Positions 1-64,000 of a stretch of 64,000 nucleotides of DNA are shown here, piece after piece. The stretch's first letter is position 1. Each line of letters opens with the position of its first letter. The notes under the pieces are model-generated. The model was not told where the DNA came from and ran no database searches. It worked only from the letters and a program-made list of their open reading frames with translations. The position numbers and the translations under genes were made by a program. Where the stretch lies: the NCBI RefSeq assembly GCF_001909285.1, contig NZ_MRSV01000001.1, forward strand, positions 2,064,556 through 2,128,555, read 5' to 3'. Source of the stretch: Exiguobacterium profundum. Its GTDB lineage: Bacteria; Bacillota; Bacilli; Exiguobacteriales; Exiguobacteriaceae.

Positions 1-607
1 GCTTCAAGTAGAGTTCGGAAATCGTATCCATGATCAAGTCGGCCGCTTCTTGCGCACTCGCCTTACGTGCTTTCAATTCTGACAAGTCGATCGGCTTCCC
101 GATAACAACACGGAGTTTTGCGCGAAACTTATACTTGCCAATGATGGCAATCGGTAAAATGTGTGCATCCGAACGCATCGCAAAAAAACCGACACCGGCT
201 TGCGCCTTTCCAAGCGTACCGTCTTTTGAACGCGTTCCTTCCGGAAAGATAGAGATGACTTCATCCTCTTTCAACTTTTGAAGCACGACACGAAGCGCTT
301 GTCGGTCACCTTCCCCACGAGATACTGGAATCTGACCTGCACGCTTCAAAATATGCTTCAGTACCGGGACACTAAAAAGTTCTTTCTTCGCAAAAAATCG
401 GAGCGGACGCTGCTTTGGAATCGCACATGCGAGAAGCACCGGGTCCCAATTTGACTGATGGTTCGAACAGACAAGGATCGACCCGTCCATCGGAACATTC
501 TCCCGACCGATGAATTCGACCTGAAACGAGAAGCGTTGAATGACGTTCACGACGCCTCTCGCCAATCGATACATGCCGAACGGTCCATTGTTTAATGGCT
601 TGCTCAT
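1..607 (-). CDS. plsC: 1-acyl-sn-glycerol-3-phosphate acyltransferase (partial, 3' end off window)
   Basis: The reading frame is open to the left edge, with 202 codons visible. The product should transfer an acyl group to the sn-2 position of lysophosphatidate at the cytoplasmic membrane, giving phosphatidate for phospholipid synthesis. The catalytic HX4D motif is visible (His50 to Asp55, in a NHQSNWD context) and so is the FPEGTRS substrate-binding motif at residues 121-127. The ATG start overlaps the cmk stop by 4 bp (ATGA), so the two are probably translationally coupled. A plsC homologue directly downstream of cmk is common in Bacillales. The C-terminus cannot be judged. Confidence 0.9.
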   Translation of the reverse strand, partial: MSKPLNNGPFGMYRLARGVVNVIQRFSFQVEFIGRENVPMDGSILVCSNHQSNWDPVLLACAIPKQRPLRFFAKKELFSVPVLKHILKRAGQIPVSRGEGDRQALRVVLQKLKEDEVISIFPEGTRSKDGTLGKAQAGVGFFAMRSDAHILPIAIIGKYKFRAKLRVVIGKPIDLSELKARKASAQEAADLIMDTISELYLK

Positions 608-1278
608 GCTTTCACCTCTTCAATTAATCGTTCAATTGCTTGAACCACTCCGTCAATGGACAACGTCGTCGTATCGAGGAAATGGGCATCTTCAGCTTGA
701 CGGAGAGGTGCCACTTCACGCTCAGAATCGCGTTTGTCACGAAGCGCAATCTCTTCGATCAGTTGTTCATAGTCGCTCGGGATGCCTTTCGAGATATTTT
801 CTTCATGGCGACGACGGGCACGTTCTTCGACCGAAGCGGTCATAAACACTTTTAAATCGGCATTCGGCAAGACATGTGTTCCGATATCGCGGCCGTCCAT
901 GACGACACCGCCTTCTTTAGCCAAATCACGTTGAAGGTCCATCAAGGCATCACGCACTTCAGGTTGACGTGCGACGAAACTGACGTTATTCGTCACTTCA
1001 CTCGAGCGAATGACAGACGTCACTTCTTCCTCACCGTCAAATACGCGTTGTCCCTCTTCCGATGGGACGAGTCGTAATGACATGTCCTCGATCATCTGAG
1101 CAAGTGCTGGTCCATCTTCGAGCGCAATCCCTTCGTTCAAGGCGCGATACGTTACCGCCCGATAGATTGCACCTGTATCGATGTACACATACCCTAATTG
1201 TTTCGCAAGCGACTTGGCAATCGTACTTTTCCCAGCACCCGCTGGTCCGTCTAAAGCAATTTGTAATGATTTTTTCAT
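604..1278 (-). CDS. cmk: Cytidylate kinase
   Basis: Phosphorylates CMP and dCMP with ATP in pyrimidine salvage and RNA-turnover recycling. The protein has 224 residues, the normal family length. It opens with a P-loop (GPAGAGKST, residues 11-19), followed by DTGAIYRA, the central DGRDIGT segment, and a C-terminal RDxxDSxR...PLxxAxDA lid and base-binding pattern. The start is fixed by the N-terminus matching the family. However, its best Shine-Dalgarno sequence lies 31 nt upstream, separated from the ATG by a perfect hairpin (see the regulatory entry at 1279-1336). It is followed by plsC with a 4-bp overlap. Confidence 0.96.
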   Translation of the reverse strand: MKKSLQIALDGPAGAGKSTIAKSLAKQLGYVYIDTGAIYRAVTYRALNEGIALEDGPALAQMIEDMSLRLVPSEEGQRVFDGEEEVTSVIRSSEVTNNVSFVARQPEVRDALMDLQRDLAKEGGVVMDGRDIGTHVLPNADLKVFMTASVEERARRRHEENISKGIPSDYEQLIEEIALRDKRDSEREVAPLRQAEDAHFLDTTTLSIDGVVQAIERLIEEVKA

Positions 1279-1336
1279 ACAAAACGGGTATCGAGTGTTC
1301 CCGATACCCTCCTCCTCTCGGTCAATAATCCCGAGA
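1279..1336 (-). promoter_or_regulatory. cmk ribosome-binding region with hairpin between Shine-Dalgarno and start
   Basis: Read on the minus strand, an ideal AGGAGGA (1310-1316) is followed at once by a perfect 8-bp stem (GGGTATCG/CGATACCC, 1302-1309 with 1286-1293) with an 8-nt loop, then 7 nt, then the cmk ATG. The linear distance from Shine-Dalgarno to start is 31 nt. If the stem folds, the effective spacing is 7 nt. A second stem (TCTCGG/CCGAGA, 1331-1336 with 1316-1321) abuts the Shine-Dalgarno on its 5' side. No alternative in-frame start lies between the Shine-Dalgarno and the ATG. The function is inferred. Confidence 0.55.
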
Positions 1337-1352
1337 ACATCATAACAGTTTT

Positions 1353-2018
1353 TTATCTTGAAGAAAATACAGACCCTGTCCGCTTTCGCGCTTCAAGCTG
1401 AACACGGAAGCAGTATCGTAAAATCGTCTCTTGGTCACGAGGGGTCAAATCTTCAAATGCCAGAGACAGTTCTTCTTTCACTTCCTGTTTATGTATGCGC
1501 ACAAGACGGCTCTTAAGACGGAAGTTCTGGGGCGAGCCATGCTCATCCTCAATTCGAAACACGACAATCAGGGACTCATCTACTTCGATTGGAGCGCGGT
1601 TGGCGATGATTTTCATCCCCCCAGCAGATATGTCAAGAGATGTTGTTTCGAACGATTCGAAACTTTCCTCATCGGTTGCAAGAACGGTCACGTCAATCAT
1701 TTCTGGAACACGTAAATATTCACGACGCTGAATCCGTTTGATTTTTTTCTCATCTGGCAAATTGAACGCATAGCGTAATGTCATTTGGGCATCGCTGATT
1801 CGCTTCACGACTTTCGTGTCGAATGCGAACAGCTGATTGTCTCCTTGGAAGAAAAAGACCCGCATGGCCTCCTCTTCATGTAAAAAAAATGTTTTGAGCG
1901 TCATCATGTCACTCGGCGACTCAATCCATACGACTTGATCGGTTATGGCTGCAATTTTCGTTTTCCCCTCTGCACGCCCTTCCACTTCGATTCTCAGTTC
2001 TTGACCTTCTTTTAACAT
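1353..2018 (-). CDS. PilZ-domain c-di-GMP receptor, YpfA/MotI-like flagellar brake
   Basis: A 221-residue two-domain protein with an N-terminal YcgR-like beta-barrel (about residues 1-90) and a C-terminal PilZ domain. The c-di-GMP signature is complete: RxxxR at Arg99-Arg103 (within RREYLR) and (D/N)xSxxG at residues 129-134 (DISAGG). The B. subtilis homologue YpfA (DgrA/MotI) binds c-di-GMP and slows the flagellar motor. The same role is plausible because this genome carries a full flagellar operon at 50-64 kb. It sits between prsW and cmk, as in Bacillus. Family assignment is firm; motor braking is inferred from homology. Confidence 0.88.
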   Translation of the reverse strand: MLKEGQELRIEVEGRAEGKTKIAAITDQVVWIESPSDMMTLKTFFLHEEEAMRVFFFQGDNQLFAFDTKVVKRISDAQMTLRYAFNLPDEKKIKRIQRREYLRVPEMIDVTVLATDEESFESFETTSLDISAGGMKIIANRAPIEVDESLIVVFRIEDEHGSPQNFRLKSRLVRIHKQEVKEELSLAFEDLTPRDQETILRYCFRVQLEARKRTGSVFSSR

Positions 2019-2033
2019 ACTGATTCTTCCCCT

Positions 2034-2690
2034 TTATTTAAATTGTCGACGATTGGACAAGTTTGCCGCTCGCACGAGTAAAAGTGCCACGGTCCATAAA
2101 ATGACGATATAAAGCACGGCAGGAAGCTTTTGATTCGGTTCGAGTATCAAAATCAAATCAAACGTTCCGTGGATGACCGTCGCAGAAAAGATTGCCATGA
2201 ACAGCCAGAGCCGTTCTCGAATCGAATGCTTCGCTCGTCCTAAGCAGTACCCCATCACGACCGCGAACAAAGCGTGCCCGCTCACAGGCAGGATTGCTCG
2301 CCAAATCGCAATTTCTAATGAATCGTACACCCATAAGTATAAAAAATTCTCTAAAGTCGCAAAGCCTAATGAGCAGGCGACCGCATAGAGAATCCCGTCG
2401 TAGTAATCATCAAAGACTTTATGTATATATATTGTATAATAAATCATAAACCATTTAAAAAACTCTTCAAGCAGGGCAGTGGCGACATACGCCTGCCAAA
2501 ACGGTCCAGTAAGCACTCCCTCTTCAACGAACGCATATTGGATAAACATGATCGGGAACACGAGAACGGCTCCGGCCACGAAAGAACGAATCACATATCC
2601 GAGCGGTTCTGCCTCCAACTCATGGCGTAGATAGAAGTAGGAAAGAAGGGCGAGCCCAGGTGCAACCGCAGACAAGGCGATTGCGATCAT
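2034..2690 (-). CDS. prsW: PrsW-family intramembrane metalloprotease
   Basis: A 218-residue polytopic membrane protein with hydrophobic helices along its whole length. PrsW hallmarks are visible: EExxK (Glu75, Glu76, Lys79), a second conserved segment around ATLENF, then His139 and the HGxxD motif (His174, Asp178), expected to bind zinc within the membrane. In B. subtilis PrsW makes the first cut in the anti-sigma factor RsiW and so activates SigW under envelope stress. The start is set at the ATG preceded by AAGGAG; an upstream in-frame codon at 2723 lacks a good ribosome-binding site. The length equals that of the B. subtilis protein. The substrate here is unknown. Confidence 0.87.
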   Translation of the reverse strand: MIAIALSAVAPGLALLSYFYLRHELEAEPLGYVIRSFVAGAVLVFPIMFIQYAFVEEGVLTGPFWQAYVATALLEEFFKWFMIYYTIYIHKVFDDYYDGILYAVACSLGFATLENFLYLWVYDSLEIAIWRAILPVSGHALFAVVMGYCLGRAKHSIRERLWLFMAIFSATVIHGTFDLILILEPNQKLPAVLYIVILWTVALLLVRAANLSNRRQFK

Positions 2691-2797
2691 GATGCATCTC
2701 TCCTTTCTCTCCCTAGCATACACTGAATTGTCTGAAAGAAAAAGTAGAGAACGCCTAGAAAATGGAAATCTTCATAAAAATAATTAGGAGGACACTT

Positions 2798-3769
2798 ATG
2801 AATCATTTATTACTGATCCACACCGGCGGTACTATCGCCATGTCACAATCCGGCACAGGACACGTCGAACCGAGCGATGTCAATCCAATCGACGCCACCC
2901 TTCCGAAAGCGACGGATATTGCTCACATTACAACAAAGCACTTTTCAAATATCCCGTCACCTCACATGACTCCAGAGAAGATGCTTGAATTGGCACAGTT
3001 CATCCAACGTGAACTGACACAAGACACGTATGACGGAGTCGTCATCACGCACGGTACCGATACATTAGAAGAGACGGCTTACTTCTTACAAATCACGCTC
3101 GGTGCGCCTGTCCCAATCGTGTTGACAGGAGCGATGCGGTCCTCGAACGAGGTCGGTTCGGACGGAGAATTTAATTTGATCACAGCGCTTCGCGTCGCAA
3201 AAAGCGAAGCGGCTCGTGGAAAAGGCGTGCTTGTCGTTTTCAACGGTGAGATTCATTCGGCATTCAACGTGACCAAAACGCACACGTCTTCAGTCGACAC
3301 ATTCAAGTCTGTGCACTTCGGTAACGTGGGTATGGTCACAAAGGACCATGTACTCATCTATAGTCAACCAGCAACGAGACAACCGAAAATGATTCTGTCC
3401 ATCTCAAAACGTGTAGCCGTGTTGAAAGTCGTCGCAGGAATGGAACCAGATTTACTTGAATCTGTAATCACGCTTGGGTACGACGGACTCGTCCTTGAAG
3501 TGTTAGGGCAAGGAAACGTTCCGCCGACCCTCTTGTCCGCACTAGAACATTTAGTCAAAGAGATTCCCGTCGTGATTGTCAGCCGTTGCTTCAACGGAAT
3601 CGTTCAAGATGTTTACGGTTACGACGGGGGTGGCAAACAACTGAAAGAGATGGGTGTCATTTTTTCAAACGGATTGAATTCACAAAAAGCTCGTTTACGA
3701 CTCCTCGTCGAACTCGAGTCCGGCTCATCCCAGTCAGTCATGGAACATAGCTTTAGCTTCCAGCAATAA
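2798..3769 (+). CDS. ansA: Type I (cytoplasmic) L-asparaginase
   Basis: Hydrolyses L-asparagine to aspartate and ammonia in the cytoplasm. The protein has 323 residues with no signal peptide. The first catalytic segment HTGGTIAM is at residues 8-15, and the second, THGTDT, at 84-89; each supplies a nucleophilic or activating Thr. The start is the ATG 8 nt after AGGAGG; an in-frame ATG at 2762 has no Shine-Dalgarno. It is the first of two plus-strand genes and is divergent from prsW. No clear terminator separates it from ypdA, which appears to have its own promoter. Confidence 0.93.
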   Translation: MNHLLLIHTGGTIAMSQSGTGHVEPSDVNPIDATLPKATDIAHITTKHFSNIPSPHMTPEKMLELAQFIQRELTQDTYDGVVITHGTDTLEETAYFLQITLGAPVPIVLTGAMRSSNEVGSDGEFNLITALRVAKSEAARGKGVLVVFNGEIHSAFNVTKTHTSSVDTFKSVHFGNVGMVTKDHVLIYSQPATRQPKMILSISKRVAVLKVVAGMEPDLLESVITLGYDGLVLEVLGQGNVPPTLLSALEHLVKEIPVVIVSRCFNGIVQDVYGYDGGGKQLKEMGVIFSNGLNSQKARLRLLVELESGSSQSVMEHSFSFQQ

Positions 3770-3771
3770 CC

Positions 3772-3800
3772 TTGCGCAACTGCGCCCCCTTCCCTACAAT
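3772..3800 (+). promoter_or_regulatory. Candidate sigma-A promoter of ypdA
   Basis: TTGCGC at 3772-3777 and TACAAT at 3795-3800 with a 17-bp spacer. Transcription would begin near 3807, giving a very short leader that still includes the AGAGGTGAT ribosome-binding site. This is seen by eye only. Confidence 0.55.
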
Positions 3801-3820
3801 GAGCAAAGAGGTGATATTCA

Positions 3821-4801
3821 GTGAACAAACAAGCGATTATTGTAGGTGCCGGGCCATGCGGTCTCTCGGCCGCCATCGAACTGGAGAAGATCGGAGTCTC
3901 TTGTACGGTGATTGAGCGCGGAAATATCGTCGACGCCATCTATCGGTATCCGACGCATCAAACGTTCTTCTCTTCCGCGAGCTTGCTCGAGATCGGAGAC
4001 ATTCCGTTCATATGTAAGGATTTGAAGCCACGTCGTCAAGATGCACTCGTCTATTATCGAGAAGTCGTCACACGTACCGGTTTAAACGTCCACCCGTTCG
4101 AAACGGTCGAGTCGGTCGATAAAAAAAGTGACCGATTCGTTGTGACATCAAGACATGAACGACGTGGCGAAACCATTCGCGAAGCGGACTATGTGATTTT
4201 AGCAACAGGCTATTATGGACGTCCTCGTCTGCTTGACGTACCTGGCGAAACGTTGCCGCACGTCCATCACTATTTCAACGAGGCACATCCTTATTATCGA
4301 CAACACGTCACGATCATCGGCGGGAATAATTCCGCTGTCGATGCGGCAATCGAACTCGAAAAGGCTGGTGCCTTTGTGACGGTACTCTATCGAGGCGATT
4401 CGTATAGCCCTTCCGTCAAACCATGGGTTCTTCCAAACTTCGATTCACTCGTCCGTCATGAGAAAGTTCGAATGGAGTTTGAGGCGACAATCGAACGCAT
4501 CACCGATGATGGCGTCTACTACCGGCAACACGGTGAAGAGAAGCATGTCTATGCAGATCATGTCTTCGCGATGACCGGTTATCAGCCCGACCACCATCTG
4601 TTCGAGAATGCAGGCATTGTGATCGATGAAGAGAGTGGTGTCCCGACATACGATGAAGAAACGTTTGAAACAAATGTCGAACACCTCTTCATTGCGGGCG
4701 TGGTCGCAGCCGGAAACGATGCGAACAAGATCTTCATTGAGAACGGTAGATTCCACGGCAAGGCGATTGCCGATACGATTGCGAACCGCATTAACGTATA
4801 A
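3821..4801 (+). CDS. ypdA: YpdA-family FAD/NADPH-dependent bacillithiol disulfide reductase
   Basis: A 326-residue two-dinucleotide-binding flavoprotein. The FAD GxGxxG motif is near the N-terminus (VGAGPCG, residues 8-14) and a second Rossmann motif (GGNNSA) near residue 167 should bind NADPH. YpdA (BdrA) recycles oxidised bacillithiol (BSSB) in low-GC Gram-positives. The start is GTG, preceded by AGAGGTGAT. The position next to gudB matches B. subtilis. The family is clear; bacillithiol as substrate follows from the family and cannot be read from this window. Confidence 0.88.
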   Translation: MNKQAIIVGAGPCGLSAAIELEKIGVSCTVIERGNIVDAIYRYPTHQTFFSSASLLEIGDIPFICKDLKPRRQDALVYYREVVTRTGLNVHPFETVESVDKKSDRFVVTSRHERRGETIREADYVILATGYYGRPRLLDVPGETLPHVHHYFNEAHPYYRQHVTIIGGNNSAVDAAIELEKAGAFVTVLYRGDSYSPSVKPWVLPNFDSLVRHEKVRMEFEATIERITDDGVYYRQHGEEKHVYADHVFAMTGYQPDHHLFENAGIVIDEESGVPTYDEETFETNVEHLFIAGVVAAGNDANKIFIENGRFHGKAIADTIANRINV

Positions 4802-4838
4802 AAAAGTTCGGTCAACTTGAGTTGACCGAACTTTTTTT
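4802..4838. terminator. Bidirectional intrinsic terminator between ypdA and gudB
   Basis: A 14-bp perfect inverted repeat (AAGTTCGGTCAACT and its complement) with a 2-nt centre, flanked by an A-run on one side and a T-run on the other. It can terminate both convergent genes. Confidence 0.9.
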
Positions 4839-4840
4839 AA

Positions 4841-6109
4841 TTAGACCCAGCCACGGAAACGTGAGGCTTCCGCCATTTTGCGTACACCGACCATGTAGGC
4901 GGCGAGACGCATATCGACTTTACGGGCTGAAGATGTATTGTATACCGTATTGAACGAGTGAACGAGTACTTTTTCAAGTTTTTCCTCAACTTCTTCTTCC
5001 GTCCAATAGTAACCTTGGTTGTTTTGTACCCATTCGAAGTACGAAACCGTGACCCCACCACTTGACGCCAACACGTCCGGCACGAGGAGAATTCCACGTT
5101 CAGTCAAAATTTTCGTTGCTTCGTTCGTCGTCGGACCGTTGGCTGCCTCGACCACAATCGATGCTTTAATCGCGTCCGCATTGTCTTCTGTAATTTGATT
5201 CTCAATCGCAGCTGGGACTAAAATATCACAATCGAGCTCTAACATTTCTTTGTTCGAGATCGTGTTTTTAAATAATGTCGAAATCGTACCGAATGAATCG
5301 CGACGATCTAACAAATACGGGATATCGAGACCATTCTCATCATGGATAGCTCCGTAAGCGTCACTGACCGCAATCACTTTCGCCCCTGCATCGTACATGA
5401 ATTTAGAAAGGAAACTTCCCGCGTTCCCGAATCCTTGGACGACGACCCGCGCACCTTTCAATTCGATTCCGCGACGAAGTGCCGCTTCACGAATCATGAT
5501 GGCCACTCCTTTTGCCGTCGCTGTCTCACGACCATGCGACCCGCCAAGAACGAGCGGTTTTCCTGTGATGAATCCAGGTGAGTTGAATTCATCGATGCGA
5601 CTGTATTCATCCATCATCCATGCCATGATTTGTGAGTTTGTGAACACGTCCGGAGCCGGGATATCTTTTGTAGGTCCAACAATTTGACTGATGGCACGGA
5701 CATATCCGCGACTCAAACGTTCGATTTCACGGAAACTCATCTCGCGTGGGTCACAGACGATTCCGCCTTTCCCACCACCGTAAGGCAAGTCTACGATTCC
5801 TGCTTTTAGACTCATCCATACTGATAATGCTTTGACTTCTACTTCCGTTACGCTCGGGTGGAACCGAATTCCCCCTTTAGTCGGTCCGACCGCATCATTA
5901 TGTTGAGCGCGATAGCCTGTGAAGATCTTCGTTGAGCCATCGTCCATGCGAACAGGGATCCGAACGGTCAGCATGCGAAGCGGTTCTTTTAATAACTCGT
6001 ACATCTCATCTGGATAGCCGAGTTTATCTAAAGCTTCGTGAATTACCTCTTGTGTCGATTCCAAGATGTTTTTTCGTTTTTGTTGACCTTTTTCTTGATC
6101 CGTAATCAT
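4841..6109 (-). CDS. gudB: NAD-dependent glutamate dehydrogenase (RocG/GudB type)
   Basis: Oxidatively deaminates glutamate to 2-oxoglutarate and ammonia. The protein has 422 residues, normal for this hexameric class. The catalytic lysine segment DLPYGGGKGGI (Lys114) and the PAPDV segment are intact, and a Rossmann dinucleotide-binding region follows (VQGFGNAG). Laboratory B. subtilis GudB is inactivated by a duplicated VKA tripeptide; here the segment is single (EVKALS), so an active enzyme is expected. The start is ATG after GGGGAGG. A weak sigma-A-like promoter (TTCAAA, 16 bp, TATACT) lies at 6171-6198. It is convergent with ypdA. Confidence 0.94.
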   Translation of the reverse strand: MITDQEKGQQKRKNILESTQEVIHEALDKLGYPDEMYELLKEPLRMLTVRIPVRMDDGSTKIFTGYRAQHNDAVGPTKGGIRFHPSVTEVEVKALSVWMSLKAGIVDLPYGGGKGGIVCDPREMSFREIERLSRGYVRAISQIVGPTKDIPAPDVFTNSQIMAWMMDEYSRIDEFNSPGFITGKPLVLGGSHGRETATAKGVAIMIREAALRRGIELKGARVVVQGFGNAGSFLSKFMYDAGAKVIAVSDAYGAIHDENGLDIPYLLDRRDSFGTISTLFKNTISNKEMLELDCDILVPAAIENQITEDNADAIKASIVVEAANGPTTNEATKILTERGILLVPDVLASSGGVTVSYFEWVQNNQGYYWTEEEVEEKLEKVLVHSFNTVYNTSSARKVDMRLAAYMVGVRKMAEASRFRGWV

Positions 6110-6170
6110 GAAGGTTTCCTCCCCTAAATTGTCAATTCTCCCCCAAGAATTAACCTCGTATTCGTTTAAA

Positions 6171-6198
6171 AGTATAGCTGATACGCGTTCAATTTGAA
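6171..6198 (-). promoter_or_regulatory. Possible gudB promoter
   Basis: The minus strand shows TATACT (6171-6176) 16 bp downstream of TTCAAA (6193-6198), about 60-70 bp upstream of gudB. The -35 match is poor. Confidence 0.35.
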
Positions 6199-6255
6199 AG
6201 GGCTTTTCAAAAATAATGAAAGCGTTTTCTTGATGGATGGCGTAATCCAGATGTC

Positions 6256-7182
6256 TTACTTCGCTACGCGCTCAAGTGCGAGCTCGATAAAGCGTTCCAA
6301 AAGCTCACCGTACGAGATTCCGACTGTCTTGGCACTATCCGGAAACAGGCTAAGCGGCGTCATGCCCGGCAGAGTATTCGTCTCTAGAATGTAGGCTTTT
6401 CCCTCTTCTGAAACGAGGAAGTCAGAGCGCGAATATCCTGAACAACCGAGCGCGCGATGCGCAAGGACTGCCGCCTGTTGAACCTCCACTGTCAGCTCGA
6501 CCGAGATTTCAGCCGGACAGACATGAATCGAACCACCTTCCGTATACTTCGATTCATAGTCGTAAAATTCATTTTTTGGAATGATTTCAATGACAGGAAG
6601 AGCCTCTTCTTTCCCAAAGTTCCCGATGACGGGAACTGTCAGCTCTTTCCCTTTGATGTACTGCTCGACAAGTACCGCTGAATCACAAGCAAACGCCTTT
6701 TCAATTCCTTCACGTAACATCGTTTCGTCCATTGCAATCGTCAGACCATTCGATGATCCTTCTTGCGCTGGTTTGACGACACATGGGAACTCCATTCCCC
6801 ACTCAGCGACTTTTGCATCGATTGATTCCCGTGACTCGATTAAGACGTCACGAGCGACTCGGATACCGGATGCCGCGAAGATGATTTTTGCTCTCGCTTT
6901 ATCCATCGCCAGAGCAGATGCCAACACACCTGATCCCGTATAAGGAATTCCAGCCATTTCTAATAACGATTGCACACGACCATCTTCACCATACTTCCCG
7001 TGCAACGCACTGACGACGACGTCGACATCCAATGTTAACAGCTCGTTCGCCCGTTTCGGATGAAAGTCAATGGCCGTGACCTCATGACCACGTTCCGTCA
7101 ACGCTTCTATCATCCCTTGCCCGCTCGTGAGAGATACCTCTCGTTCTCCTGACACTCCACCATATAAAACAGCGACTTTCAT
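6256..7182 (-). CDS. ddl: D-alanine--D-alanine ligase
   Basis: Joins two D-alanines with ATP to make the dipeptide end of peptidoglycan precursors. The protein has 308 residues. The N-terminal VLYGGVSGEREVSL substrate-binding segment, a central ATP-grasp region with VEQYIKGKELTV, and the C-terminal ETNTLPGMTP metal and substrate loop are all present. The start is ATG with AAGGAGAGA upstream. In Bacillus ddl lies elsewhere, so its placement between gudB and the ypbH-recQ block is local. An extended -10 promoter candidate lies upstream. Confidence 0.94.
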   Translation of the reverse strand: MKVAVLYGGVSGEREVSLTSGQGMIEALTERGHEVTAIDFHPKRANELLTLDVDVVVSALHGKYGEDGRVQSLLEMAGIPYTGSGVLASALAMDKARAKIIFAASGIRVARDVLIESRESIDAKVAEWGMEFPCVVKPAQEGSSNGLTIAMDETMLREGIEKAFACDSAVLVEQYIKGKELTVPVIGNFGKEEALPVIEIIPKNEFYDYESKYTEGGSIHVCPAEISVELTVEVQQAAVLAHRALGCSGYSRSDFLVSEEGKAYILETNTLPGMTPLSLFPDSAKTVGISYGELLERFIELALERVAK

Positions 7183-7223
7183 TCCAATCTCTCCTTCAAC
7201 TAGCTACTGAAAATTCAAGTCTA

Positions 7224-7232
7224 ATCATAACA
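7224..7232 (-). promoter_or_regulatory. Extended -10 promoter candidate for ddl
   Basis: The minus strand reads TGTTATGAT, that is a TGn extension plus a TATGAT -10 box, about 45 bp before the ddl start. The -35 region is weak, as expected for an extended -10 promoter. Confidence 0.45.
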
Positions 7233-7264
7233 CGGACACCCTAAAAACAATAGGAACAGAAAAG

Positions 7265-7301
7265 TAAAAAAGCCGTACTCATGCGAATGCATCGTACAGC
7301 T
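7265..7301 (-). terminator. Intrinsic terminator overlapping the end of the MecA-type gene
   Basis: On the minus strand AGCTGTAC...GTACGGCT forms an 8-bp stem (one G-U pair) directly followed by a T-run. The stem includes the last codons of the adaptor gene. Confidence 0.65.
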
Positions 7302-7857
7302 CTTTCACGGCTTGTTCAGTTTGAATCGTCTTTCCGTATTCCATCATGACGTACGGACTGACCGTAGTCGTCTTGCCGTACTCGGACAAAATGGCCGCGA
7401 GTCGTTCTTCTACCTGCGAAGGAAGAACCTCAACGAAGTGAAGGTAGTAATGACCATTGTAATGATAAAGCGTGCCACCCTGCTCGGTTTCATGTATATG
7501 CGGGAAAAGACGAATCGAAGCGTTGATCACATCTTCAATGTCCTCGAACTGATAAATCAAATGATGGATTACATCAATCGTTAATCGAATCTCGACCTGC
7601 TCGACATCGAGCTCAGCAATCGCTTCACCTTTTTGAACATCGATGACGAGCCCATCGCGAGGGAACATTGTCACATTCAAATCAACCGCTCCTTGCGGTG
7701 AAAATCCGTACTCACTTTCTGCTGTTTCAAGTAGTTCTTTCCACAGCTGCTGACCGTTTTCCCCCACGATCGTATCGATGGCGATTCCACGTAACGAGAG
7801 CTCATTCGCAGTCACATATACACGAAGATGTTCTTTTGTTTGTTTTTCAAATCTCAT
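7279..7857 (-). CDS. ypbH: MecA/YpbH-family ClpC adaptor protein
   Basis: A 192-residue acidic protein with the MecA layout: an N-terminal substrate-recruiting domain (about residues 1-90), a linker, and a C-terminal domain (about 105-192) of the type that docks on ClpC. MecA-family adaptors deliver proteins such as ComK to ClpCP and trigger assembly of the ClpC hexamer. The length is close to B. subtilis YpbH (the MecA paralogue), and the location near recQ-ypbB-fer is where ypbH lies in Bacillus. Whether it also serves as the main MecA here cannot be told from one window. Confidence 0.82.
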   Translation of the reverse strand: MRFEKQTKEHLRVYVTANELSLRGIAIDTIVGENGQQLWKELLETAESEYGFSPQGAVDLNVTMFPRDGLVIDVQKGEAIAELDVEQVEIRLTIDVIHHLIYQFEDIEDVINASIRLFPHIHETEQGGTLYHYNGHYYLHFVEVLPSQVEERLAAILSEYGKTTTVSPYVMMEYGKTIQTEQAVKELYDAFA

Positions 7858-7892
7858 TCGAAAACCTCCAGTGAATAGTCAATCCTAATCAT

Positions 7893-7921
7893 AAGCTACT
7901 CCCGTTTTCATCCCGTGTCAA
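7893..7921 (-). promoter_or_regulatory. Possible promoter of the MecA-type gene
   Basis: The minus strand has TTGACA (7916-7921, overlapping the upstream gene's stop) and TAGCTT (7893-7898) at 17-bp spacing. The -35 is perfect and the -10 poor. Confidence 0.35.
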
Positions 7922-8781
7922 ATAGTTGATAACCATTTTGTCCACTCTTCAGGAGTGTCGCCAAGAAATGACCCATTGAATCGACCTCTCTCCAGACTGA
8001 CCGCATATCCACCGGCACCGATTTTTAAGTCAGGATGCTCGTTTTGAATATAATCCATCGCCTCTAACAAGTTCGGAATATGCTCAGTCAACGTACATGC
8101 GAAGATGAGACAAGAAGTGTCGATATCATGTAACGCTTTACTCAAATCTTCTTTCGGGAAACCCGCTCCCAAAAAGATGACGTCGTATCCATGTTGACGC
8201 AAATAGAGCGTGACAAACAATAATCCGATCTCATGCATCTCCTCAGGTGCACAGACACACGTGATACGTGGCAGGAACGGGTTCATCGGCATTTGAAGGG
8301 ACAACGTCGAAAGTCGCGCTCGTAAAAATGCCGTGGCGAAATGCTCGTGGGCGATGGTAATCGAGCCATTCTCCCATCGTGAACCGATTTCCATGAGCAG
8401 TGGTCCAATTACATCCTTTGTCACTTTTTCAAAACTGATCTTATTAAACGCACGGTTGATCAAATCATGGGCTGTCCGCTCATCAAATGAGAGCAACGCA
8501 TGGAGTAGCCCGTCTTTCAACTCCTCATCGTACAGTTTGATCGTTGTCGGTTCTGGCTCAGGCGCTTGATGAAGTTGTTGAATGGCTTGTGAGACAGAAA
8601 GCCCTTCTTTCTGCTTGTCCACGACCCATTTGATTTTTTCAACATCCTGATCTGAATACAGGCGGTGACCGGATTCTGTTCGGCTCGGCACGATAAACTG
8701 ATAGCGACGTTCCCAAGCGCGAATCGTCGTCGGATTGACGCCTGTCAAGGTCGCCACGGTCTTGATGGAGTATTTCGGCAT
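7918..8781 (-). CDS. MerR-type regulator with C-terminal B12-binding domain (CarH/LitR-like, candidate light sensor)
   Basis: 287 residues. An N-terminal MerR winged helix (about residues 4-70, with TTIRAWERRY) is followed by a helical cap and a cobalamin-binding Rossmann domain (about 172-287). Both CarH hallmarks are intact: W-x9-EH in the cap (Trp136, Glu146, His147) and E-x-H-x-x-G (Glu181, His183, Gly186), where the His is the lower axial cobalt ligand. In CarH, adenosylcobalamin drives tetramer formation on DNA and light breaks it. Such proteins usually repress carotenoid or photoprotection genes, but no such gene is adjacent here, so the target is unknown. Light sensing is inferred from the motifs. 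Confidence 0.83.
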   Translation of the reverse strand: MPKYSIKTVATLTGVNPTTIRAWERRYQFIVPSRTESGHRLYSDQDVEKIKWVVDKQKEGLSVSQAIQQLHQAPEPEPTTIKLYDEELKDGLLHALLSFDERTAHDLINRAFNKISFEKVTKDVIGPLLMEIGSRWENGSITIAHEHFATAFLRARLSTLSLQMPMNPFLPRITCVCAPEEMHEIGLLFVTLYLRQHGYDVIFLGAGFPKEDLSKALHDIDTSCLIFACTLTEHIPNLLEAMDYIQNEHPDLKIGAGGYAVSLERGRFNGSFLGDTPEEWTKWLSTI

Positions 8782-8810
8782 CTCCGCCCTCCTCTCTTAC
8801 TCGTTCTTAT

Positions 8811-8824
8811 GATATAAGTATATC
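8811..8824. promoter_or_regulatory. Perfect palindrome upstream of the MerR/B12 regulator (candidate operator)
   Basis: GATATA-AG-TATATC is a perfect 6+2+6 inverted repeat 30-43 bp before the regulator's start codon. MerR-family proteins bind inverted repeats at their own promoters, so autoregulation is a reasonable guess. AT-richness and -10-like sequences in the same place are the alternative explanation. Confidence 0.4.
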
Positions 8825-8875
8825 CTCAACGCAAGAGGTTTACCCCTTTTATTGTGCAATCGAGAATTTTTTAAG

Positions 8876-8907
8876 AATAAAAAAAGATGCGAACTCTGTT
8901 CGCACCT
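8876..8907 (-). terminator. Intrinsic terminator after the 66-residue membrane protein
   Basis: On the minus strand TGCGAAC-AGA-GTTCGCA (7-bp perfect stem) is followed closely by a run of seven T. Confidence 0.85.
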
Positions 8908-8910
8908 CGT

Positions 8911-9111
8911 TTAAAATATGGCGTGTCGCCCGATATATATGAAAATGAGAATAATCGCTAGCATGGCGAAGGTTAATGTCATCGCCAACGGGCGCTTCAT
9001 CCAGTTATCATTTAACTTCCTCTTCCGTTCGCCCTCTTGCCTCTCAGCTCGAGACGGCAACGTGTCCGCCAATTGCTCGCGTAAAGAATCCGCCTGATTC
9101 CGATGTCGCAA
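8911..9111 (-). CDS. Small single-pass membrane protein of unknown function
   Basis: A 66-residue protein. The first 40 residues are highly charged (Arg, Lys, Glu, Asp rich). One hydrophobic helix follows (about residues 43-60, from LAMTLTF to IFIYIG) and then a short basic tail. The start is TTG, supported by a strong AAAGGAGG 7 nt upstream. A clean terminator follows. It sits between recQ and the B12 regulator. I do not recognise the family. The good ribosome-binding site, coding-like composition and terminator argue that it is a real gene. Confidence 0.68.
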   Translation of the reverse strand: MRHRNQADSLREQLADTLPSRAERQEGERKRKLNDNWMKRPLAMTLTFAMLAIILIFIYIGRHAIF

Positions 9112-9152
9112 CGTATGCCCTCCTTTACCTTTTTTATCATTTTACTATGATA

Positions 9153-10580
9153 TTATTCAAAGGAAAAGATTTGCGTCAACCGAATTTTCCATTCTGTCAC
9201 ATTTTTTCGGACTATTTGCGGTGTATCCGGGAACGGAATCGGCCCACAAACATCACAGCATTCTTCTTGGTCGACCGTTTGTTCGGAGAAATAACGGAGC
9301 AAGTAATCGCGTCGGCATGTTCGGATGAGGGCATAATCCATCATTTGCCCGAGTTGACGATACCGATCTCGCTTTCTTTCTTTTACCCAATCGAGGGCTT
9401 CTTGAAGCGAACGTTCTGTCAACAATTGCTTCAGCAGGAGAAACTTCGGGTCTTCTTCGTTCATCCGTAACAACCTTGGTAGTTGCGCGAGCGACGTCCC
9501 GTTCTCACGTTCAAAGTAGGCTAGTCGCATGTCCTCGTCTTTCGGGTACTGTCCGTCGATTAAAAATTGTTGGATGCGTTCGTCGCCATCAGCATATAGA
9601 AGGACCGCGAATGCGGGTTGTCCGTCACGCCCCGCTCGTCCGATTTCCTGCATGTATGCCTCAACTGTTGCCGGCAACTGAAAATGAACGACAGAACGGA
9701 CGTTGTCTTTGTTCACACCCATCCCGAACGCACTCGTGCATACCATGACCGACACTTCGTCCCGTAAAAACTGGGACTGCACGAGTCGCCTGTCTTCCGT
9801 AGACATGCCTCCATGGTAAAACAATGCATCCTCTAGCTCAAAGGCTAACGCCTCTGCCTCGCGACGGGTCGCCGTGTAAACGACTGCAGGTTTGGGAATC
9901 GCTTGAATCAACTCTTTCAATCGCTCAAGTTTCTTCTCCTTTTCCAACCGTTCAACCAACAATCGGATTTCCGGACGATTGGCAGAGTGGACGAATTGTT
10001 CAGGTGAGAACAGTGCCAGCTTTTCAATGATGTCCTGTTTCACGCCTTCTGGCGCCGTCGCCGTGACCGCCATACACTGGGGGCTCCCAATCTGTTTTCG
10101 CAACTCACCTAAACGCGCATACTCAGGACGGAACTCATGCCCCCATTGTGAGATACAGTGCGCCTCGTCAATGACGAGCATTTGAATTTTCACATTCGCC
10201 AGAGCACGCGTTACATAAGGAACGGCCAATTGTTCGGGTGAAAGATATAAAAAACGGTAACGTTTCAAATGGTTGATGATGTCCTGCTTCTCTTCAGCCG
10301 ATTCCATCGACGTCAAACGAGCGACACCACGCTCTCCCCGTTCTCGTATATGAAGCATCTGGTCCTCAATGAGTGAGAGTAACGGCGAAACAATCACCGT
10401 GAGCCCTTGATTTTTAATATAAGAAGGGAGTTGGAACGTCAGCGATTTCCCCGCCCCCGTCGGCATGACGGCCAATACATCCTGCCCTTCGATCACGGCA
10501 TGTATGATGTCGTGTTGCCCAGGACGAAACGATTCATACCCGAACACTCGTTTTAATGTCGCTTCATACAAAACTCTCAC
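9153..10580 (-). CDS. recQ: RecQ-family ATP-dependent DNA helicase (RecS-like)
   Basis: A 475-residue 3'-5' helicase. Motif I is PTGAGKS, the DEAH box lies in DEAHCISQWGHEFRP, and motif VI is QEIGRAGRDGQP, all intact. A C-terminal cysteine cluster (RTCRRDYL...EECCDVC) matches the RecQ zinc-binding region. No HRDC domain follows, so it resembles the short B. subtilis RecS (YpbC) rather than long RecQ. The start is GTG and the gene overlaps ypbB by 17 bp, as in the Bacillus ypbB-recS pair. The role is in unwinding recombination and repair intermediates. Confidence 0.92.
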   Translation of the reverse strand: MRVLYEATLKRVFGYESFRPGQHDIIHAVIEGQDVLAVMPTGAGKSLTFQLPSYIKNQGLTVIVSPLLSLIEDQMLHIRERGERGVARLTSMESAEEKQDIINHLKRYRFLYLSPEQLAVPYVTRALANVKIQMLVIDEAHCISQWGHEFRPEYARLGELRKQIGSPQCMAVTATAPEGVKQDIIEKLALFSPEQFVHSANRPEIRLLVERLEKEKKLERLKELIQAIPKPAVVYTATRREAEALAFELEDALFYHGGMSTEDRRLVQSQFLRDEVSVMVCTSAFGMGVNKDNVRSVVHFQLPATVEAYMQEIGRAGRDGQPAFAVLLYADGDERIQQFLIDGQYPKDEDMRLAYFERENGTSLAQLPRLLRMNEEDPKFLLLKQLLTERSLQEALDWVKERKRDRYRQLGQMMDYALIRTCRRDYLLRYFSEQTVDQEECCDVCGPIPFPDTPQIVRKNVTEWKIRLTQIFSFE

Positions 10581-11586
10581 CTCGTTTCAGTCTGGCGAAG
10601 ACGAGTCGAATTTGAAAATAACTGACACGCCCCATTTTCTCAAATATCGGTTTCAAAGCCCAGCTATCCGGATGCCGCAACTCTTCAATCGTGACCACAT
10701 CCTCCATCGGTACAAATTGTTCGAGCGGGAAGACTTCTAAATACATCGCCATCTCGACGACATGGTCTTCAATCGTACTCGTACGTAAACACCGTTTCGC
10801 TTGAACCTGTTGGAACGTGTACCCCTTTAAGAACAATTCATATGACTCACGTGCTGAATAAGTCATCCGGTCCGTCGATAAGCCGTACGTAAACCCCCGT
10901 AGTTTGGCATCATCCGGCAAGACCATCAACAGTTCGTTCCATCCGGCCAAAAAATACAAACGAGCCGTTTCGGCATCAACATGAAGCAGGCTGGCGATTT
11001 GTTCATATGTCAAACCCGTCTCAAACGCTCCTGTGAATCGATAGACGACGGCCGTCGCATACGGGTCCCCGATTTGTTCAAGTGCTTGTTCAATCTCTTG
11101 ATGAAACGTTCGCATGAGCGCTTTCCAATCCCGATCAAGATGTAACAACTGCTTGACCCATTGCTCTGCTGGACGATCGGCTTGTACAGGATAAAATGTA
11201 CGGGCGTGTTCTTTTGACATGAACGTCTGCACGAACAAACTCAAGCGTTTCCATGTGGTCGCGTTATAATCACGGCGTTCCCCGCCCAACCGCTTGAATA
11301 GTTGCTCAACCGATTCAGGTGAAGCTAGTAATTCTCCCGCCTCTGTCAATCTAAATCGTTTACGATCGAGCCATCCTCGTTTTTCAAGTTGTTTTAGCAC
11401 AGACTCGTATGAATAAGCCGTCTGCGGAAACTGTCCAAAAAGAGGCTCCAACTCGTAAAAAAATGCGTCCTGTAGCGTTGTGGCCGAACGCTTTCCATTC
11501 AGGACATGGTAGAGACTTCGCTCACTCCGTTCTCCATTTAATCGTTTAATGGCCAGCAGTAGAACTCCATCCGCTAAATGAACCAA
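10564..11586 (-). CDS. ypbB: YpbB-like helix-turn-helix protein encoded with RecQ
   Basis: 340 residues, with a helix-turn-helix-like segment at the C-terminal end (around the region with SYFQIRLVFARL) and another helical repeat near residues 195-260. It matches YpbB by position: directly upstream of and overlapping recQ, divergent from fer. Its biochemical function is unknown; the tight coupling suggests it acts with the helicase. The start is TTG with AAGGAAG upstream. Confidence 0.8.
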   Translation of the reverse strand: MVHLADGVLLLAIKRLNGERSERSLYHVLNGKRSATTLQDAFFYELEPLFGQFPQTAYSYESVLKQLEKRGWLDRKRFRLTEAGELLASPESVEQLFKRLGGERRDYNATTWKRLSLFVQTFMSKEHARTFYPVQADRPAEQWVKQLLHLDRDWKALMRTFHQEIEQALEQIGDPYATAVVYRFTGAFETGLTYEQIASLLHVDAETARLYFLAGWNELLMVLPDDAKLRGFTYGLSTDRMTYSARESYELFLKGYTFQQVQAKRCLRTSTIEDHVVEMAMYLEVFPLEQFVPMEDVVTIEELRHPDSWALKPIFEKMGRVSYFQIRLVFARLKRGESFV

Positions 11587-11641
11587 ATCGTCACTTCCTT
11601 AAAAAAATCATTATCCTACCAAAAAGACGCTCGTTTCCTCA

Positions 11642-11670
11642 TTGAAATAATTGGGTATGTAGACTACAAT
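11642..11670 (+). promoter_or_regulatory. Sigma-A promoter of fer
   Basis: TTGAAA (11642-11647) and TACAAT (11665-11670) with a 17-bp spacer, about 58 bp upstream of the fer start. Confidence 0.75.
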
Positions 11671-11698
11671 TACTCATAGTCAGTAGAATGATTTCTAA

Positions 11699-11977
<279 letters not shown>

Positions 11978-11982
11978 TCGTG

Positions 11983-12020
11983 AAAGACATATCGGTCCTC
12001 TGACCGATATGTCTTTTTTT
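11983..12020 (+). terminator. fer terminator
   Basis: AAAGACATATCGGTC and its complement form a long perfect stem around a 4-5 nt loop, ending in a T-run. Confidence 0.92.
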
Positions 12021-12073
12021 ATGTTTCTCGCATGTAACCTAGTCTAATCATGACATCTCTAGGCAAGTATATC

Positions 12074-12108
12074 AAAAAAGGTTGTTTGGCTTAAGCACCA
12101 AACAACCT
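12074..12108 (-). terminator. Terminator of the nup operon
   Basis: On the minus strand AGGTTGTTTGG and its complement form an 11-bp perfect stem with an 8-nt loop, followed by six T. Confidence 0.92.
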
Positions 12109-12138
12109 GGATGAAATGGACATATGTCCTATCTCGAA

Positions 12139-13098
12139 TTAACGTTTCCCTTTAATATATGGGATACCGACCGACTTCGGCGCATCCGCACGACCAACGA
12201 GTCCAGCGAGAGCAAGAATCGTGAGCGCGTATGGCGCAATCAAGAGCAAGAGCTGCGGCACGTTGTTGATGACCGGTAAGTTGCTTCCGATAATCGAAAG
12301 GGCTTGAGCGAATCCAAAGAATAATCCGGCACCAAGCGCACCGAGCGGATTCCATTTACCGAAAATCATTGCGGCAATCGCCAAGAACCCTTGACCAACG
12401 ATTGTCGTTCCACTGAAGTTCGTAGTGACCGTTACAGCATAGACCGCTCCGGCAAGACCACCAAACGCACCAGATAGCATGACGCCCATGAAGCGCATTT
12501 TCGTGACGTTGATTCCCATCGTATCAGCGGCCATCGGATGTTCACCGACCGAACGAAGACGAAGTCCAAACGGTGTCTTGAAGATGACGAACCAGACGAC
12601 GAACGCCAAGGCGATTGCAACGAACGACGTGTACTGAACGTTAATAAAGAACATCTTTAACACGGGAATATCTGATAAGAAGGGTACATTCTCTTTTGCG
12701 ATCCGGTACTCGATAAAGTCCGTCTGTCCTTTGTTGTAAAGAACACGCACGACGAAGATGGCGAGACCGATGGCGAGCATGTTGATGGCCACCCCGAGAA
12801 CCGTCTGGTCCGCACGCCAAAGGATGGCAGGAACAGCCAAGAAGAGGGAGAACAATGCACCGACTACCATGGCAACAAGTAAGGCAATCCATGGACTAGA
12901 GGCTCCGACACCTAAATCAGTCAAGGTGAGCGTCGTGATGATTCCTGTCGCGGCACCGATGACCATGATTCCTTCAAGGGCGATGTTGACGACACCAGAA
13001 CGTTCACTAAAGATTCCACCAAGTGCTGCGATAATGAGTGGAGTCGCATAGGCAAGCGCAACCGGAACGACGATATAAAGGACTTCTAAGAAGTTCAT
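12139..13098 (-). CDS. nupQ: Nucleoside ABC transporter, permease NupQ-like
   Basis: A 319-residue polytopic membrane protein of the BMP-type (RbsC-like) permease family, with about 8-10 hydrophobic helices. The N-terminal signature GGIFSERSGVVNIALEGIM is characteristic of YufQ/NupQ permeases. It pairs with NupP to form the translocation channel for purine nucleosides. The start overlaps the nupP stop by 4 bp. It is the last gene of the nupNOPQ operon. Substrate specificity (guanosine in B. subtilis) is by homology. Confidence 0.88.
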   Translation of the reverse strand: MNFLEVLYIVVPVALAYATPLIIAALGGIFSERSGVVNIALEGIMVIGAATGIITTLTLTDLGVGASSPWIALLVAMVVGALFSLFLAVPAILWRADQTVLGVAINMLAIGLAIFVVRVLYNKGQTDFIEYRIAKENVPFLSDIPVLKMFFINVQYTSFVAIALAFVVWFVIFKTPFGLRLRSVGEHPMAADTMGINVTKMRFMGVMLSGAFGGLAGAVYAVTVTTNFSGTTIVGQGFLAIAAMIFGKWNPLGALGAGLFFGFAQALSIIGSNLPVINNVPQLLLLIAPYALTILALAGLVGRADAPKSVGIPYIKGKR

Positions 13099-14159
13099 TT
13101 TTTCTCCACTCTTTTCTTACGATTTCCTTTAAGTTTCTCAATGGCATAGTTAATCGCATATCCAGACGCTACAAAGATGACGATGGCTGCGATGATAACT
13201 TTGACGAGCTCTGACGGTACGTTCGCACCAAGTTGCATCGCCAATCCGCCGATATTCAACCCTGCGAAGAGAATCGCTGCTAGAATGACCCCAATCGCGG
13301 TGTTCGCACCGAGTAGGGCGACGGCAATCCCATCAAATCCGACACCAGTGAACGATGCCGAGAGGGTCATACTGCCGAACGTTCCAAGACCTTCCATCGC
13401 TCCAGCGAGACCAGCGAACATACCGGAGATGACGAACGATAGCACGATGTTACGGTTGACGCTCATCCCTGCATACTGTGACGCATGTTTGTTAAACCCG
13501 ACGGCACGTAACTCATAACCGAGTGTCGTACGTTGAAGGATGTAGTAGTACACGATTGCTGCAAGCACAGCGACAAGCACACCCCAGTGAAGACGTGAAT
13601 ACGTCGTCAACTCTTGGAGCCATGGCGAAGCAAGTGACGCTGAATCGTTGATTGACTCCGTACGCTCGTTCGTTACGCCGATGACGTTACGTAAAATCGC
13701 GTTTGTCGTGTATAAGGCAATATAGTTCATCATGATAGACGTAATGACTTCATGAACATAAAACTTCGCTTTCAAGAACCCAGGAACGAACGCCCAAATT
13801 GCTGCTGCAACCATTGCCGCTAGAAGTGCGAGCGGTAAATGGATAAACATCGGCAAGTCGAAGTTAATTCCTACATAGACGGCTGCGACCCACCCAATTA
13901 ACACTTGTCCTTCTACCCCGATGTTGAATAGCCCTGTACGGAAGGCGAACGCAACCGCAAGACCTGAGAAAATAAGTGGGGCTGCAGCACGCAATGTTTC
14001 ACCGACGGCATACGGACTACCGAACATGCCCTCAAATAACGAGATAAACCCTTGAACCGGGTCGTATCCACCAATCAACATGACGATAGCACCGACGAGT
14101 AGTCCTAAAATGATGGATAGGAATGGAATGAGAAGTTGGTTTAAACTTAATTTTTTCAT
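13095..14159 (-). CDS. nupP: Nucleoside ABC transporter, permease NupP-like
   Basis: A 354-residue polytopic permease, second channel subunit of the importer. The family signature FRTGLFNIGVEGQ lies near residue 75, and hydrophobic helices run from the N-terminus to about residue 340. A short Lys/Arg-rich tail is cytoplasmic. It overlaps nupO by 4 bp and nupQ by 4 bp, so the three are translationally coupled. Confidence 0.88.
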   Translation of the reverse strand: MKKLSLNQLLIPFLSIILGLLVGAIVMLIGGYDPVQGFISLFEGMFGSPYAVGETLRAAAPLIFSGLAVAFAFRTGLFNIGVEGQVLIGWVAAVYVGINFDLPMFIHLPLALLAAMVAAAIWAFVPGFLKAKFYVHEVITSIMMNYIALYTTNAILRNVIGVTNERTESINDSASLASPWLQELTTYSRLHWGVLVAVLAAIVYYYILQRTTLGYELRAVGFNKHASQYAGMSVNRNIVLSFVISGMFAGLAGAMEGLGTFGSMTLSASFTGVGFDGIAVALLGANTAIGVILAAILFAGLNIGGLAMQLGANVPSELVKVIIAAIVIFVASGYAINYAIEKLKGNRKKRVEKK

Positions 14160-15682
14160 TCTGTTTCGTCCCCTCTCTTACCGCCGGCCATCAAGAAGCC
14201 TAGCTCTTGCTCCGTCGTCTCTTTCGGATCACGAATCCCTACAATTTTTCCTTCGTAGTTAACAGCGATACGGTCGGATACGTGTAAAATCTCATCAAGT
14301 TCAAACGAGATGAGTAAGACGGCGCGTCCTTTTTCACGTTCTTTAATAAGCTGCTCGTGAATAAATTCAATCGCACCTACGTCAAGACCACGAGTCGGTT
14401 GAGCGGCGATGAGTAAATCTGGTGAGCGATCGACTTCACGTGCAATGATTGCTTTCTGTTGGTTCCCTCCCGAGAGAGCACGCGCTGGAACATCAATTGA
14501 TGGAGTTCGGACGTCAAACTTCTCAATCAACGCCTTCGCCTTCTCAGCCACAGCTTTATAGTTCATGAGACCTCGTTTCGAGAACGGTTCTTTATAGTAC
14601 GTTTGAAGTACCATGTTGTCACGAATCGAGTAGTCAAGAACAAGTCCGTGTTTATGACGATCTTGCGGGATGTGTCCGATCCCTGCCTCGGTCATCTTAC
14701 GCGGCGTGTGTCCGGTGACATCTTTTCCGTTGAGCAACACTTTACCAGACTCCGGCTTTTTCAAACCTGAAATGGCTTCAATCAACTCCGTCTGACCATT
14801 CCCGTCAATCCCGGCAATTCCAAGTACTTCTCCAGCACGAATCTGTAAATCCAATCCTTCAACGACTTTCAAACCGCGACCATCTTTGACGACGAGGTTT
14901 TGAACGTCCAGAACGACTTGTTGTGGATCGGCTTTCGAATATTCTGCATCAAAGTTTACTTCGCGACCAACCATCATTTCAGCTAAACTGTCTTCATTTA
15001 CCGTCTCGTCGACCTCTACCGTTCCAATGTAGCGTCCACGACGAATGACAGTACAGCGGTCCGCAACTTGCATGATTTCCTTCAGCTTGTGCGTAATCAA
15101 GATGATCGACTTACCTTCAGCAATCAGACGTTTCATAATTTGGATAAGTTCTTGAATCTCTTGTGGTGTCAACACTGCCGTCGGTTCATAAAAAATCAGA
15201 ATATCTGCTCCACGATAGAGCGTCTTCAAGATTTCAACACGTTGTTGCATGCCGACTGAAATATCTTCAATCTTCGCATCCGGATCAATTCTAAGTCCGT
15301 ATTGCTCCGAAATCTCCATGACCTTCTTCCGAGCAGTGGCGCGATCGATTGTGATGCCACTCTTTGGCTCAAGACCAAGAATGATATTTTCAGTGACCGT
15401 GAATTTTTCAACCAACATAAAGTGTTGATGGACCATTCCGATCCCAAGTTCGTTGGCGATGTTCGGATTTTCAATATTCACTTTCTTTCCGTGTACGCGA
15501 ATCTCTCCGCCTTCAGGCTGATAGAGACCAAACAACACGTTCATGAGCGTCGATTTCCCGGCCCCGTTTTCTCCTAAAAGTGCATGGATTTCTCCTTTAC
15601 GCAATTGGAGCGTGATATTGTCGTTCGCAACGAACGTACCGAACTCTTTTCGAATATTTAGCATTTCAATTACATATTCCAA
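14156..15682 (-). CDS. nupO: Nucleoside ABC transporter, double-NBD ATPase NupO-like, Walker B Asp replaced by Tyr
   Basis: A 508-residue fused ATPase with two nucleotide-binding domains. NBD1 has Walker A GENGAGKST (residues 38-46) and the signature ISVGMQQR. Its Walker B, however, reads ILIFYEPTAV where the family has ILILDEPTAV, so Leu164 and Asp165 are Phe and Tyr (codons at 15188-15193). Loss of that Asp should abolish Mg-ATP binding at this site. NBD2 has a degenerate Walker A (GIDGNGQTE) and LIAAQPTRGLD, both normal for this family. The gene lies directly downstream of the broken nupN, and two adjacent base changes could explain the substitution. It may be a sequence error or decay of the operon. 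Confidence 0.88.
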   Translation of the reverse strand: MEYVIEMLNIRKEFGTFVANDNITLQLRKGEIHALLGENGAGKSTLMNVLFGLYQPEGGEIRVHGKKVNIENPNIANELGIGMVHQHFMLVEKFTVTENIILGLEPKSGITIDRATARKKVMEISEQYGLRIDPDAKIEDISVGMQQRVEILKTLYRGADILIFYEPTAVLTPQEIQELIQIMKRLIAEGKSIILITHKLKEIMQVADRCTVIRRGRYIGTVEVDETVNEDSLAEMMVGREVNFDAEYSKADPQQVVLDVQNLVVKDGRGLKVVEGLDLQIRAGEVLGIAGIDGNGQTELIEAISGLKKPESGKVLLNGKDVTGHTPRKMTEAGIGHIPQDRHKHGLVLDYSIRDNMVLQTYYKEPFSKRGLMNYKAVAEKAKALIEKFDVRTPSIDVPARALSGGNQQKAIIAREVDRSPDLLIAAQPTRGLDVGAIEFIHEQLIKEREKGRAVLLISFELDEILHVSDRIAVNYEGKIVGIRDPKETTEQELGFLMAGGKRGDETE

Positions 15683-15706
15683 GGAAGTTCACCCCTAACT
15701 TTAAGT

Positions 15707-15730
15707 AAAGGGAGACCACATGGGTCCCCC
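15707..15730 (-). terminator. Hairpin between nupN and nupO (attenuator-like)
   Basis: On the minus strand GGGGGACC-CATGT-GGTCTCCC gives an 8-bp stem with one G-U pair, followed by the short T-rich TTTACTT. Such partial terminators after solute-binding-protein genes often lower expression of the downstream transporter genes or protect the upstream mRNA. Confidence 0.5.
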
Positions 15731-15745
15731 CTCAACTCAAACAAA

Positions 15746-16831
15746 TTATTTTACGTTTTTCATGAACTCTTCGAACTCAGCGTCAGTTGCTGGTGCAACA
15801 ACATCACCATCGATGATTTGTTGACGATACTCATCAACTTTAGTGAGCACGTCTGCAGCAACGTTTTCTTCAGAAGTTGGTGCGATTCCTACACCTTCAT
15901 CTTTAAGTGAGAATTCAACCACTTCACCAGCTGGGAACTTACCGTCCATTGCCATTTTCGACACTTCGAGTGTCGCTGTATCTACACGTTTAACCATTGA
16001 CGTAAGAGTAACGTTCTCTGGAAGACCTTCTTCGTACTGGTCACGGTCAACCCCGATGACCCAAACTTCTTCACCGTTTTTCTTACGGTTTTTCGCTTCA
16101 GTTTATACACCTACACCTGTACCACCAGCTGCATGATAGATGATATCAGATCCTGATCCATACATACCTGACGCAATTGCAGTTCCTTTTTCAGCTGAGT
16201 TGAAGTCTTCAGCATATTTTACGTCGATTGTCGCATCAGGGTTTACAGCCATGACACCAGCTTTAAATCCATTTTCAAACTTCTTGATCAAGTCTGATTC
16301 TACTCCACCGATGAAACCAACTTTATCAGTCGTCGTTGTAAGACCAGCTACTACACCTACGAGGAATGAACCTTCTTGTTCCTTAAACGTGATTGAAGCA
16401 ACGTTCGGTGCATCTACAACCGAGTCAACGATTGCAAAGTTGTTATCAGGGAATTGTTCTGCAACTTTTCCGATATCCTCTGCCATCAAGAAACCGATTC
16501 CGTAGATCAAATCAAATTGATCACGTGCCAATTGTTGCAAGTTAGGCTGATAGTCTGCTTGTTTTGCTGATTGAAGATATTTGTATCCTTCGTTTTCAGT
16601 TAAGCTATTTTCTTCCCCAAACTTTTTCAAACCTTCTTAAGCTGATTGGTTGAATGACTTGTCATCAACACCACCAGTATCCGTGACCATTGCAACTTTG
16701 AAGTCGCTACCTTCTCCGCCTTCACCGTTTGAAGATGAGCCTTCGTTGTCATCTCCACCGCATGCTGCGAGTACTGTAGAGAGTGTGAGTCCTGCTGCTA
16801 AAGCTGAGAGAATCGTTTTCTTTTTGTTCAT
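15746..16831 (-). pseudogene. nupN: BMP-family nucleoside-binding lipoprotein NupN-like, interrupted by two in-frame TAA codons
   Basis: One uninterrupted frame of 362 codons encodes a BMP/Med family substrate-binding lipoprotein, apart from TAA at codon 65 (16637-16639) and codon 243 (16103-16105). The parts in order are a signal peptide with lipobox LAAC (Cys24), a Gly/Ser/Glu-rich linker, [15 protein letters not shown] then stop where the family has Trp, the central domain ending AAGGTGVGV then stop where the family has Phe, and a normal C-terminus. No indel is needed: all three pieces share the frame and total family length (361 aa). As written, only a 64-residue truncated lipoprotein would be made. 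A CcpA-type site lies upstream. Confidence 0.85.
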
Positions 16832-16857
16832 CTTTTTCGTGTTTCCCCTTTCGGTTC

Positions 16858-16882
16858 ATAACAATTTTTGTTGTCTTGTTAT
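16858..16882. promoter_or_regulatory. Inverted repeat in the nupN leader (possible operator)
   Basis: ATAACAA (16858-16864) and TTGTTAT (16876-16882) are a perfect 7-bp inverted repeat spaced by 11 bp, 27-51 bp before the nupN start. It could bind the adjacent GntR regulator or fold as a weak hairpin. Confidence 0.3.
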
Positions 16883-16904
16883 CAGTAGTCTTTACACCGG
16901 TATA

Positions 16905-16918
16905 AGAAAGCGCTTTCA
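16905..16918. promoter_or_regulatory. cre site (CcpA-type catabolite control) upstream of nupN
   Basis: The minus strand reads TGAAAGCGCTTTCT, one base from the perfect palindromic cre TGAAAGCGCTTTCA. It lies 74-87 bp before the nupN start, which suggests carbon-catabolite control of nucleoside uptake. Confidence 0.65.
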
Positions 16919-16961
16919 CGCTATTCCCCAAAAATAACTCTTCCGTCCAGAAACTGCTCGT

Positions 16962-17681
16962 TTAAACTCGTTTACGTACGACATGGAAGTCGAATCGATC
17001 AGCACGGAAAAAGTTGGCCGAATCGAGTAATGGTAAATCACTCTCATCATAATGCAATTGTTTTAAAGCGAGTAACGGTTGGTCCGTCTGAAGTTGTGAC
17101 GAGATTTCAGCGCTGACACTCGGTTCGATGTGCGTGATCGCATAAGCGACTCGACGTCCTACCTCTTTTTCGAGAGAATCTAACAAAGATTTCCCTTCAG
17201 TCAATGCCTCAGGATTCGAGACGAGATGGGCCGGCACTTTATCGACACAATACACAACCGGTGTGTCGTCCGCATATCGAATTCGTACAATTCGATAAAT
17301 CGGTGAGTTCGGCTCAATCTTGAGACGCTCGGCTTCTCTCTCTGTTGCCAACACTTTCTCGGCCACCAATACTTTCGTTCCTGGTGTCATCTTTGCTCGT
17401 GTGATCATGTCAGTGACACTGAACAATTCCTCAATTCCTGACGTGAATGGCGGTTTAGAACTGATAAATGTTCCTACCCCATGCTTTCGCACGACAAATT
17501 TCTCATCTTCGAGAATCCGGAGCGCTTCGCGAAGTGTCGCTCGACTGACTCCAAGTTGCTTCGAAAGTTCAAATTCTGAAGGTAACTTCTCCCCTTCACG
17601 ATAGACACCAGCGTCGATATCTTGCTTAATTTTCTCAATCACTCGAAGATAGAGCAATCGATGATCGAGCTTAATCGACAT
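16962..17681 (-). CDS. GntR/HutC-family regulator with UTRA ligand-binding domain (YmfC-like)
   Basis: 239 residues. An N-terminal winged helix-turn-helix (about residues 10-75, with GVSRATLREALRIL) precedes a UTRA effector domain (about 95-235). HutC-subfamily proteins repress uptake or catabolic genes until a small ligand binds. It lies between the DNA translocase gene and the nup operon, as ymfC-type regulators do in Bacillales, and is codirectional with nup, so it is the likely regulator of that operon. The ATG is preferred because AAAGGTGG lies 8 nt upstream; two GTG codons precede it in frame. Confidence 0.85.
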   Translation of the reverse strand: MSIKLDHRLLYLRVIEKIKQDIDAGVYREGEKLPSEFELSKQLGVSRATLREALRILEDEKFVVRKHGVGTFISSKPPFTSGIEELFSVTDMITRAKMTPGTKVLVAEKVLATEREAERLKIEPNSPIYRIVRIRYADDTPVVYCVDKVPAHLVSNPEALTEGKSLLDSLEKEVGRRVAYAITHIEPSVSAEISSQLQTDQPLLALKQLHYDESDLPLLDSANFFRADRFDFHVVRKRV

Positions 17682-17714
17682 TGGCCTCACCACCTTTAAT
17701 TTACTTACCAGTGC

Positions 17715-17726
17715 TCAGACATCTGA
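17715..17726. promoter_or_regulatory. Palindrome just downstream of the GntR-gene promoter (candidate operator)
   Basis: TCAGA-CA-TCTGA is a perfect 5+2+5 inverted repeat located about 20-30 bp downstream of the predicted transcription start of the regulator gene. That is a good position for autorepression. Confidence 0.35.
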
Positions 17727-17751
17727 CGTATGAATGTCCTTGCCAATATTA

Positions 17752-17780
17752 AGTATAGGGATTCGAGAATTAGAACGCAA
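17752..17780 (-). promoter_or_regulatory. Sigma-A promoter of the GntR-family gene
   Basis: The minus strand shows TTGCGT (17775-17780), a 17-bp spacer, and TATACT (17752-17757), 71-99 bp upstream of the start codon. Confidence 0.7.
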
Positions 17781-18033
17781 TAGTTTTTGTTCGGAATCAG
17801 GGAAATATTTTTTCGGAACATGCCGAACCGTACCTTTGAGTCCAATTTACTCATTTTCATCCCCATTGAAAAACTTTTGTAAAATGTAAACGTTATTAAA
17901 AAATGTAAGCGTTTCAGTGGTTTTTAAAAGTATGTACTAATTCAGTATATAGGACATATGTGCTATATTACATTTATATTATAGCGAACATCTAAGGATA
18001 GAGCGAATATTTCTATATCGTATAAATAGCATT
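17781..18033. other. Gene-free AT-rich spacer with two tandem cre-like half-matches
   Basis: No credible gene is seen between the GntR promoter and the translocase terminator. Two near-identical 13-mers, AAATGTAAACGTT (17882-17894) and AAATGTAAGCGTT (17901-17913), lie 19 bp apart. Each resembles half of a cre site but neither matches the full palindrome. Confidence 0.5.
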
Positions 18034-18080
18034 AAAAAACGAACGATTATATATACTGATATATAATCGTTCGTTTTTTT
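18034..18080 (-). terminator. Terminator of the ftsK/spoIIIE-type gene
   Basis: A near-perfect inverted repeat of about 20 bp (AAAAAACGAACGATTATATA and its complement) around a 6-nt loop, with T-runs at both ends. It is a very stable intrinsic terminator. Confidence 0.93.
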
Positions 18081-18081
18081 A

Positions 18082-20274
18082 TTATTCTGTTTGCTCTTGA
18101 ATGAGTACTTTCCTCGGTTTCGAACCTTCTGATGGACCGACATACCCGGCTTCCTCAAGTGAGTCAATCAAACGGGCGGCACGATTATACCCGATTCGGA
18201 ATCTGCGTTGAATCATCGAAGTTGATGCCGTTTCTTGTGTCATGACGAATTGCACGACTTCTCCGAACAATGAATCATCCGAATCAATCGTCGTCACTTC
18301 CTCTTCTTTTGGCATCATCGCTTCCACATATTGCGCACGTTGTTGCGCGATGACATGATTGACGACCGTCTCGACTTCTTGATCGGAGACGAATGCACCT
18401 TGTACACGGACCGGCTTGTTCATTCCGTTTGCAAGCATCAACATGTCACCGCGTCCAAGCAACTTTTCCGCTCCGCCACCATCAAGGATGGTCCTTGAAT
18501 CGGTTTGAGAAGAGACGGCAAAGGCGATGCGGGACGGAATGTTCGCCTTGATGACTCCTGTGATGACGTCGACAGATGGGCGCTGTGTCGCGAGGACCAT
18601 ATGAATACCAGCAGCTCTTGCCATTTGTGCAAGTCGCATGATAGCATCTTCGACATCATTTGATGCCACCATCATCAAGTCCGCCAATTCATCGACGATT
18701 ACGACGATGAACGGTAAACGTTTCGCATCCTCGTCATCCGACTGATCGACGAGTTCATTGTAACCTTCGATATTGCGAACTCCATATCGACTAAACAGTT
18801 CATACCGCCGTTCCATTTCTGCGACGACCTGCTTCAGTGCCTGGGCGGCTTTTTTCGGATCCGTGACGACCGGTGTCAACAGGTGTGGCACTCCGTTATA
18901 GACGTTCAACTCGACCATCTTCGGATCAATCATCATGAGTCGGACCTCATCCGGACGAGAACGCATCAAGAGTGACACGATCATGCCGTTGATACAGACA
19001 GATTTACCTGATCCGGTCGATCCTGCAACAAGCAAATGCGGCATTTTATTGAGAGAGATCCCAACCGTCTCGCCACTGATACTCCGACCGAGTGCGACGA
19101 GCAACTTCGAGTCATCTTGTTTCACCGGCTCCGCTTCCAGTACTTCACGTAAGCATACCGGTGCGACCTCCTGGTTCGGCACTTCAATACCAATAGCGGC
19201 TTTACCCGGAATCGGAGCTTCAATCCGAATATCTTTTGCAGCGAGCGCCAATGCCAAATCATCACTTAATGAGGTGATGCGACTGACTTTCACACCGATA
19301 TCCGGTTGTAGTTCATATTTTGTGACGGTTGGACCAAGGTGAATCTTTAACACTTTGACACCGACCCCGAATGACTTAAGCGTCTTTACAAGTTTGGATG
19401 CATTTTCTTTCAATCGTGCATTCTCACCAGACAAATCCGTAATGACGGGCTCTTTCAAATTCGAGAATGGCGGAAGCTCGTATGTATCCGAGACATCTTG
19501 GGCCGCAGTCATCATCATCTCCTCGGTCGTGATTGTGGAATCGACTTCCGAAGAATCCGTTCGAGGTTGATCTTCCGTCTCTCTTTTTTCTGCTACGACT
19601 TTCTCACTAAATCCGACGATTGGAATGTCTTGCATCGTGACCACGTCTGACTCTACTTCCGGGTCCGATTGCGCTTCCGTTAATTTTGGACGAGGTGAGG
19701 CCTTGCGCGTTCGTTTCGCCTCTTGCTGCTTCTCCACTTTCGGTCTGGCTCGCCATTCGTTTCTGACTGCTGTGACGGATTCCTGCATGCGATGAAAGAG
19801 TGTCCCCCAAATAGTCGGGGCATAAAACGAGACACCGACGAGGAAGCAGACGATCCCTAAAAAGACAATCCCGAAGTCTGAGAATAAATATTGGTTCAAG
19901 TTATAGAAAGTGGCATTGATGCCGCCCCTTGCCTCTCCCCAAAGTAAGTCCCCGAATAGTAAGAATGAGGCGAGCATTGCGAATAATCCCGCTCGTCGCA
20001 TCGGTTTCATCGGAGTGAGAAGAATCCATAACCACACAGCCATCATCAAGTAAGTGAGCGCACCCCATCCTCCAAAAAGATAGACGGATAAATCAGATAA
20101 CTGTTTACCGATCCACCCTAAATCAAAAAAGGCAAATACGAATGCGACGATGGCGAGGACAAAGAAGCCCCACCCATATGTACGTGGCGCAATCGGTTGT
20201 TTTTTACGGTTCCTCGTATTTCGCGTCGCTGGGCGCTTTCGCTTTACGGGAGTCTTTCTTGTTTTTTGAGCCAC
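18082..20274 (-). CDS. spoIIIE: FtsK/SpoIIIE-family DNA translocase
   Basis: 730 residues. A basic N-terminal tail is followed by four membrane helices (roughly residues 35-170), an acidic linker, and the motor: Walker A GSTGSGKS, Walker [11 protein letters not shown], then [11 protein letters not shown]-terminal gamma winged helix (about 665-725, [19 protein letters not shown]) reads KOPS/SRS. It pumps chromosomal DNA through the closing septum. The true start is GTG at 20274, placed 7-8 nt after AGGAGG. It lies directly downstream of an RNase J gene; tepA, found between them in B. subtilis, is absent. Confidence 0.94.
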
Positions 20275-20287
20275 ATTTGTTCCTCCT

Positions 20288-20322
20288 AAAAAAAGAAGGC
20301 AAAAGTCAGATGACTTTTGCCT
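20288..20322 (-). terminator. Terminator between the RNase J gene and the translocase gene
   Basis: On the minus strand AGGCAAAAGTC and its complement form an 11-bp perfect stem with a 4-nt loop, followed by TCTTTTTTT. The T-run leads directly into the AGGAGG of the translocase gene, so readthrough or a processed end would feed that gene. Confidence 0.88.
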
Positions 20323-20335
20323 CACTCTCATTCCA

Positions 20336-22003
20336 TTAAATCTCCATGATGATCGGCAAGATCATCGGACGACGTTTCGTCTGCTCGAATAAGAAGACGC
20401 TAAGTCGCTCGCGGATATTTGATTTCAATTCGGTCCAATCACTGCCAGCCTGCAGACTCTTTTCAATCTGTTTCGTGACAATACGGTTTGCCTCTGAAAT
20501 CATTTCCTCCGATTCGCGCATGTACACGAAACCACGTGAGATGAGTTCAGGTCCTGAAATCAATTTCTTCTGTTTCCGATTCAACGTAACCACGCAGAGG
20601 ACAACTCCATCTTGTGACAACAAACGACGGTCCCGTAAGACGATGTTTCCAACGTCCCCAACACCGATTCCGTCAATCAAGACGTTACCTGCAGGGACTT
20701 TTCGGCTCATGCGGGCTTTTCGACCTGTGAACTCAACGACGTCACCTTTTTCAACGATGAAGATGTTGTTCGGTTTGACACCCACTTGTTCTGCGAGTTT
20801 CGAGTGTGCCATCTGCATACGATATTCGCCGTGAATCGGTAAGAAGTACTTCGGTTTGACAAGGTTGAGCATCAACTTCAATTCTTCCGCTGAACCGTGT
20901 CCAGATACGTGGACTTTTCGCTGATTATAAATGACGTTCGCACCCGAACGGAACAATAAGTCAATCGTTTTAGAAACCGACTTCTCATTCCCTGGAATCG
21001 GTGTCGCCGCAATGACGACCGTGTCATTCAATCGAATGTTGACTTGCTTGTGGGCATTACGTGCCATGCGAGTCAACGCCGCCATCGGCTCCCCTTGCGA
21101 ACCTGTTGTTAAAATGACGACCTTGTTATCCGGTAGACGGTTAACTTGGGACAACTCAACGAGAGTCTTCGCCTTGAAGCGCAAGTAGTTTAATTTTTGC
21201 GCAACTTCGACGATGTTGACCATACTACGACCGACGACCGCGACTTTACGATCATTCGCTTCTGCTGCTGCAAATACTTGTTGCAAGCGATGGACGTTCG
21301 AGGCGAATGATGCCACGATAACCCGACCTTCCGCTTGATAGATGACATCGTTCAATTCAGCTCCGACGATTGACTCTGAACCGGTTTGCCCCGGTCGCTC
21401 GGCGTTCGTCGAGTCGGAAAGAAGTGCAAGTACACCACGTTGTCCGATTGCCGCTAACTTATTGAAGTCGGATTGTTTACCATCGACAGGCGTGTAATCA
21501 AACTTGAAATCTCCGGTATGGACGATCGCACCTTGAGACGTTTGAATACAGACGCCGACACAGTCGGGAATCGAGTGATTGACGCGGAAAAACGTGATGA
21601 AATGATCAGCGATAGTCAATTTCGTTTTGGCATCAATCATGCGAAGGTCGACTTCTTTCAACAAACCGGCCTCTTTTAATTTCAATTCAATCAACCCGAG
21701 GGTCAATTTCGTCCCGTATACTGGGACGTGCTTCAAGTCGCGTAGGACGTAGCTGAGTCCACCGATATGGTCTTCGTGACCATGGGTGATGAAAATCGCC
21801 CGTACACGATCTTTATTTTCTTTTAAGTATGTGATGTCTGGGATGACGATATCAATCCCGAGCATCTCATCGCCTGGAAACATTAGACCGGCATCGATGA
21901 CGAAGATGTCGTCGTCTAGTTCCACGACGTACATGTTCTTCCCGATTTCGCCTACGCCTCCAAGCGCAAAGACGCTAATATTCTCTGTCTTCTTTTTTGA
22001 CAC
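20336..22003 (-). CDS. rnjB: Ribonuclease J (RnjB-type by position)
   Basis: A 555-residue metallo-beta-lactamase/beta-CASP nuclease. The zinc site HGHEDHIGG (His74, His76, Asp78, His79), later metal ligands in VHTGDFKFD, the beta-CASP segment [10 protein letters not shown] and the C-terminal HVSGHGS and PIHGEYRM motifs are intact. RNase J enzymes degrade and process mRNA with 5'-exo and endo activity. The location upstream of the SpoIIIE homologue matches B. subtilis rnjB (ymfA), though RnjA and RnjB cannot be told apart by motifs alone. Confidence 0.92.
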
Positions 22004-22098
22004 TAATTAAAACCTCCTAAATGATTCATATTCTGTTTCGTCCCCTTATCGCTACTGAATATTGTAGCGGAAAACGGCTTCATTGCCAACATTTCCGT

Positions 22099-22752
22099 CT
22101 AATCTAATAGAGGTTTTAGTGCATCAGCAAGCGGTGCCGTCTCTTTTTCGTCAGGTCTTTTCCCTGCAACAAGTTGACGAATCGACAAGCCGAAGTCCAT
22201 TTGGAGGTGAGGATAGTCCGGGAATGAGTTCCATTCTCCGCCCCATTCAAAGCCGAGCGCCTTTCCTAACTCCCCTAGTTCTTGCCAGTCAGGAATGTCA
22301 TTCCGATTACGATCCGTATTCAGGTCATAGTCGGTCTTGTTGTTATGGATGATAACGAAATCGACAGCAAGACCGTAGTTATGATAGCTCTGACCCGCCT
22401 TCGCATTGGTCACTACTTGCCCGGGTTCAGACCGCCCTTGCGCATAAAGCGCATTCTGTTCCTTGGCAGAACGGTATCCTGAAGTGAGGCGCACTTCAAG
22501 GTCTAGACAAGAATGGGCTAATCGAATGAACGATTCTCCTCGATTGGCGACTAACGGATGCAACCGGTCAAAATCAATCTTCGTCCTTGCCAAGATCGCA
22601 TCCTCTTTCTCCACGTCCCGCACACACATATCCGCTTCGAACGTCGGCTCGTCTACCCAAGGCACCGGTTCCGGTTGCATATAAAAGTAAGCGAGCGTAA
22701 TGCCAATCAGAAAGGCGATCATTGCAAGAGATAACACGCCTGTCCACCTCAT
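22099..22752 (-). CDS. M15-family peptidoglycan peptidase (CwlK/VanY-like), membrane anchored
   Basis: 217 residues. An N-terminal uncleaved-looking membrane helix (about 5-24) is followed by a zinc peptidase domain outside the cell. Ligands His124 and Asp131 (in YHNYGLAVDF) and His182 (in DYPHLQM), plus the SGYRSxxEQNxLYAQGR segment, match the M15 group that includes the L-Ala-D-Glu endopeptidase CwlK and VanY-type carboxypeptidases. Which bond it cuts cannot be decided here. It overlaps the femX-like gene by 4 bp, so it belongs to a wall-building module with femX and murE. Confidence 0.85.
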   Translation of the reverse strand: MRWTGVLSLAMIAFLIGITLAYFYMQPEPVPWVDEPTFEADMCVRDVEKEDAILARTKIDFDRLHPLVANRGESFIRLAHSCLDLEVRLTSGYRSAKEQNALYAQGRSEPGQVVTNAKAGQSYHNYGLAVDFVIIHNNKTDYDLNTDRNRNDIPDWQELGELGKALGFEWGGEWNSFPDYPHLQMDFGLSIRQLVAGKRPDEKETAPLADALKPLLD

Positions 22753-24002
22753 CTTCTTAACCGTTTACGCAGTCCTTTTAAGAGTGGCAATCCTTTTTCG
22801 AGAGCCATATACAAAGGACGATTCAAGACGAGGTCGAATTCCCCGACCTTTTCAATCATGTCGCTTCCCCATCCCGATTTGAATGCGTATAGACCAGCAT
22901 ACTCATCATCCGGGTCCGTACTTCCTGATACCCCGCCGAAATCGTATCGCTCGGCGCCACTCTCTTTGGCCGCCTGCATCATCGTCCACTGCATCAAGTG
23001 GTTCGGCATAAATTCACGGAATTCATTTGACGAGGCTCCGTATAAGTAATAAGAGCGCCGTCCTGCGAGTGTCAACAGACCACCTGATAAGACGAGCCCG
23101 TTCGGATAGGTCTGATCAAGTTCGACCAGCTCAGGGAGGGCTTGCTCCGCTTTCTGAATTTGCGCTTCCGTCTGTTCCTTGCGGTTCAAAAGACTGTTAC
23201 GCTTCTTCTCAATCGTTTCTTTCTCAAGACCCCGTTCAATCTTCGCCAACTCTTTCTTCGCTTTTTCTAGCGTTGTCTGTTGCTGTTCGAGTGCGATTTT
23301 CGGTTCGAGGGTTGTCAAGAAGAGACGGGCATCGTTCGGTTGCAGACAATCGTATAGGTTCTCAAAATAATCGAGCCCTCGCGTAGCGAATCCGTCACGT
23401 TCCCCTGTTACTTTCATCAAATCGGCGAACGTTTTGAGTCCGTCACGACCGACCTCCTTGCAAACAATTCCCTTTTTCTCCGCGAGGCGGACGTTGTAGC
23501 GGAACTTATGATGGAATTTCGCAAAAATATCTTTCTCACTCGGGCGCAAATCCGTTTCCATGGTAAAACGAGGTTGGGCGTAATCAAATCCACCGCCATA
23601 TCCCTTATGTTTAAACCCGATGGCAGCCATTTCGGTCAATAGCCCTGGCATCTCATCGCGATCAATGTTTGGATCGATTTTTACGACGATGGCTTTATGT
23701 GCCACCGCGACACGTGTTGCTTCTTTCACGAGCGCCTGCAGCGATGCCAAATCTTCGTAGTCCACGACAAATCCGCGTGGGGCATAACACAATGTGTATG
23801 GTAATTTCGGGACACGTTTAAACAAAAGTAAAGCGACACCGGACGTCACGCCGTCTCGCGCAACCGCGACACGTTCTGAAGTCCAGCCATTTTGGCGCTT
23901 CACATCTCCCCAACTCGATAGTTGCAACAAATCTCCACGGACGTGTGTTTTGACGAAGTCGTCATGTTCTTTTTCTGTCAACGTAATTGGTTGTACTGCC
24001 AT
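22749..24002 (-). CDS. FemABX-family aminoacyltransferase for peptidoglycan interpeptide bridge
   Basis: 417 residues. Two GNAT-like halves are separated by a long charged coiled-coil arm (about residues 245-310, EQQQTTLEKAKKELAKIERG region), the hallmark of FemA/FemB/FemX. These enzymes use glycyl- or other aminoacyl-tRNA to extend the lysine side chain of lipid II. C-terminal segments YLYGASSNEFREFMPNH and YDFGGVSG match the family. It overlaps the M15 peptidase gene by 4 bp and lies 3 bp after murE. The amino acid it adds is not shown; glycine is inferred from the wall type of Exiguobacterium. Confidence 0.88.
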   Translation of the reverse strand: MAVQPITLTEKEHDDFVKTHVRGDLLQLSSWGDVKRQNGWTSERVAVARDGVTSGVALLLFKRVPKLPYTLCYAPRGFVVDYEDLASLQALVKEATRVAVAHKAIVVKIDPNIDRDEMPGLLTEMAAIGFKHKGYGGGFDYAQPRFTMETDLRPSEKDIFAKFHHKFRYNVRLAEKKGIVCKEVGRDGLKTFADLMKVTGERDGFATRGLDYFENLYDCLQPNDARLFLTTLEPKIALEQQQTTLEKAKKELAKIERGLEKETIEKKRNSLLNRKEQTEAQIQKAEQALPELVELDQTYPNGLVLSGGLLTLAGRRSYYLYGASSNEFREFMPNHLMQWTMMQAAKESGAERYDFGGVSGSTDPDDEYAGLYAFKSGWGSDMIEKVGEFDLVLNRPLYMALEKGLPLLKGLRKRLRR

Positions 24003-24005
24003 AAA

Positions 24006-25466
24006 TCATGCTTCCTCCGTATTCAAAATGGTCGCTCGTACAATCGCCTCTTCGTCGAGCGGCAATTTTTCATTTCCGATAATTTGGTACTTTTCGTGCC
24101 CTTTCCCTGCTAGCACGATGATGTTGTCCGGTTTCGCTAAACGGGCCGCATAACGGACCGCTTCTTCTCGATCCCCGATTTCAACAAAGTTGTCATGGGT
24201 CATCCCGGCCGCAATCCCTTTTGTAATGGACTCATACGCTTCGAATCGTGGATCATCTGTCGTGATGATGACGGTACCGGCATAAGACGAAGCCATCTCG
24301 CCCATTGCCGGACGTTTTGTGACGTCACGGTTTCCACCTGTAACAAACAAAAAAATAATCTTTTCTTTTGGTACGCCGACGAGCGACTTCAGACACTGTT
24401 CGATGCCATCCGGTGTATGAGCATAGTCCGCATATACGTTGTAACCTGGGACGTCTAAACGTTGCATCCGTCCCTTGGCCGGATGAATCATCTCAAGTGC
24501 TTTTGCAATTCGCTCAAGCGAGTAACCGGCAGCGAGAAGACAACCCGTCGCCAACAATAGATTGTACACGTTGAAACGACCGATGAACTGGACCGTTACC
24601 GGAAGTTTTGCGCCTTGGTAATTCAATGTAAAGCTGGTCTGAGACAACGTCTGTTCAATGTCCGTTGCCATCAAGTCTGCTTGCGCATCAATCCCATATG
24701 TTATTACTTTCGCACCGGTCATCGTCTCATAAAGAGGCGTTTGTGCATCGTCCGCGTTCAAGACGGCTACTTTTCCACGTGAGGCCATTTGACCGAGTTG
24801 AGCGAACAATAACCCTTTTGCACGTGCATAGTTTTCAAACGTTCCATGAAAATCTAGGTGATCGTGTGTCAAGTTCGTGAAGCCCACGATGTCAAAATCA
24901 GTTCCGATGACACGTCCGAGCTCAAGACCATGTGAGGACACTTCCATCATCACGTCCGTCACGCCCTCATCACGCATTTGTGCCAACAACTGTTGAAGTT
25001 CTGAACTTTGAGGCGTCGTATTTTTACTTGGAACGATTTTATCGTTGATGCGTACTTCAACGGTCCCAATCAAACCGGTCGAATGACCGAGGACATCGAG
25101 GACGTCTCGTAAAATCGTCGTCGTCGTCGTTTTCCCATTCGTTCCCGTGATCCCGAACAGTCGCATCTGTTCAGATGGATACGCATAAAAGGCCGAAGCC
25201 AACAACCCGATTGAACGCGAGCTGTCACGCACAATCAAGTTTGGCACTGACAGGTCGAGCGGTCGTTCGCTAACGACTGCCACCGCGCCTCGCGCTACCG
25301 CTTGTGCCGCATATTCATGCCCATCGACCGTATAGCCTTTGATGGCGACAAACAGCGTTCCCGGCACAACTTCTCGCGAGTCCGTCGTCACATGCGTCAC
25401 GACGATGCCTTCTAGATTTGGTTGATTAATTAGTTGTATCGTCTTCACTAAATCCGTTAAGTTCAA
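24006..25466 (-). CDS. murE: UDP-MurNAc-tripeptide synthetase MurE, probably L-lysine type
   Basis: Adds the third stem-peptide residue to UDP-MurNAc-Ala-Glu. The protein has 486 residues from the TTG start, which has GAAGGGA upstream and matches the family's N-terminus; an in-frame TTG at 25499 has no good ribosome-binding site. ATP motif GTNGKTTTT, MEVSSHGL, and TNLTHDHLDFHGT are intact. The side-chain selectivity loop reads DDPR (residues 404-407). DNPR marks meso-DAP enzymes, whereas DDPR occurs in Thermotoga MurE, which uses lysine. The adjacent FemX-like gene supports a Lys-type wall. In B. subtilis murE is in the dcw cluster, so this location is unusual. Confidence 0.9.
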   Translation of the reverse strand: MNLTDLVKTIQLINQPNLEGIVVTHVTTDSREVVPGTLFVAIKGYTVDGHEYAAQAVARGAVAVVSERPLDLSVPNLIVRDSSRSIGLLASAFYAYPSEQMRLFGITGTNGKTTTTTILRDVLDVLGHSTGLIGTVEVRINDKIVPSKNTTPQSSELQQLLAQMRDEGVTDVMMEVSSHGLELGRVIGTDFDIVGFTNLTHDHLDFHGTFENYARAKGLLFAQLGQMASRGKVAVLNADDAQTPLYETMTGAKVITYGIDAQADLMATDIEQTLSQTSFTLNYQGAKLPVTVQFIGRFNVYNLLLATGCLLAAGYSLERIAKALEMIHPAKGRMQRLDVPGYNVYADYAHTPDGIEQCLKSLVGVPKEKIIFLFVTGGNRDVTKRPAMGEMASSYAGTVIITTDDPRFEAYESITKGIAAGMTHDNFVEIGDREEAVRYAARLAKPDNIIVLAGKGHEKYQIIGNEKLPLDEEAIVRATILNTEEA

Positions 25467-25550
25467 GTCTTTCCCTTCTTTCACCTGTATCCTATCCAAA
25501 CTAAAGAATACCTCTTAATCAGTGTAGAGAACTTACAATTCGGTTTCAAG

Positions 25551-26768
25551 TCACGCTTCGTTTGGGAGGACATATGACTTCGCCGGGCGATGGTTCAACA
25601 CCTCACGAATCAATGCATTGACCTCATCGCGTTCAATCCGTTCTACTTTCTCAATCACTTGTTCAATCGGCTCGACTTCGTCGAGCAATAGCAAGTTCCG
25701 TCCGTTCCGGTTCATGCGGGCACTCGAACTTTCATTCCCGAGGGCGATCGACCCTTTCAATTGTCGCTTGCCTTTGTCTACTTCCTCAGCAGTCAAACCT
25801 TCTGCGACAAGTCGCTTCATCTCTCTCTCAAGGATGACTTCGACTTGTTCTAACGTATCCGGTGACGTACCGACATAAATGGTAAACGTACCGTGATCGG
25901 AAAACGTCGTGTAGTAAGAGTAAATGGAATAAGCTAACCCTTCTTCTTCACGGATGGACTGGAATAAACGCGAAGACATCGTCGCGCCGATTGCGTTGTT
26001 CATCAATGCCAAGTGAGGCAAACGGTCATCCGTCGCGGGAATCGCTTCGTAGTTCCAGCAGAGGTGGGCTTGCTCCGTTTCTTTTTGTTTCGACAATGTG
26101 TCATGGAACAGTTCCGGTTGATTGATTTCTTTCGACGATTCCCTAGAAGGGATGTGAGCAAACCTACGTTTTACCGCCTCAATCAATTCTTCAGAAACAT
26201 GACCTGCAATCGAGACGACAATTTGCTCGGCCGTATACTGTTCCTGTAAGTATTCGACGAGCTGGTCACGTGTCAATCGATTGACACTCTCCTCCGTCCC
26301 TAAAATAGGTTGAGCGAGGATATCGTCACGATACGCCGCAATGGCCAATAGTTCATGAACGAGATCTTCCGGCGTGTCCTCATACATTTTAATTTCTTCC
26401 ACAACGACACGCTTTTCTTTTTCCAACTCCTGTGCATCGAGCACCGACTCAAACAGCATATCTGTCAGTACGTCGAGCGCCATGATCGCGTGTTCATCGA
26501 GCGTCTTCACATAAAAGCATGTATGGTCTTTCGAGGTGAATGCGTTGACGCTTCCACCGAGCTCATAAAAAAAGGAAGCAATCTCTTTTGCGCTTTTTGA
26601 TGCGGTGTCCTTGAACAGCATATGTTCAATCAAATGGCTGATGCCGATGTTCTCAAAAGTTTCTGTACGTGTTCCGGCTTTAATGAATACCCCGGTTGAG
26701 GTGCTGAGTGAACCATCGATTGGTTCGATGATGATTCGAACACCGTTCTCTAGTGTCATCCATTCCAT
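25551..26768 (-). CDS. mlpA: M16-family zinc peptidase MlpA (YmxG)
   Basis: A 405-residue insulinase/pitrilysin-type peptidase. The inverted zinc motif HxxEH is His45-Glu48-His49 (GISHLIEHMLF), with the third ligand Glu in the VVEEIKMYEDTP segment some 75 residues later. The C-terminal half is the inactive M16 partner domain. The location immediately downstream of pnp matches mlpA in B. subtilis, except that ylxY, which lies between them there, is absent. Its substrate is not established. Confidence 0.88.
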   Translation of the reverse strand: MEWMTLENGVRIIIEPIDGSLSTSTGVFIKAGTRTETFENIGISHLIEHMLFKDTASKSAKEIASFFYELGGSVNAFTSKDHTCFYVKTLDEHAIMALDVLTDMLFESVLDAQELEKEKRVVVEEIKMYEDTPEDLVHELLAIAAYRDDILAQPILGTEESVNRLTRDQLVEYLQEQYTAEQIVVSIAGHVSEELIEAVKRRFAHIPSRESSKEINQPELFHDTLSKQKETEQAHLCWNYEAIPATDDRLPHLALMNNAIGATMSSRLFQSIREEEGLAYSIYSYYTTFSDHGTFTIYVGTSPDTLEQVEVILEREMKRLVAEGLTAEEVDKGKRQLKGSIALGNESSSARMNRNGRNLLLLDEVEPIEQVIEKVERIERDEVNALIREVLNHRPAKSYVLPNEA

Positions 26769-26783
26769 ATTCTCACTCCTATG

Positions 26784-26812
26784 AAAAAGGCCATCGCACC
26801 AAGACGATGGCC
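26784..26812 (-). terminator. pnp terminator
   Basis: On the minus strand GGCCATCG-TCTTGGTG-CGATGGCC (8-bp perfect stem) is followed by TTTTTC. Confidence 0.88.
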
Positions 26813-26819
26813 AGAATAA

Positions 26820-29036
26820 TTAATTTGTCGAGCGCGGTGGACGACGGTCCCCGTCACGACGTGGCGGACGGCTTTCGCGAGGTGGACGGCTTTCACGTGC
26901 TGCCTTCCGTTTCGCTTCGTATGCCTCACGCTCTTCAGGAGACAATCCTTCTAAGATGAGCGCTTTTCGTGATGCGTTGACACGACCTTTGTCATCGATT
27001 TCAGTGACTTTGACTTGAATCGAATCGCCAAGCTTCACAACATCCTCGACGTTTGCGACACGCTCAAGGCTGAATTCGGATACGTGTACGAGTGCATCTT
27101 TCCCTTTGAATAACTCGACGAATGCGCCGAATTTCTCGATGCGACGTACGGTAGCATCGTATACTTCACCGACGACGACTTCACGGACAATGTCACCGAT
27201 CATAGACATGGCAAGATCGATTCCTTCTTGGTCCGTCGAGGCGATGAAGACCGTACCATCTTGTTCGATGTCGATCTTGACGCCCGTTTGGTCGATAATG
27301 CTGTTGATCATCTTCCCACCTGGTCCGATGACGTCGCGGATTTTATCCGGATTGATTGTCATCGTCACAATCTTCGGTGCGTATTTCGACAATTGTGTAC
27401 GTGGTGTATCCAACGTCTCAAGCATGTGGTCAAGAATGTGCAAACGACCGACACGTGCCTGTTCAAGCGCTTCTTCTAGAATTTCACGCGTGATTCCGGC
27501 AATCTTGATATCCATTTGAAGGGCAGTGATCCCGTCTTTCGTTCCAGCTACTTTGAAGTCCATATCCCCAAGGTGGTCTTCAAGTCCTTGAATATCTGTC
27601 AAGACCGTGTAATGCTCACCTTCCATGATAAGACCCATGGCAATCCCAGCGACTGGCGCTTTGATTGGCACACCTGCATCCATCAATGCGAGTGTCGACC
27701 CACAAATCGAAGCTTGTGAACTTGAACCGTTTGATTCGAGTACTTCTGAAACGAGACGAATCGTATACGGGAAGTCTGCTTCTTTCGGAATAATTGGAAG
27801 AAGTGCACGTTCACCGAGTGCCCCGTGACCGATTTCACGACGACCTGGTGCACGGACAGGACGTGCTTCACCGACTGAGAACGGCGGGAAGTTATAGTGG
27901 TGCATGAAGCGTTTGTTCTCTTCTAGACCGATTCCGTCGATGATTTGCGCATCACCGATGACACCGAGAGTCGCGACCGACATGACCTGTGTTTGACCAC
28001 GTGTGAAGAGACCGACACCGTGTGCGCGTGGGAGTAATCCGACTTCTGACGCGAGCGGACGAATCACGTCTGGACGACGTCCGTCTGGGCGGACTTTTTC
28101 GACCGTGATCAAACGACGGACTTCATCTTTGACGAACTTGTTCAAAATCCCTGAAACTTCACCGAGTTTCGATGGCTCGTCAGCAAGACGTTCTTCATAC
28201 ATCGCAACATATTTCGCAATCACTTCGTTGATGGCTTCGTCACGAGCATGTTTCTCTTCCACTTGAACCGCTTCTACGATTTCAGGACGAGCTGCTTCGA
28301 GTTCAGCAGTAAGCGCCTCATCGTATTTCGAGACCGTGTATTCGAATTTAGGTTTTCCGACGGCTTCTACGATTTCTTGTTGGAATGCGATCAAACGCTT
28401 GATTTCTTCATGTCCAAACAAGATCGACTCGAGCATGATGTCCTCAGGCACTTCGTTCGCACCTGCTTCAACCATGTTGATGGCTGTCGATGTCCCTGCA
28501 ACTTGAAGTTCAAGGTCCGTTTTCTCCAACTGAGCCGTCGTCGGGTTGATGACGAATTCACCGTCTACACGTCCAACTGTCACGCCAGCGATTGGACCGT
28601 CAAACGGTACATCTGAAATCGAGAGCGCGATCGATGTTCCTAGCATACCCGCCATTTCAGCCGAGCAATCCGGGTCGTTTGACATGACGTAAATCATGAC
28701 TTGAATGTCATGACGGAATCCGTCTGGGAAGAGCGGACGAATCGGGCGATCGATGAGACGTGATGTCAAAATCGCGTTTTCACCCGGGCGACCTTCACGG
28801 CGAAGGAAACCACCTGGGATTTTACCGACCGAGTAAAGTTTCTCCTCATAGTTGACCGTCAATGGGAAGAAGTCTAAATCCTTTGGTGCTTTTGAAGCCG
28901 TCACTGTCGCAAGGACAACCGTATCTCCATAACGCACGAGTGCCGAGCCGTTTGCTTGCTTCGCAAGTTGGCCGACCTCTACAGACAGTGGGCGTCCGCC
29001 CCACTCTGTAGAGAATACTTGTTTCGTACCTAACAT
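26820..29036 (-). CDS. pnp: Polynucleotide phosphorylase
   Basis: 3'-5' phosphorolytic exoribonuclease, also polymerising NDPs; part of the RNA degradosome. The protein has 738 residues. Two RNase PH domains (about 1-240 and 310-545, with [12 protein letters not shown] and [19 protein letters not shown]), then a KH domain (about 550-615) and an S1 domain (about 620-690). The tail is low-complexity Arg/Pro (RESRPP repeats), plausibly RNA-binding. The ATG at 29036 is chosen because AGGAG is 8 nt upstream, against 2 nt for the ATG at 29042. It lies downstream of rpsO, the classic rpsO-pnp order. Confidence 0.96.
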
Positions 29037-29107
29037 GTACATTCTCCTCTCAAACCTTATCTAGTTTATTATGTAACTCATTCCAACGAATGTCTAATCA
29101 TTTTCCT

Positions 29108-29147
29108 TAAAAAAGAAGAAACGGACTAGGACGTTGTCCCAGCCCGT
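29108..29147 (-). terminator. rpsO terminator
   Basis: On the minus strand ACGGGCTGGGAC-AAC-GTCCTAGTCCGT forms an imperfect 12-bp stem followed by TTCTTCTTTTTT, between rpsO and pnp. Confidence 0.82.
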
Positions 29148-29164
29148 TAAACAGTCTCAATCGA

Positions 29165-29434
29165 TTAACGACGGAGACCGAGGCGTTGAATCAATTCACG
29201 GTAACGTGTAACGTCCTTGTTACGAAGGTACGTAAGCAAGTTACGACGACGTCCAACCATTTTCAAGAGACCGCGACGTGAGTGGTGGTCTTTCTTGTGT
29301 GTACGAAGGTGGTCGTTCAATGTGTTGATTTGTTCAGTCAACACAGCCACTTGTACTTCCGGTGAACCTGTGTCACCTTGTTTTGTCGCGAATTCCGCGA
29401 TAATTTCGTTTTTACGTTCTTTTGAGAGTGCCAT
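29165..29434 (-). CDS. rpsO: 30S ribosomal protein S15
   Basis: 89 residues, binding the 16S rRNA central domain. The sequence is typical throughout ([35 protein letters not shown]). The start is the ATG with GGAGGTGGAGA upstream. It has its own promoter overlapping the ribF stop and a structured leader, so it is transcribed separately from the infB-truB-ribF group as well as by readthrough. Confidence 0.98.
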
Positions 29435-29527
29435 TGCCTCTCCACCTCCATTTAATGAAAAATTGCCGCGTTGCCGAGCCGACGTTGGTGAATCGACCAG
29501 CCAAGCGAAGCGGTGTACTTTGCGTAC
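29435..29527 (-). promoter_or_regulatory. Structured rpsO leader (probable S15 autoregulatory element)
   Basis: About 93 nt lie between the predicted transcription start and rpsO. On the minus strand it contains GTAC-GCAAA-GTAC, TGGT-CGATTC-ACCA and an enclosing CCGC/GCGG pairing, giving a multi-branched fold ahead of the ribosome-binding site. S15 represses its own mRNA in many bacteria; covariation would be needed to confirm it here. Confidence 0.5.
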
Positions 29528-29533
29528 TTGACA

Positions 29534-29562
29534 AGGATAGCGTACCCACTCTTGAAAGTCAA
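29534..29562 (-). promoter_or_regulatory. Sigma-A promoter of rpsO
   Basis: The minus strand shows TTGACT (29557-29562, overlapping the ribF stop), a 17-bp spacer and TATCCT (29534-29539). Confidence 0.72.
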
Positions 29563-30485
29563 GATAGGATTGAACGAGCTGCCACCTCATCTTCTTTTAG
29601 TTGAGCGACCAATGCATCCAACCCATCGAACGCGCGTTCATTCCGAATATATTGGATCCACTCGATTTCGATGACTTGTCCATATAAATCCTCGGAGAAG
29701 TCGAAGAGATGGCTCTCAACAGAGACCGATCCCGTCTCATAAAACGTCGGACGACGTCCAACATTCGTCATCGCGTGGAACATCCGTCCGTCCGGTAGCG
29801 TGACTCGAGTCGCGTATACGCCCAATCGTGGCATGACGTACGAAGCGTCCATCAACACGTTCGCAGTCGGGAAACCGATTGTACGCCCTCTCGCATCACC
29901 GTGAATGACTTCGCCACAGATCACGTATGGCGTACCGAGGAGTTCATGTGCGGCATCGACCTGTCCCTCTGCCAAGAGTTTACGGATGCGGGTAGATGAC
30001 ACTTTTTCCCCATCCATCGTCTGCTCTGTGACGACAGACGTCGTGAATTGGTCACGCGCATGGTACGGAAGTGTCTCCATCGTCCCTTCTCCAAACTTTC
30101 CATACGAGTAATCAAAACCAGCTGTCACGTGCACGGCTCCGGCACCGATCAAATAATCATCGACAAACTGTTGCGGGGACAAATTGGCCAATTCTTTTGT
30201 GAATGTCAAGACGAGGCAACGCTCTACCCCGAGCGCTTCGATGCGCTTCAGTTTCCGGGACAGCGGTGTAATATAGCGGACCGCATCCGGTTTATTGGAG
30301 AGTACTTGTTTCGGATGAGGATCGAACGTGACGACCGTCACCGGCAGGTTGTGCTCCGCTGCCACCCGTTTGGCATGATTGATTACAGCTTGATGCCCTT
30401 TATGAACACCGTCGAAGAAACCGAGTACCATAATGGATGGATACACGTCGGGTGTTTCTGGATAAGTGAGATGTTTTGTTTCCAT
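29559..30485 (-). CDS. ribF: Bifunctional riboflavin kinase / FAD synthetase
   Basis: Phosphorylates riboflavin to FMN and adenylylates FMN to FAD. The protein has 308 residues. The N-terminal nucleotidyltransferase domain has [11 protein letters not shown] (about residue 23) and the C-terminal flavokinase domain has [10 protein letters not shown] and the NVGRRPTF segment. The ATG with AAGGGGG upstream is chosen because the conserved N-terminus begins there; an in-frame extension to 30608 overlaps truB and is not supported. It is the last gene of the truB-ribF pair. Confidence 0.94.
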
Positions 30486-30501
30486 ACTGTCAAATTCCCC
30501 C

Positions 30502-31410
30502 TTAGTCGATAGCCAACATGACCTCGACTGTAGCGTCTGTCGTTCCTTCTTGTCTTCGATATAAAGCAAGAGGGATTCCTTCTTCATTATAGACAGTAAA
30601 TAACTCAAATTCGAGCGAAACGCCGTTCAGCTTCCCGCCGTTGCGAATATAACGTTCCCGATTCTTTGGAATGGTGATCATTGGCCAGCGTTTGATCACA
30701 TCTTCGAGAGGAATGACATGCGCCATTCGCTCCTCGACCGTTTCAAGTGTTTGAAGCGTTCCGAGTGTTACCGCGGTCGCTTCATCAAACGTTCCTGAGC
30801 TCGTCCGTCTGAGTTCGCTCATATGGGCAGGGTAACCGAGTTTCTCCCCAATCTGAACGGCGAGCGTTCGAATATACGTCCCTTTCCCACAGTCGATTTC
30901 CATTCGGAATCGACAGACATCCGCTTCGAATATCAATTCACTCGTCCGCTCCAGACGATGAATCTCGACCGTCCGCCGAGGTCGTTCGACGGTCTGCCCT
31001 TTCCGAGCATACTCGTACAACTTCTTCCCATTTACTTTGACCGCCGAGTAGTACGGCGGGATTTGTTCAATCCTCCCTGTCAATTGGCGCATCGCCTCGT
31101 CAATCTGGGTTGCATCCAAATCGTTCGGTGTGACTGACTTCTGCGCGACGACCTCGCCATGCGCGTCCTCGGTCATCGTGGCGGTACCAATCGTCACCTC
31201 GGCCACATAACGCTTCCCTTCATCTGTGATAAAACGTGACAGCTTCGTGGCGCGCCCTAAACAGATGGGCAATACGCCTGTCACTTCCGGGTCAAGCGTA
31301 CCTGTGTGACCGATCTTTTTCGTCTGGAACAATTTTCGTAATTTAAATACGCAGTCATGACTCGTCATGCCAGCATCTTTATCGAGTACGAGCACTCCGT
31401 TCGGTTCCAA
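30502..31410 (-). CDS. truB: tRNA pseudouridine-55 synthase
   Basis: Makes pseudouridine at position 55 of the tRNA T-loop. About 302 residues. Catalytic Asp lies in [15 protein letters not shown], preceded by [10 protein letters not shown]; a C-terminal PUA-like extension follows. The start is probably the TTG at 31410, because GGAGG is 7 nt upstream and MEPNGVLVL aligns with the usual N-terminus. An in-frame ATG at 31416 directly abuts the GGAGG and is too close. A hairpin terminator ends just before the ribosome-binding site. Confidence 0.92.
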
Positions 31411-31425
31411 TTTCATCCCTCCATA

Positions 31426-31455
31426 TAAAAAAAGGGAGAACGACGTCTCCCCTTT
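31426..31455 (-). terminator. Terminator or attenuator between rbfA and truB
   Basis: On the minus strand AAGGGGAGA and TCTCCCTT pair (one G-U) around CGTCGT, followed by seven T that run into the truB ribosome-binding site. Confidence 0.72.
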
Positions 31456-31459
31456 CAAA

Positions 31460-31807
31460 TTATTGATCTTTGTTCAAATCACGAATCAACGAATCGATAT
31501 GGCTACCATATGCGACTGAAGAATCATATTCAAACGAGATCTCTGGTGTTTTACGAAGACGGATGCGATTCCCGATTTCGCGACGGATAAACCCTTTCGC
31601 CTTATCGAGACCAGCTTGCGTTTCTGCTTTCACATCTTCCTCATCACCAAGCACCGTATAATAGACTGTTGCTTGCTGTAAGTCACCTGTCACATCAACG
31701 CTCGTAATCGTAGCGTTTTTTGTACGCGGTTCACTGACTTCCCGTAACAAGACATCTGTTATTTCTTTACGCATTTGCTCGGCAACACGTTGGGCACGAA
31801 TTTTCAT
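31460..31807 (-). CDS. rbfA: 30S ribosome-binding factor A
   Basis: A 115-residue KH-fold assembly factor that binds pre-30S subunits and is needed for late 16S 5'-end maturation and cold adaptation. The N-terminal [18 protein letters not shown] and the central [11 protein letters not shown] segments are typical. It lies directly downstream of infB in the nusA-infB operon. Confidence 0.94.
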
Positions 31808-31825
31808 ACGTGATCCCTCCTCACA

Positions 31826-34033
31826 TTATTTACGTTCGACTTCTTTCATGACGAACGCTTCAATGACATCGTCTACTTTGATGTCATCAAATTTCTCTAC
31901 TTTAATCCCACACTCATAACCAGTCGCAACTTCTTTCACGTCATCTTTGAAACGACGAAGCGTATCGAGTTTACCTTCGTAAATCACGATTCCGTTACGA
32001 ATGACACGGACACCGGCGTCACGTGTGATTTTACCTTCTGTCACATAACAACCTGCAATCGCACCGACTTTCGAAACTTTGAAGACGTCACGGACTTCGA
32101 CTTGACCTGTGATTTCTTCCACGAACTCTGGGTCAAGCATCCCTTTCATCGCGCTCTCGATTTCTTCGATTGCATTGTAGATGATGCGGTGGAGACGCAT
32201 TTCAACGTTCTCTTGTTCCGCCATCGAACGTGCGTTTCCATCAGGACGGACGTTGAATCCGATGATGACAGCATTCGCAGCTGAAGCGAGGATGACGTCA
32301 CCTTCCGTGATTGCACCGACACCTTGGTGAACGATGTTAACTTTGACGCCTTCGACATCAATCTTGCGGAGTGAACCAGCCAATGCTTCGGCTGACCCTT
32401 GAACGTCTGCTTTGATGATGACGTTCAAGTCTTTCACTTCACCTTCTTGAATGCGGCTGAACAAATCATCAAGACTTACTTTCGCCGACTCACGACGCTG
32501 TGACTCAAGGTAACGTTGGTAACGTTTTTCCCCGATTGCACGTGCTTTCTTCTCATCTTCGAAGACGATGAACTGGTCACCCGCTTGTGGAACGTCGTTC
32601 AAACCAGTGATTTCAATCGGTGTAGATGGTCCGACTTGTTTCACACGGCGACCGATATCGTTGACCATCGCACGGACACGACCGAACGTGCTACCGACGA
32701 CGATTGAATCTCCGATTCGAAGTGTACCGTGTTGAACGAGAAGTGTCGCGACCGGTCCACGTCCTTTGTCGAGTTTCGCCTCGATGACTGAACCACGAGC
32801 TGGCATGTCTGGTGTCGATTTATATTCTTCGACTTCAGAAACGAGGAGAATCATCTCGAGCAATTCATCGATCCCTTCGCCTTTGATGGCAGAAATCGGA
32901 ACGAAGATTGTTTCGCCACCCCACTCTTCAGGGATGAGACCGAACTCTGTCAACTCTTGTTTGACACGGTCAGGGTTTGCCCCTTCTTTGTCCATTTTGT
33001 TGACTGCCACGATGATTGGAACGTTCGCTGCCTTGGCGTGCGAGATTGCTTCCTCTGTTTGTGGCATGACGCCATCGTCAGCCGCAACGACGATGATCGC
33101 GATATCTGTCACTTCGGCACCGCGGGCGCGCATCGTTGTGAAGGCTGCGTGACCTGGTGTATCGAGGAATGTGATTTTCTTATCGTTGACTTCAACTTGG
33201 TAAGCACCGATGTGCTGCGTGATTCCGCCCGCTTCTCCTGCGACGACTTTCGTGTTACGAATCGAGTCAAGAAGTGTCGTTTTCCCGTGGTCGACGTGAC
33301 CCATGATGGTAACGACAGCTGGACGTTCTTCAAGGTCATATTGTGAGAAGTCGATCTCAACTGTTTCAAAGTCTGTCTCATCGACAACAACTTCTTTTTC
33401 AACCTCAAAGCCGAATTCTGCAGCGAGTAATTCAACCGTTTCATCATCAAGCGTTTGGTTGATGGTTGCCATGACACCGAGACCCATCAACTTCATGATG
33501 ATTTCGTTTGGCTTTTTGTTCATTTTTGAAGCAAGGTCAGACACGCTGAGTACATCGTCATACTTGATGACGTTGCCCATCTCTGCCTCTTGCGCGAGAC
33601 GCGCTGCTTTACGCTGACTTGTCTTCGAGTTTGGATCGGCTTCTTGTGGCACAGCCGCTTTTACCGGCTTGCCTTTGCCTTTCCCTTTTCCACGTTTTTT
33701 ATTGCGTGGGTCGTTGTTTCGGTTGTCGTTACGATTTTGTCCACCGCGATTATTTTGACCGCCACGGTTCTGTTGTCCCGCTTGTGGACGTGGCGATTGT
33801 GCTTCTTTTTTCTCTTGCTTCGGCTCATTCGATGTTGACGTCGCTTTCGCTTCCGCTTGTTTTTCAGCACGATATTTTTCAGGATTGAACACACGGTCCA
33901 ATTGTTTTACCGTTTCCTCATCGAGGACGGCCATATGGTTTTTCACCGGTTTGTTCAATTTTTCTAATTGAGTTATGACTTGTTTACTCGTTACATTCTG
34001 TTCTTTTGCAAATTCATAGACGCGTTTTCCCAA
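31826..34033 (-). CDS. infB: Translation initiation factor IF-2
   Basis: GTPase placing initiator tRNA on the 30S subunit. About 735 residues. The N-terminal IF2_N helix is followed by a basic Gly/Arg/Asn/Lys-rich linker (about 70-125), a second N domain, the G domain ([25 protein letters not shown]), and domains II-IV. The start is probably TTG at 34033: GGAGG lies 8 nt upstream and [10 protein letters not shown] aligns with other IF2 proteins. The GTG at 34042 overlaps the ribosome-binding site. Confidence 0.95.
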
Positions 34034-34054
34034 AGCATCCACCTCCGTTAATAG

Positions 34055-34351
34055 TTAAGAGAGAAGTTGCTTAAGCTTGTTCGCAAATCCGGATTCTGTC
34101 ACCGATACGACGACACGCATGTCTTTACCGAGTGCGGCCCCGATTGTATAGCGATCGCTCACTTCAATCAATGGCACTTGATAAGACGCACATTTGTCAG
34201 TGACTCGTTTTTTCGTCGAGGCTCCTGCATCTCCGGCTAGAATGACGAGCTTGGCACGACCCGCTCGTACATCCTTTAATACAAACTCTTCTCCCATCGT
34301 TACTTTCCTCGCTCGAGCAGCAAGGCCTAACAATGATTCCCACTGGCTCAT
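34055..34351 (-). CDS. ylxQ: L7Ae/L30e-family protein YlxQ
   Basis: A 98-residue L7Ae-like RNA-binding protein that recognises kink-turns. [15 protein letters not shown] and the [11 protein letters not shown] segment are the family hallmarks. It overlaps rnpM by 4 bp and lies between rnpM and infB, the standard position in Firmicutes. The physiological target is not well defined. Confidence 0.88.
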
Positions 34352-34623
34352 GATTCGCCACCTGCGACAGCTTTCAACTGTTCATACAAGTCGTCGCTCG
34401 TCTTTACTTTCAAGTGATGGTCGAGCGTCCGTTTTTTCTCTTCTTTTCGGACGACTTCGATATCTTTTGATAAGTATGCGCCACGACCGTTCACTTTACC
34501 CGTCTGATCGATGACCACGTCACCTTCAGGCGTCCGAACGACACGAATCAATTCTTTTTTCGGGAGCATTTCTTGTGTGACCACACACTTACGCAAAGGA
34601 AGTTTCTTTTGCTTCATGCTCAT
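34348..34623 (-). CDS. rnpM: YlxR family RNA-binding protein (RnpM)
   Basis: A 91-residue basic protein with the DUF448 fold: [21 protein letters not shown] then GRGAYLS. YlxR/RnpM has been linked to RNase P RNA and to transcription control in B. subtilis. It overlaps both neighbours by 4 bp (nusA upstream, ylxQ downstream), so the three are tightly coupled. Confidence 0.88.
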
Positions 34624-35783
34624 TCCTCTTCTTTCACCGCAGTCGTTTCAACTGTAGCATCTGATAAGTCTTGTTCTACTTCATTTTGAACAATTTCTGG
34701 TTCTGATTCAACTTTTTCAGCAAACGTATCGAACAAATCAAGTGCTTCGGCATCCGTTTCACTCTTGATATCGATTTTCCATCCTGTCAATTTCGCAGCG
34801 AGACGGGCGTTTTGACCACGTTTCCCGATCGCGAGTGACAATTGATAGTCCGGTACGACGACTGTCGTCGATTTTGCTGGCTCGTTGACATATACCGCAA
34901 CGACCTGAGCCGGGCTGAGTGCGTTACGAACGAACTCTTTCGGGTCTTCAGACCAACGGACGATATCAATTTTCTCGCCGTTCAATTCGTCGACGATCGT
35001 TTGAACACGTTGTCCTTTCGGTCCGACACAAGCGCCGACTGGGTCGACGATATCCGAATGTACAGCGATTTTCGAACGGTCACCCGCTTCGCGTGATACT
35101 GACATCACGTCCACTGTTCCGTTTGAAATCTCTGGAACTTCGAGTTCGAACAAACGGCGCAAAAGTCCCGGATGCGTACGCGAAACTTGAATCGCTGCAC
35201 CTGAACCTTTCGTCGTTGAATCTACTTTTGTCACGTATACTTTGATGCGATCATGAATTTGGTATGACTCGTTCGGCATCTGTTCATTCGGTGTCAATAC
35301 AGCTTCAATGTTGTTTTCGAGACCGATATAAAGGTTGCGTGGGTCAAAACGCTCCACGATCCCTGTCATGATTTCATCTTCTTTGTCAGCGAAGTGGTTG
35401 TAGATGCGTTCGCGTTCCGCTTCACGCATCTTCTGTGTGACGACTTGTTTTGCCGTCATCGCCGCGACACGTCCGAAATCACTCGGTGTGACTTCTTCTT
35501 TATGGAAATCGCCGAGCTCATAGTTCGGATCGATTTCATGTGCTTCTTCGAGTGAGAGCTGTTGGTCCGGTTGCGTGAGGCGCTCTACGACTTCTAACAA
35601 AGCGTAGACACGGATATCCCCCGTCACCTGATCAAACTCGACTTTCACGTGCTCGTTCGGGTTCGCCACGTTGCGGCGATACGCAGATATGAGCGCTTGT
35701 TCGAGTGCATCGATAATGATATTTTTGTCGATTCCTTTTTCTTTGGCAATCTGATCGATTGTAGTGAGTAATTGTGGACCCAT
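34620..35783 (-). CDS. nusA: Transcription termination/antitermination factor NusA
   Basis: 387 residues. The N-terminal RNA-polymerase-binding domain (about 1-130) is followed by S1 (about 135-200) and tandem KH domains (about 230-345, with CVGPKGQRVQTI and AIGKRGQNARLA). The acidic tail (345-387) lacks the C-terminal repeats of Proteobacteria, as usual in Firmicutes. NusA stimulates pausing and intrinsic termination and autoregulates its operon in some species. Confidence 0.96.
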   Translation of the reverse strand: MGPQLLTTIDQIAKEKGIDKNIIIDALEQALISAYRRNVANPNEHVKVEFDQVTGDIRVYALLEVVERLTQPDQQLSLEEAHEIDPNYELGDFHKEEVTPSDFGRVAAMTAKQVVTQKMREAERERIYNHFADKEDEIMTGIVERFDPRNLYIGLENNIEAVLTPNEQMPNESYQIHDRIKVYVTKVDSTTKGSGAAIQVSRTHPGLLRRLFELEVPEISNGTVDVMSVSREAGDRSKIAVHSDIVDPVGACVGPKGQRVQTIVDELNGEKIDIVRWSEDPKEFVRNALSPAQVVAVYVNEPAKSTTVVVPDYQLSLAIGKRGQNARLAAKLTGWKIDIKSETDAEALDLFDTFAEKVESEPEIVQNEVEQDLSDATVETTAVKEEE

Positions 35784-35797
35784 CTTCTTCCCTCTCC

Positions 35798-36268
35798 TTA
35801 ACTAAACGTGACCGCTAAGCGGGCTTGTGCAATTTTGTCAACCGGTAGCGATACCGCTTTTTTTCTTTTTTTGATGCGTGTCTCGATCACGACCGTTTCC
35901 CCATCATATGCCGTCAAAATTCCTTCAAACTCTTTGGCACCATCGATCGGAGCGAACGTTTTCATGTAGACATTTTTGCCTACCGCACGTTCAAAATCGC
36001 TCGGCTTTTTCAGCGGACGCTCCGCACCAGGACTCGAGACATCAAGATAATAAGCCTGTTCAATCGGATCGGTTTCGTTTAGTTTTTCCGAGAGCTGTTC
36101 ATTGATATTGACGCAATCGTCCAAATCGACGCCCCCCGGCTTATCGATATAGACGCGCAAGAACCAGTCTGGACCTTCTTTAACAAATTCCACATCGACC
36201 AATTCCATGTTTTCTCGTTCTACGATCGGCAACGCAATCGATTCAACGACTTCTGTTATTTTGGACAC
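35798..36268 (-). CDS. rimP: Ribosome maturation factor RimP
   Basis: A 156-residue factor for early 30S assembly. Segments ELVDVEFVKEGPDWFLRVYID and YYLDVSSPGAERPL are typical. The start is probably the GTG at 36268, since GGAGG is 7 nt upstream and MSKITEVVE aligns with other RimP proteins; an in-frame ATG at 36274 abuts the GGAGG, the same layout as at truB. It is the first gene of the rimP-nusA-rnpM-ylxQ-infB-rbfA operon. Confidence 0.93.
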   Translation of the reverse strand: MSKITEVVESIALPIVERENMELVDVEFVKEGPDWFLRVYIDKPGGVDLDDCVNINEQLSEKLNETDPIEQAYYLDVSSPGAERPLKKPSDFERAVGKNVYMKTFAPIDGAKEFEGILTAYDGETVVIETRIKKRKKAVSLPVDKIAQARLAVTFS

Positions 36269-36299
36269 TCTCATCCCTCCTTCTGGCTTTTACATACAA

Positions 36300-36327
36300 G
36301 AAAGGAGTAGGGTTCCCTACTCCTTTC
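36300..36327. promoter_or_regulatory. Perfect 13-bp hairpin in the rimP-nusA operon leader
   Basis: GAAAGGAGTAGGG (36300-36312) and its complement (36315-36327) are a perfect inverted repeat with a 2-nt centre, between the operon promoter and rimP. On the transcript it is followed by TTTCTTG, a poor T-run, so it could be a weak terminator, an attenuator acted on by NusA, or an mRNA-stabilising stem. One arm is Shine-Dalgarno-like. Confidence 0.6.
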
Positions 36328-36356
36328 CGTCGTAGTATCCAACTTTGTTCGATACT

Positions 36357-36386
36357 AATATATCATATTTTCCCGATAAATCGCAA
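36357..36386 (-). promoter_or_regulatory. Sigma-A promoter of the rimP-nusA-infB operon
   Basis: The minus strand has TTGCGA (36381-36386), an 18-bp spacer and TATATT (36357-36362). The -35 lies next to the polC stop. Confidence 0.6.
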
Positions 36387-36387
36387 C

Positions 36388-39300
36388 TTACACCCCAAAA
36401 TCAAAGAATGAGAGTTGGTTCTCATCAGGCAGACCTTCGAGACATTTCATCGTATCGAGTGTCTCGATGACCGTTTTCGAAAGTTTCGCACGTTTCCGCA
36501 AATCTTCTTTCGAAAGGAACTGTCCTTCTTCCCTTGCTTCAACAATCGCTTTTGCCGCATTCGTTCCCAGTCCATCGACCGCGTTGAAAGGTGGAATCAG
36601 CGTATTGTCTTCAATCAAGAACTCTGTCGCACTCGACCGATACAAGTCGATGTTTTGGAACTTCATTCCCCGCTCGAGCATTTCGAGCGCAAGTTCGAGG
36701 ACCGTGTGTAGCCCTTTATCCTTCGCTGTCGCATCGAACCCTTTTTCTCGAATATTTGACATCGCCTTACGAACGGCCTGGGGACCTTTGATCATCGCGG
36801 ATAAGTCAAAATCTCCCGCTCGAACGGTAAAGTACGTCGCGTAGTACAGAATCGGATGATGTACTTTAAAGTATGCAATCCGGACCGCCATTAACACGTA
36901 GGCAGTCGCGTGTGCTTTCGGGAACATGTACTTGATTTTCTTACAAGACGAGATATACCATTCCGGCACGTCATTCTCTCGCATCTCGGACTCCATCTCT
37001 TCCGTAAGCCCTTTCCCTTTCCGGACGGATTCCATGATTTTAAAGGCGAATGACGGTTCGAGGCCCGCGTAAATCAGATAGACCATGATGTCATCTCGAC
37101 AACCAATCACATCCTTCAGTTCGCACGTCCCGTTATAAATCAATTCGTTCGCGTTCCCGAGCCAGACGTCTGTTCCGTGGGATAGACCGGAAATTTGAAC
37201 GAGCTCCGAGAACGTCGACGGTTTTGTCTCTTCAAGCATCTGACGAACGAATTTCGTCCCGAATTCTGGAATCCCGAGCGTCCCGGTTTTCGATTCAATC
37301 TGTTCTGGTGTCACCCCAAGCACTTCTGGTGAAGAAAAAATCTTCATGACTGTCGGGTCATCTGTCGGAATCGTCTTTGGATCGATACCAGACAAATCCT
37401 GTAACATCCGGATGACGGTCGGGTCATCATGCCCGAGAATATCAAGTTTCAATAAGTTGTCATGGATGGAGTGGAAGTCGAAGTGAGTCGTCTTCCATTC
37501 AGACGAATTGTCATCCGCCGGATATTGAATCGGGGAGATATCCGCGATGTCCATATAGTCCGGTACGACGATGATACCCCCTGGGTGTTGCCCCGTCGTC
37601 CTTTTTACACCGGTGACCCCAGAAACGAGACGGTCGACTTCGGCGTTCCGATAAATCTTATCGTTCTCGGTCGCATAGCCTTTCACGTATCCATAAGCCG
37701 TTTTGTCGGCAATCGTGCCGATTGTCCCGGCACGATAGACGTATTCTTCTCCGAACAGTACTTTTGTATAGGCGTGGGCATGCGGTTGATATTCACCTGA
37801 GAAGTTCAAGTCGATATCCGGTACTTTGTCCCCTTTGAAACCAAGGAATGTCTCGAACGGAATATCATGACCGTCTTTTTTGTACTTTTTTCCGCACTCC
37901 GGACACTCCTTGTCTGGCAAGTCATACCCCGAACCGACTGATCCATCATTAAAGAAATGTGAGTGCTGACAGTTCGGACAGACGTAGTGAGGCGGTAGCG
38001 GGTTGACTTCGGTGATTTCCGTCATCGTTGCGACGAGACTCGACCCGACCGACCCCCGCGAACCGACCAGATATCCATCATCGAGTGATTTTTTAACGAG
38101 TTTATGCGAAATCAAATAAATGACGGCGAACCCGTGACCGATAATCGATTTGAGCTCTTTCTCAAGACGCGCCTCCACGATTTCAGGCAACTCGTCTCCA
38201 TAGATGGAGCGAGCCATGTCGTAGCTCATATTCCGAACCTCATCATCTGCCCCTTCAATTTTAGGTGTGTACAAATCATCCGGGATGATTTGAATGGACT
38301 CAATCTGATCAGCGATTGCATTCGGATTCGTGATGACGATTTCACGCGCTAAATCGACACCTAAAAACTTGAACTCTTCCATCATTTCTTTTGTCGTCCG
38401 GAAGTGCGCATGTGGTAATTCCTTACGCGTATTGATGAAGTTTGCCCCACCTTGTGTACGAATCAAGATTTCGCGATAAGACCGGTCCGACCGATCTAGA
38501 TAGTGCACATTCCCTGTCGCACAAACCGGTAACTCGGCCTTCTCGGCGACACGAATGATGCGCTTAATGATTTCGCGGAGTTCTAATTCATTCGTCACAA
38601 TCTCTTTATCAATCAAATGGTGGTAGAGTGCCGGGGGATGAATCTCGATAAAGTCATAAAATGACATCATCTTCTCGAGTTCATCATCCGACTTGTTCAA
38701 GGCGGCGTCAAAAATCTCCCCGTTATCACAAGCCGAACCAATCAATAATCCTTCTCGCCGTTTCACAAGCTCGGAACGTGGCATGCGTGCCATCCGATAC
38801 AAGTAATCGATGTGAGATAAGGAGATGAGCTCGTATAAATGACGAAGTCCTGGCTTTTTGTTTTTCGCGTAGATGGTCGCATGGAACGGACGAATCTTCG
38901 ACACGTCACTGCCGACTTTCGCGTTCAACGAGCGATGTGTCGTCATTTCGAACATCTGCTTAGCGAGATCGAGTAACTTCATGAGCAAATACGCCGTTGC
39001 TTCCGCATCGTAAATGGCACGGTGATGTTGTGTCAGTTCGATATCGAATCGCTTCGCGAGTGTATTGAGTCGATGATTCTTCAACGTCGGCATCAACGTT
39101 CGAGCAAGTTCGAGCGTGTCGATGACCGGGTAATCGTCCGGTTCATGCCCACCACTACGGAGTGTCGCCTCGAGGAAGCCCATGTCGAATGACGCGTTAT
39201 GGGCAACGAGAATGCTGTCGCCACACCACTCGACGAACTGTTTCGTGATCACTTCCGGGTCCGGTTGACCTTGAACCATGTCATCCGTGATCCCTGTCAA

Positions 39301-40680
39301 TTCGATGGTGGTCGCTGACAAGGCATGTTTCGGGTCGGCGAACGCTTCAAACCGGTCAATGATTTCTCCGTCCTTGATTTTAACCCCAGCGAGTTCGATG
39401 ATTTTATTGTAGACGGCAGAAAGTCCCGTTGTCTCGACGTCGAAGACGACGTATGTCGCATCATCCAATGCCACATCGGTCGCATGATAAGCGACAGGGA
39501 CACCATCGTTGACGACGTTCGCCTCGACTCCGTATAACACTTTGATATCATTTTTCTTCCCGGCTTAATAGGCTTCCGGGAACGCCTGAACTCCAGCATG
39601 GTCGGTAATGGCAATGGCACGGTGTCCCCATTTTGCGGCACGAGCGACGAGCGACGAGACATTTGTGACGGCATCCATTTGGCTCATCTGCGTATGCGCG
39701 TGAAGTTCGACGCGTTTCTCACCTTCCCATTCGTCACGTGGTGGTTCTACTTTTACTTCTTGAAGTTGAGATGCCATCATACATAGTTCGCGCATAAACG
39801 AATCATCTTCAACCCGACCGGCCGTTTGAATCCACATCCCTTTTTTGACGGCACTTAGCATACGGTCGTCATCGTCATCGCGTGCAAATACCTTCACAAT
39901 CAATGAGTCTGTGTAATCCGTCATCTTGAACGTGAATAGTTTCTTACCACTCTTCAACTCTTTGCGCTCTGCTGAGAAGACGAGTCCACGAATCGCGACA
40001 CGTCGTTCTTCCTCGATAATCGTCTTGATTGGGACAATCTCATCTTTAATGAGCGCACCCATCCGGATTTCTGTAATCGGTTCGTCGTTCGTTTCTGTTG
40101 CCTTGGCGAATTGGGCAGCCAGTGCCATTTTCGCTTGTTCGATATCTTCTTGAACGACCTGTTCGCGAAGGGCTTGATTTGCCTCAGCGTCTTCCGAAAA
40201 TTGAGCCTGACACGGTTTTTTTGTGAACCCTTAGGCACTATAGAGCGCCTGTACTTCTTGACAGAGCTCTTTGTCCACATAACTCGCCTCAGGTGCGGAA
40301 CGCACCGGAATCATAAGTTTGTTCTGCTCGAATCGTGGCGAAACGGAGCCGAAATAACTGCGCATCGCGCCAGATACTTGGCTCAACTCGCTGACGATTC
40401 GTGGCCAATAGTCGATATAGTCTTGCTCGCTCCCACCCGCTACTGTCGAGAATCGAGCGTACACCTCATCCGCAAACGTTGCATAACGGCTTTCTAGTCG
40501 ACTCATGAACAATTGATGCACGTCGTATGGCAATACTGCTGGAAATGAAAAATAGAACGTCCACGTCCGTCGCTTCTTATTGACGACGAGTCGTGAGAGT
40601 TCGGCCTGATCAAACAGGTCCGTCTCGGTCGTGATCCCAAGGTCACTTAATAATAATTGCATCTTTTGATTTGCTTCCAC
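36388..40680 (-). pseudogene. polC: DNA polymerase III alpha subunit PolC, frame interrupted by two in-frame TAA codons
   Basis: The Gram-positive replicative polymerase. A single frame of 1,431 codons (1,430 residues, normal for PolC) contains TAA at codon 150 (40231-40233) and codon 372 (39565-39567). Parts in order: N-terminal domain, OB fold (about 230-310), PHP domain split by the DnaQ-like exonuclease (FDVETTGLS), zinc-finger region (CPNC...CPEC), polymerase catalytic segment [12 protein letters not shown], and the C-terminal fingers. The first TAA falls where B. subtilis PolC has Phe (QFGFP), the second where it has Ser (FPDAYSA). No indel is needed. PolC is essential in relatives, so sequence error is likeliest. 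The start is GTG, or an ATG six codons on. Confidence 0.9.
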
Positions 40681-40716
40681 GGGTCCGTCTTTCCCCCTTT
40701 ATGCCAATTCGACAAA

Positions 40717-40746
40717 TGAAGGTGACCGCTTCCGCTGTCACCTTCA
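40717..40746 (-). terminator. Hairpin between proS and polC
   Basis: TGAAGGTGAC and its complement form a 10-bp perfect stem with a 10-nt loop; the following TTTG is a poor T-run. It is a possible weak terminator or processing signal. Confidence 0.5.
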
Positions 40747-40750
40747 TCCA

Positions 40751-42460
40751 TTAATGAACTTCGCTAAATTTTGAAGCGATGACTTCTTTCAATTCACCGA
40801 TTGATGTTTCAATCACTTCACCTGTTGCACGTACTTTCACTTCAACGATGCCTTCGCCAGCTTTTTTCCCGACGTTCACGCGAATCGGGAGTCCGATCAA
40901 ATCTGCATCGGCAAACTTGACGCCCGCACGTTCTTTCCGGTCATCGAACAAGATATCGTATGTTTGACCGAGCTCTTCATAAAGACGGTTCGCCAACTCG
41001 ACTTGCGTCTCATCTTTTGCGTTGATTGCAATCAAATGGAGATCGAACGGCGCTACGTTACGTGGCCAAATGATTCCACGGTCGTCGTGATGTTGTTCGA
41101 CGATGGCTGAAAGTGTGCGTGACACCCCAATGCCGTAGCAACCCATGATGAGTGGTTCGGCACGACCCTCTTCGTTGAGGAATGTCGCACCCATCGCTTC
41201 TGAATATCGTGTTCCGAGTTTAAATACTTGTCCCACTTCAATCCCACGAGCAAAACGAACCGGACCGGACTCATCCGGTGCCAAATCGCCTTCGACAACG
41301 AAACGTAAATCGTGGTATGTCATCTCGGCAAGGTCGCGCGCAGCATTTACACCCGTATAGTGTGTGTTCGCCTCGTTAGCACCACAGACAGCATCCACTA
41401 AGTATTTGACCGCATAGTCGGCAACGACTTTGACCGGAGCGTTAATCGGTCCGAGTGTACCTGGTGCACAGTTGAACAACTCAACGATTTTCGCTTCTTC
41501 TTCAAGTTGAATGTCGAGTCCACCGAGTGCGTTCTTCACTTTGACTTCATTCGCTTCGTGGTCGCCACGAACGATTGCCATGACAGTTTCGCCATCCACG
41601 TTAAACAAGACAGATTTGATTGTCGTCTTCGGATCCACATTCAAGAATGCCGCCACGTCCTCAATCGTACGATTTTCTTCCGTGTTCACTTTTTCGAGGG
41701 GATTTACGTCAGCTTGTTGCATCTCATAACGGTCGAGCGTTTCGGCCATCTCGATGTTCGCCGCATAGTTCGACGTGTCCGTGTAGACAATTGTATCTTC
41801 ACCAATATCCGCAAGCGCTTGGAATTCATGCGTGTCTTTCCCGCCGATTGCCCCAGAGTCTGCGACGACCGGACGATACTTCAGTCCTGTACGGTCGAAG
41901 ATACGTGAGTAGGCATTATACATGTTGGTATATTCTTCATCTAAGTCTTCTTGTGTCGCGTGGAATGAATAGGCGTCTTTCATCAAGAATTCGCGTCCGC
42001 GCAGCAATCCAAAACGTGGTCGACGCTCATCACGATACTTCGTTTGAATCTGGTACAAGTTCATCGGTAGTTTTTTATACGAGTTGAGCTCGTCTCGGAC
42101 GATCGATGTAATCAATTCTTCGTGTGTCGCACCGAGTGCGAAGCGACGGTCATGACGGTCCGTCAAGCGCATCAACTCAGGACCGTAAATACCCCATCGT
42201 CCTGTCTCTTCCCAAAGTTCTGCCGGTTGGATGGCAGGCATCAATAGCTCTTGAGCTCCGGCACGATTCATCTCTTCACGGATGATCGTTTGGATGTTGT
42301 GTAACACTTTATGTCCGAGTGGAAGATAAGAATAAATTCCTGCCGCATTTTGACGGATGAATCCTCCACGGACGAGGAGTTGATGGCTGACCGCTTCCGC
42401 GTCAGCCGGCACTTCTCTCAATGTAGGCATGAGCAATCTAGATTGTTTCATACAGTTCAA
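40751..42460 (-). CDS. proS: Prolyl-tRNA synthetase (bacterial type)
   Basis: About 569 residues, class II synthetase. Motif 2/3 elements ([21 protein letters not shown]), an inserted YbaK-like editing domain (about 235-380) and a C-terminal anticodon-binding domain are present. The TTG at 42460 has GAAGGG 5-6 nt upstream; an ATG three codons on (42451) is the more conserved-looking start but is 14 nt from the ribosome-binding site. No T-box leader is present; rseP ends 23 bp upstream. Confidence 0.94.
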
Positions 42461-42483
42461 CGTTTCCCTTCTCTACAAACAGC

Positions 42484-43734
42484 TTATTTAAAGAATGATT
42501 GAATGTCGTTCCAAGTGACAATCAACATTAAAATCATCAAGAGTGCGAATCCGATAAAGTGGACGAATCCTTCCTTTTTCGGATCGATTTGACGTCCGCG
42601 TACCGCTTCGAACAAGAGGAAAATCAAACGTCCTCCGTCTAACGCTGGCAATGGGAGCAAGTTGAAGATGGCAAGGTTGACGGAGAGAAGCGCTGTCCAA
42701 TTCAACAGCATGATCAAACCGCTCGCCGCTACTTCATCTGTCATCCGTACAATCCCGACCGGACCTGCTAGTTGATCGACACCGACTTGTCCTGTCACCA
42801 AATCACCGACCGCAGAGAAGATCAGCGTCGACATCGTCCATGTCGTTTCCGCCCCCGTCGTCACGGCTTTGACCGGTGATCGTTCGAGCGCGTTCGTGAC
42901 ACCAAGAATCCCGACCGTCTCTCCGTTTTGTTCGACTGCTTGTGGTGTAAGGGTGACAGTTGCTTCCTCTCCATCACGGACATACGTGACTTCCGTAGGG
43001 GTGTCCGCGCGGTCTTCTAAAGCAGATCGCAAGTCGAGCCAATCGGTAATCGGCTCGCCTTCAATCGAGACGATTTCATCCCCACTCATCAAACCAGCCT
43101 CATCAGCGGCTGAATCCGGTTGAACCGTACCAATTTGACCATCGTTCGTTGGGGTTCCTTGAACGAGCCCAACAATGATGAGCAAGATGAACGCCAAGAC
43201 AAAGTTCATCGCCGGACCGGCTGCGATGGCCAAGACACGCTTCCAAACCGACTGGGCCCCAAACGTTCGATCATACGGTGCAATTTGAATTTCCATCCCT
43301 TGGTCGACAAGGAGTGTGTCTCGCTCTAATGAATAGACCCGCACTTCCTCATCGATGAGAAGTTGAACTTTCAACTCATGTGTCGAATCGAACTTATCGA
43401 CGGTTCCGACGACATGGACATCTGTAGCCGTGTCCGGTTGGAAGTAGACACGATCGACCGTCCCCTGTTCAGTGAGACGAAGTCCGACATGCTGACCCGC
43501 TCGGACTTCAATCGGTTCAAAATCTTCTCCGGCCATTTTGACGTAGCCACCGATTGGTAAAAGACGAATGGTATAGAGCGTTTCATTTTTACGGAATGAA
43601 ACAATTTTTGGACCGAATTCGATTGCAAACTCGTGACAGAGAATGCCTGCCCGTTTCGCCATGACGAGGTGTCCCCATTCGTGTACCGAAATGAGAACGC
43701 CAAACATCAAAACGATGGCGATAAAAGTCGTCAT
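42484..43734 (-). CDS. rseP: Site-2 protease RseP/RasP
   Basis: A 416-residue intramembrane zinc metalloprotease. HEWGH (in the first helix) is the zinc motif, with the third ligand in the C-terminal LPLPALDGGR segment; a PDZ domain lies about residues 185-270. RasP completes the RsiW cleavage begun by PrsW, whose gene is at 2 kb, so both steps of the SigW pathway are represented. It is cotranscribed with dxr (3 bp apart). Confidence 0.94.
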   Translation of the reverse strand: MTTFIAIVLMFGVLISVHEWGHLVMAKRAGILCHEFAIEFGPKIVSFRKNETLYTIRLLPIGGYVKMAGEDFEPIEVRAGQHVGLRLTEQGTVDRVYFQPDTATDVHVVGTVDKFDSTHELKVQLLIDEEVRVYSLERDTLLVDQGMEIQIAPYDRTFGAQSVWKRVLAIAAGPAMNFVLAFILLIIVGLVQGTPTNDGQIGTVQPDSAADEAGLMSGDEIVSIEGEPITDWLDLRSALEDRADTPTEVTYVRDGEEATVTLTPQAVEQNGETVGILGVTNALERSPVKAVTTGAETTWTMSTLIFSAVGDLVTGQVGVDQLAGPVGIVRMTDEVAASGLIMLLNWTALLSVNLAIFNLLPLPALDGGRLIFLLFEAVRGRQIDPKKEGFVHFIGFALLMILMLIVTWNDIQSFFK

Positions 43735-43737
43735 GAT

Positions 43738-44895
43738 TTATTCCCCACCTTCAATTCCTTGCTGAATCTGTTGACGTACTGCTTGGTCAACTTCTAGAAT
43801 TTGCGCGAGCGTCGGCTCGGCAATGACCTCATGTCGAGCCATCGCTTCTTCGACGAGTCGTTCAATCTCTAAAAACGTGATCTGACCGTTCAAGAATAGG
43901 TCCACTGCCACTTCATTGGCTGCATTCAAGACGGTCGGCATGGAACCACCGGCTCTTCCTGCTTCGAACGCTAACCGGAGTGCCGGGTAACGATTGAAAT
44001 CAGCCTCTTCAAAATGCAGCTTTCCGATTTCCTTCAAGTTTAACCGCTTATTCCCCTCGATTTCAAGCCGCTTCGGTCCCGATAGCGCATAAAGGATCGG
44101 ACCGCGCATATCCGGGTTTCCAAGCTGGGCCATCACGGCAGCATCTTTAAATTCGACCATCGAATGAATAATCGATTCTCGATGCAAGATGACTTCAATA
44201 TCATTATAATCGATATCGAACAGCCAGTGTGCCTCGATGACTTCTAAGCCTTTGTTGAACATCGTCGCCGAATCGATTGTGATTTTTGCTCCCATTGTCC
44301 AGTTCGGATGATTCAGTGCGTCTTCAACAGTCACATCAGCCAGCTCATCACGTGAACGATCACGGAAACTACCGCCTGAAGCCGTTAGAATAATCTTTGA
44401 TACATCTTCTCTTCGTTCCCCGTTCAAACATTGATAAATCGCGGAGTGTTCACTGTCGACAGGCAATAGGTTGACCCCATGTTCTTTCACGGCCGCTTTG
44501 ACAAGATGTCCTGCGGTAACGAGTGTTTCCTTGTTGGCGAGTGCAATATCTTTCCCTGCTTGAATCGCCGCAAGCGTCGGTTCGAGTCCAACTGCTCCAA
44601 CGACTGCCGTCACGACGATGTCAGCCCGTTCTGCCGTTGCACACTCCTTCAGCCCCTCCGGTCCAATAAAATAGAGAGGTTCATATGTAAGACGTGGCTT
44701 CAACTGCTCGAGTACTTCGATACTCGTTGCCGACACATATTTTGGTCTAAGTCGATTGATCCATTCCGTGGCGACATCGACGTTCGTTCCGAACGCATAC
44801 GCCTCAAGTTCAAACAGGTCGGGGTGCTGTTCGATGACGTCACAAGTTTGAACGCCAATCGAACCAGTCCCACCAATTAAGCTAATTCGCTTCAT
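43738..44895 (-). CDS. dxr: 1-deoxy-D-xylulose-5-phosphate reductoisomerase
   Basis: Second step of the MEP isoprenoid pathway, NADPH dependent. 385 residues. NADPH motif [10 protein letters not shown] is at the N-terminus; [20 protein letters not shown] and LTASGGSF form the active site. It lies with cdsA and uppS in a conserved envelope/isoprenoid operon; its product feeds UppS. Confidence 0.96.
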
Positions 44896-44909
44896 TTCGA
44901 CACTCCTTT

Positions 44910-45707
44910 TTAAAGCAGATTAAACACCCAAATGACGGTAAAGACCGCAATCATACTATCAAACCGGTCTAAAATGCCACCATGTCCTGGTAACAGGTGA
45001 CCCGAATCTTTGACTCCATACTGGCGCTTATAAGCAGACTGCACCAAATCTCCGAGCTGTCCGACTACCGCCACGACAATCGCTAAAATGACGACCTCAA
45101 TTATCGGCAAGATCGGATTAATCCAGACGAAGATGATACCGAGTACAATCGCAGACACAATGCCCCCAATCGCCCCTTCAATCGTCTTGTTCGGACTAAT
45201 CGATGGCCATAATTTGGCTTTCCCGAATGCCTTTCCGGTAAAATATGCTCCCGAGTCCGTCGCCCAAATCATAAACAAGATTAGCAACACTTTCGATAGA
45301 CCGTCCTCAGAGAGCCGGACTAACGCAAAACTAGAGAAACCGACGACCAAATAGACCGCTGAGACGAAGTAAAAACTAGCGTCATCATACGTGAATCGAT
45401 TTTTCGTGACCATTTTCCAAAACAGCAACAACACGAGCCCTAAGACGAGCCATTGTTCAATCGAGAACGGAAGTTCATCCGTGACAACCTGATTCTCAAT
45501 CAATAATAAGAGGAATGGGAACGCCACGAGGAGCGCTGTGACCAAGAACGGAAACGCCAACAGCTTATGCTGTCGCATCAACGTGAATTCACTCAATCCG
45601 ATGAGTGCTAAAATCCCCATCAATGAAACAAATGCATTTCCTCCAAGCGCAATTACCGTGATGAAGATGGCTCCTGCCCATAGTCCTGTAATAATACGTG
45701 TCTTCAT
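44910..45707 (-). CDS. cdsA: Phosphatidate cytidylyltransferase
   Basis: Makes CDP-diacylglycerol from CTP and phosphatidate. A 265-residue polytopic membrane protein with about eight helices. The CDS signature is clear ([13 protein letters not shown] then SPNKTIEG, and [13 protein letters not shown]). The ATG at 45707 is chosen because GGTGGGGTG precedes it and it begins 2 bp from the uppS stop; a longer in-frame version would overlap uppS. Confidence 0.93.
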
Positions 45708-45708
45708 G

Positions 45709-46446
45709 TTACACCCCACCAAAACGTCGCGTGCGCGCGTTGTATGATTCAATCGCTTCTACAAAATGCTCACGCTTAAATTCCGGCCACAATACTTCTG
45801 TGAAATGAAGTTCAGCATATGCGCTTTGCCATAATAAAAAGTTAGAGAGTCGTTGTTCCCCGCTCGTCCGAATAACGAGATCCACGTCTTGAACGTGTGT
45901 CATGAGTCGTTCACCAATCATACGGTCATCGATATCGTCTGGCTGAACCAAACCGGACTGAACGTCTCCTGCAATGCTGCGCATCGCTTGAACGAGCTCA
46001 TCCCGTCCCCCATAGTTGAGTGCGAAGACAAGATTCAACCCTGTGTTCGCAACGGTCCGTTCTCTCGCCTCGTTAACGGCTTCTCGTGTCTCTCGTGGGA
46101 GTTTCGACGTATCTCCCGCAACGAGCACTCGTACATTCTGTTCGTGGAGTTCTTTCAAATCGGTCTCCAAAAACTGTTTCGGCAGTTTCATCAAGAATGA
46201 GACTTCCTCTTCCGGACGAGTCCAATTCTCTGTAGAGAACGCATAAAGCGTCAGAGACCGAATCCCGAGTTCTTGTGCTGTTCGTACCGCTTCCCGGATG
46301 GACTTCATCCCTTCCCGGTGACCCATGATGCGAGGGAGACCACGTTTTTTGGCCCAGCGTCCATTTCCATCCATAATGATGGCTACGTTCTCAGGAACAC
46401 TTAACTCCGCCTCGATTTTCGTTTTAGGATTCACCCATTTAAACAT
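45709..46446 (-). CDS. uppS: Undecaprenyl diphosphate synthase
   Basis: cis-Prenyltransferase making the C55 lipid carrier for wall polymers. 245 residues. Catalytic Asp in IIMDGNGRWA, then LTLYAFSTENW, and the C-terminal DLVIRTSGEQRLSNFLLWQ, all intact. Confidence 0.96.
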   Translation of the reverse strand: MFKWVNPKTKIEAELSVPENVAIIMDGNGRWAKKRGLPRIMGHREGMKSIREAVRTAQELGIRSLTLYAFSTENWTRPEEEVSFLMKLPKQFLETDLKELHEQNVRVLVAGDTSKLPRETREAVNEARERTVANTGLNLVFALNYGGRDELVQAMRSIAGDVQSGLVQPDDIDDRMIGERLMTHVQDVDLVIRTSGEQRLSNFLLWQSAYAELHFTEVLWPEFKREHFVEAIESYNARTRRFGGV

Positions 46447-46467
46447 TCTGTTATCCTCCTGATTGTA

Positions 46468-46499
46468 TGAAAGAAGGACCCTCTCAGAAAAAGGGTCCC
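46468..46499 (-). terminator. Hairpin after frr
   Basis: On the minus strand GGACCCT...AGGGTCC forms a 7-bp stem (loop about 9 nt) followed by TTCTTTC, between frr and uppS. It is a moderate intrinsic terminator. Confidence 0.65.
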
Positions 46500-46530
46500 C
46501 ACACAGCTTTTTGGTATACCACTTCCGTGA

Positions 46531-47091
46531 TTACACTTCCATGATTTCTTTTTCTTTAATTTTTGCAGATTCATCAATCTTCTTGATATACGAATCCGTC
46601 AACGTTTGAACGTCATCTGCATATCCGCGGAGATCGTCTTCTGTTAACTCGCCATCTTTCTCGAGTTTCTTCAAGTTTTCATTTGCGTCACGACGAACAT
46701 TACGGACAGCGACTTTCGCTTCTTCTGCGTATTTTTTCGTGACTTTAACTAATTCTTTACGACGTTCTTCCGTCAATGCAGGAATCGCCAAACGAATGAC
46801 CGTACCGTCAGATGATGGAGACAAGCCGAGGTCTGCCTTTTGAATCGCTTTCTCTACTTCAGAAACCATTGACTTATCCCATGGTTGAATCAAAAGTAGG
46901 CGCGCTTCTGGTGTATTGATGTTTGCCACTTGATTGAGTGGTGTTGGGACACCATAGTAATCAACTTGGACAGGATCCAAAATCGATGCGCTGGCACGGC
47001 CAGTGCGAAGCGTTCCAAAATCACGTTTAAGTGAAGAATGCGCTTTTTCCATTTTTTCTTCAGCTTTTTTCAATACTTCTTTGACACTCAT
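46531..47091 (-). CDS. frr: Ribosome recycling factor
   Basis: A 186-residue three-helix-bundle/beta domain protein that splits post-termination ribosomes with EF-G. The segments [20 protein letters not shown] and [21 protein letters not shown] are typical. It overlaps pyrH by 4 bp. Confidence 0.97.
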
Positions 47092-47813
47092 GAATTGACT
47101 CCTCCTACTACCGTCCCGATATGTTCCCCGAGAACGACACGTTTAATGTTACCTTCTTCAAGCAATGAGAATACAATCAATGGAATGTGGTTGTCCATAC
47201 AAAGTGACGTTGCTGTCGAGTCCATGACTTGAAGTCCATCCTTTAAGACGTCAAGATAAGACAACGTATCGTACTTCACTGCCGTCGCGTCCAATTTCGG
47301 ATCAGCTGAATAGACGCCGTCCACATTGTTTTTACCCATTAAGATGACATCAGCTTCGATTTCAGCCGCACGGAGGGCAGCTGTCGTGTCCGTTGAGAAA
47401 TATGGGTTTCCTGTGCCGGCCGCAAAGATAACGACGCGTCCTTTTTCAAGATGACGCATTGCGCGACGACGAATGTATGGTTCAGCAACTTGTCGCATTT
47501 CAATTGATGTTTGGACGCGCGTTTGGACACCGTACGTTTCAAGGCTATCTTGAAGAGCAAGTGAGTTCAATACAGTTGCGAGCATACCCATGTAATCTGC
47601 GTTTGCCCGATCCATCCCGAGTTCACTACCCGTCTTTCCACGCCAAATGTTTCCGGCACCTACAACAACGGCGACTTCTACACCCATCTCGATCAATTCT
47701 TTAATTTGACTTGAGATTGAGTTTACAATGTTAGGGTCGATCCCGTAACCTTGATCTCCAGCGAGCGCTTCTCCACTCAATTTTAACACAATTCGTTTAT
47801 ATTTCGGTTCCAT
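47088..47813 (-). CDS. pyrH: UMP kinase
   Basis: Phosphorylates UMP with ATP; 241 residues, amino-acid-kinase fold. KLSGEALAG (ATP/phosphate), [24 protein letters not shown] and [11 protein letters not shown] segments are present. In Gram-positives it is regulated by GTP and UTP. It overlaps frr by 4 bp and follows tsf. Confidence 0.96.
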
Positions 47814-47834
47814 AACTTTGCCTCCTCTTGCTTG

Positions 47835-47897
47835 AAAAAAGGGAACACGCTCCCTTAACGAACTAACTCAAGGTTATACAGACGTGTTCCCATTTTT
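47835..47897 (-). terminator. Long-loop terminator between tsf and pyrH
   Basis: On the minus strand GGGAACACG and CGTGTTCCC pair across a loop of about 33 nt that contains its own small stem (CCTT/AAGG), followed by six T. It would trim rpsB-tsf transcripts before pyrH. Confidence 0.7.
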
Positions 47898-47923
47898 AGT
47901 TGCATCACTGATTGTGACACAGA

Positions 47924-48805
47924 TTATTTTTTAAGTTGTTTTATAACTTCTTCAGCAAAGTTCTCTTCACGTTTCTCCATACCTTCTCCTACTTCGAAGC
48001 GTACGAACGAGTTGATTTTTCCGCCTTTTGTTTCTACGTACTTACCAACTTTGAAGTCGCTGTCTTTTACGAACGTTTGGTCAACGAGGCAGATTTCCTC
48101 GAAGTACTTGTTCATACGACCAGCAATCATCTTCTCAACGATGTTAGCAGGCTTGCCTTCGTTAAGTGCTTGCTCAGTCAAGACTTTCTTCTCGCGGTCG
48201 ATTTCTTCAGCTGATACTTCATCGCGTGTCGCGTAAAGTGGACGTGCTGCAGCAACGTGCATTGCAACGTCTTTAGCAACTGTTTCGTCAGATGTGCCGT
48301 CGATTACAACGACTGACCCGATGCGACCACCCATGTGGAGGTACGTACCGAATACTGCATCGTCAGCTTTTTCAAGAACAGCTACACGACGGAGTGAGAT
48401 TTTCTCTCCGATTGTCGAAGCTTCTTCTTGAATGTACGTTTCAAGTGTTTTACCTGCTTCGTACTCAGCCGCGAGTGCAGCTTCTGCAGTTGTTGCGCCT
48501 GATGCGAGTACTGCTTTTGCTACGTTGTTTACGAGTGTTTGGAACTTCTCGTTCTTCGCAACGAAGTCTGTTTCTGAGTTGATTTCGACGAGCACAGCTT
48601 TGTTGCCTTCAACTGCTACTGCTGTCAAACCTTCAGCGGCGATACGATCACCTTTTGCTGCTGCTTTAGCGATTCCTTTTTCGCGAAGGATGTCGATTGC
48701 TGCTTGCATGTCACCGTCTGTTTCAACGAGTGCTTTTTTGCAATCAAGCATTCCTGCTCCTGTTTTTTCACGAAGTTCTTTTACCATTGCTGCTGTAACT
48801 GCCAT
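47924..48805 (-). CDS. tsf: Elongation factor Ts
   Basis: Guanine-nucleotide exchange factor for EF-Tu. 293 residues. The UBA-like N-terminus ([19 protein letters not shown]) and the core [15 protein letters not shown], and HVAAARP segments are typical. It lies downstream of rpsB across an attenuator-like hairpin. Confidence 0.97.
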
Positions 48806-48873
48806 CGGAAATTCCTCCTTGTAAAACTAACGAATTTTAAGAAAAAGCACAGGGCTTTTTGATTACATGTCCT

Positions 48874-48909
48874 AAAAAAAGGTGATAAAAGGCTTTCCCT
48901 TTATCACCT
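48874..48909 (-). terminator. Terminator/attenuator between rpsB and tsf
   Basis: On the minus strand AGGTGATAAA-GG and its complement form a stem of about 12 bp with a GAAAG loop region, followed by seven T. Partial termination would set rpsB above tsf expression. Confidence 0.8.
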
Positions 48910-48922
48910 ATTGTCTCACTGA

Positions 48923-49663
48923 TTACTCAGCTTCTGTAGCTTCAGCTTCTGTCGCTACAGCTTCTTCAGCAACTTCTTCTTCACCTTGCTTCGCTTCGAT
49001 GATTGCATCTGCCATCTTAGAAGTGAGCAATTTAACTGCACGAATTGCATCGTCGTTCGCTGGGATTACGTAGTCGATTTCGTCTGGGTCACAGTTTGTG
49101 TCGACAATCGCAACGATTGGGATGTTCAATTTGTGAGCTTCCGCAATTGCGATACGCTCTTTACGTGGGTCAACGATGAAGAGGGCGTCAGGCACACCAG
49201 GCATATCCTTGATTCCGCCGAGGAACTTCTCAAGACGAGTCATTTCTTTCTTCAAGATGATGACTTCTTTCTTAGGAAGTACTTCGAACGTGCCGTCTTC
49301 TTCCATTTTTTCGAGTTGCTTCAAGCGGTTGATACGCTTTTTGATTGTTTTGAAGTTAGTGAGTGTTCCACCCAACCAACGCTCGTTAATGAAGAACATT
49401 CCAGAACGGATTGCTTCCTCTTTGATTGTATCTTGAGCTTGTTTTTTCGTACCAACGAAGAGGACGTTTCCGCCTTCTGCCGCGAGTTCACGAACAAAGT
49501 TGTAAGCTTCGTCTACTTTTTTGACCGTCTTTTGAAGGTCGATGATGTAGATCCCGTTACGCTCTGTGAAGATGTATTTCGCCATTTTTGGGTTCCAACG
49601 GCGTGTTTGGTGACCGAAGTGTACACCAGCTTCAAGCAATTGCTTCATTGAAATTACTGCCAT
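48923..49663 (-). CDS. rpsB: 30S ribosomal protein S2
   Basis: 246 residues. [30 protein letters not shown] and the [13 protein letters not shown] segments are typical. The C-terminal tail is rich in Glu/Ala/Val/Thr ([15 protein letters not shown]), an acidic low-complexity extension seen in several Firmicutes. The ATG is preceded by AAGGAGG. A promoter and a roughly 115-nt leader lie upstream. Confidence 0.98.
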
Positions 49664-49777
49664 GATAAATTTCCTCCTTGTGGTTTAAAAAAGTCCTCCG
49701 CCTCGTTCATTGTTGTATTCCGACCTTTCGGCACCGAGGAATATCATCCCGAGACGTGTGTGATGTGTTTAACACCG
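49664..49777 (-). promoter_or_regulatory. Structured rpsB leader
   Basis: The untranslated leader contains a GAAA-capped hairpin (ATATTCC...GGAATA) and a competing CCTCG/CGAGG pairing upstream of a GGAGGACTTTTTT stretch. Mutually exclusive stems of this kind suggest autoregulation by S2 or attenuation, but this is only inferred. Confidence 0.45.
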
Positions 49778-49783
49778 AGAATT

Positions 49784-49812
49784 ACTATAGCATATGTCAC
49801 GAAATCCGGCAA
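49784..49812 (-). promoter_or_regulatory. Sigma-A promoter of rpsB-tsf
   Basis: The minus strand has TTGCCG (49807-49812), a 17-bp spacer and a good TATAGT (49784-49789), just downstream of the SwrB-like gene. Confidence 0.72.
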
Positions 49813-49815
49813 CTC

Positions 49816-50208
49816 TCACTTTTTACGAAGTTTCGCATAAAGCGCAAGCTCGCCCTCGCCTTTTCCGAGGATACGGGCAGCGTCCCGCACGGAATGTCGC
49901 AACAAGACATCGTCCACGTCGATTGACGCGGACGGGGTCGTCTCTTCTGTCGCCTCTACGACCGTTTGGACGGACTCATTGACAGGGAGCGATGAAGCTT
50001 CTTCCTGTTGAACCACGTTCGAACGTTCAACGGGTTCTTGAACAACGAGGTCGTTCATCGACTCCATGAATGAAAGAAGCAACGTTTCGGTCTCTTGCTT
50101 CTCTCGTTCGAGCCGTTCGACTCGTTCCTGAAGCGCTTGGACTTGTCGGTAGCCGAATAAAAAACCGTAAGCAACCAAACAAGCTGTGATCACATATACA
50201 ATATACAC
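49816..50208 (-). CDS. swrB: SwrB/YlxL-like membrane-anchored protein, last gene of the fla/che operon
   Basis: 130 residues. An N-terminal membrane helix (about 2-20) is followed by a coiled coil (about 23-48, QALQERVERLEREKQE), an acidic Ser/Glu/Val linker and a C-terminal helix-turn-helix-like motif (RDAARILGKGEGELALYAKLRK). The position immediately after sigD and before rpsB is that of swrB in B. subtilis, where it promotes flagellar basal-body completion and swarming. The start is GTG with AAGGAGATG upstream. Homology is supported by architecture and synteny more than by sequence. Confidence 0.72.
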   Translation of the reverse strand: MYIVYVITACLVAYGFLFGYRQVQALQERVERLEREKQETETLLLSFMESMNDLVVQEPVERSNVVQQEEASSLPVNESVQTVVEATEETTPSASIDVDDVLLRHSVRDAARILGKGEGELALYAKLRKK

Positions 50209-50220
50209 TTGTTCATCTCC

Positions 50221-50991
50221 TTACGATGTCTTTTCTTCTAAATAGGACCGACCGAGCGCGTGTTTTAATGTCTTCAACGCTTTGGAATGAATTTGCGAAA
50301 TCCGTGATGTTGACAGTTCGAGCACTTCCCCAATCTCCGTCAACGTCAGTTCGTCAAAGTAAAACAAAGAGACGACGAGTCGTTCTTTTTCGGATAAATG
50401 GTCGACTTCTGCTGCCAGCACATCAATCAATTCGCGTTGCAACAACGTATCTTCTGGCTTTTCAGAATCCGGGTCGAAATACGTGACAGACATGACTTTT
50501 CCTTCTTCTTGCAACGTCACGGCCTCATCAATCGACAACATATTGGCAAAGTACCCTTCCGCCATCGTTCGTTCGATTTCTGCAATCGGTAAGTCGCATG
50601 CCGAAGCTAACTCGCTCTTCGTTGGAGCACGATGTAACGACTGTTCAAGCTGTTCCGCCACCTGATCGATTTTTTTTTCTTTTTCTCGAACCGACCGAGG
50701 TAACCAATCCACTTTTCGTAAACCGTCGATAATGGCTCCACGAATCCGAAACGCAGCATACGTATCAAATTTATTATTGTGCTCTGGATCATATTTCATA
50801 AGGGCATCGTACAATCCCATGTAACCCAAACTTTTCAATTCGTCGCGTTCGACGCTCTTTGGAAGCGTCACGATCATCCGTTGTACGTGGTAGTGGATGA
50901 GAAACTCGTAATGTGCTAGTAATTCGTTTGCTGTATCCATATCACGGTCCATATTCCAGCGATCCCACAACTGTGTAAGATGAGTCGTCAT
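50221..50991 (-). CDS. sigD: Flagellar sigma factor SigD (FliA)
   Basis: A 256-residue sigma-28-type factor. Region 2 has RDELKSLGYMGLYDALMKYD and DTYAAFRIRGAIIDGLRKVDWLPRSVR; region 4 ends LSEKERLVVSLFYFDELTLTEIGEVL...SRISQIHSKAL. It transcribes late flagellar, chemotaxis and autolysin genes. It is within the operon, between cheD and the SwrB-like gene. Confidence 0.95.
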   Translation of the reverse strand: MTTHLTQLWDRWNMDRDMDTANELLAHYEFLIHYHVQRMIVTLPKSVERDELKSLGYMGLYDALMKYDPEHNNKFDTYAAFRIRGAIIDGLRKVDWLPRSVREKEKKIDQVAEQLEQSLHRAPTKSELASACDLPIAEIERTMAEGYFANMLSIDEAVTLQEEGKVMSVTYFDPDSEKPEDTLLQRELIDVLAAEVDHLSEKERLVVSLFYFDELTLTEIGEVLELSTSRISQIHSKALKTLKHALGRSYLEEKTS

Positions 50992-51003
50992 GTCGATCCC
51001 CCC

Positions 51004-51489
51004 TTATAGTTCTTTCGTACCCACGCTCACCGTCCGAATCGATAAGACAGATGTTGCGACATCAAACTCGATTGTCCGCCCGTTATGTCCGCCACAATCT
51101 TCTGCCACGAGCGGAATACGATGGACTTTTAATGCTTGGCGGATGGCCTCGGCGTTTCGCTCACCGATTCGCATCGCCTCGTTCTCATATTTAAACTGAA
51201 ACATCTGAGCGCCGCCTGCCATCTTTGCTTGAAGCCGTGTGGCCCCTTCTCGTTTCAATGAATGCACGAGTGTATCAATGGCTGTATCTGCGTATTTTCC
51301 TACTTCAATCGTCTGGTTCTTACGAGCAATCGTCGAGTCCGGCAACATGACATGTGCCATCGCTGCCAATTGGAGGCGGGTGTCATATAAAATGACACCC
51401 ACACATGACCCGAGTCCGGCTGTACGTAACCGATTTGGTGCGGTCGTCTGCTTCCATTCGGCAATGCCGATTTTTAATACATCAGCCAT
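51004..51489 (-). CDS. cheD: Chemoreceptor glutamine deamidase CheD
   Basis: 161 residues. The catalytic Cys/His pair lies in LGSCVGVILYD and MAHVMLPDS. CheD deamidates chemoreceptor glutamines and binds CheC, stimulating its CheY-P phosphatase activity. The ATG at 51489 is preferred; it overlaps the cheC stop by 8 bp and matches the family's N-terminus. Confidence 0.93.
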   Translation of the reverse strand: MADVLKIGIAEWKQTTAPNRLRTAGLGSCVGVILYDTRLQLAAMAHVMLPDSTIARKNQTIEVGKYADTAIDTLVHSLKREGATRLQAKMAGGAQMFQFKYENEAMRIGERNAEAIRQALKVHRIPLVAEDCGGHNGRTIEFDVATSVLSIRTVSVGTKEL

Positions 51490-52081
51490 TGCCAAGCAAC
51501 CGTTCTTGAATCCGTTTGAGCGACCCATGTGTTGGTAGGAACAACACATGTCCTGCACTTACTTTTTGATCAATCATAAATGTCGTGTCGATATAGAGCG
51601 CCGCGTCTTCCTCAGGTTGTACAGACGTGACGACAAATTCAACAATCGAACCTGCCATATCGATGGCCGTTGCCGGCACTTGAATCATAATCGGTGTCTG
51701 TAACCAGTCACCTAGCGCTCGCGCATAAGCACCGCTCATAATATTCCCGACCTCTTCCCAAGCCGATTGGCCGAGCTCATCAAAAGAATCAAATGAATAT
51801 GGCATCCCAATCAAGGTCGAAACCATTTGCTCGGCATCTTCCACGGCGAACAAAATGAGGATCATTCCACGAATATCACCATCTAATTCCAACAAGACCG
51901 AGGCAACATGTCGTTCCGGACCGCCGACTCGCTCTGGTAAATAGGTGATCGGTTCCATTTCGGCAGAAGACACGGTAATGTTCACCGGTTTCGAAAGCAT
52001 TGCCGACAAGGCAGTCGCTGCATGTCCAGACCCTATATTTCCCAGTTCCTTTAACAGGTCTTGTTCAAACTCACTCAGCAT
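51482..52081 (-). CDS. cheC: CheY-P phosphatase CheC
   Basis: 199 residues with two E-x3-N phosphatase helices: ELGNIGSGHA near the N-terminus and EEVGNIMSGAY in the second half. CheC dephosphorylates CheY-P and interacts with CheD. The start is the ATG that overlaps the end of cheW by 11 bp, with GAGGAA upstream. Confidence 0.93.
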   Translation of the reverse strand: MLSEFEQDLLKELGNIGSGHAATALSAMLSKPVNITVSSAEMEPITYLPERVGGPERHVASVLLELDGDIRGMILILFAVEDAEQMVSTLIGMPYSFDSFDELGQSAWEEVGNIMSGAYARALGDWLQTPIMIQVPATAIDMAGSIVEFVVTSVQPEEDAALYIDTTFMIDQKVSAGHVLFLPTHGSLKRIQERLLGNG

Positions 52082-52505
52082 ACTGTTCCTCAAACAACGC
52101 ATTCGCATCGAGTAAAGAGAAGAGTTTATCTTCTCCTTTTGCGATGGCTGTCAGATGTGCCGAGAGCATATCGCGGCTCGATTCCGGAATCGGTTCGATT
52201 CGTACTTCGTCGCTTTCCACGACCTCATTCGCACGGTCGACGATAAATCCGGCATCTCCTTGATTCAACGAGGCGATCAGGATGCGTGTCTCATCCGTTG
52301 GTTCGATTTCTTCGTAGCCGAGTCGCAAGCGAAGGTCGATGACCGGCGTGACGACACCACGAAGGTTGATGACCCCTTTCACATGTGACGGTGCGTTCGG
52401 CACTCGTGTGATCGGCTGAAGTCGCTCGATTGAACGGACCGACTGTACGTCGATCCCATACGTATTTTCTTCAAGTGAAAAGACTACCCATTTCTGTTCC
52501 ATCAA
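52071..52505 (-). CDS. cheW: Chemotaxis coupling protein CheW
   Basis: A 144-residue SH3-like adaptor joining chemoreceptors to CheA. NTYGIDVQSVRSIE, VPNAPSHVKGVINLRG and VIDLRLRLG are typical. It lies between cheA and cheC. Confidence 0.95.
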   Translation of the reverse strand: MMEQKWVVFSLEENTYGIDVQSVRSIERLQPITRVPNAPSHVKGVINLRGVVTPVIDLRLRLGYEEIEPTDETRILIASLNQGDAGFIVDRANEVVESDEVRIEPIPESSRDMLSAHLTAIAKGEDKLFSLLDANALFEEQYAE

Positions 52506-52514
52506 TATTCCTCC

Positions 52515-54506
52515 TTAAAAGAGATCGTTACTATCTACGATAAGGGCGACGCGACCGTCACCAAGAATGGTCGCACCAGAGATAGCTGGAATCCCTTCAA
52601 GATACGTACCGAGCGGTTTCATGACAATTTCTTGTTGACCGATCAAATCGTTGACGACGACGCCGACGAGTTTGTTGCCTTTTCGAACGACGACGACCGG
52701 GAATTGCGACTTCGTCTCTGATTCGATGCCAAACATTTCTTTCATGTAGACGAGTGGGACCAGTTGACCACGGAAGTCGAAGACTCGCTCACGGTGTGCT
52801 GTCAAAATGTCCGCTTCATCAAGTAATGTCGTCTCAAGGATCGATGTCAATGGAATCGCATACGATTCCTCTCCCACTTGAACGAGCATCGCCGAGATGA
52901 TAGAGAGGGTGAGCGGTAAGCTGACCTGGAACTTCGTGCCTTGTCCCCCAACCGTCTCTAGAGAAACGACCCCACCGAGTGACTCGATTTTATTTTTGAC
53001 GACATCCAGTCCGACACCGCGTCCTGACAAGTCAGTGACCACGTCTGCCGTCGAGAAGCCCGGAGCAAAGATCAGCATCGCCAATTCGTTCTCAGACATC
53101 GTCGTCGCTTCTTCATCTGTGATCACGCCGCGCTCCAACGCTTTCGAACGAACCTTGTCGACGTTGATGCCGGCACCATCGTCCTCGATTTCAATGAAGA
53201 CTCGGTTTCCGCCGTGATACGCACGGAGTGCAAGCATGCCCTGCTCCGGTTTTCCGGCTTGAAGACGTACTTCCGGACGTTCGATGCCGTGATCGATGGC
53301 GTTACGGATCAAGTGGACGAGCGGATCGCCAATTTCATCGATGACCGTGCGATCGAGTTCTGTTTCAGCACCTGAAATGTCCAACTGGACTTTTTTATGA
53401 ATCTCTTTTGCGACCGAACGCACCATTCGTGGGAAGCGATTGAACACTTGTTCGATTGGCATCATCCGGAGGGTCAAGACGAGTGATTGTAACTCGTTCG
53501 TTCCCCGCTTGATTTTTTCGACCGTTTCATTCAATTCTGGTTGACCGACTTCGTCCGCCAGGCGCTCAAGGCGTCCACGGTCGATAATGAACTCTTCAAA
53601 CAAGTTCATCAGACGATCAATTCGTTCTAAGTTGACGCGAATCGTTTTTGCTTGTGTTTTAGCGGCTACTTGCTCTTTCGTATCTTTCGCTTCTTCCTTG
53701 TCCGAGGTAGCTTGAACGACAGGTTCAGGTGCAATCGTCTCCGCTGTCACAGCGACTTCTGGCTCACTGACCGCTGTTTCTGTAAACGCATTGACTTCGA
53801 CGCGCTCCACTTCCGATACTTGAGCGATGGCATGTTCAATCACTTCTGCCGTCTCTTGTGACAAGAATAAGACGTCGAACGACAAGTCAAATTGCTCTTG
53901 TTCGATTTCTTCTGTCTCCGGATGTGTGCTGACGACCTCACCTAGTTCTTGAAGGCGATCGAATACCATATACGCACGGGCCGCTTTCAAGACGACCGCG
54001 TCAGACAGTTTGACTGTGATTTGATACGCCTCAAAGCCTGTCTGTTTGGCTTGCTCGATGACCGAGTTCGTATATAAATCAATCTCAAACGTGCTCGTCT
54101 CTGAAGTTTTTTCGACTGCGACTTCTTTCCCACCGATGAAGGATTGGAATGCGGCGACCGTTTCTGATACATCCACGTTTGCGCCTTGTCCTCCGCTTTC
54201 GATGTCCGCAATCATGTCTTCCATCTGTTCCATGGCGATGAACATCGTATCCAACAAGAGTTGGTTACTTTCCTTTTTCCCGCCACGTTCGAGGTCGAGC
54301 GCGCTCTCCATCTCATGTGTCAAGTTGGCAACGCGTTCGTACCCCATCGTCGAAGACATCCCTTTTAGCGTGTGTGCCGACCGGAAGATCTCCTGTACAA
54401 CATCCGCCCCACCCGATTGTTCTAATTTAAGTAACTGTGTGTTGATCGATTGGATATGTTCTTGGGATTCATCTAAAAACAACCCTAAGTATTCATTCAC
54501 GTCCAT
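52515..54506 (-). CDS. cheA: Chemotaxis histidine kinase CheA
   Basis: 663 residues. Hpt domain with phospho-accepting His45 (SAHTLKGMSSTMGY), a CheY-binding P2 region (about 140-235), a P3 dimerisation domain (about 290-350), a HATPase (N box HLIRNAIDHGIE, later GRGVGLDVVKNKIE) and a C-terminal CheW-like domain. cheB, which lies immediately upstream of cheA in B. subtilis, is absent here: only 20 bp separate cheA from flhG. Confidence 0.95.
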   Translation of the reverse strand: MDVNEYLGLFLDESQEHIQSINTQLLKLEQSGGADVVQEIFRSAHTLKGMSSTMGYERVANLTHEMESALDLERGGKKESNQLLLDTMFIAMEQMEDMIADIESGGQGANVDVSETVAAFQSFIGGKEVAVEKTSETSTFEIDLYTNSVIEQAKQTGFEAYQITVKLSDAVVLKAARAYMVFDRLQELGEVVSTHPETEEIEQEQFDLSFDVLFLSQETAEVIEHAIAQVSEVERVEVNAFTETAVSEPEVAVTAETIAPEPVVQATSDKEEAKDTKEQVAAKTQAKTIRVNLERIDRLMNLFEEFIIDRGRLERLADEVGQPELNETVEKIKRGTNELQSLVLTLRMMPIEQVFNRFPRMVRSVAKEIHKKVQLDISGAETELDRTVIDEIGDPLVHLIRNAIDHGIERPEVRLQAGKPEQGMLALRAYHGGNRVFIEIEDDGAGINVDKVRSKALERGVITDEEATTMSENELAMLIFAPGFSTADVVTDLSGRGVGLDVVKNKIESLGGVVSLETVGGQGTKFQVSLPLTLSIISAMLVQVGEESYAIPLTSILETTLLDEADILTAHRERVFDFRGQLVPLVYMKEMFGIESETKSQFPVVVVRKGNKLVGVVVNDLIGQQEIVMKPLGTYLEGIPAISGATILGDGRVALIVDSNDLF

Positions 54507-54525
54507 CTCATTTGCCTCCCTGTCG

Positions 54526-55365
54526 TTATACTCGGTTCCACTGTTTTCGTAAGTTCCCCATCAAACGGTCCATCAAGTGACGTGGTTTCGGAGGCGTACC
54601 CGTAAGCGTTGTCAAAATTCGTTCGAGGCGCCAGCTAATATCACTCTTTCGGTTGTATTGATAAAACGGGACTTGGGCGATGACTGCCTTTCTGACAGAT
54701 GAGTCGTCTGGTAGAAAGCCAAGGAATCGAATCGTTTTATTTAAAAACTGTTTACATGCGACTTCCATCCGTTCGAAACATTGAAGGGCTTCCTCACCGG
54801 ACTGGGCTCGGTTAACGATGACGCCAAGCGGTAAGTCCGGGTACTGATGGTGCACCAGTTTCGTATATGCATAACCGTCCATTAGCGAGGTAGGTTCTGG
54901 AGTCAAAATCAAGAACATCTCATCGCAACCCGCGATGAATTGGAGTGAAGTGTCCGTCGCTCCAGCCCCCATATCGAACAGGACATAATCATATTCGGTC
55001 AATACTTCGAGTTCTCGCATGAGAAATTGCATGTCATCATCTGAGAGATGGACGAGTTGATCCTGCCCACTCCCTCCATGTAATATATCGACACCATATA
55101 CATTTTTCTGAACAGCTGCAGCCAATGGAATACGAGCTTTGACGGTCTCGATCATCGTTCTGGACTTCATGGCATTCATCAAGATGTGCACATTGGCCAT
55201 TCCGATGTCAAAGTCGACAATCAACACTCGTTTTCCGAGTTCAGCTAGGGCGATGGCCGTGTTTACACAGACGTTCGTCTTTCCGACCCCACCTTTCCCA
55301 CTAGCAAAGGCGATTGTCGTCGGATGGGCAGCATTGATAGCTCTTAGACGCCTTGCTTGGTCCAT
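54526..55365 (-). CDS. flhG: MinD-like ATPase FlhG (YlxH)
   Basis: About 279 residues. Deviant Walker A SGKGGVGKTN and DFDIGMANVHILM identify a ParA/MinD ATPase. FlhG activates the FlhF GTPase and controls the number and placement of flagella. The ATG at 55365 is chosen (AGAAGG 9 nt upstream); a GTG at 55374 is in frame. It overlaps the 3' end of flhF. Confidence 0.92.
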   Translation of the reverse strand: MDQARRLRAINAAHPTTIAFASGKGGVGKTNVCVNTAIALAELGKRVLIVDFDIGMANVHILMNAMKSRTMIETVKARIPLAAAVQKNVYGVDILHGGSGQDQLVHLSDDDMQFLMRELEVLTEYDYVLFDMGAGATDTSLQFIAGCDEMFLILTPEPTSLMDGYAYTKLVHHQYPDLPLGVIVNRAQSGEEALQCFERMEVACKQFLNKTIRFLGFLPDDSSVRKAVIAQVPFYQYNRKSDISWRLERILTTLTGTPPKPRHLMDRLMGNLRKQWNRV

Positions 55366-56399
55366 CTTGCCCACCCTTCTTTCTCAAACAGTCGTTTCGT
55401 CAGTGCGTCCGCATGCCCCCGAATCAGATCGTCCGGCACTTCTTGGCCGTCTGTCATCCAGGCGACCGGAAGACCGCTCTTTTTCACCATGCGGTACATC
55501 GCGTGGATATCACTTGTCTCGTCCGCCTTCGTAAAAATGAGTGAGCTAAGAGGCAATGACTCGAATTGCGAATAGATCATATCCATGTCCTTCGTTTTGG
55601 ATGTCAAACTCAAAACGAGCGAAAGGCTTGTTTCAGTGAAGTCGTGATGTTCATGAAACTGTTCGACGTAAGCCGGATCGCGGAAATTTCGTCCCGCCGT
55701 GTCGATTAGCACGATGTCTTTACGAGCAAACAATTGCTTGGCACGCTTGAAGTCATGAAAGTCATATGCCACTTCCACCGGAATACTCATGATTTCAGCA
55801 TACGTCTTCAACTGTTCGATGGCAGCGATTCGGTACGTGTCGGTCGTGATCAATCCGACCGTTTTGCCTTCCGTCAGTTTAAAGTGCGCCGCAAGTTTGG
55901 CGAGTGTGGTCGTCTTGCCGACCCCCGTCGGTCCAACGACCATAACATATCGTTTAGCTTCAGGCGGTTCAATGAACGACGATTTGACTTGTTCGTAAAC
56001 GAAACGTTCAGCTTCTTCTACAGATTTTGTCGTGTAGTATAGTTCGTTCAGCGTTTCCTCCCACGACTCATCCGCAAAGGATTCAGTCGAGAGCAGCGAT
56101 TCGACGTGTTGCAACGAGGCGTGTAGTCTCGGTCCCGCTCCTCCGATCACACGTGGTGGCGTCTGCGTCACGACAGGTGGTGTTGGTGCTGTCCGAACAG
56201 GGACAGGCTGTCGTGGCTTTGTGACGACTTGCTCTTTTTCGAGGGCTGCGATGACCTCCACTTGCTTTGACGCAAAGAGACCGAACCATCCTGTCTTCAC
56301 TTGTCGTGAGTTGAGGATGACCGCTTCGTCTCCGAGCTCTTGTTTCACTTTCGCCATCGCATCAGCCATGGTCTTCGCCGTAAACTTTTTAATCTGCAT
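55344..56399 (-). CDS. flhF: Flagellar SRP-type GTPase FlhF
   Basis: 351 residues. A Pro/Val/Thr-rich B domain (about 60-120) precedes the N and G domains: GPTGVGKTTTLAKLA, DTAGRNFRD and TKADET. FlhF sets the site of flagellar assembly and is regulated by FlhG. The start codon is 1 bp from the flhA stop. Confidence 0.94.
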   Translation of the reverse strand: MQIKKFTAKTMADAMAKVKQELGDEAVILNSRQVKTGWFGLFASKQVEVIAALEKEQVVTKPRQPVPVRTAPTPPVVTQTPPRVIGGAGPRLHASLQHVESLLSTESFADESWEETLNELYYTTKSVEEAERFVYEQVKSSFIEPPEAKRYVMVVGPTGVGKTTTLAKLAAHFKLTEGKTVGLITTDTYRIAAIEQLKTYAEIMSIPVEVAYDFHDFKRAKQLFARKDIVLIDTAGRNFRDPAYVEQFHEHHDFTETSLSLVLSLTSKTKDMDMIYSQFESLPLSSLIFTKADETSDIHAMYRMVKKSGLPVAWMTDGQEVPDDLIRGHADALTKRLFEKEGWARWTKQGV

Positions 56400-56400
56400 G

Positions 56401-58425
56401 TTAAATCACCCCAATACTTTTCACTTCGACGGAACTGAGTAATTCGTTATAAGCCAATACCGGCACATCTGGATAATACCGTTCGAGTAATTGACGAACG
56501 AACAGACGAATCGTTGGGGAACATAAAATCACAGCCGATGCCCCATATCGTTCAAACATTGACAGTTGTTCGCCAGTGCGCTCGATAATCTCTCGAGCTT
56601 GCTCTGGGTCGAGCGCCAAATAGTTCCCGAACTCCGTTTTCTGAACCGCATCTTGCACCGTCTGTTCCGTCTGTCCGCCGAGTGTCACGACGTAAAGGGG
56701 ACCTTCAGGTGGTTTGACTTGATCGGTCAATTGACGGGACAAGCCTTGACGGCAATACTCTCCTAAGATTTCCGCATCTTTCGTCACTTTTCCGTAGTCT
56801 GCCATCGTCTCGAACAGAAGCGGCAAGTTTCGAATGGAAACACTTTCTTGGAGTAAGTGGCGCAACACTTTCTGAATTTCGCCAATCGAAAGGACTGACG
56901 GCGTCACGTCCTCTACGAGAACCGGATGCGTCTCTTTCAGGTGCTCGACGAGTTGTTTCGTCTCTTCCCGACCGAGTAAATCTGCCGCATGTTTCTTCAA
57001 CGTCTCGGTCAAGTGAGTCGCGACAACAGAAGGCGGATCAACGACGGTATACCCGCTCATTTCTGCCCGAGTTCGTGTTTCTTCATCAATCCAAAGGGCA
57101 GGAAGACCGAATGCTGGTTCCGTTGTTTCAATTCCATATACCTCAGGGTCTTCGATGCCCGGGCTCATCGCCAAGTAATGATCCAGCAATAGCTCTCCCT
57201 CTGCAACGACGTTCCCTTTGACTTTGATTCGGTATGCGTTCGGTGATAACTGCAAGTGATCGCGAATCCGGACCGTCGGTAAGATGAAGCCAAGCTCGAG
57301 TGCGAGTTGACGACGAATCATGACAACGCGGTCTAACAAGTCACCGCCTTGAGACTCATCAGCAAGCGGAATCAAGCCATATCCGAATTCAAATTCAATC
57401 GAGTCAATCTGCAACAGCGAGACGACTGATTCTGTCGGCGCTGTCGATGGTTCCTCTTCGAGCATCGGCTCTTCCATTGCCTGACGGATATTTCGACGCA
57501 TCGTGTAGGCGCCGAAGAATGCCGTTCCGGCAATGATCATCGTCACAGGAAGTAGGGGCGGTGATACAAAACCAAGCATGAAGACAATCGACCCGGCGAT
57601 ATAAAGGAGTGATGGGTTTTGACCGAGCTGGTCGATTACGTCTTCCCCTAAGTTTCCATCCGAGACGGCACGGGTCACGATGATCCCGGTCGCGGTCGAA
57701 ATCAAAAGTGCTGGGATTTGACTGACCAAGCCATCCCCGATTGTCATGAGTGAGAACGTTTGGAACGCTTCTCCAACTGGTAATCCCATTTGAACGACAC
57801 CGATGATAATCCCGAAGATCAAGTTGATCGTAACGATGATAATACCAGCGATGGCATCTCCTTTAACGAACTTCGATGCCCCGTCCATTGATCCATAGAA
57901 GTCCGCCTCGCTTTGAATTTTACGGCGACGCATCTGGGCTTCTTTGTCGTCAATTAAACCAGAGTTCAAATCGGCATCGATGGCCATCTGTTTCCCCGGC
58001 ATCGCATCGAGTGTGAAGCGAGCAGATACTTCCGATACACGCTCTGCTCCTTTCGTGATGACGACGAATTGAATGATGACAAGAATCAGAAAGACGACAA
58101 ATCCGACAAGGACATTTCCACCGATGACGAAATCACCGAACGTCTCGATGACTTCCCCACCATAACCTTTAGATAGAATCGAACGGGTCGTCGATACGTT
58201 CAAACCAAGACGAAACAACGTCACAATCAATAAGAGAGAAGGGAATACGGAGAAGTCAAGTGCTTCCCGGGCATTCATCGCCACAAGTAGAATCATGATG
58301 GCGATCAAAATATTTACGATGATTAAAAAGTCTAATAAAAACCCCGGTAGCGGGATGATCAGCATGATGACAATCATCAACACACCAATCAAAATTGCAA
58401 AGTCTTTCGCTTTTACTGCCAACAC
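56401..58425 (-). CDS. flhA: Flagellar export gate protein FlhA
   Basis: 674 residues. About eight membrane helices in the first 310 residues, including the FHIPEP-family signature region (FPSLLLIVTLFRLGLNVSTTR and DAMPGKQMAIDADLN), then a cytoplasmic domain (about 330-674) that docks chaperone-substrate complexes. It uses proton motive force for export. Confidence 0.96.
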   Translation of the reverse strand: MLAVKAKDFAILIGVLMIVIMLIIPLPGFLLDFLIIVNILIAIMILLVAMNAREALDFSVFPSLLLIVTLFRLGLNVSTTRSILSKGYGGEVIETFGDFVIGGNVLVGFVVFLILVIIQFVVITKGAERVSEVSARFTLDAMPGKQMAIDADLNSGLIDDKEAQMRRRKIQSEADFYGSMDGASKFVKGDAIAGIIIVTINLIFGIIIGVVQMGLPVGEAFQTFSLMTIGDGLVSQIPALLISTATGIIVTRAVSDGNLGEDVIDQLGQNPSLLYIAGSIVFMLGFVSPPLLPVTMIIAGTAFFGAYTMRRNIRQAMEEPMLEEEPSTAPTESVVSLLQIDSIEFEFGYGLIPLADESQGGDLLDRVVMIRRQLALELGFILPTVRIRDHLQLSPNAYRIKVKGNVVAEGELLLDHYLAMSPGIEDPEVYGIETTEPAFGLPALWIDEETRTRAEMSGYTVVDPPSVVATHLTETLKKHAADLLGREETKQLVEHLKETHPVLVEDVTPSVLSIGEIQKVLRHLLQESVSIRNLPLLFETMADYGKVTKDAEILGEYCRQGLSRQLTDQVKPPEGPLYVVTLGGQTEQTVQDAVQKTEFGNYLALDPEQAREIIERTGEQLSMFERYGASAVILCSPTIRLFVRQLLERYYPDVPVLAYNELLSSVEVKSIGVI

Positions 58426-58435
58426 ATACTCCTCC

Positions 58436-59530
58436 TCAAGACGGTTGCTTCATTTGATAGACGAATGCCAGTACTTCCGCAATGGCTTGATAAAACGATT
58501 CGTCTACCACCTCACCGATGTCGATTTGCGCATAGAGCGCTCGCGCGAGTGGTTTATTTTCAACAATGGCCACGTCATGTTCTTTTGCGACATCTCGAAT
58601 ATGAAAGGCGACCCGGTCGACCCCTTTGGCGACCACGAGCGGCGCAAAATCTTTCGTGTCATCATATCGAATGACGACCGCGTAATGGGTCGGGTTCGTG
58701 ATGACGACATCGGCATTCGGTATCTCTTGCATCATCCGTCGCATCGCCATTTCCCGTTGTTGCTGTTTGATTTTAGATTTGATGAGTGGGTCACCTTCCG
58801 TATTTTTGTACTCATTTTTTATATCTTGCTTAGACATTCGGATCGATTTCTCGAAATCAAATCGTTGGTAGAATAAATCGAGTAGTGCAAGTGCGAGCAA
58901 GGCGACACTTACCCAAAGACCAAGTTCGATTGTGATACTCGCGAGTGCGACAATCGATTCACGAACTTGTTCGACGGCCATCCGAGACAGTTCTTTCTGA
59001 TTTTTCCAAAGGACAGCGACAGCGGTTGTCAGGATGATTAACAATTTGAATAAGGACTTTAAAAATTCGACGACCGCTTTCATACTGACGATGCGTTTGA
59101 CCCCCTTGATCGGGTCGATCCGCTCAAGCTTTGGTTGAATGGCTTCTAAAGAAAATAACGTTCCGATTTGTAGGTAATTGATGAGAATCCCAAACACGAC
59201 GGCGACGATAAAGAACGGAGCCAAAATCAAACCGACACGGAGCATTAAGTCGACGATCATATCCGACATGCCGCCCGTCACGTTAAACAATAAATACTCT
59301 GGGCTGAGTAAATCGCTGATTAAAGAAAGCAATTGCTGCCCAATCACGGGACCGAAAAAAGATAACATGAGAAACATCGCAAAAAGTGCGAACGCTCCAG
59401 TCAAATCGGCTGACTTGGCGACCTGCCCCTTCTTTCGGGAGTCTTCCCGTTTACGTGGCGTCGCTTTTTCTGTCTTTTCACCTGCAAAAAACTGTAGATT
59501 GACCGATAAAGGATATAGAGGCTTCTTCAT
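58436..59530 (-). CDS. flhB: Flagellar export switch protein FlhB
   Basis: 364 residues. Four membrane helices are followed by a cytoplasmic domain with the autocleavage motif NPTH (VVITNPTHYAVV) that switches export from rod/hook to filament substrates. The basic N-terminus EKTEKATPRKREDSRKKGQV is typical. It overlaps fliR by 4 bp. Confidence 0.96.
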   Translation of the reverse strand: MKKPLYPLSVNLQFFAGEKTEKATPRKREDSRKKGQVAKSADLTGAFALFAMFLMLSFFGPVIGQQLLSLISDLLSPEYLLFNVTGGMSDMIVDLMLRVGLILAPFFIVAVVFGILINYLQIGTLFSLEAIQPKLERIDPIKGVKRIVSMKAVVEFLKSLFKLLIILTTAVAVLWKNQKELSRMAVEQVRESIVALASITIELGLWVSVALLALALLDLFYQRFDFEKSIRMSKQDIKNEYKNTEGDPLIKSKIKQQQREMAMRRMMQEIPNADVVITNPTHYAVVIRYDDTKDFAPLVVAKGVDRVAFHIRDVAKEHDVAIVENKPLARALYAQIDIGEVVDESFYQAIAEVLAFVYQMKQPS

Positions 59531-60297
59531 GAGGCGTCTCCTAATATGAGCATAAAGTCGTGCATCACTTCTTGTAATAGCGGGATGAACTGGCTGATTC
59601 CTGTCAATGTCAGTCCCATCAATAAAACCATGACGGCAAAACCAGCGATAAGTTTAAATGAAAATCCGATGGCAAAGATATTGAATTGCGGTGCTGACTT
59701 CGCTAAAAAACCGAGAGCTAAGTCCACAAGCAGTAAGGAAGCCATCATCGGCAACGCTAATTGCAACGCGACCATCATTGTCATCGTGACGACTTTTACA
59801 GCCATCATCAATGAAGCTTCAGTAAAATTGATCATCGGTTGGCCAGGCGGATAGATTTGAAAGCTATAATAAATGCCGTCAATCAGCAGAAGATGCAGGT
59901 TGCTCGTCAACAAAATGAATAGCGTAAAAATATAATAAAATCGTCCAATCAATGGTGATTGACCGCCAAACATCGGATCATATGCGGATGCCATCGCTAA
60001 TCCGAGCTGTAAATCGATGACCCCACCGGCAATTTGCGGTGCAAAAAATAGGATGTTGATCAACAGTCCGAGTAAAAGTCCGATCATGACTTCATAGACG
60101 ACTTGCAGGACAAACGCATTGGTCATTTGAATTGGCTCGGTCAATGTGAACATTGCATAGTATGCTAAAAACGCACTGAACGCGACGCGGTGCATGACCG
60201 GTAATTGTCTCGTCGAGAACAACGGGACACTGACAAAAAAGCCAGACAGTCGCGCGAACGTTAATCCATACATACTGATGAAGTCGACTGCATTCAT
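59527..60297 (-). CDS. fliR: Flagellar export protein FliR
   Basis: A 256-residue integral membrane component of the FliPQR export gate. It has about six helices with segments LTFARLSGFFVSVPLFSTR and PQIAGGVIDLQLGLAMAS. It overlaps fliQ and flhB by 4 bp each. Confidence 0.95.
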   Translation of the reverse strand: MNAVDFISMYGLTFARLSGFFVSVPLFSTRQLPVMHRVAFSAFLAYYAMFTLTEPIQMTNAFVLQVVYEVMIGLLLGLLINILFFAPQIAGGVIDLQLGLAMASAYDPMFGGQSPLIGRFYYIFTLFILLTSNLHLLLIDGIYYSFQIYPPGQPMINFTEASLMMAVKVVTMTMMVALQLALPMMASLLLVDLALGFLAKSAPQFNIFAIGFSFKLIAGFAVMVLLMGLTLTGISQFIPLLQEVMHDFMLILGDAS

Positions 60298-60566
60298 TTC
60301 GAAGCAACCTCGACCATCAACTCAAAAATCAAACGCGTGAACCCTTCAATCTGTTGAAGCATCCACGGTCCAAAAATGACGAGACCGATGAAGACCGAGA
60401 TAATTTTCGGAACGAACGATAACGTTTGTTCTTGAATTTGAGTCGTGGCCTGTAAAATCGAGATCACGAGACCGACGATCAGTGAGATGAGTAGAAGTGG
60501 CATTGATATTTTTAATAAGGTCCACACACTCTCTGTCGCCAAATAGATGACCATTTCTTGTGTCAT
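60294..60566 (-). CDS. fliQ: Flagellar export protein FliQ
   Basis: A 90-residue, two-helix subunit of the export gate. LLISLIVGLVISILQATTQIQEQTL is the conserved core. It overlaps fliR by 4 bp. Confidence 0.95.
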   Translation of the reverse strand: MTQEMVIYLATESVWTLLKISMPLLLISLIVGLVISILQATTQIQEQTLSFVPKIISVFIGLVIFGPWMLQQIEGFTRLIFELMVEVASK

Positions 60567-60577
60567 GTCCGTTCCCC

Positions 60578-61243
60578 CTACATACTTCTAAGCAATGATT
60601 CCACAATCAAGTGCCAGCCATCGACCAATACAAACAATAATAATTTAAACGGCAGTGCAATCATGACTGGAGGAAGCATCATCATCCCCATCGACATGAG
60701 GACACTCGCGACTACCATATCAATGATTAAAAACGGTAAGAAAATCATGAAGCCGATTTGGAAAGCGGTCTTCAACTCACTGATCGCATAAGCAGGAACC
60801 AAAGCGAGGAGAGGTACATCATCTAGTGTCTCCGGCTGCTCGTAATTCCCATACTTTAAGAACAGTTGTAAATCTTCTTGTCTTGTATATTTCGACATGA
60901 ACTCTTTCATCGTCCCACTTGCCTCATCGAACGCCTCATTTTGTGAGATCTTGTCATCGAGGTATGGTTTTAATGCGTTCTCATTTAAGTCAGAGAGAAC
61001 TGGAGACATGACGAACAGTGTGATGAACAGTGCCAATCCGACAATCAATTGGTTCGGTGGCGTTTGCTGTGTACCGAGCGCCGGTCGAATGAATGACAAG
61101 ACGACCACGACACGGGTAAAGCAAGTCATCAAGATTAAAAAGGATGGTGCGAGCGTCAGCAATGTTAACAAAATCAATAGCTTGATGGATGTCGATGTAC
61201 TGTCCGGTGTTTCTAAATTGATCAATTGCTCAAACGTTGTCAT
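60578..61243 (-). CDS. fliP: Flagellar export protein FliP
   Basis: 221 residues. A short N-terminus, then membrane helices with the conserved TCFTRVVVVLSFIRPALGTQQTPPNQ and the C-terminal FQIGFMIFLPFLIIDMVVASVLMSMGM. It forms the FliP5-FliQ4-FliR1 gate. No cleavable signal sequence is evident. It overlaps fliO/fliZ by 4 bp. Confidence 0.95.
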   Translation of the reverse strand: MTTFEQLINLETPDSTSTSIKLLILLTLLTLAPSFLILMTCFTRVVVVLSFIRPALGTQQTPPNQLIVGLALFITLFVMSPVLSDLNENALKPYLDDKISQNEAFDEASGTMKEFMSKYTRQEDLQLFLKYGNYEQPETLDDVPLLALVPAYAISELKTAFQIGFMIFLPFLIIDMVVASVLMSMGMMMLPPVMIALPFKLLLFVLVDGWHLIVESLLRSM

Positions 61244-61734
61244 GATTTCTTCCTCACTTCTTCTAGCTGAGCGAGTTGTTTCTTAAAGGTGTCTAAAAAT
61301 GCATTCGAATTAGACGTTCGGAGTGACAAGGTTTCCGTTTGCTCTTCCTCCATCGTGTCCGCATCAAGTCGATCGATCAGTTGAATCGAATCGCCGACAC
61401 CGAGTACATATACCTGGTCACCGAGCTTCACGAGCTGAACAGAGCGGTCTTTCCCAAGAGGGACGCCTCCGAGATGTTTCATATGTTGAGTCGCTTTCAC
61501 GCCTTGTGTTTTGGAACCGAGCCAACGCATCAAAACGATAAATCCGCCGACCACGACCACGAGACTTAACACGACTTTCACGCCATTGCCAATGGTTGAC
61601 GCTGTCGTTGGAACGTTACTTTCCTGTTCATCTGTCTGTTGTTGCTCGAATTGTTGGTCTACGGTGGCGGCCTCAACCGTGGTTGGACCGAAGAGCCCAA
61701 CCACGAGAAGAATAATCAACCACCATTTCTTCAT
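61240..61734 (-). CDS. fliZ: FliO/FliZ-type flagellar export assembly protein
   Basis: 164 residues. A signal peptide (about 1-22, ending VEA-A), a short extracytoplasmic Gln/Glu-rich loop, one membrane helix (about 52-68, VKVVLSLVVVVGGFIVLMRW) and a cytoplasmic domain with the FliO-like VQLVKLGDQVYVLGVGD. FliO helps the FliP ring assemble. The position between cheY and fliP is as in B. subtilis fliZ. Confidence 0.9.
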   Translation of the reverse strand: MKKWWLIILLVVGLFGPTTVEAATVDQQFEQQQTDEQESNVPTTASTIGNGVKVVLSLVVVVGGFIVLMRWLGSKTQGVKATQHMKHLGGVPLGKDRSVQLVKLGDQVYVLGVGDSIQLIDRLDADTMEEEQTETLSLRTSNSNAFLDTFKKQLAQLEEVRKKS

Positions 61735-62096
61735 TGTGCGACCGTTTTAGAAACTGCTTCGATGACACGCTCTGCATTGAAAGGCTTGACGATAAAGTCT
61801 TTTGCACCAGCTTGAATGGCATCGATGACCATCGCTTGTTGTCCCATCGCTGAACACATGATGATTTTCGCATTCGAGTCGAAGCTACGAATTTCTTTCA
61901 ATGCTGCGAGTCCATCCATCTCAGGCATCGTGATGTCAAGTGTGACGAGATCCGGTGTGAGTTCACGATATTTCGCGACAGCGTCCGCTCCGTTTTCCGC
62001 CTCACCTACTACGTCGTACCCGTTCTTTGTCAAAATGTCCTTAATCATCATACGCATGAACGCTGCGTCATCTACTACTAATACTTTTGCACTCAT
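61731..62096 (-). CDS. cheY: Chemotaxis response regulator CheY
   Basis: A 121-residue single receiver domain. Acidic pocket DD near residue 10, phospho-acceptor Asp in VTLDITMPEMDG, then the Thr/Ser (MCSAMG) and Lys (FIVKPF) switch residues. The ATG at 62096 has AAGGAGG upstream. CheY-P binds FliM/FliY at the motor and in B. subtilis promotes counter-clockwise (smooth) swimming. Confidence 0.96.
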   Translation of the reverse strand: MSAKVLVVDDAAFMRMMIKDILTKNGYDVVGEAENGADAVAKYRELTPDLVTLDITMPEMDGLAALKEIRSFDSNAKIIMCSAMGQQAMVIDAIQAGAKDFIVKPFNAERVIEAVSKTVAQ

Positions 62097-62109
62097 TCTA
62101 AATTCCTCC

Positions 62110-63240
62110 TTAAACGATTCCGATCCGCTCATGCGGTTGAATAATTTCTGTTACACGTACCCCAAAGTTTTCTTCAATGACGACGACTTCTCCTCTAGCG
62201 ATTCGCTGTTGGTTGACATAAATGTCTACCGGCTCACCTGCTAATTTGTCGAGTTCAATGATGGAGCCTTGTGATAACTCAAGTACTTCCCGAACGGATT
62301 TTTTCTTTTTTTTTAACTCTACTGTCACGTTTAACGGGACATCATACAGCAACCCAAGATTCGCTGGGGCCGTTTCTTGTGACGCCGGTGATTGGAGTGG
62401 CATGAATTCCGCCTGGCTCACAGCTACTTCCGGCATAGATTTTTGCTTGTTTGGTTGTGGGGCAACGGACTGTGCTGTTTGTTGTGCTTGTGGCTGTGGT
62501 TTCGGTGCTTCCGCTCTCGGCTGCTCTTTTACCGGTTCTGATGCCGCTTGGACCTCTCCAGTCGCTTTCATCAACTCGTCGACTAACTGCTTTCCAAACT
62601 GAATTGGTGCAATCTGGACAATCGTTGAATCAATCAACGTGCCTACTTTGAGATTGAACTCAATGAGTACCATCGTCTCCCATAGTTCAAGGCGATCGAT
62701 GATTGTCTGATTCTTTGTTGCATCAAACACTTCGACAAGAGGTGGCGAGATGTCAATTTTCTTCGAAAATACCGTCGATAAAGACGTTGCTGCCGCACCC
62801 ATCATTTGATTCATCGCTTCTTGAACAGCTGATAAACGAATCTCATCAAGGCTCTCCGGATCAACATTCTCTCCACTTCCACCTAACATGAGGTCAGAGA
62901 TGATTGCCGCATCTTCGCGAGTCAATACGAGAACATTTTCCCCTTGGATTCCTTCTGTATAGCCAACTCGAAGTGCCACGTGAGGAGTGGGATAGCGTTC
63001 GCGTAACGCTTCAATTCTCACTTCACTGACAACCGGTGTCGTAATTTCCACTTTCTGTTGTAATAATGTTGACAAGGCTGTTGCCGAGTTCCCGAATGAA
63101 ATATTCCCAATTTCTCCGAGTGCGTCGCTCTCCATCGAATCTAAATGTTCTTCTTTTGCTTCGACTTCTGGCGTCGGCGTATTGTCGCTTGTCCCACGTA
63201 ATAACGCATCAATTTCATCTTGTGACAGCATCTCACTCAT
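62110..63240 (-). CDS. fliY: Flagellar switch protein and CheY-P phosphatase FliY
   Basis: 376 residues. N-terminal CheY-P-binding peptide (LSQDEIDALLRG), a CheC-like domain with two phosphatase helices (ESDALGEIGNISFGNSA and SAVQEAMNQMMGAA), a Pro/Gln/Ala linker (about 225-275) and a C-terminal SpoA/FliN domain. It is both C-ring component and phosphatase. It overlaps fliM by 4 bp. Confidence 0.95.
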   Translation of the reverse strand: MSEMLSQDEIDALLRGTSDNTPTPEVEAKEEHLDSMESDALGEIGNISFGNSATALSTLLQQKVEITTPVVSEVRIEALRERYPTPHVALRVGYTEGIQGENVLVLTREDAAIISDLMLGGSGENVDPESLDEIRLSAVQEAMNQMMGAAATSLSTVFSKKIDISPPLVEVFDATKNQTIIDRLELWETMVLIEFNLKVGTLIDSTIVQIAPIQFGKQLVDELMKATGEVQAASEPVKEQPRAEAPKPQPQAQQTAQSVAPQPNKQKSMPEVAVSQAEFMPLQSPASQETAPANLGLLYDVPLNVTVELKKKKKSVREVLELSQGSIIELDKLAGEPVDIYVNQQRIARGEVVVIEENFGVRVTEIIQPHERIGIV

Positions 63241-64000
63241 TGCTCTTCCTCCTTCACACGGTGAAGCACTTGAACCGCCATTCGCTTCCCGCTCACACCG
63301 ACTTGCCCTTTAAATACTTTATTTTCCCCCACCATGACGGACAGAGGTTCTTTTGCTAATTGATCGAGTGCCAAACAATCTCCGACTTCTAGATGCAACA
63401 AATCTCCAAACGTGATTGTCGTCCCACCGAGTAAGGATACAACTTCGACTGTCGAGTTCATCAATTGAGCTTTAAGTGGCTCTTTACTCGATTGACTTGC
63501 ATTCCGTCGATTCGCTTCTTGCATCCAATAATGACTCGATAGTTTGGACAATACCGGTTCGATTGTCACGAATGGAAGACAAACGTTGATGGTTCCGCTC
63601 ACTTCACCAATCGTCACACCAATCGAAATCAAGACGACCGTTTCGTTTGGTGAAACGAGTTGCAGGAACTGCGGATTCACTTCAACAGCTGACATTTCTG
63701 CTTTAATCTCAGCAATCGATTCCCAAGCATCTCCATAAGTCGAAAAGGCTCGTTTGTACAATTGCGTCAAAATCCGCATCTCAATTTCGGTGAACGATTC
63801 GATTTTATCCATCTCGACACCAGGACCTCCGAGTAACCGGTCTAGCATCGCGTATGAGATGTTCGGATTGACTTCGATGATGAATCGTCCGTTTAACGGT
63901 GGCGCCTCAATCAAGTTGATCATCGTCATGCTCGGAATGGAATGAATGAATTCATCGTACGGTAATTGTTCGACCGAGTTGACCGAAAACTGAACATATG
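63237..64000 (-). CDS. fliM: Flagellar switch protein FliM (partial, start off window)
   Basis: The frame is open to the right edge, with 253 codons of the C-terminal part visible. The middle CheC-like domain contains NGRFIIEVNPNISYAMLDRLLGG, and the C-terminal SpoA domain starts around LAKEPLSVMVGE. FliM forms the C-ring and binds CheY-P with its N-terminus, which lies beyond the window. Confidence 0.94.
   Translation of the reverse strand, partial: YVQFSVNSVEQLPYDEFIHSIPSMTMINLIEAPPLNGRFIIEVNPNISYAMLDRLLGGPGVEMDKIESFTEIEMRILTQLYKRAFSTYGDAWESIAEIKAEMSAVEVNPQFLQLVSPNETVVLISIGVTIGEVSGTINVCLPFVTIEPVLSKLSSHYWMQEANRRNASQSSKEPLKAQLMNSTVEVVSLLGGTTITFGDLLHLEVGDCLALDQLAKEPLSVMVGENKVFKGQVGVSGKRMAVQVLHRVKEEEQ

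Follow-up and report, generated by a model that had tools for sequence, protein, structure and literature searches.

Systematic substitution errors near homopolymers depend on the presence of a nearby homopolymer, act on a single target base in one direction, and can thereby introduce false stop codons into otherwise intact genes. A very different situation is met in ochre-suppressor strains, for example those with a mutated tRNA-Tyr in Escherichia coli, in which TAA in place of Tyr would be tolerated in essential genes. The two in-frame TAA codons in polC of Exiguobacterium profundum invite comparison with both systems. Like homopolymer-linked sequencing or assembly errors, the substitutions found in this genome (designated G000) are linked to a homopolymer, run in one direction towards a single base, and give rise to false stops; unlike them, they track the orientation of the finished contig and peak 15–16 bases from the start of a T run. 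Ochre-suppressor strains differ in that G000 shows no anticodon change in its incomplete tRNA set, contains all three stop codons within conserved frames, and has these at positions set by T runs. The stops in polC are almost certainly a systematic sequence artefact and not a real feature: with a probability of roughly 96%, both TAA codons are false and belong to a systematic substitution error that follows T runs in the assembly.

The gene lies within the window, i.e. the whole stretch of 64,000 nucleotides that was analysed, where the following features are relevant:

36388–40680, minus strand: polC (PolC-type DNA polymerase III alpha subunit), open but for two in-frame TAA codons; match to TIGR01405 with 1871.9 bits
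40231–40233, minus strand: TAA at polC codon 150, a probable miscall; base 16 has changed, with the opening T of a plus-strand T7 run as base 1
40216–40222, plus strand: the T7 run preceding the codon-150 miscall, read from the letters, with the distance counted
39565–39567, minus strand: TAA at polC codon 372, a probable miscall; base 15 has changed, with the opening T of a plus-strand T5 run as base 1
39551–39555, plus strand: the T5 run preceding the codon-372 miscall, likewise read and counted on the letters

Translation yields a single frame of 1,431 positions, final stop included, that begins with GTG and contains exactly two internal stops, both TAA, which occupy codons 150 and 372. The frame holds without any indel, as the preliminary description had stated. 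In all 18 relatives of the same genus, polC is uninterrupted and carries Tyr at both codons. Among the matches listed, 80 named polC loci were compared, three of which probably correspond to the relatives G006, G009 and G018 that are already contained in the same-genus set. At codon 150, 44 of the 80 have Phe, so that the earlier expectation of an aromatic residue in relatives holds at this position. Codon 372 is more variable (Ala in 28, Gly in 21, Ser in 16, Asn in 8, Tyr in 4, and three others), which is in keeping with the Ser that the preliminary description gave for B. subtilis. Stops among these 80 loci occur only at query position 1427, which is the natural C-terminus (nine loci). A genome stretch of 6,621 bases (L001) is identical to the window letter for letter.

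Conceivably, polC could be a pseudogene whose role has passed to another polymerase or to another copy, as the two stops in its frame might suggest. The chance of this is practically nil. Outside the two stops, the frame is 98–99% identical in protein to the relatives, and the assembly (2,917,168 bases in 21 contigs) contains no second full-length polC; the other four matches are partial, and two of them fall in dnaE, which has the same kind of stop itself. The idea of a second functional copy, for which the preliminary description had asked for a genome search, hence finds no counterpart in the assembly.

The stops in polC are two among dozens in the same genome and not specific to this gene. 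For a survey on the genome scale, 898 kb of G000 were compared with 859 kb and 480 kb, respectively, of two same-genus relatives, G001 and G016, and stops were counted where the protein is conserved on both flanks. Genes of G001 placed on G000 revealed 35 in-frame stops in 718 genes (22 TAA, 8 TGA, 5 TAG), and those of G016 revealed 20 in 415 genes. With the relatives as targets, the numbers were far lower, i.e. 4 in 727 and 1 in 416 genes for G001 as well as 3 in 422 and 1 in 416 for G016. Frame splits were not raised on G000 (3 and 2, versus 3, 1, 0 and 1 with the relatives as targets). Altogether, the 898 kb of G000 contain 37 distinct stop sites in conserved frames (22 TAA, 9 TGA and 6 TAG), at which Y, E, S, W, R, G, K, L, Q, C and F are replaced. 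In a three-way test of 407 genes (128,007 codons), 22 stops were unique to G000 and none to either relative, whereas missense changes showed no clear excess in G000 (2,545 unique changes versus 2,636 in G016).

NCBIfam searches with the relatives' versions of seven affected genes returned SMC, PriA, type I DNA topoisomerase, peptide deformylase, RNase HII, the GTPase YlqF (RbgA) and DNA polymerase III alpha (DnaE). In G000, dnaE has a short open frame and contains one in-frame TAA. Stops that fit the T-run rule outlined below are found on contig C1 outside the window at these positions:

1436130: dnaE
2160584: smc
2182666: priA
2145643: topA
2262916: def
2150457: rnhB
2151242: rbgA

Two further stops within the window fall in a gene that encodes 363 amino acids in the relatives' version:

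16637–16639, minus strand: TAA where relatives have Trp, with changes at base 15 and 16 from a T5 run at 16623–16627
16103–16105, minus strand: TAA where relatives have Phe, with changes at base 15 and 16 from a T5 run at 16089–16093

The product of this gene presumably resembles a Bmp-type substrate-binding protein; an NCBIfam search with the relatives' protein gave no match at E 1e-20.

At most of the stop sites, codon alignments show a homopolymer next to the stop: in minus-strand genes a run of A directly follows it, and in plus-strand genes a run of T directly precedes it. Bases neighbouring the stops are often altered to the same base, which is why the codon that follows a stop frequently differs as well. 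This relationship was quantified over 384,258 aligned bases. On the 3′ side of runs of at least five T, changes to T found only in G000 reach 10.5% at position +10, versus 2.8% in G016 and 2.5% in G001, and drop to 1.0% at +12. The rise is confined to T as the target base and to the 3′ side; other target bases are not raised. For T5, T6 and T7 runs alike, the peak remains at base 15–16 counted from the first T, with 12.4% at +10 and 10.7% at +11 for T5, 25.2% at +10 for T6, and 26.1% at +9 for T7. T2 to T4 runs gave no such peak in the same aligned bases, and nothing comparable was seen for A, C and G runs. In the two relatives tested, G016 and G001, the effect is absent and the profiles are flat. 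At 27 of the 37 stop sites of G000, the changed base is a T inside the zone that follows a T run, and such zones on both strands cover 3.6% of the block.

For runs of eight or more T on C1, the aligned gene segments provide 28 comparable sites at +5 in G000 versus 3 in G016, which looks as if the error also lengthened T runs in G000.

Readthrough or recoding of TAA had been among the options raised for polC, and a reading of TAA as Tyr was suggested by the appearance of most internal stops as TAA at Tyr codons. In that case the stops would be real, and an ochre suppressor tRNA or a codon reassignment in progress would make them tolerable in essential genes. Such genes are indeed affected, frame splits are not raised, and among the 22 stops unique to G000, eight are TAA at Tyr and four more replace Phe or Trp. 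This candidate was nevertheless rejected on account of the T or A runs beside the stops and the strand and distance rules. TAG (6) and TGA (9) occur beside TAA (22) among the 37 sites and many residues besides Tyr are replaced, while the sites track plus-strand T runs rather than Tyr codons. Adjacent bases that are not part of a stop are changed alike, and the excess of changes to T is equally large where no stop results. As no more than supportive evidence, both tRNA-Tyr genes found have a GTA anticodon, and two copies are present in 16 of the 19 genomes searched, including this one. A TTA anticodon was absent from the assembled tRNAs at 27 loci, a set that is incomplete because of arrays with N gaps. 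We consider a reading of TAA as Tyr extremely improbable. The initial resemblance to a recoding of Tyr is a consequence of the T-run rule, since a change to A in front of an A run converts TAT or TAC into TAA.

As for the tRNA genes themselves, the arrays L134, L146, L149, L150 and L153 are broken by N's, and some of the 27 tRNA matches in the genome are fragments or chimeras.

The pattern is also bound to one strand. Of the 27 fitting stop sites, 24 have their T run on the contig C1 plus strand; in 22 of the 24, which include both polC stops, the changed base is base 15 or 16. Block-wide, changes to T on the plus strand amount to 11.3% inside the zones after T runs versus 3.6% beyond, while the minus strand shows a weak excess (4.91 versus 3.69%, p 6e-6). 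When the region from 1.41 to 2.31 Mb was divided into bins of 100 kb, the plus-strand rate inside the zones (8.6–15.1%) exceeded that beyond (1.6–6.7%) in all nine bins, with little or no excess on the minus strand. A separate region of G000 from 0.6 to 0.8 Mb gave 13.9 versus 4.7% for the plus and 6.6 versus 4.6% for the minus strand; G001, which served as a control for this test, was flat (4.4 versus 4.65% and 4.1 versus 4.2%). The strand pattern was thus sampled over roughly 1.1 Mb of the genome.

The same asymmetry is apparent at the scale of the locus. Across polC, 9 of 62 positions inside the zones after plus-strand runs of at least five T were changed to T versus 1 of 136 beyond, and 5 of the 13 eligible positions at base 15 or 16 had turned to T. 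For the window as a whole, the plus strand gave 79 of 899 inside versus 32 of 1,919 beyond (p 5e-18), and the minus strand 7 of 446 versus 21 of 941. The rate beyond the zones would predict about 15 changes to T after plus-strand T runs, and 79 were observed; roughly 60 bases of the 64-kb window are therefore probably false T's.

Real mutations introduced by a cellular process that acts after T runs would offer another explanation, and a pattern that is sharp in distance and dependent on run length is what a polymerase-related process might leave behind. The GC skew of C1, however, is positive as far as about 1.8 Mb and turns negative at 1.9 Mb, and the effect does not change strands at this switch; it also stays on the contig plus strand for genes of both directions. 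Mutagenesis tied to the replication or transcription strand was rejected on these two grounds. Moreover, a cellular process would have interrupted polC, dnaE, smc, priA and topA all at once. Hence, we regard a mutational origin in the cell as very unlikely, also in view of the following data on selection.

If the changes had occurred in living cells, those at codon positions 1 and 2 should have been purged, as in G016 and G001, where changes in the same comparison are heavily skewed to codon position 3. In G000, changes to T at +2 to +11 reach 5.15, 3.81 and 11.93% at codon positions 1, 2 and 3, respectively, versus 0.71, 0.35 and 7.17% further away. The excess of about 4.4, 3.5 and 4.8 points is nearly even over the codon positions, is hardly purged at positions 1 and 2, and thus ignores nearly all selection. 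At the measured rates, 720 genes should contain 30.5 internal stops along with 280.8 missense and 84.2 silent changes. Under a strict rule, 19 stops were observed, fewer than the predicted 30.5; the stops in dnaE, rbgA and priA were missed by this rule only since G001 and G016 do not agree at the base in question, and a mild shortfall persists with these added. By arithmetic from the measured rates, the systematic error accounts for some 260 bases in the 384 kb, which is too few for a visible rise in the missense counts of the three-way test; to read those counts as evidence against any consensus error, as was done at first, was too strong. The reading that the strain truly has these stops, supplied by mutation directed by T runs, and reads through them sufficiently to make PolC, DnaE, TopA and SMC has only the slightest chance of being correct.

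Taken together, sequence error, one of the options initially listed for polC, is strongly supported, albeit in a more specific form, namely as a miscall that systematically follows T runs and is tied to a single contig strand. Where the plus strand of the main contig has a run of at least five T, the bases that follow, up to about the 16th from the first T and mostly the 15th and 16th, are written as T at an elevated rate. In minus-strand genes, this error would read as a change to A just before an A run, which could turn the Tyr codons TAT and TAC into TAA. In reality, polC would presumably be uninterrupted and encode Tyr at codons 150 and 372. Because the effect tracks the orientation of a finished contig of 2.8 Mb, regardless of gene strand, of the GC-skew switch and of nearly all selection, we infer that it originated in assembly, consensus calling or later processing and not in the cell. 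Shotgun reads derive from both strands, and a plain instrument error should appear on both; an effect on one strand therefore points to assembly, consensus or later processing. One may speculate that the reach of 16 bases reflects a fixed word length. We know of no tool that makes such an error, and a limited search of the literature, as far as its sources could be consulted, yielded neither a published description that plainly fits a contig-oriented rule with T runs and base 15–16 nor a likely tool.

A rule that depends on how the contig is oriented has a computational look and might for this reason also recall a sequence altered on purpose, as had been considered for polC. Yet the pattern extends through the roughly 1.1 Mb sampled, where silent, missense and stop changes are affected alike, and polC is not singled out. 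Deliberate alteration is accordingly an exceedingly improbable explanation. The systematic miscall after T runs, in turn, has consequences beyond this gene. It removes a false lead of stop-codon recoding in a Bacillales genome, and it implies that false T's occur in the assembly at a density of very roughly one per kilobase. Missense differences near T runs and apparent pseudogenes of this assembly are therefore not to be trusted. More generally, a test by homopolymer distance, contig strand and codon position can tell such artefacts from real recoding without recourse to reads.

A minority of sites departs from the main pattern. Three of the 27 rule-fitting sites have their run on the minus strand, and ten of the 37 stop sites lie off the T-run rule altogether. 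Five of the latter (1677223, 1853726, 1964796, 2014930 and 2067329) are situated near the N-terminus of a relative's frame, in a part where it is doubtful at which codon the protein truly begins. Two others, 1419257 and 1419287, share a frame with 1419302, whose own fit is limited to base 17 of a run on the minus strand. The stops at 1951243 and 2257059 each adjoin a minus-strand T run. For the remaining site, 2144098 in topA, a count on the letters gives a distance of 18 bases from the beginning of a T7 run.
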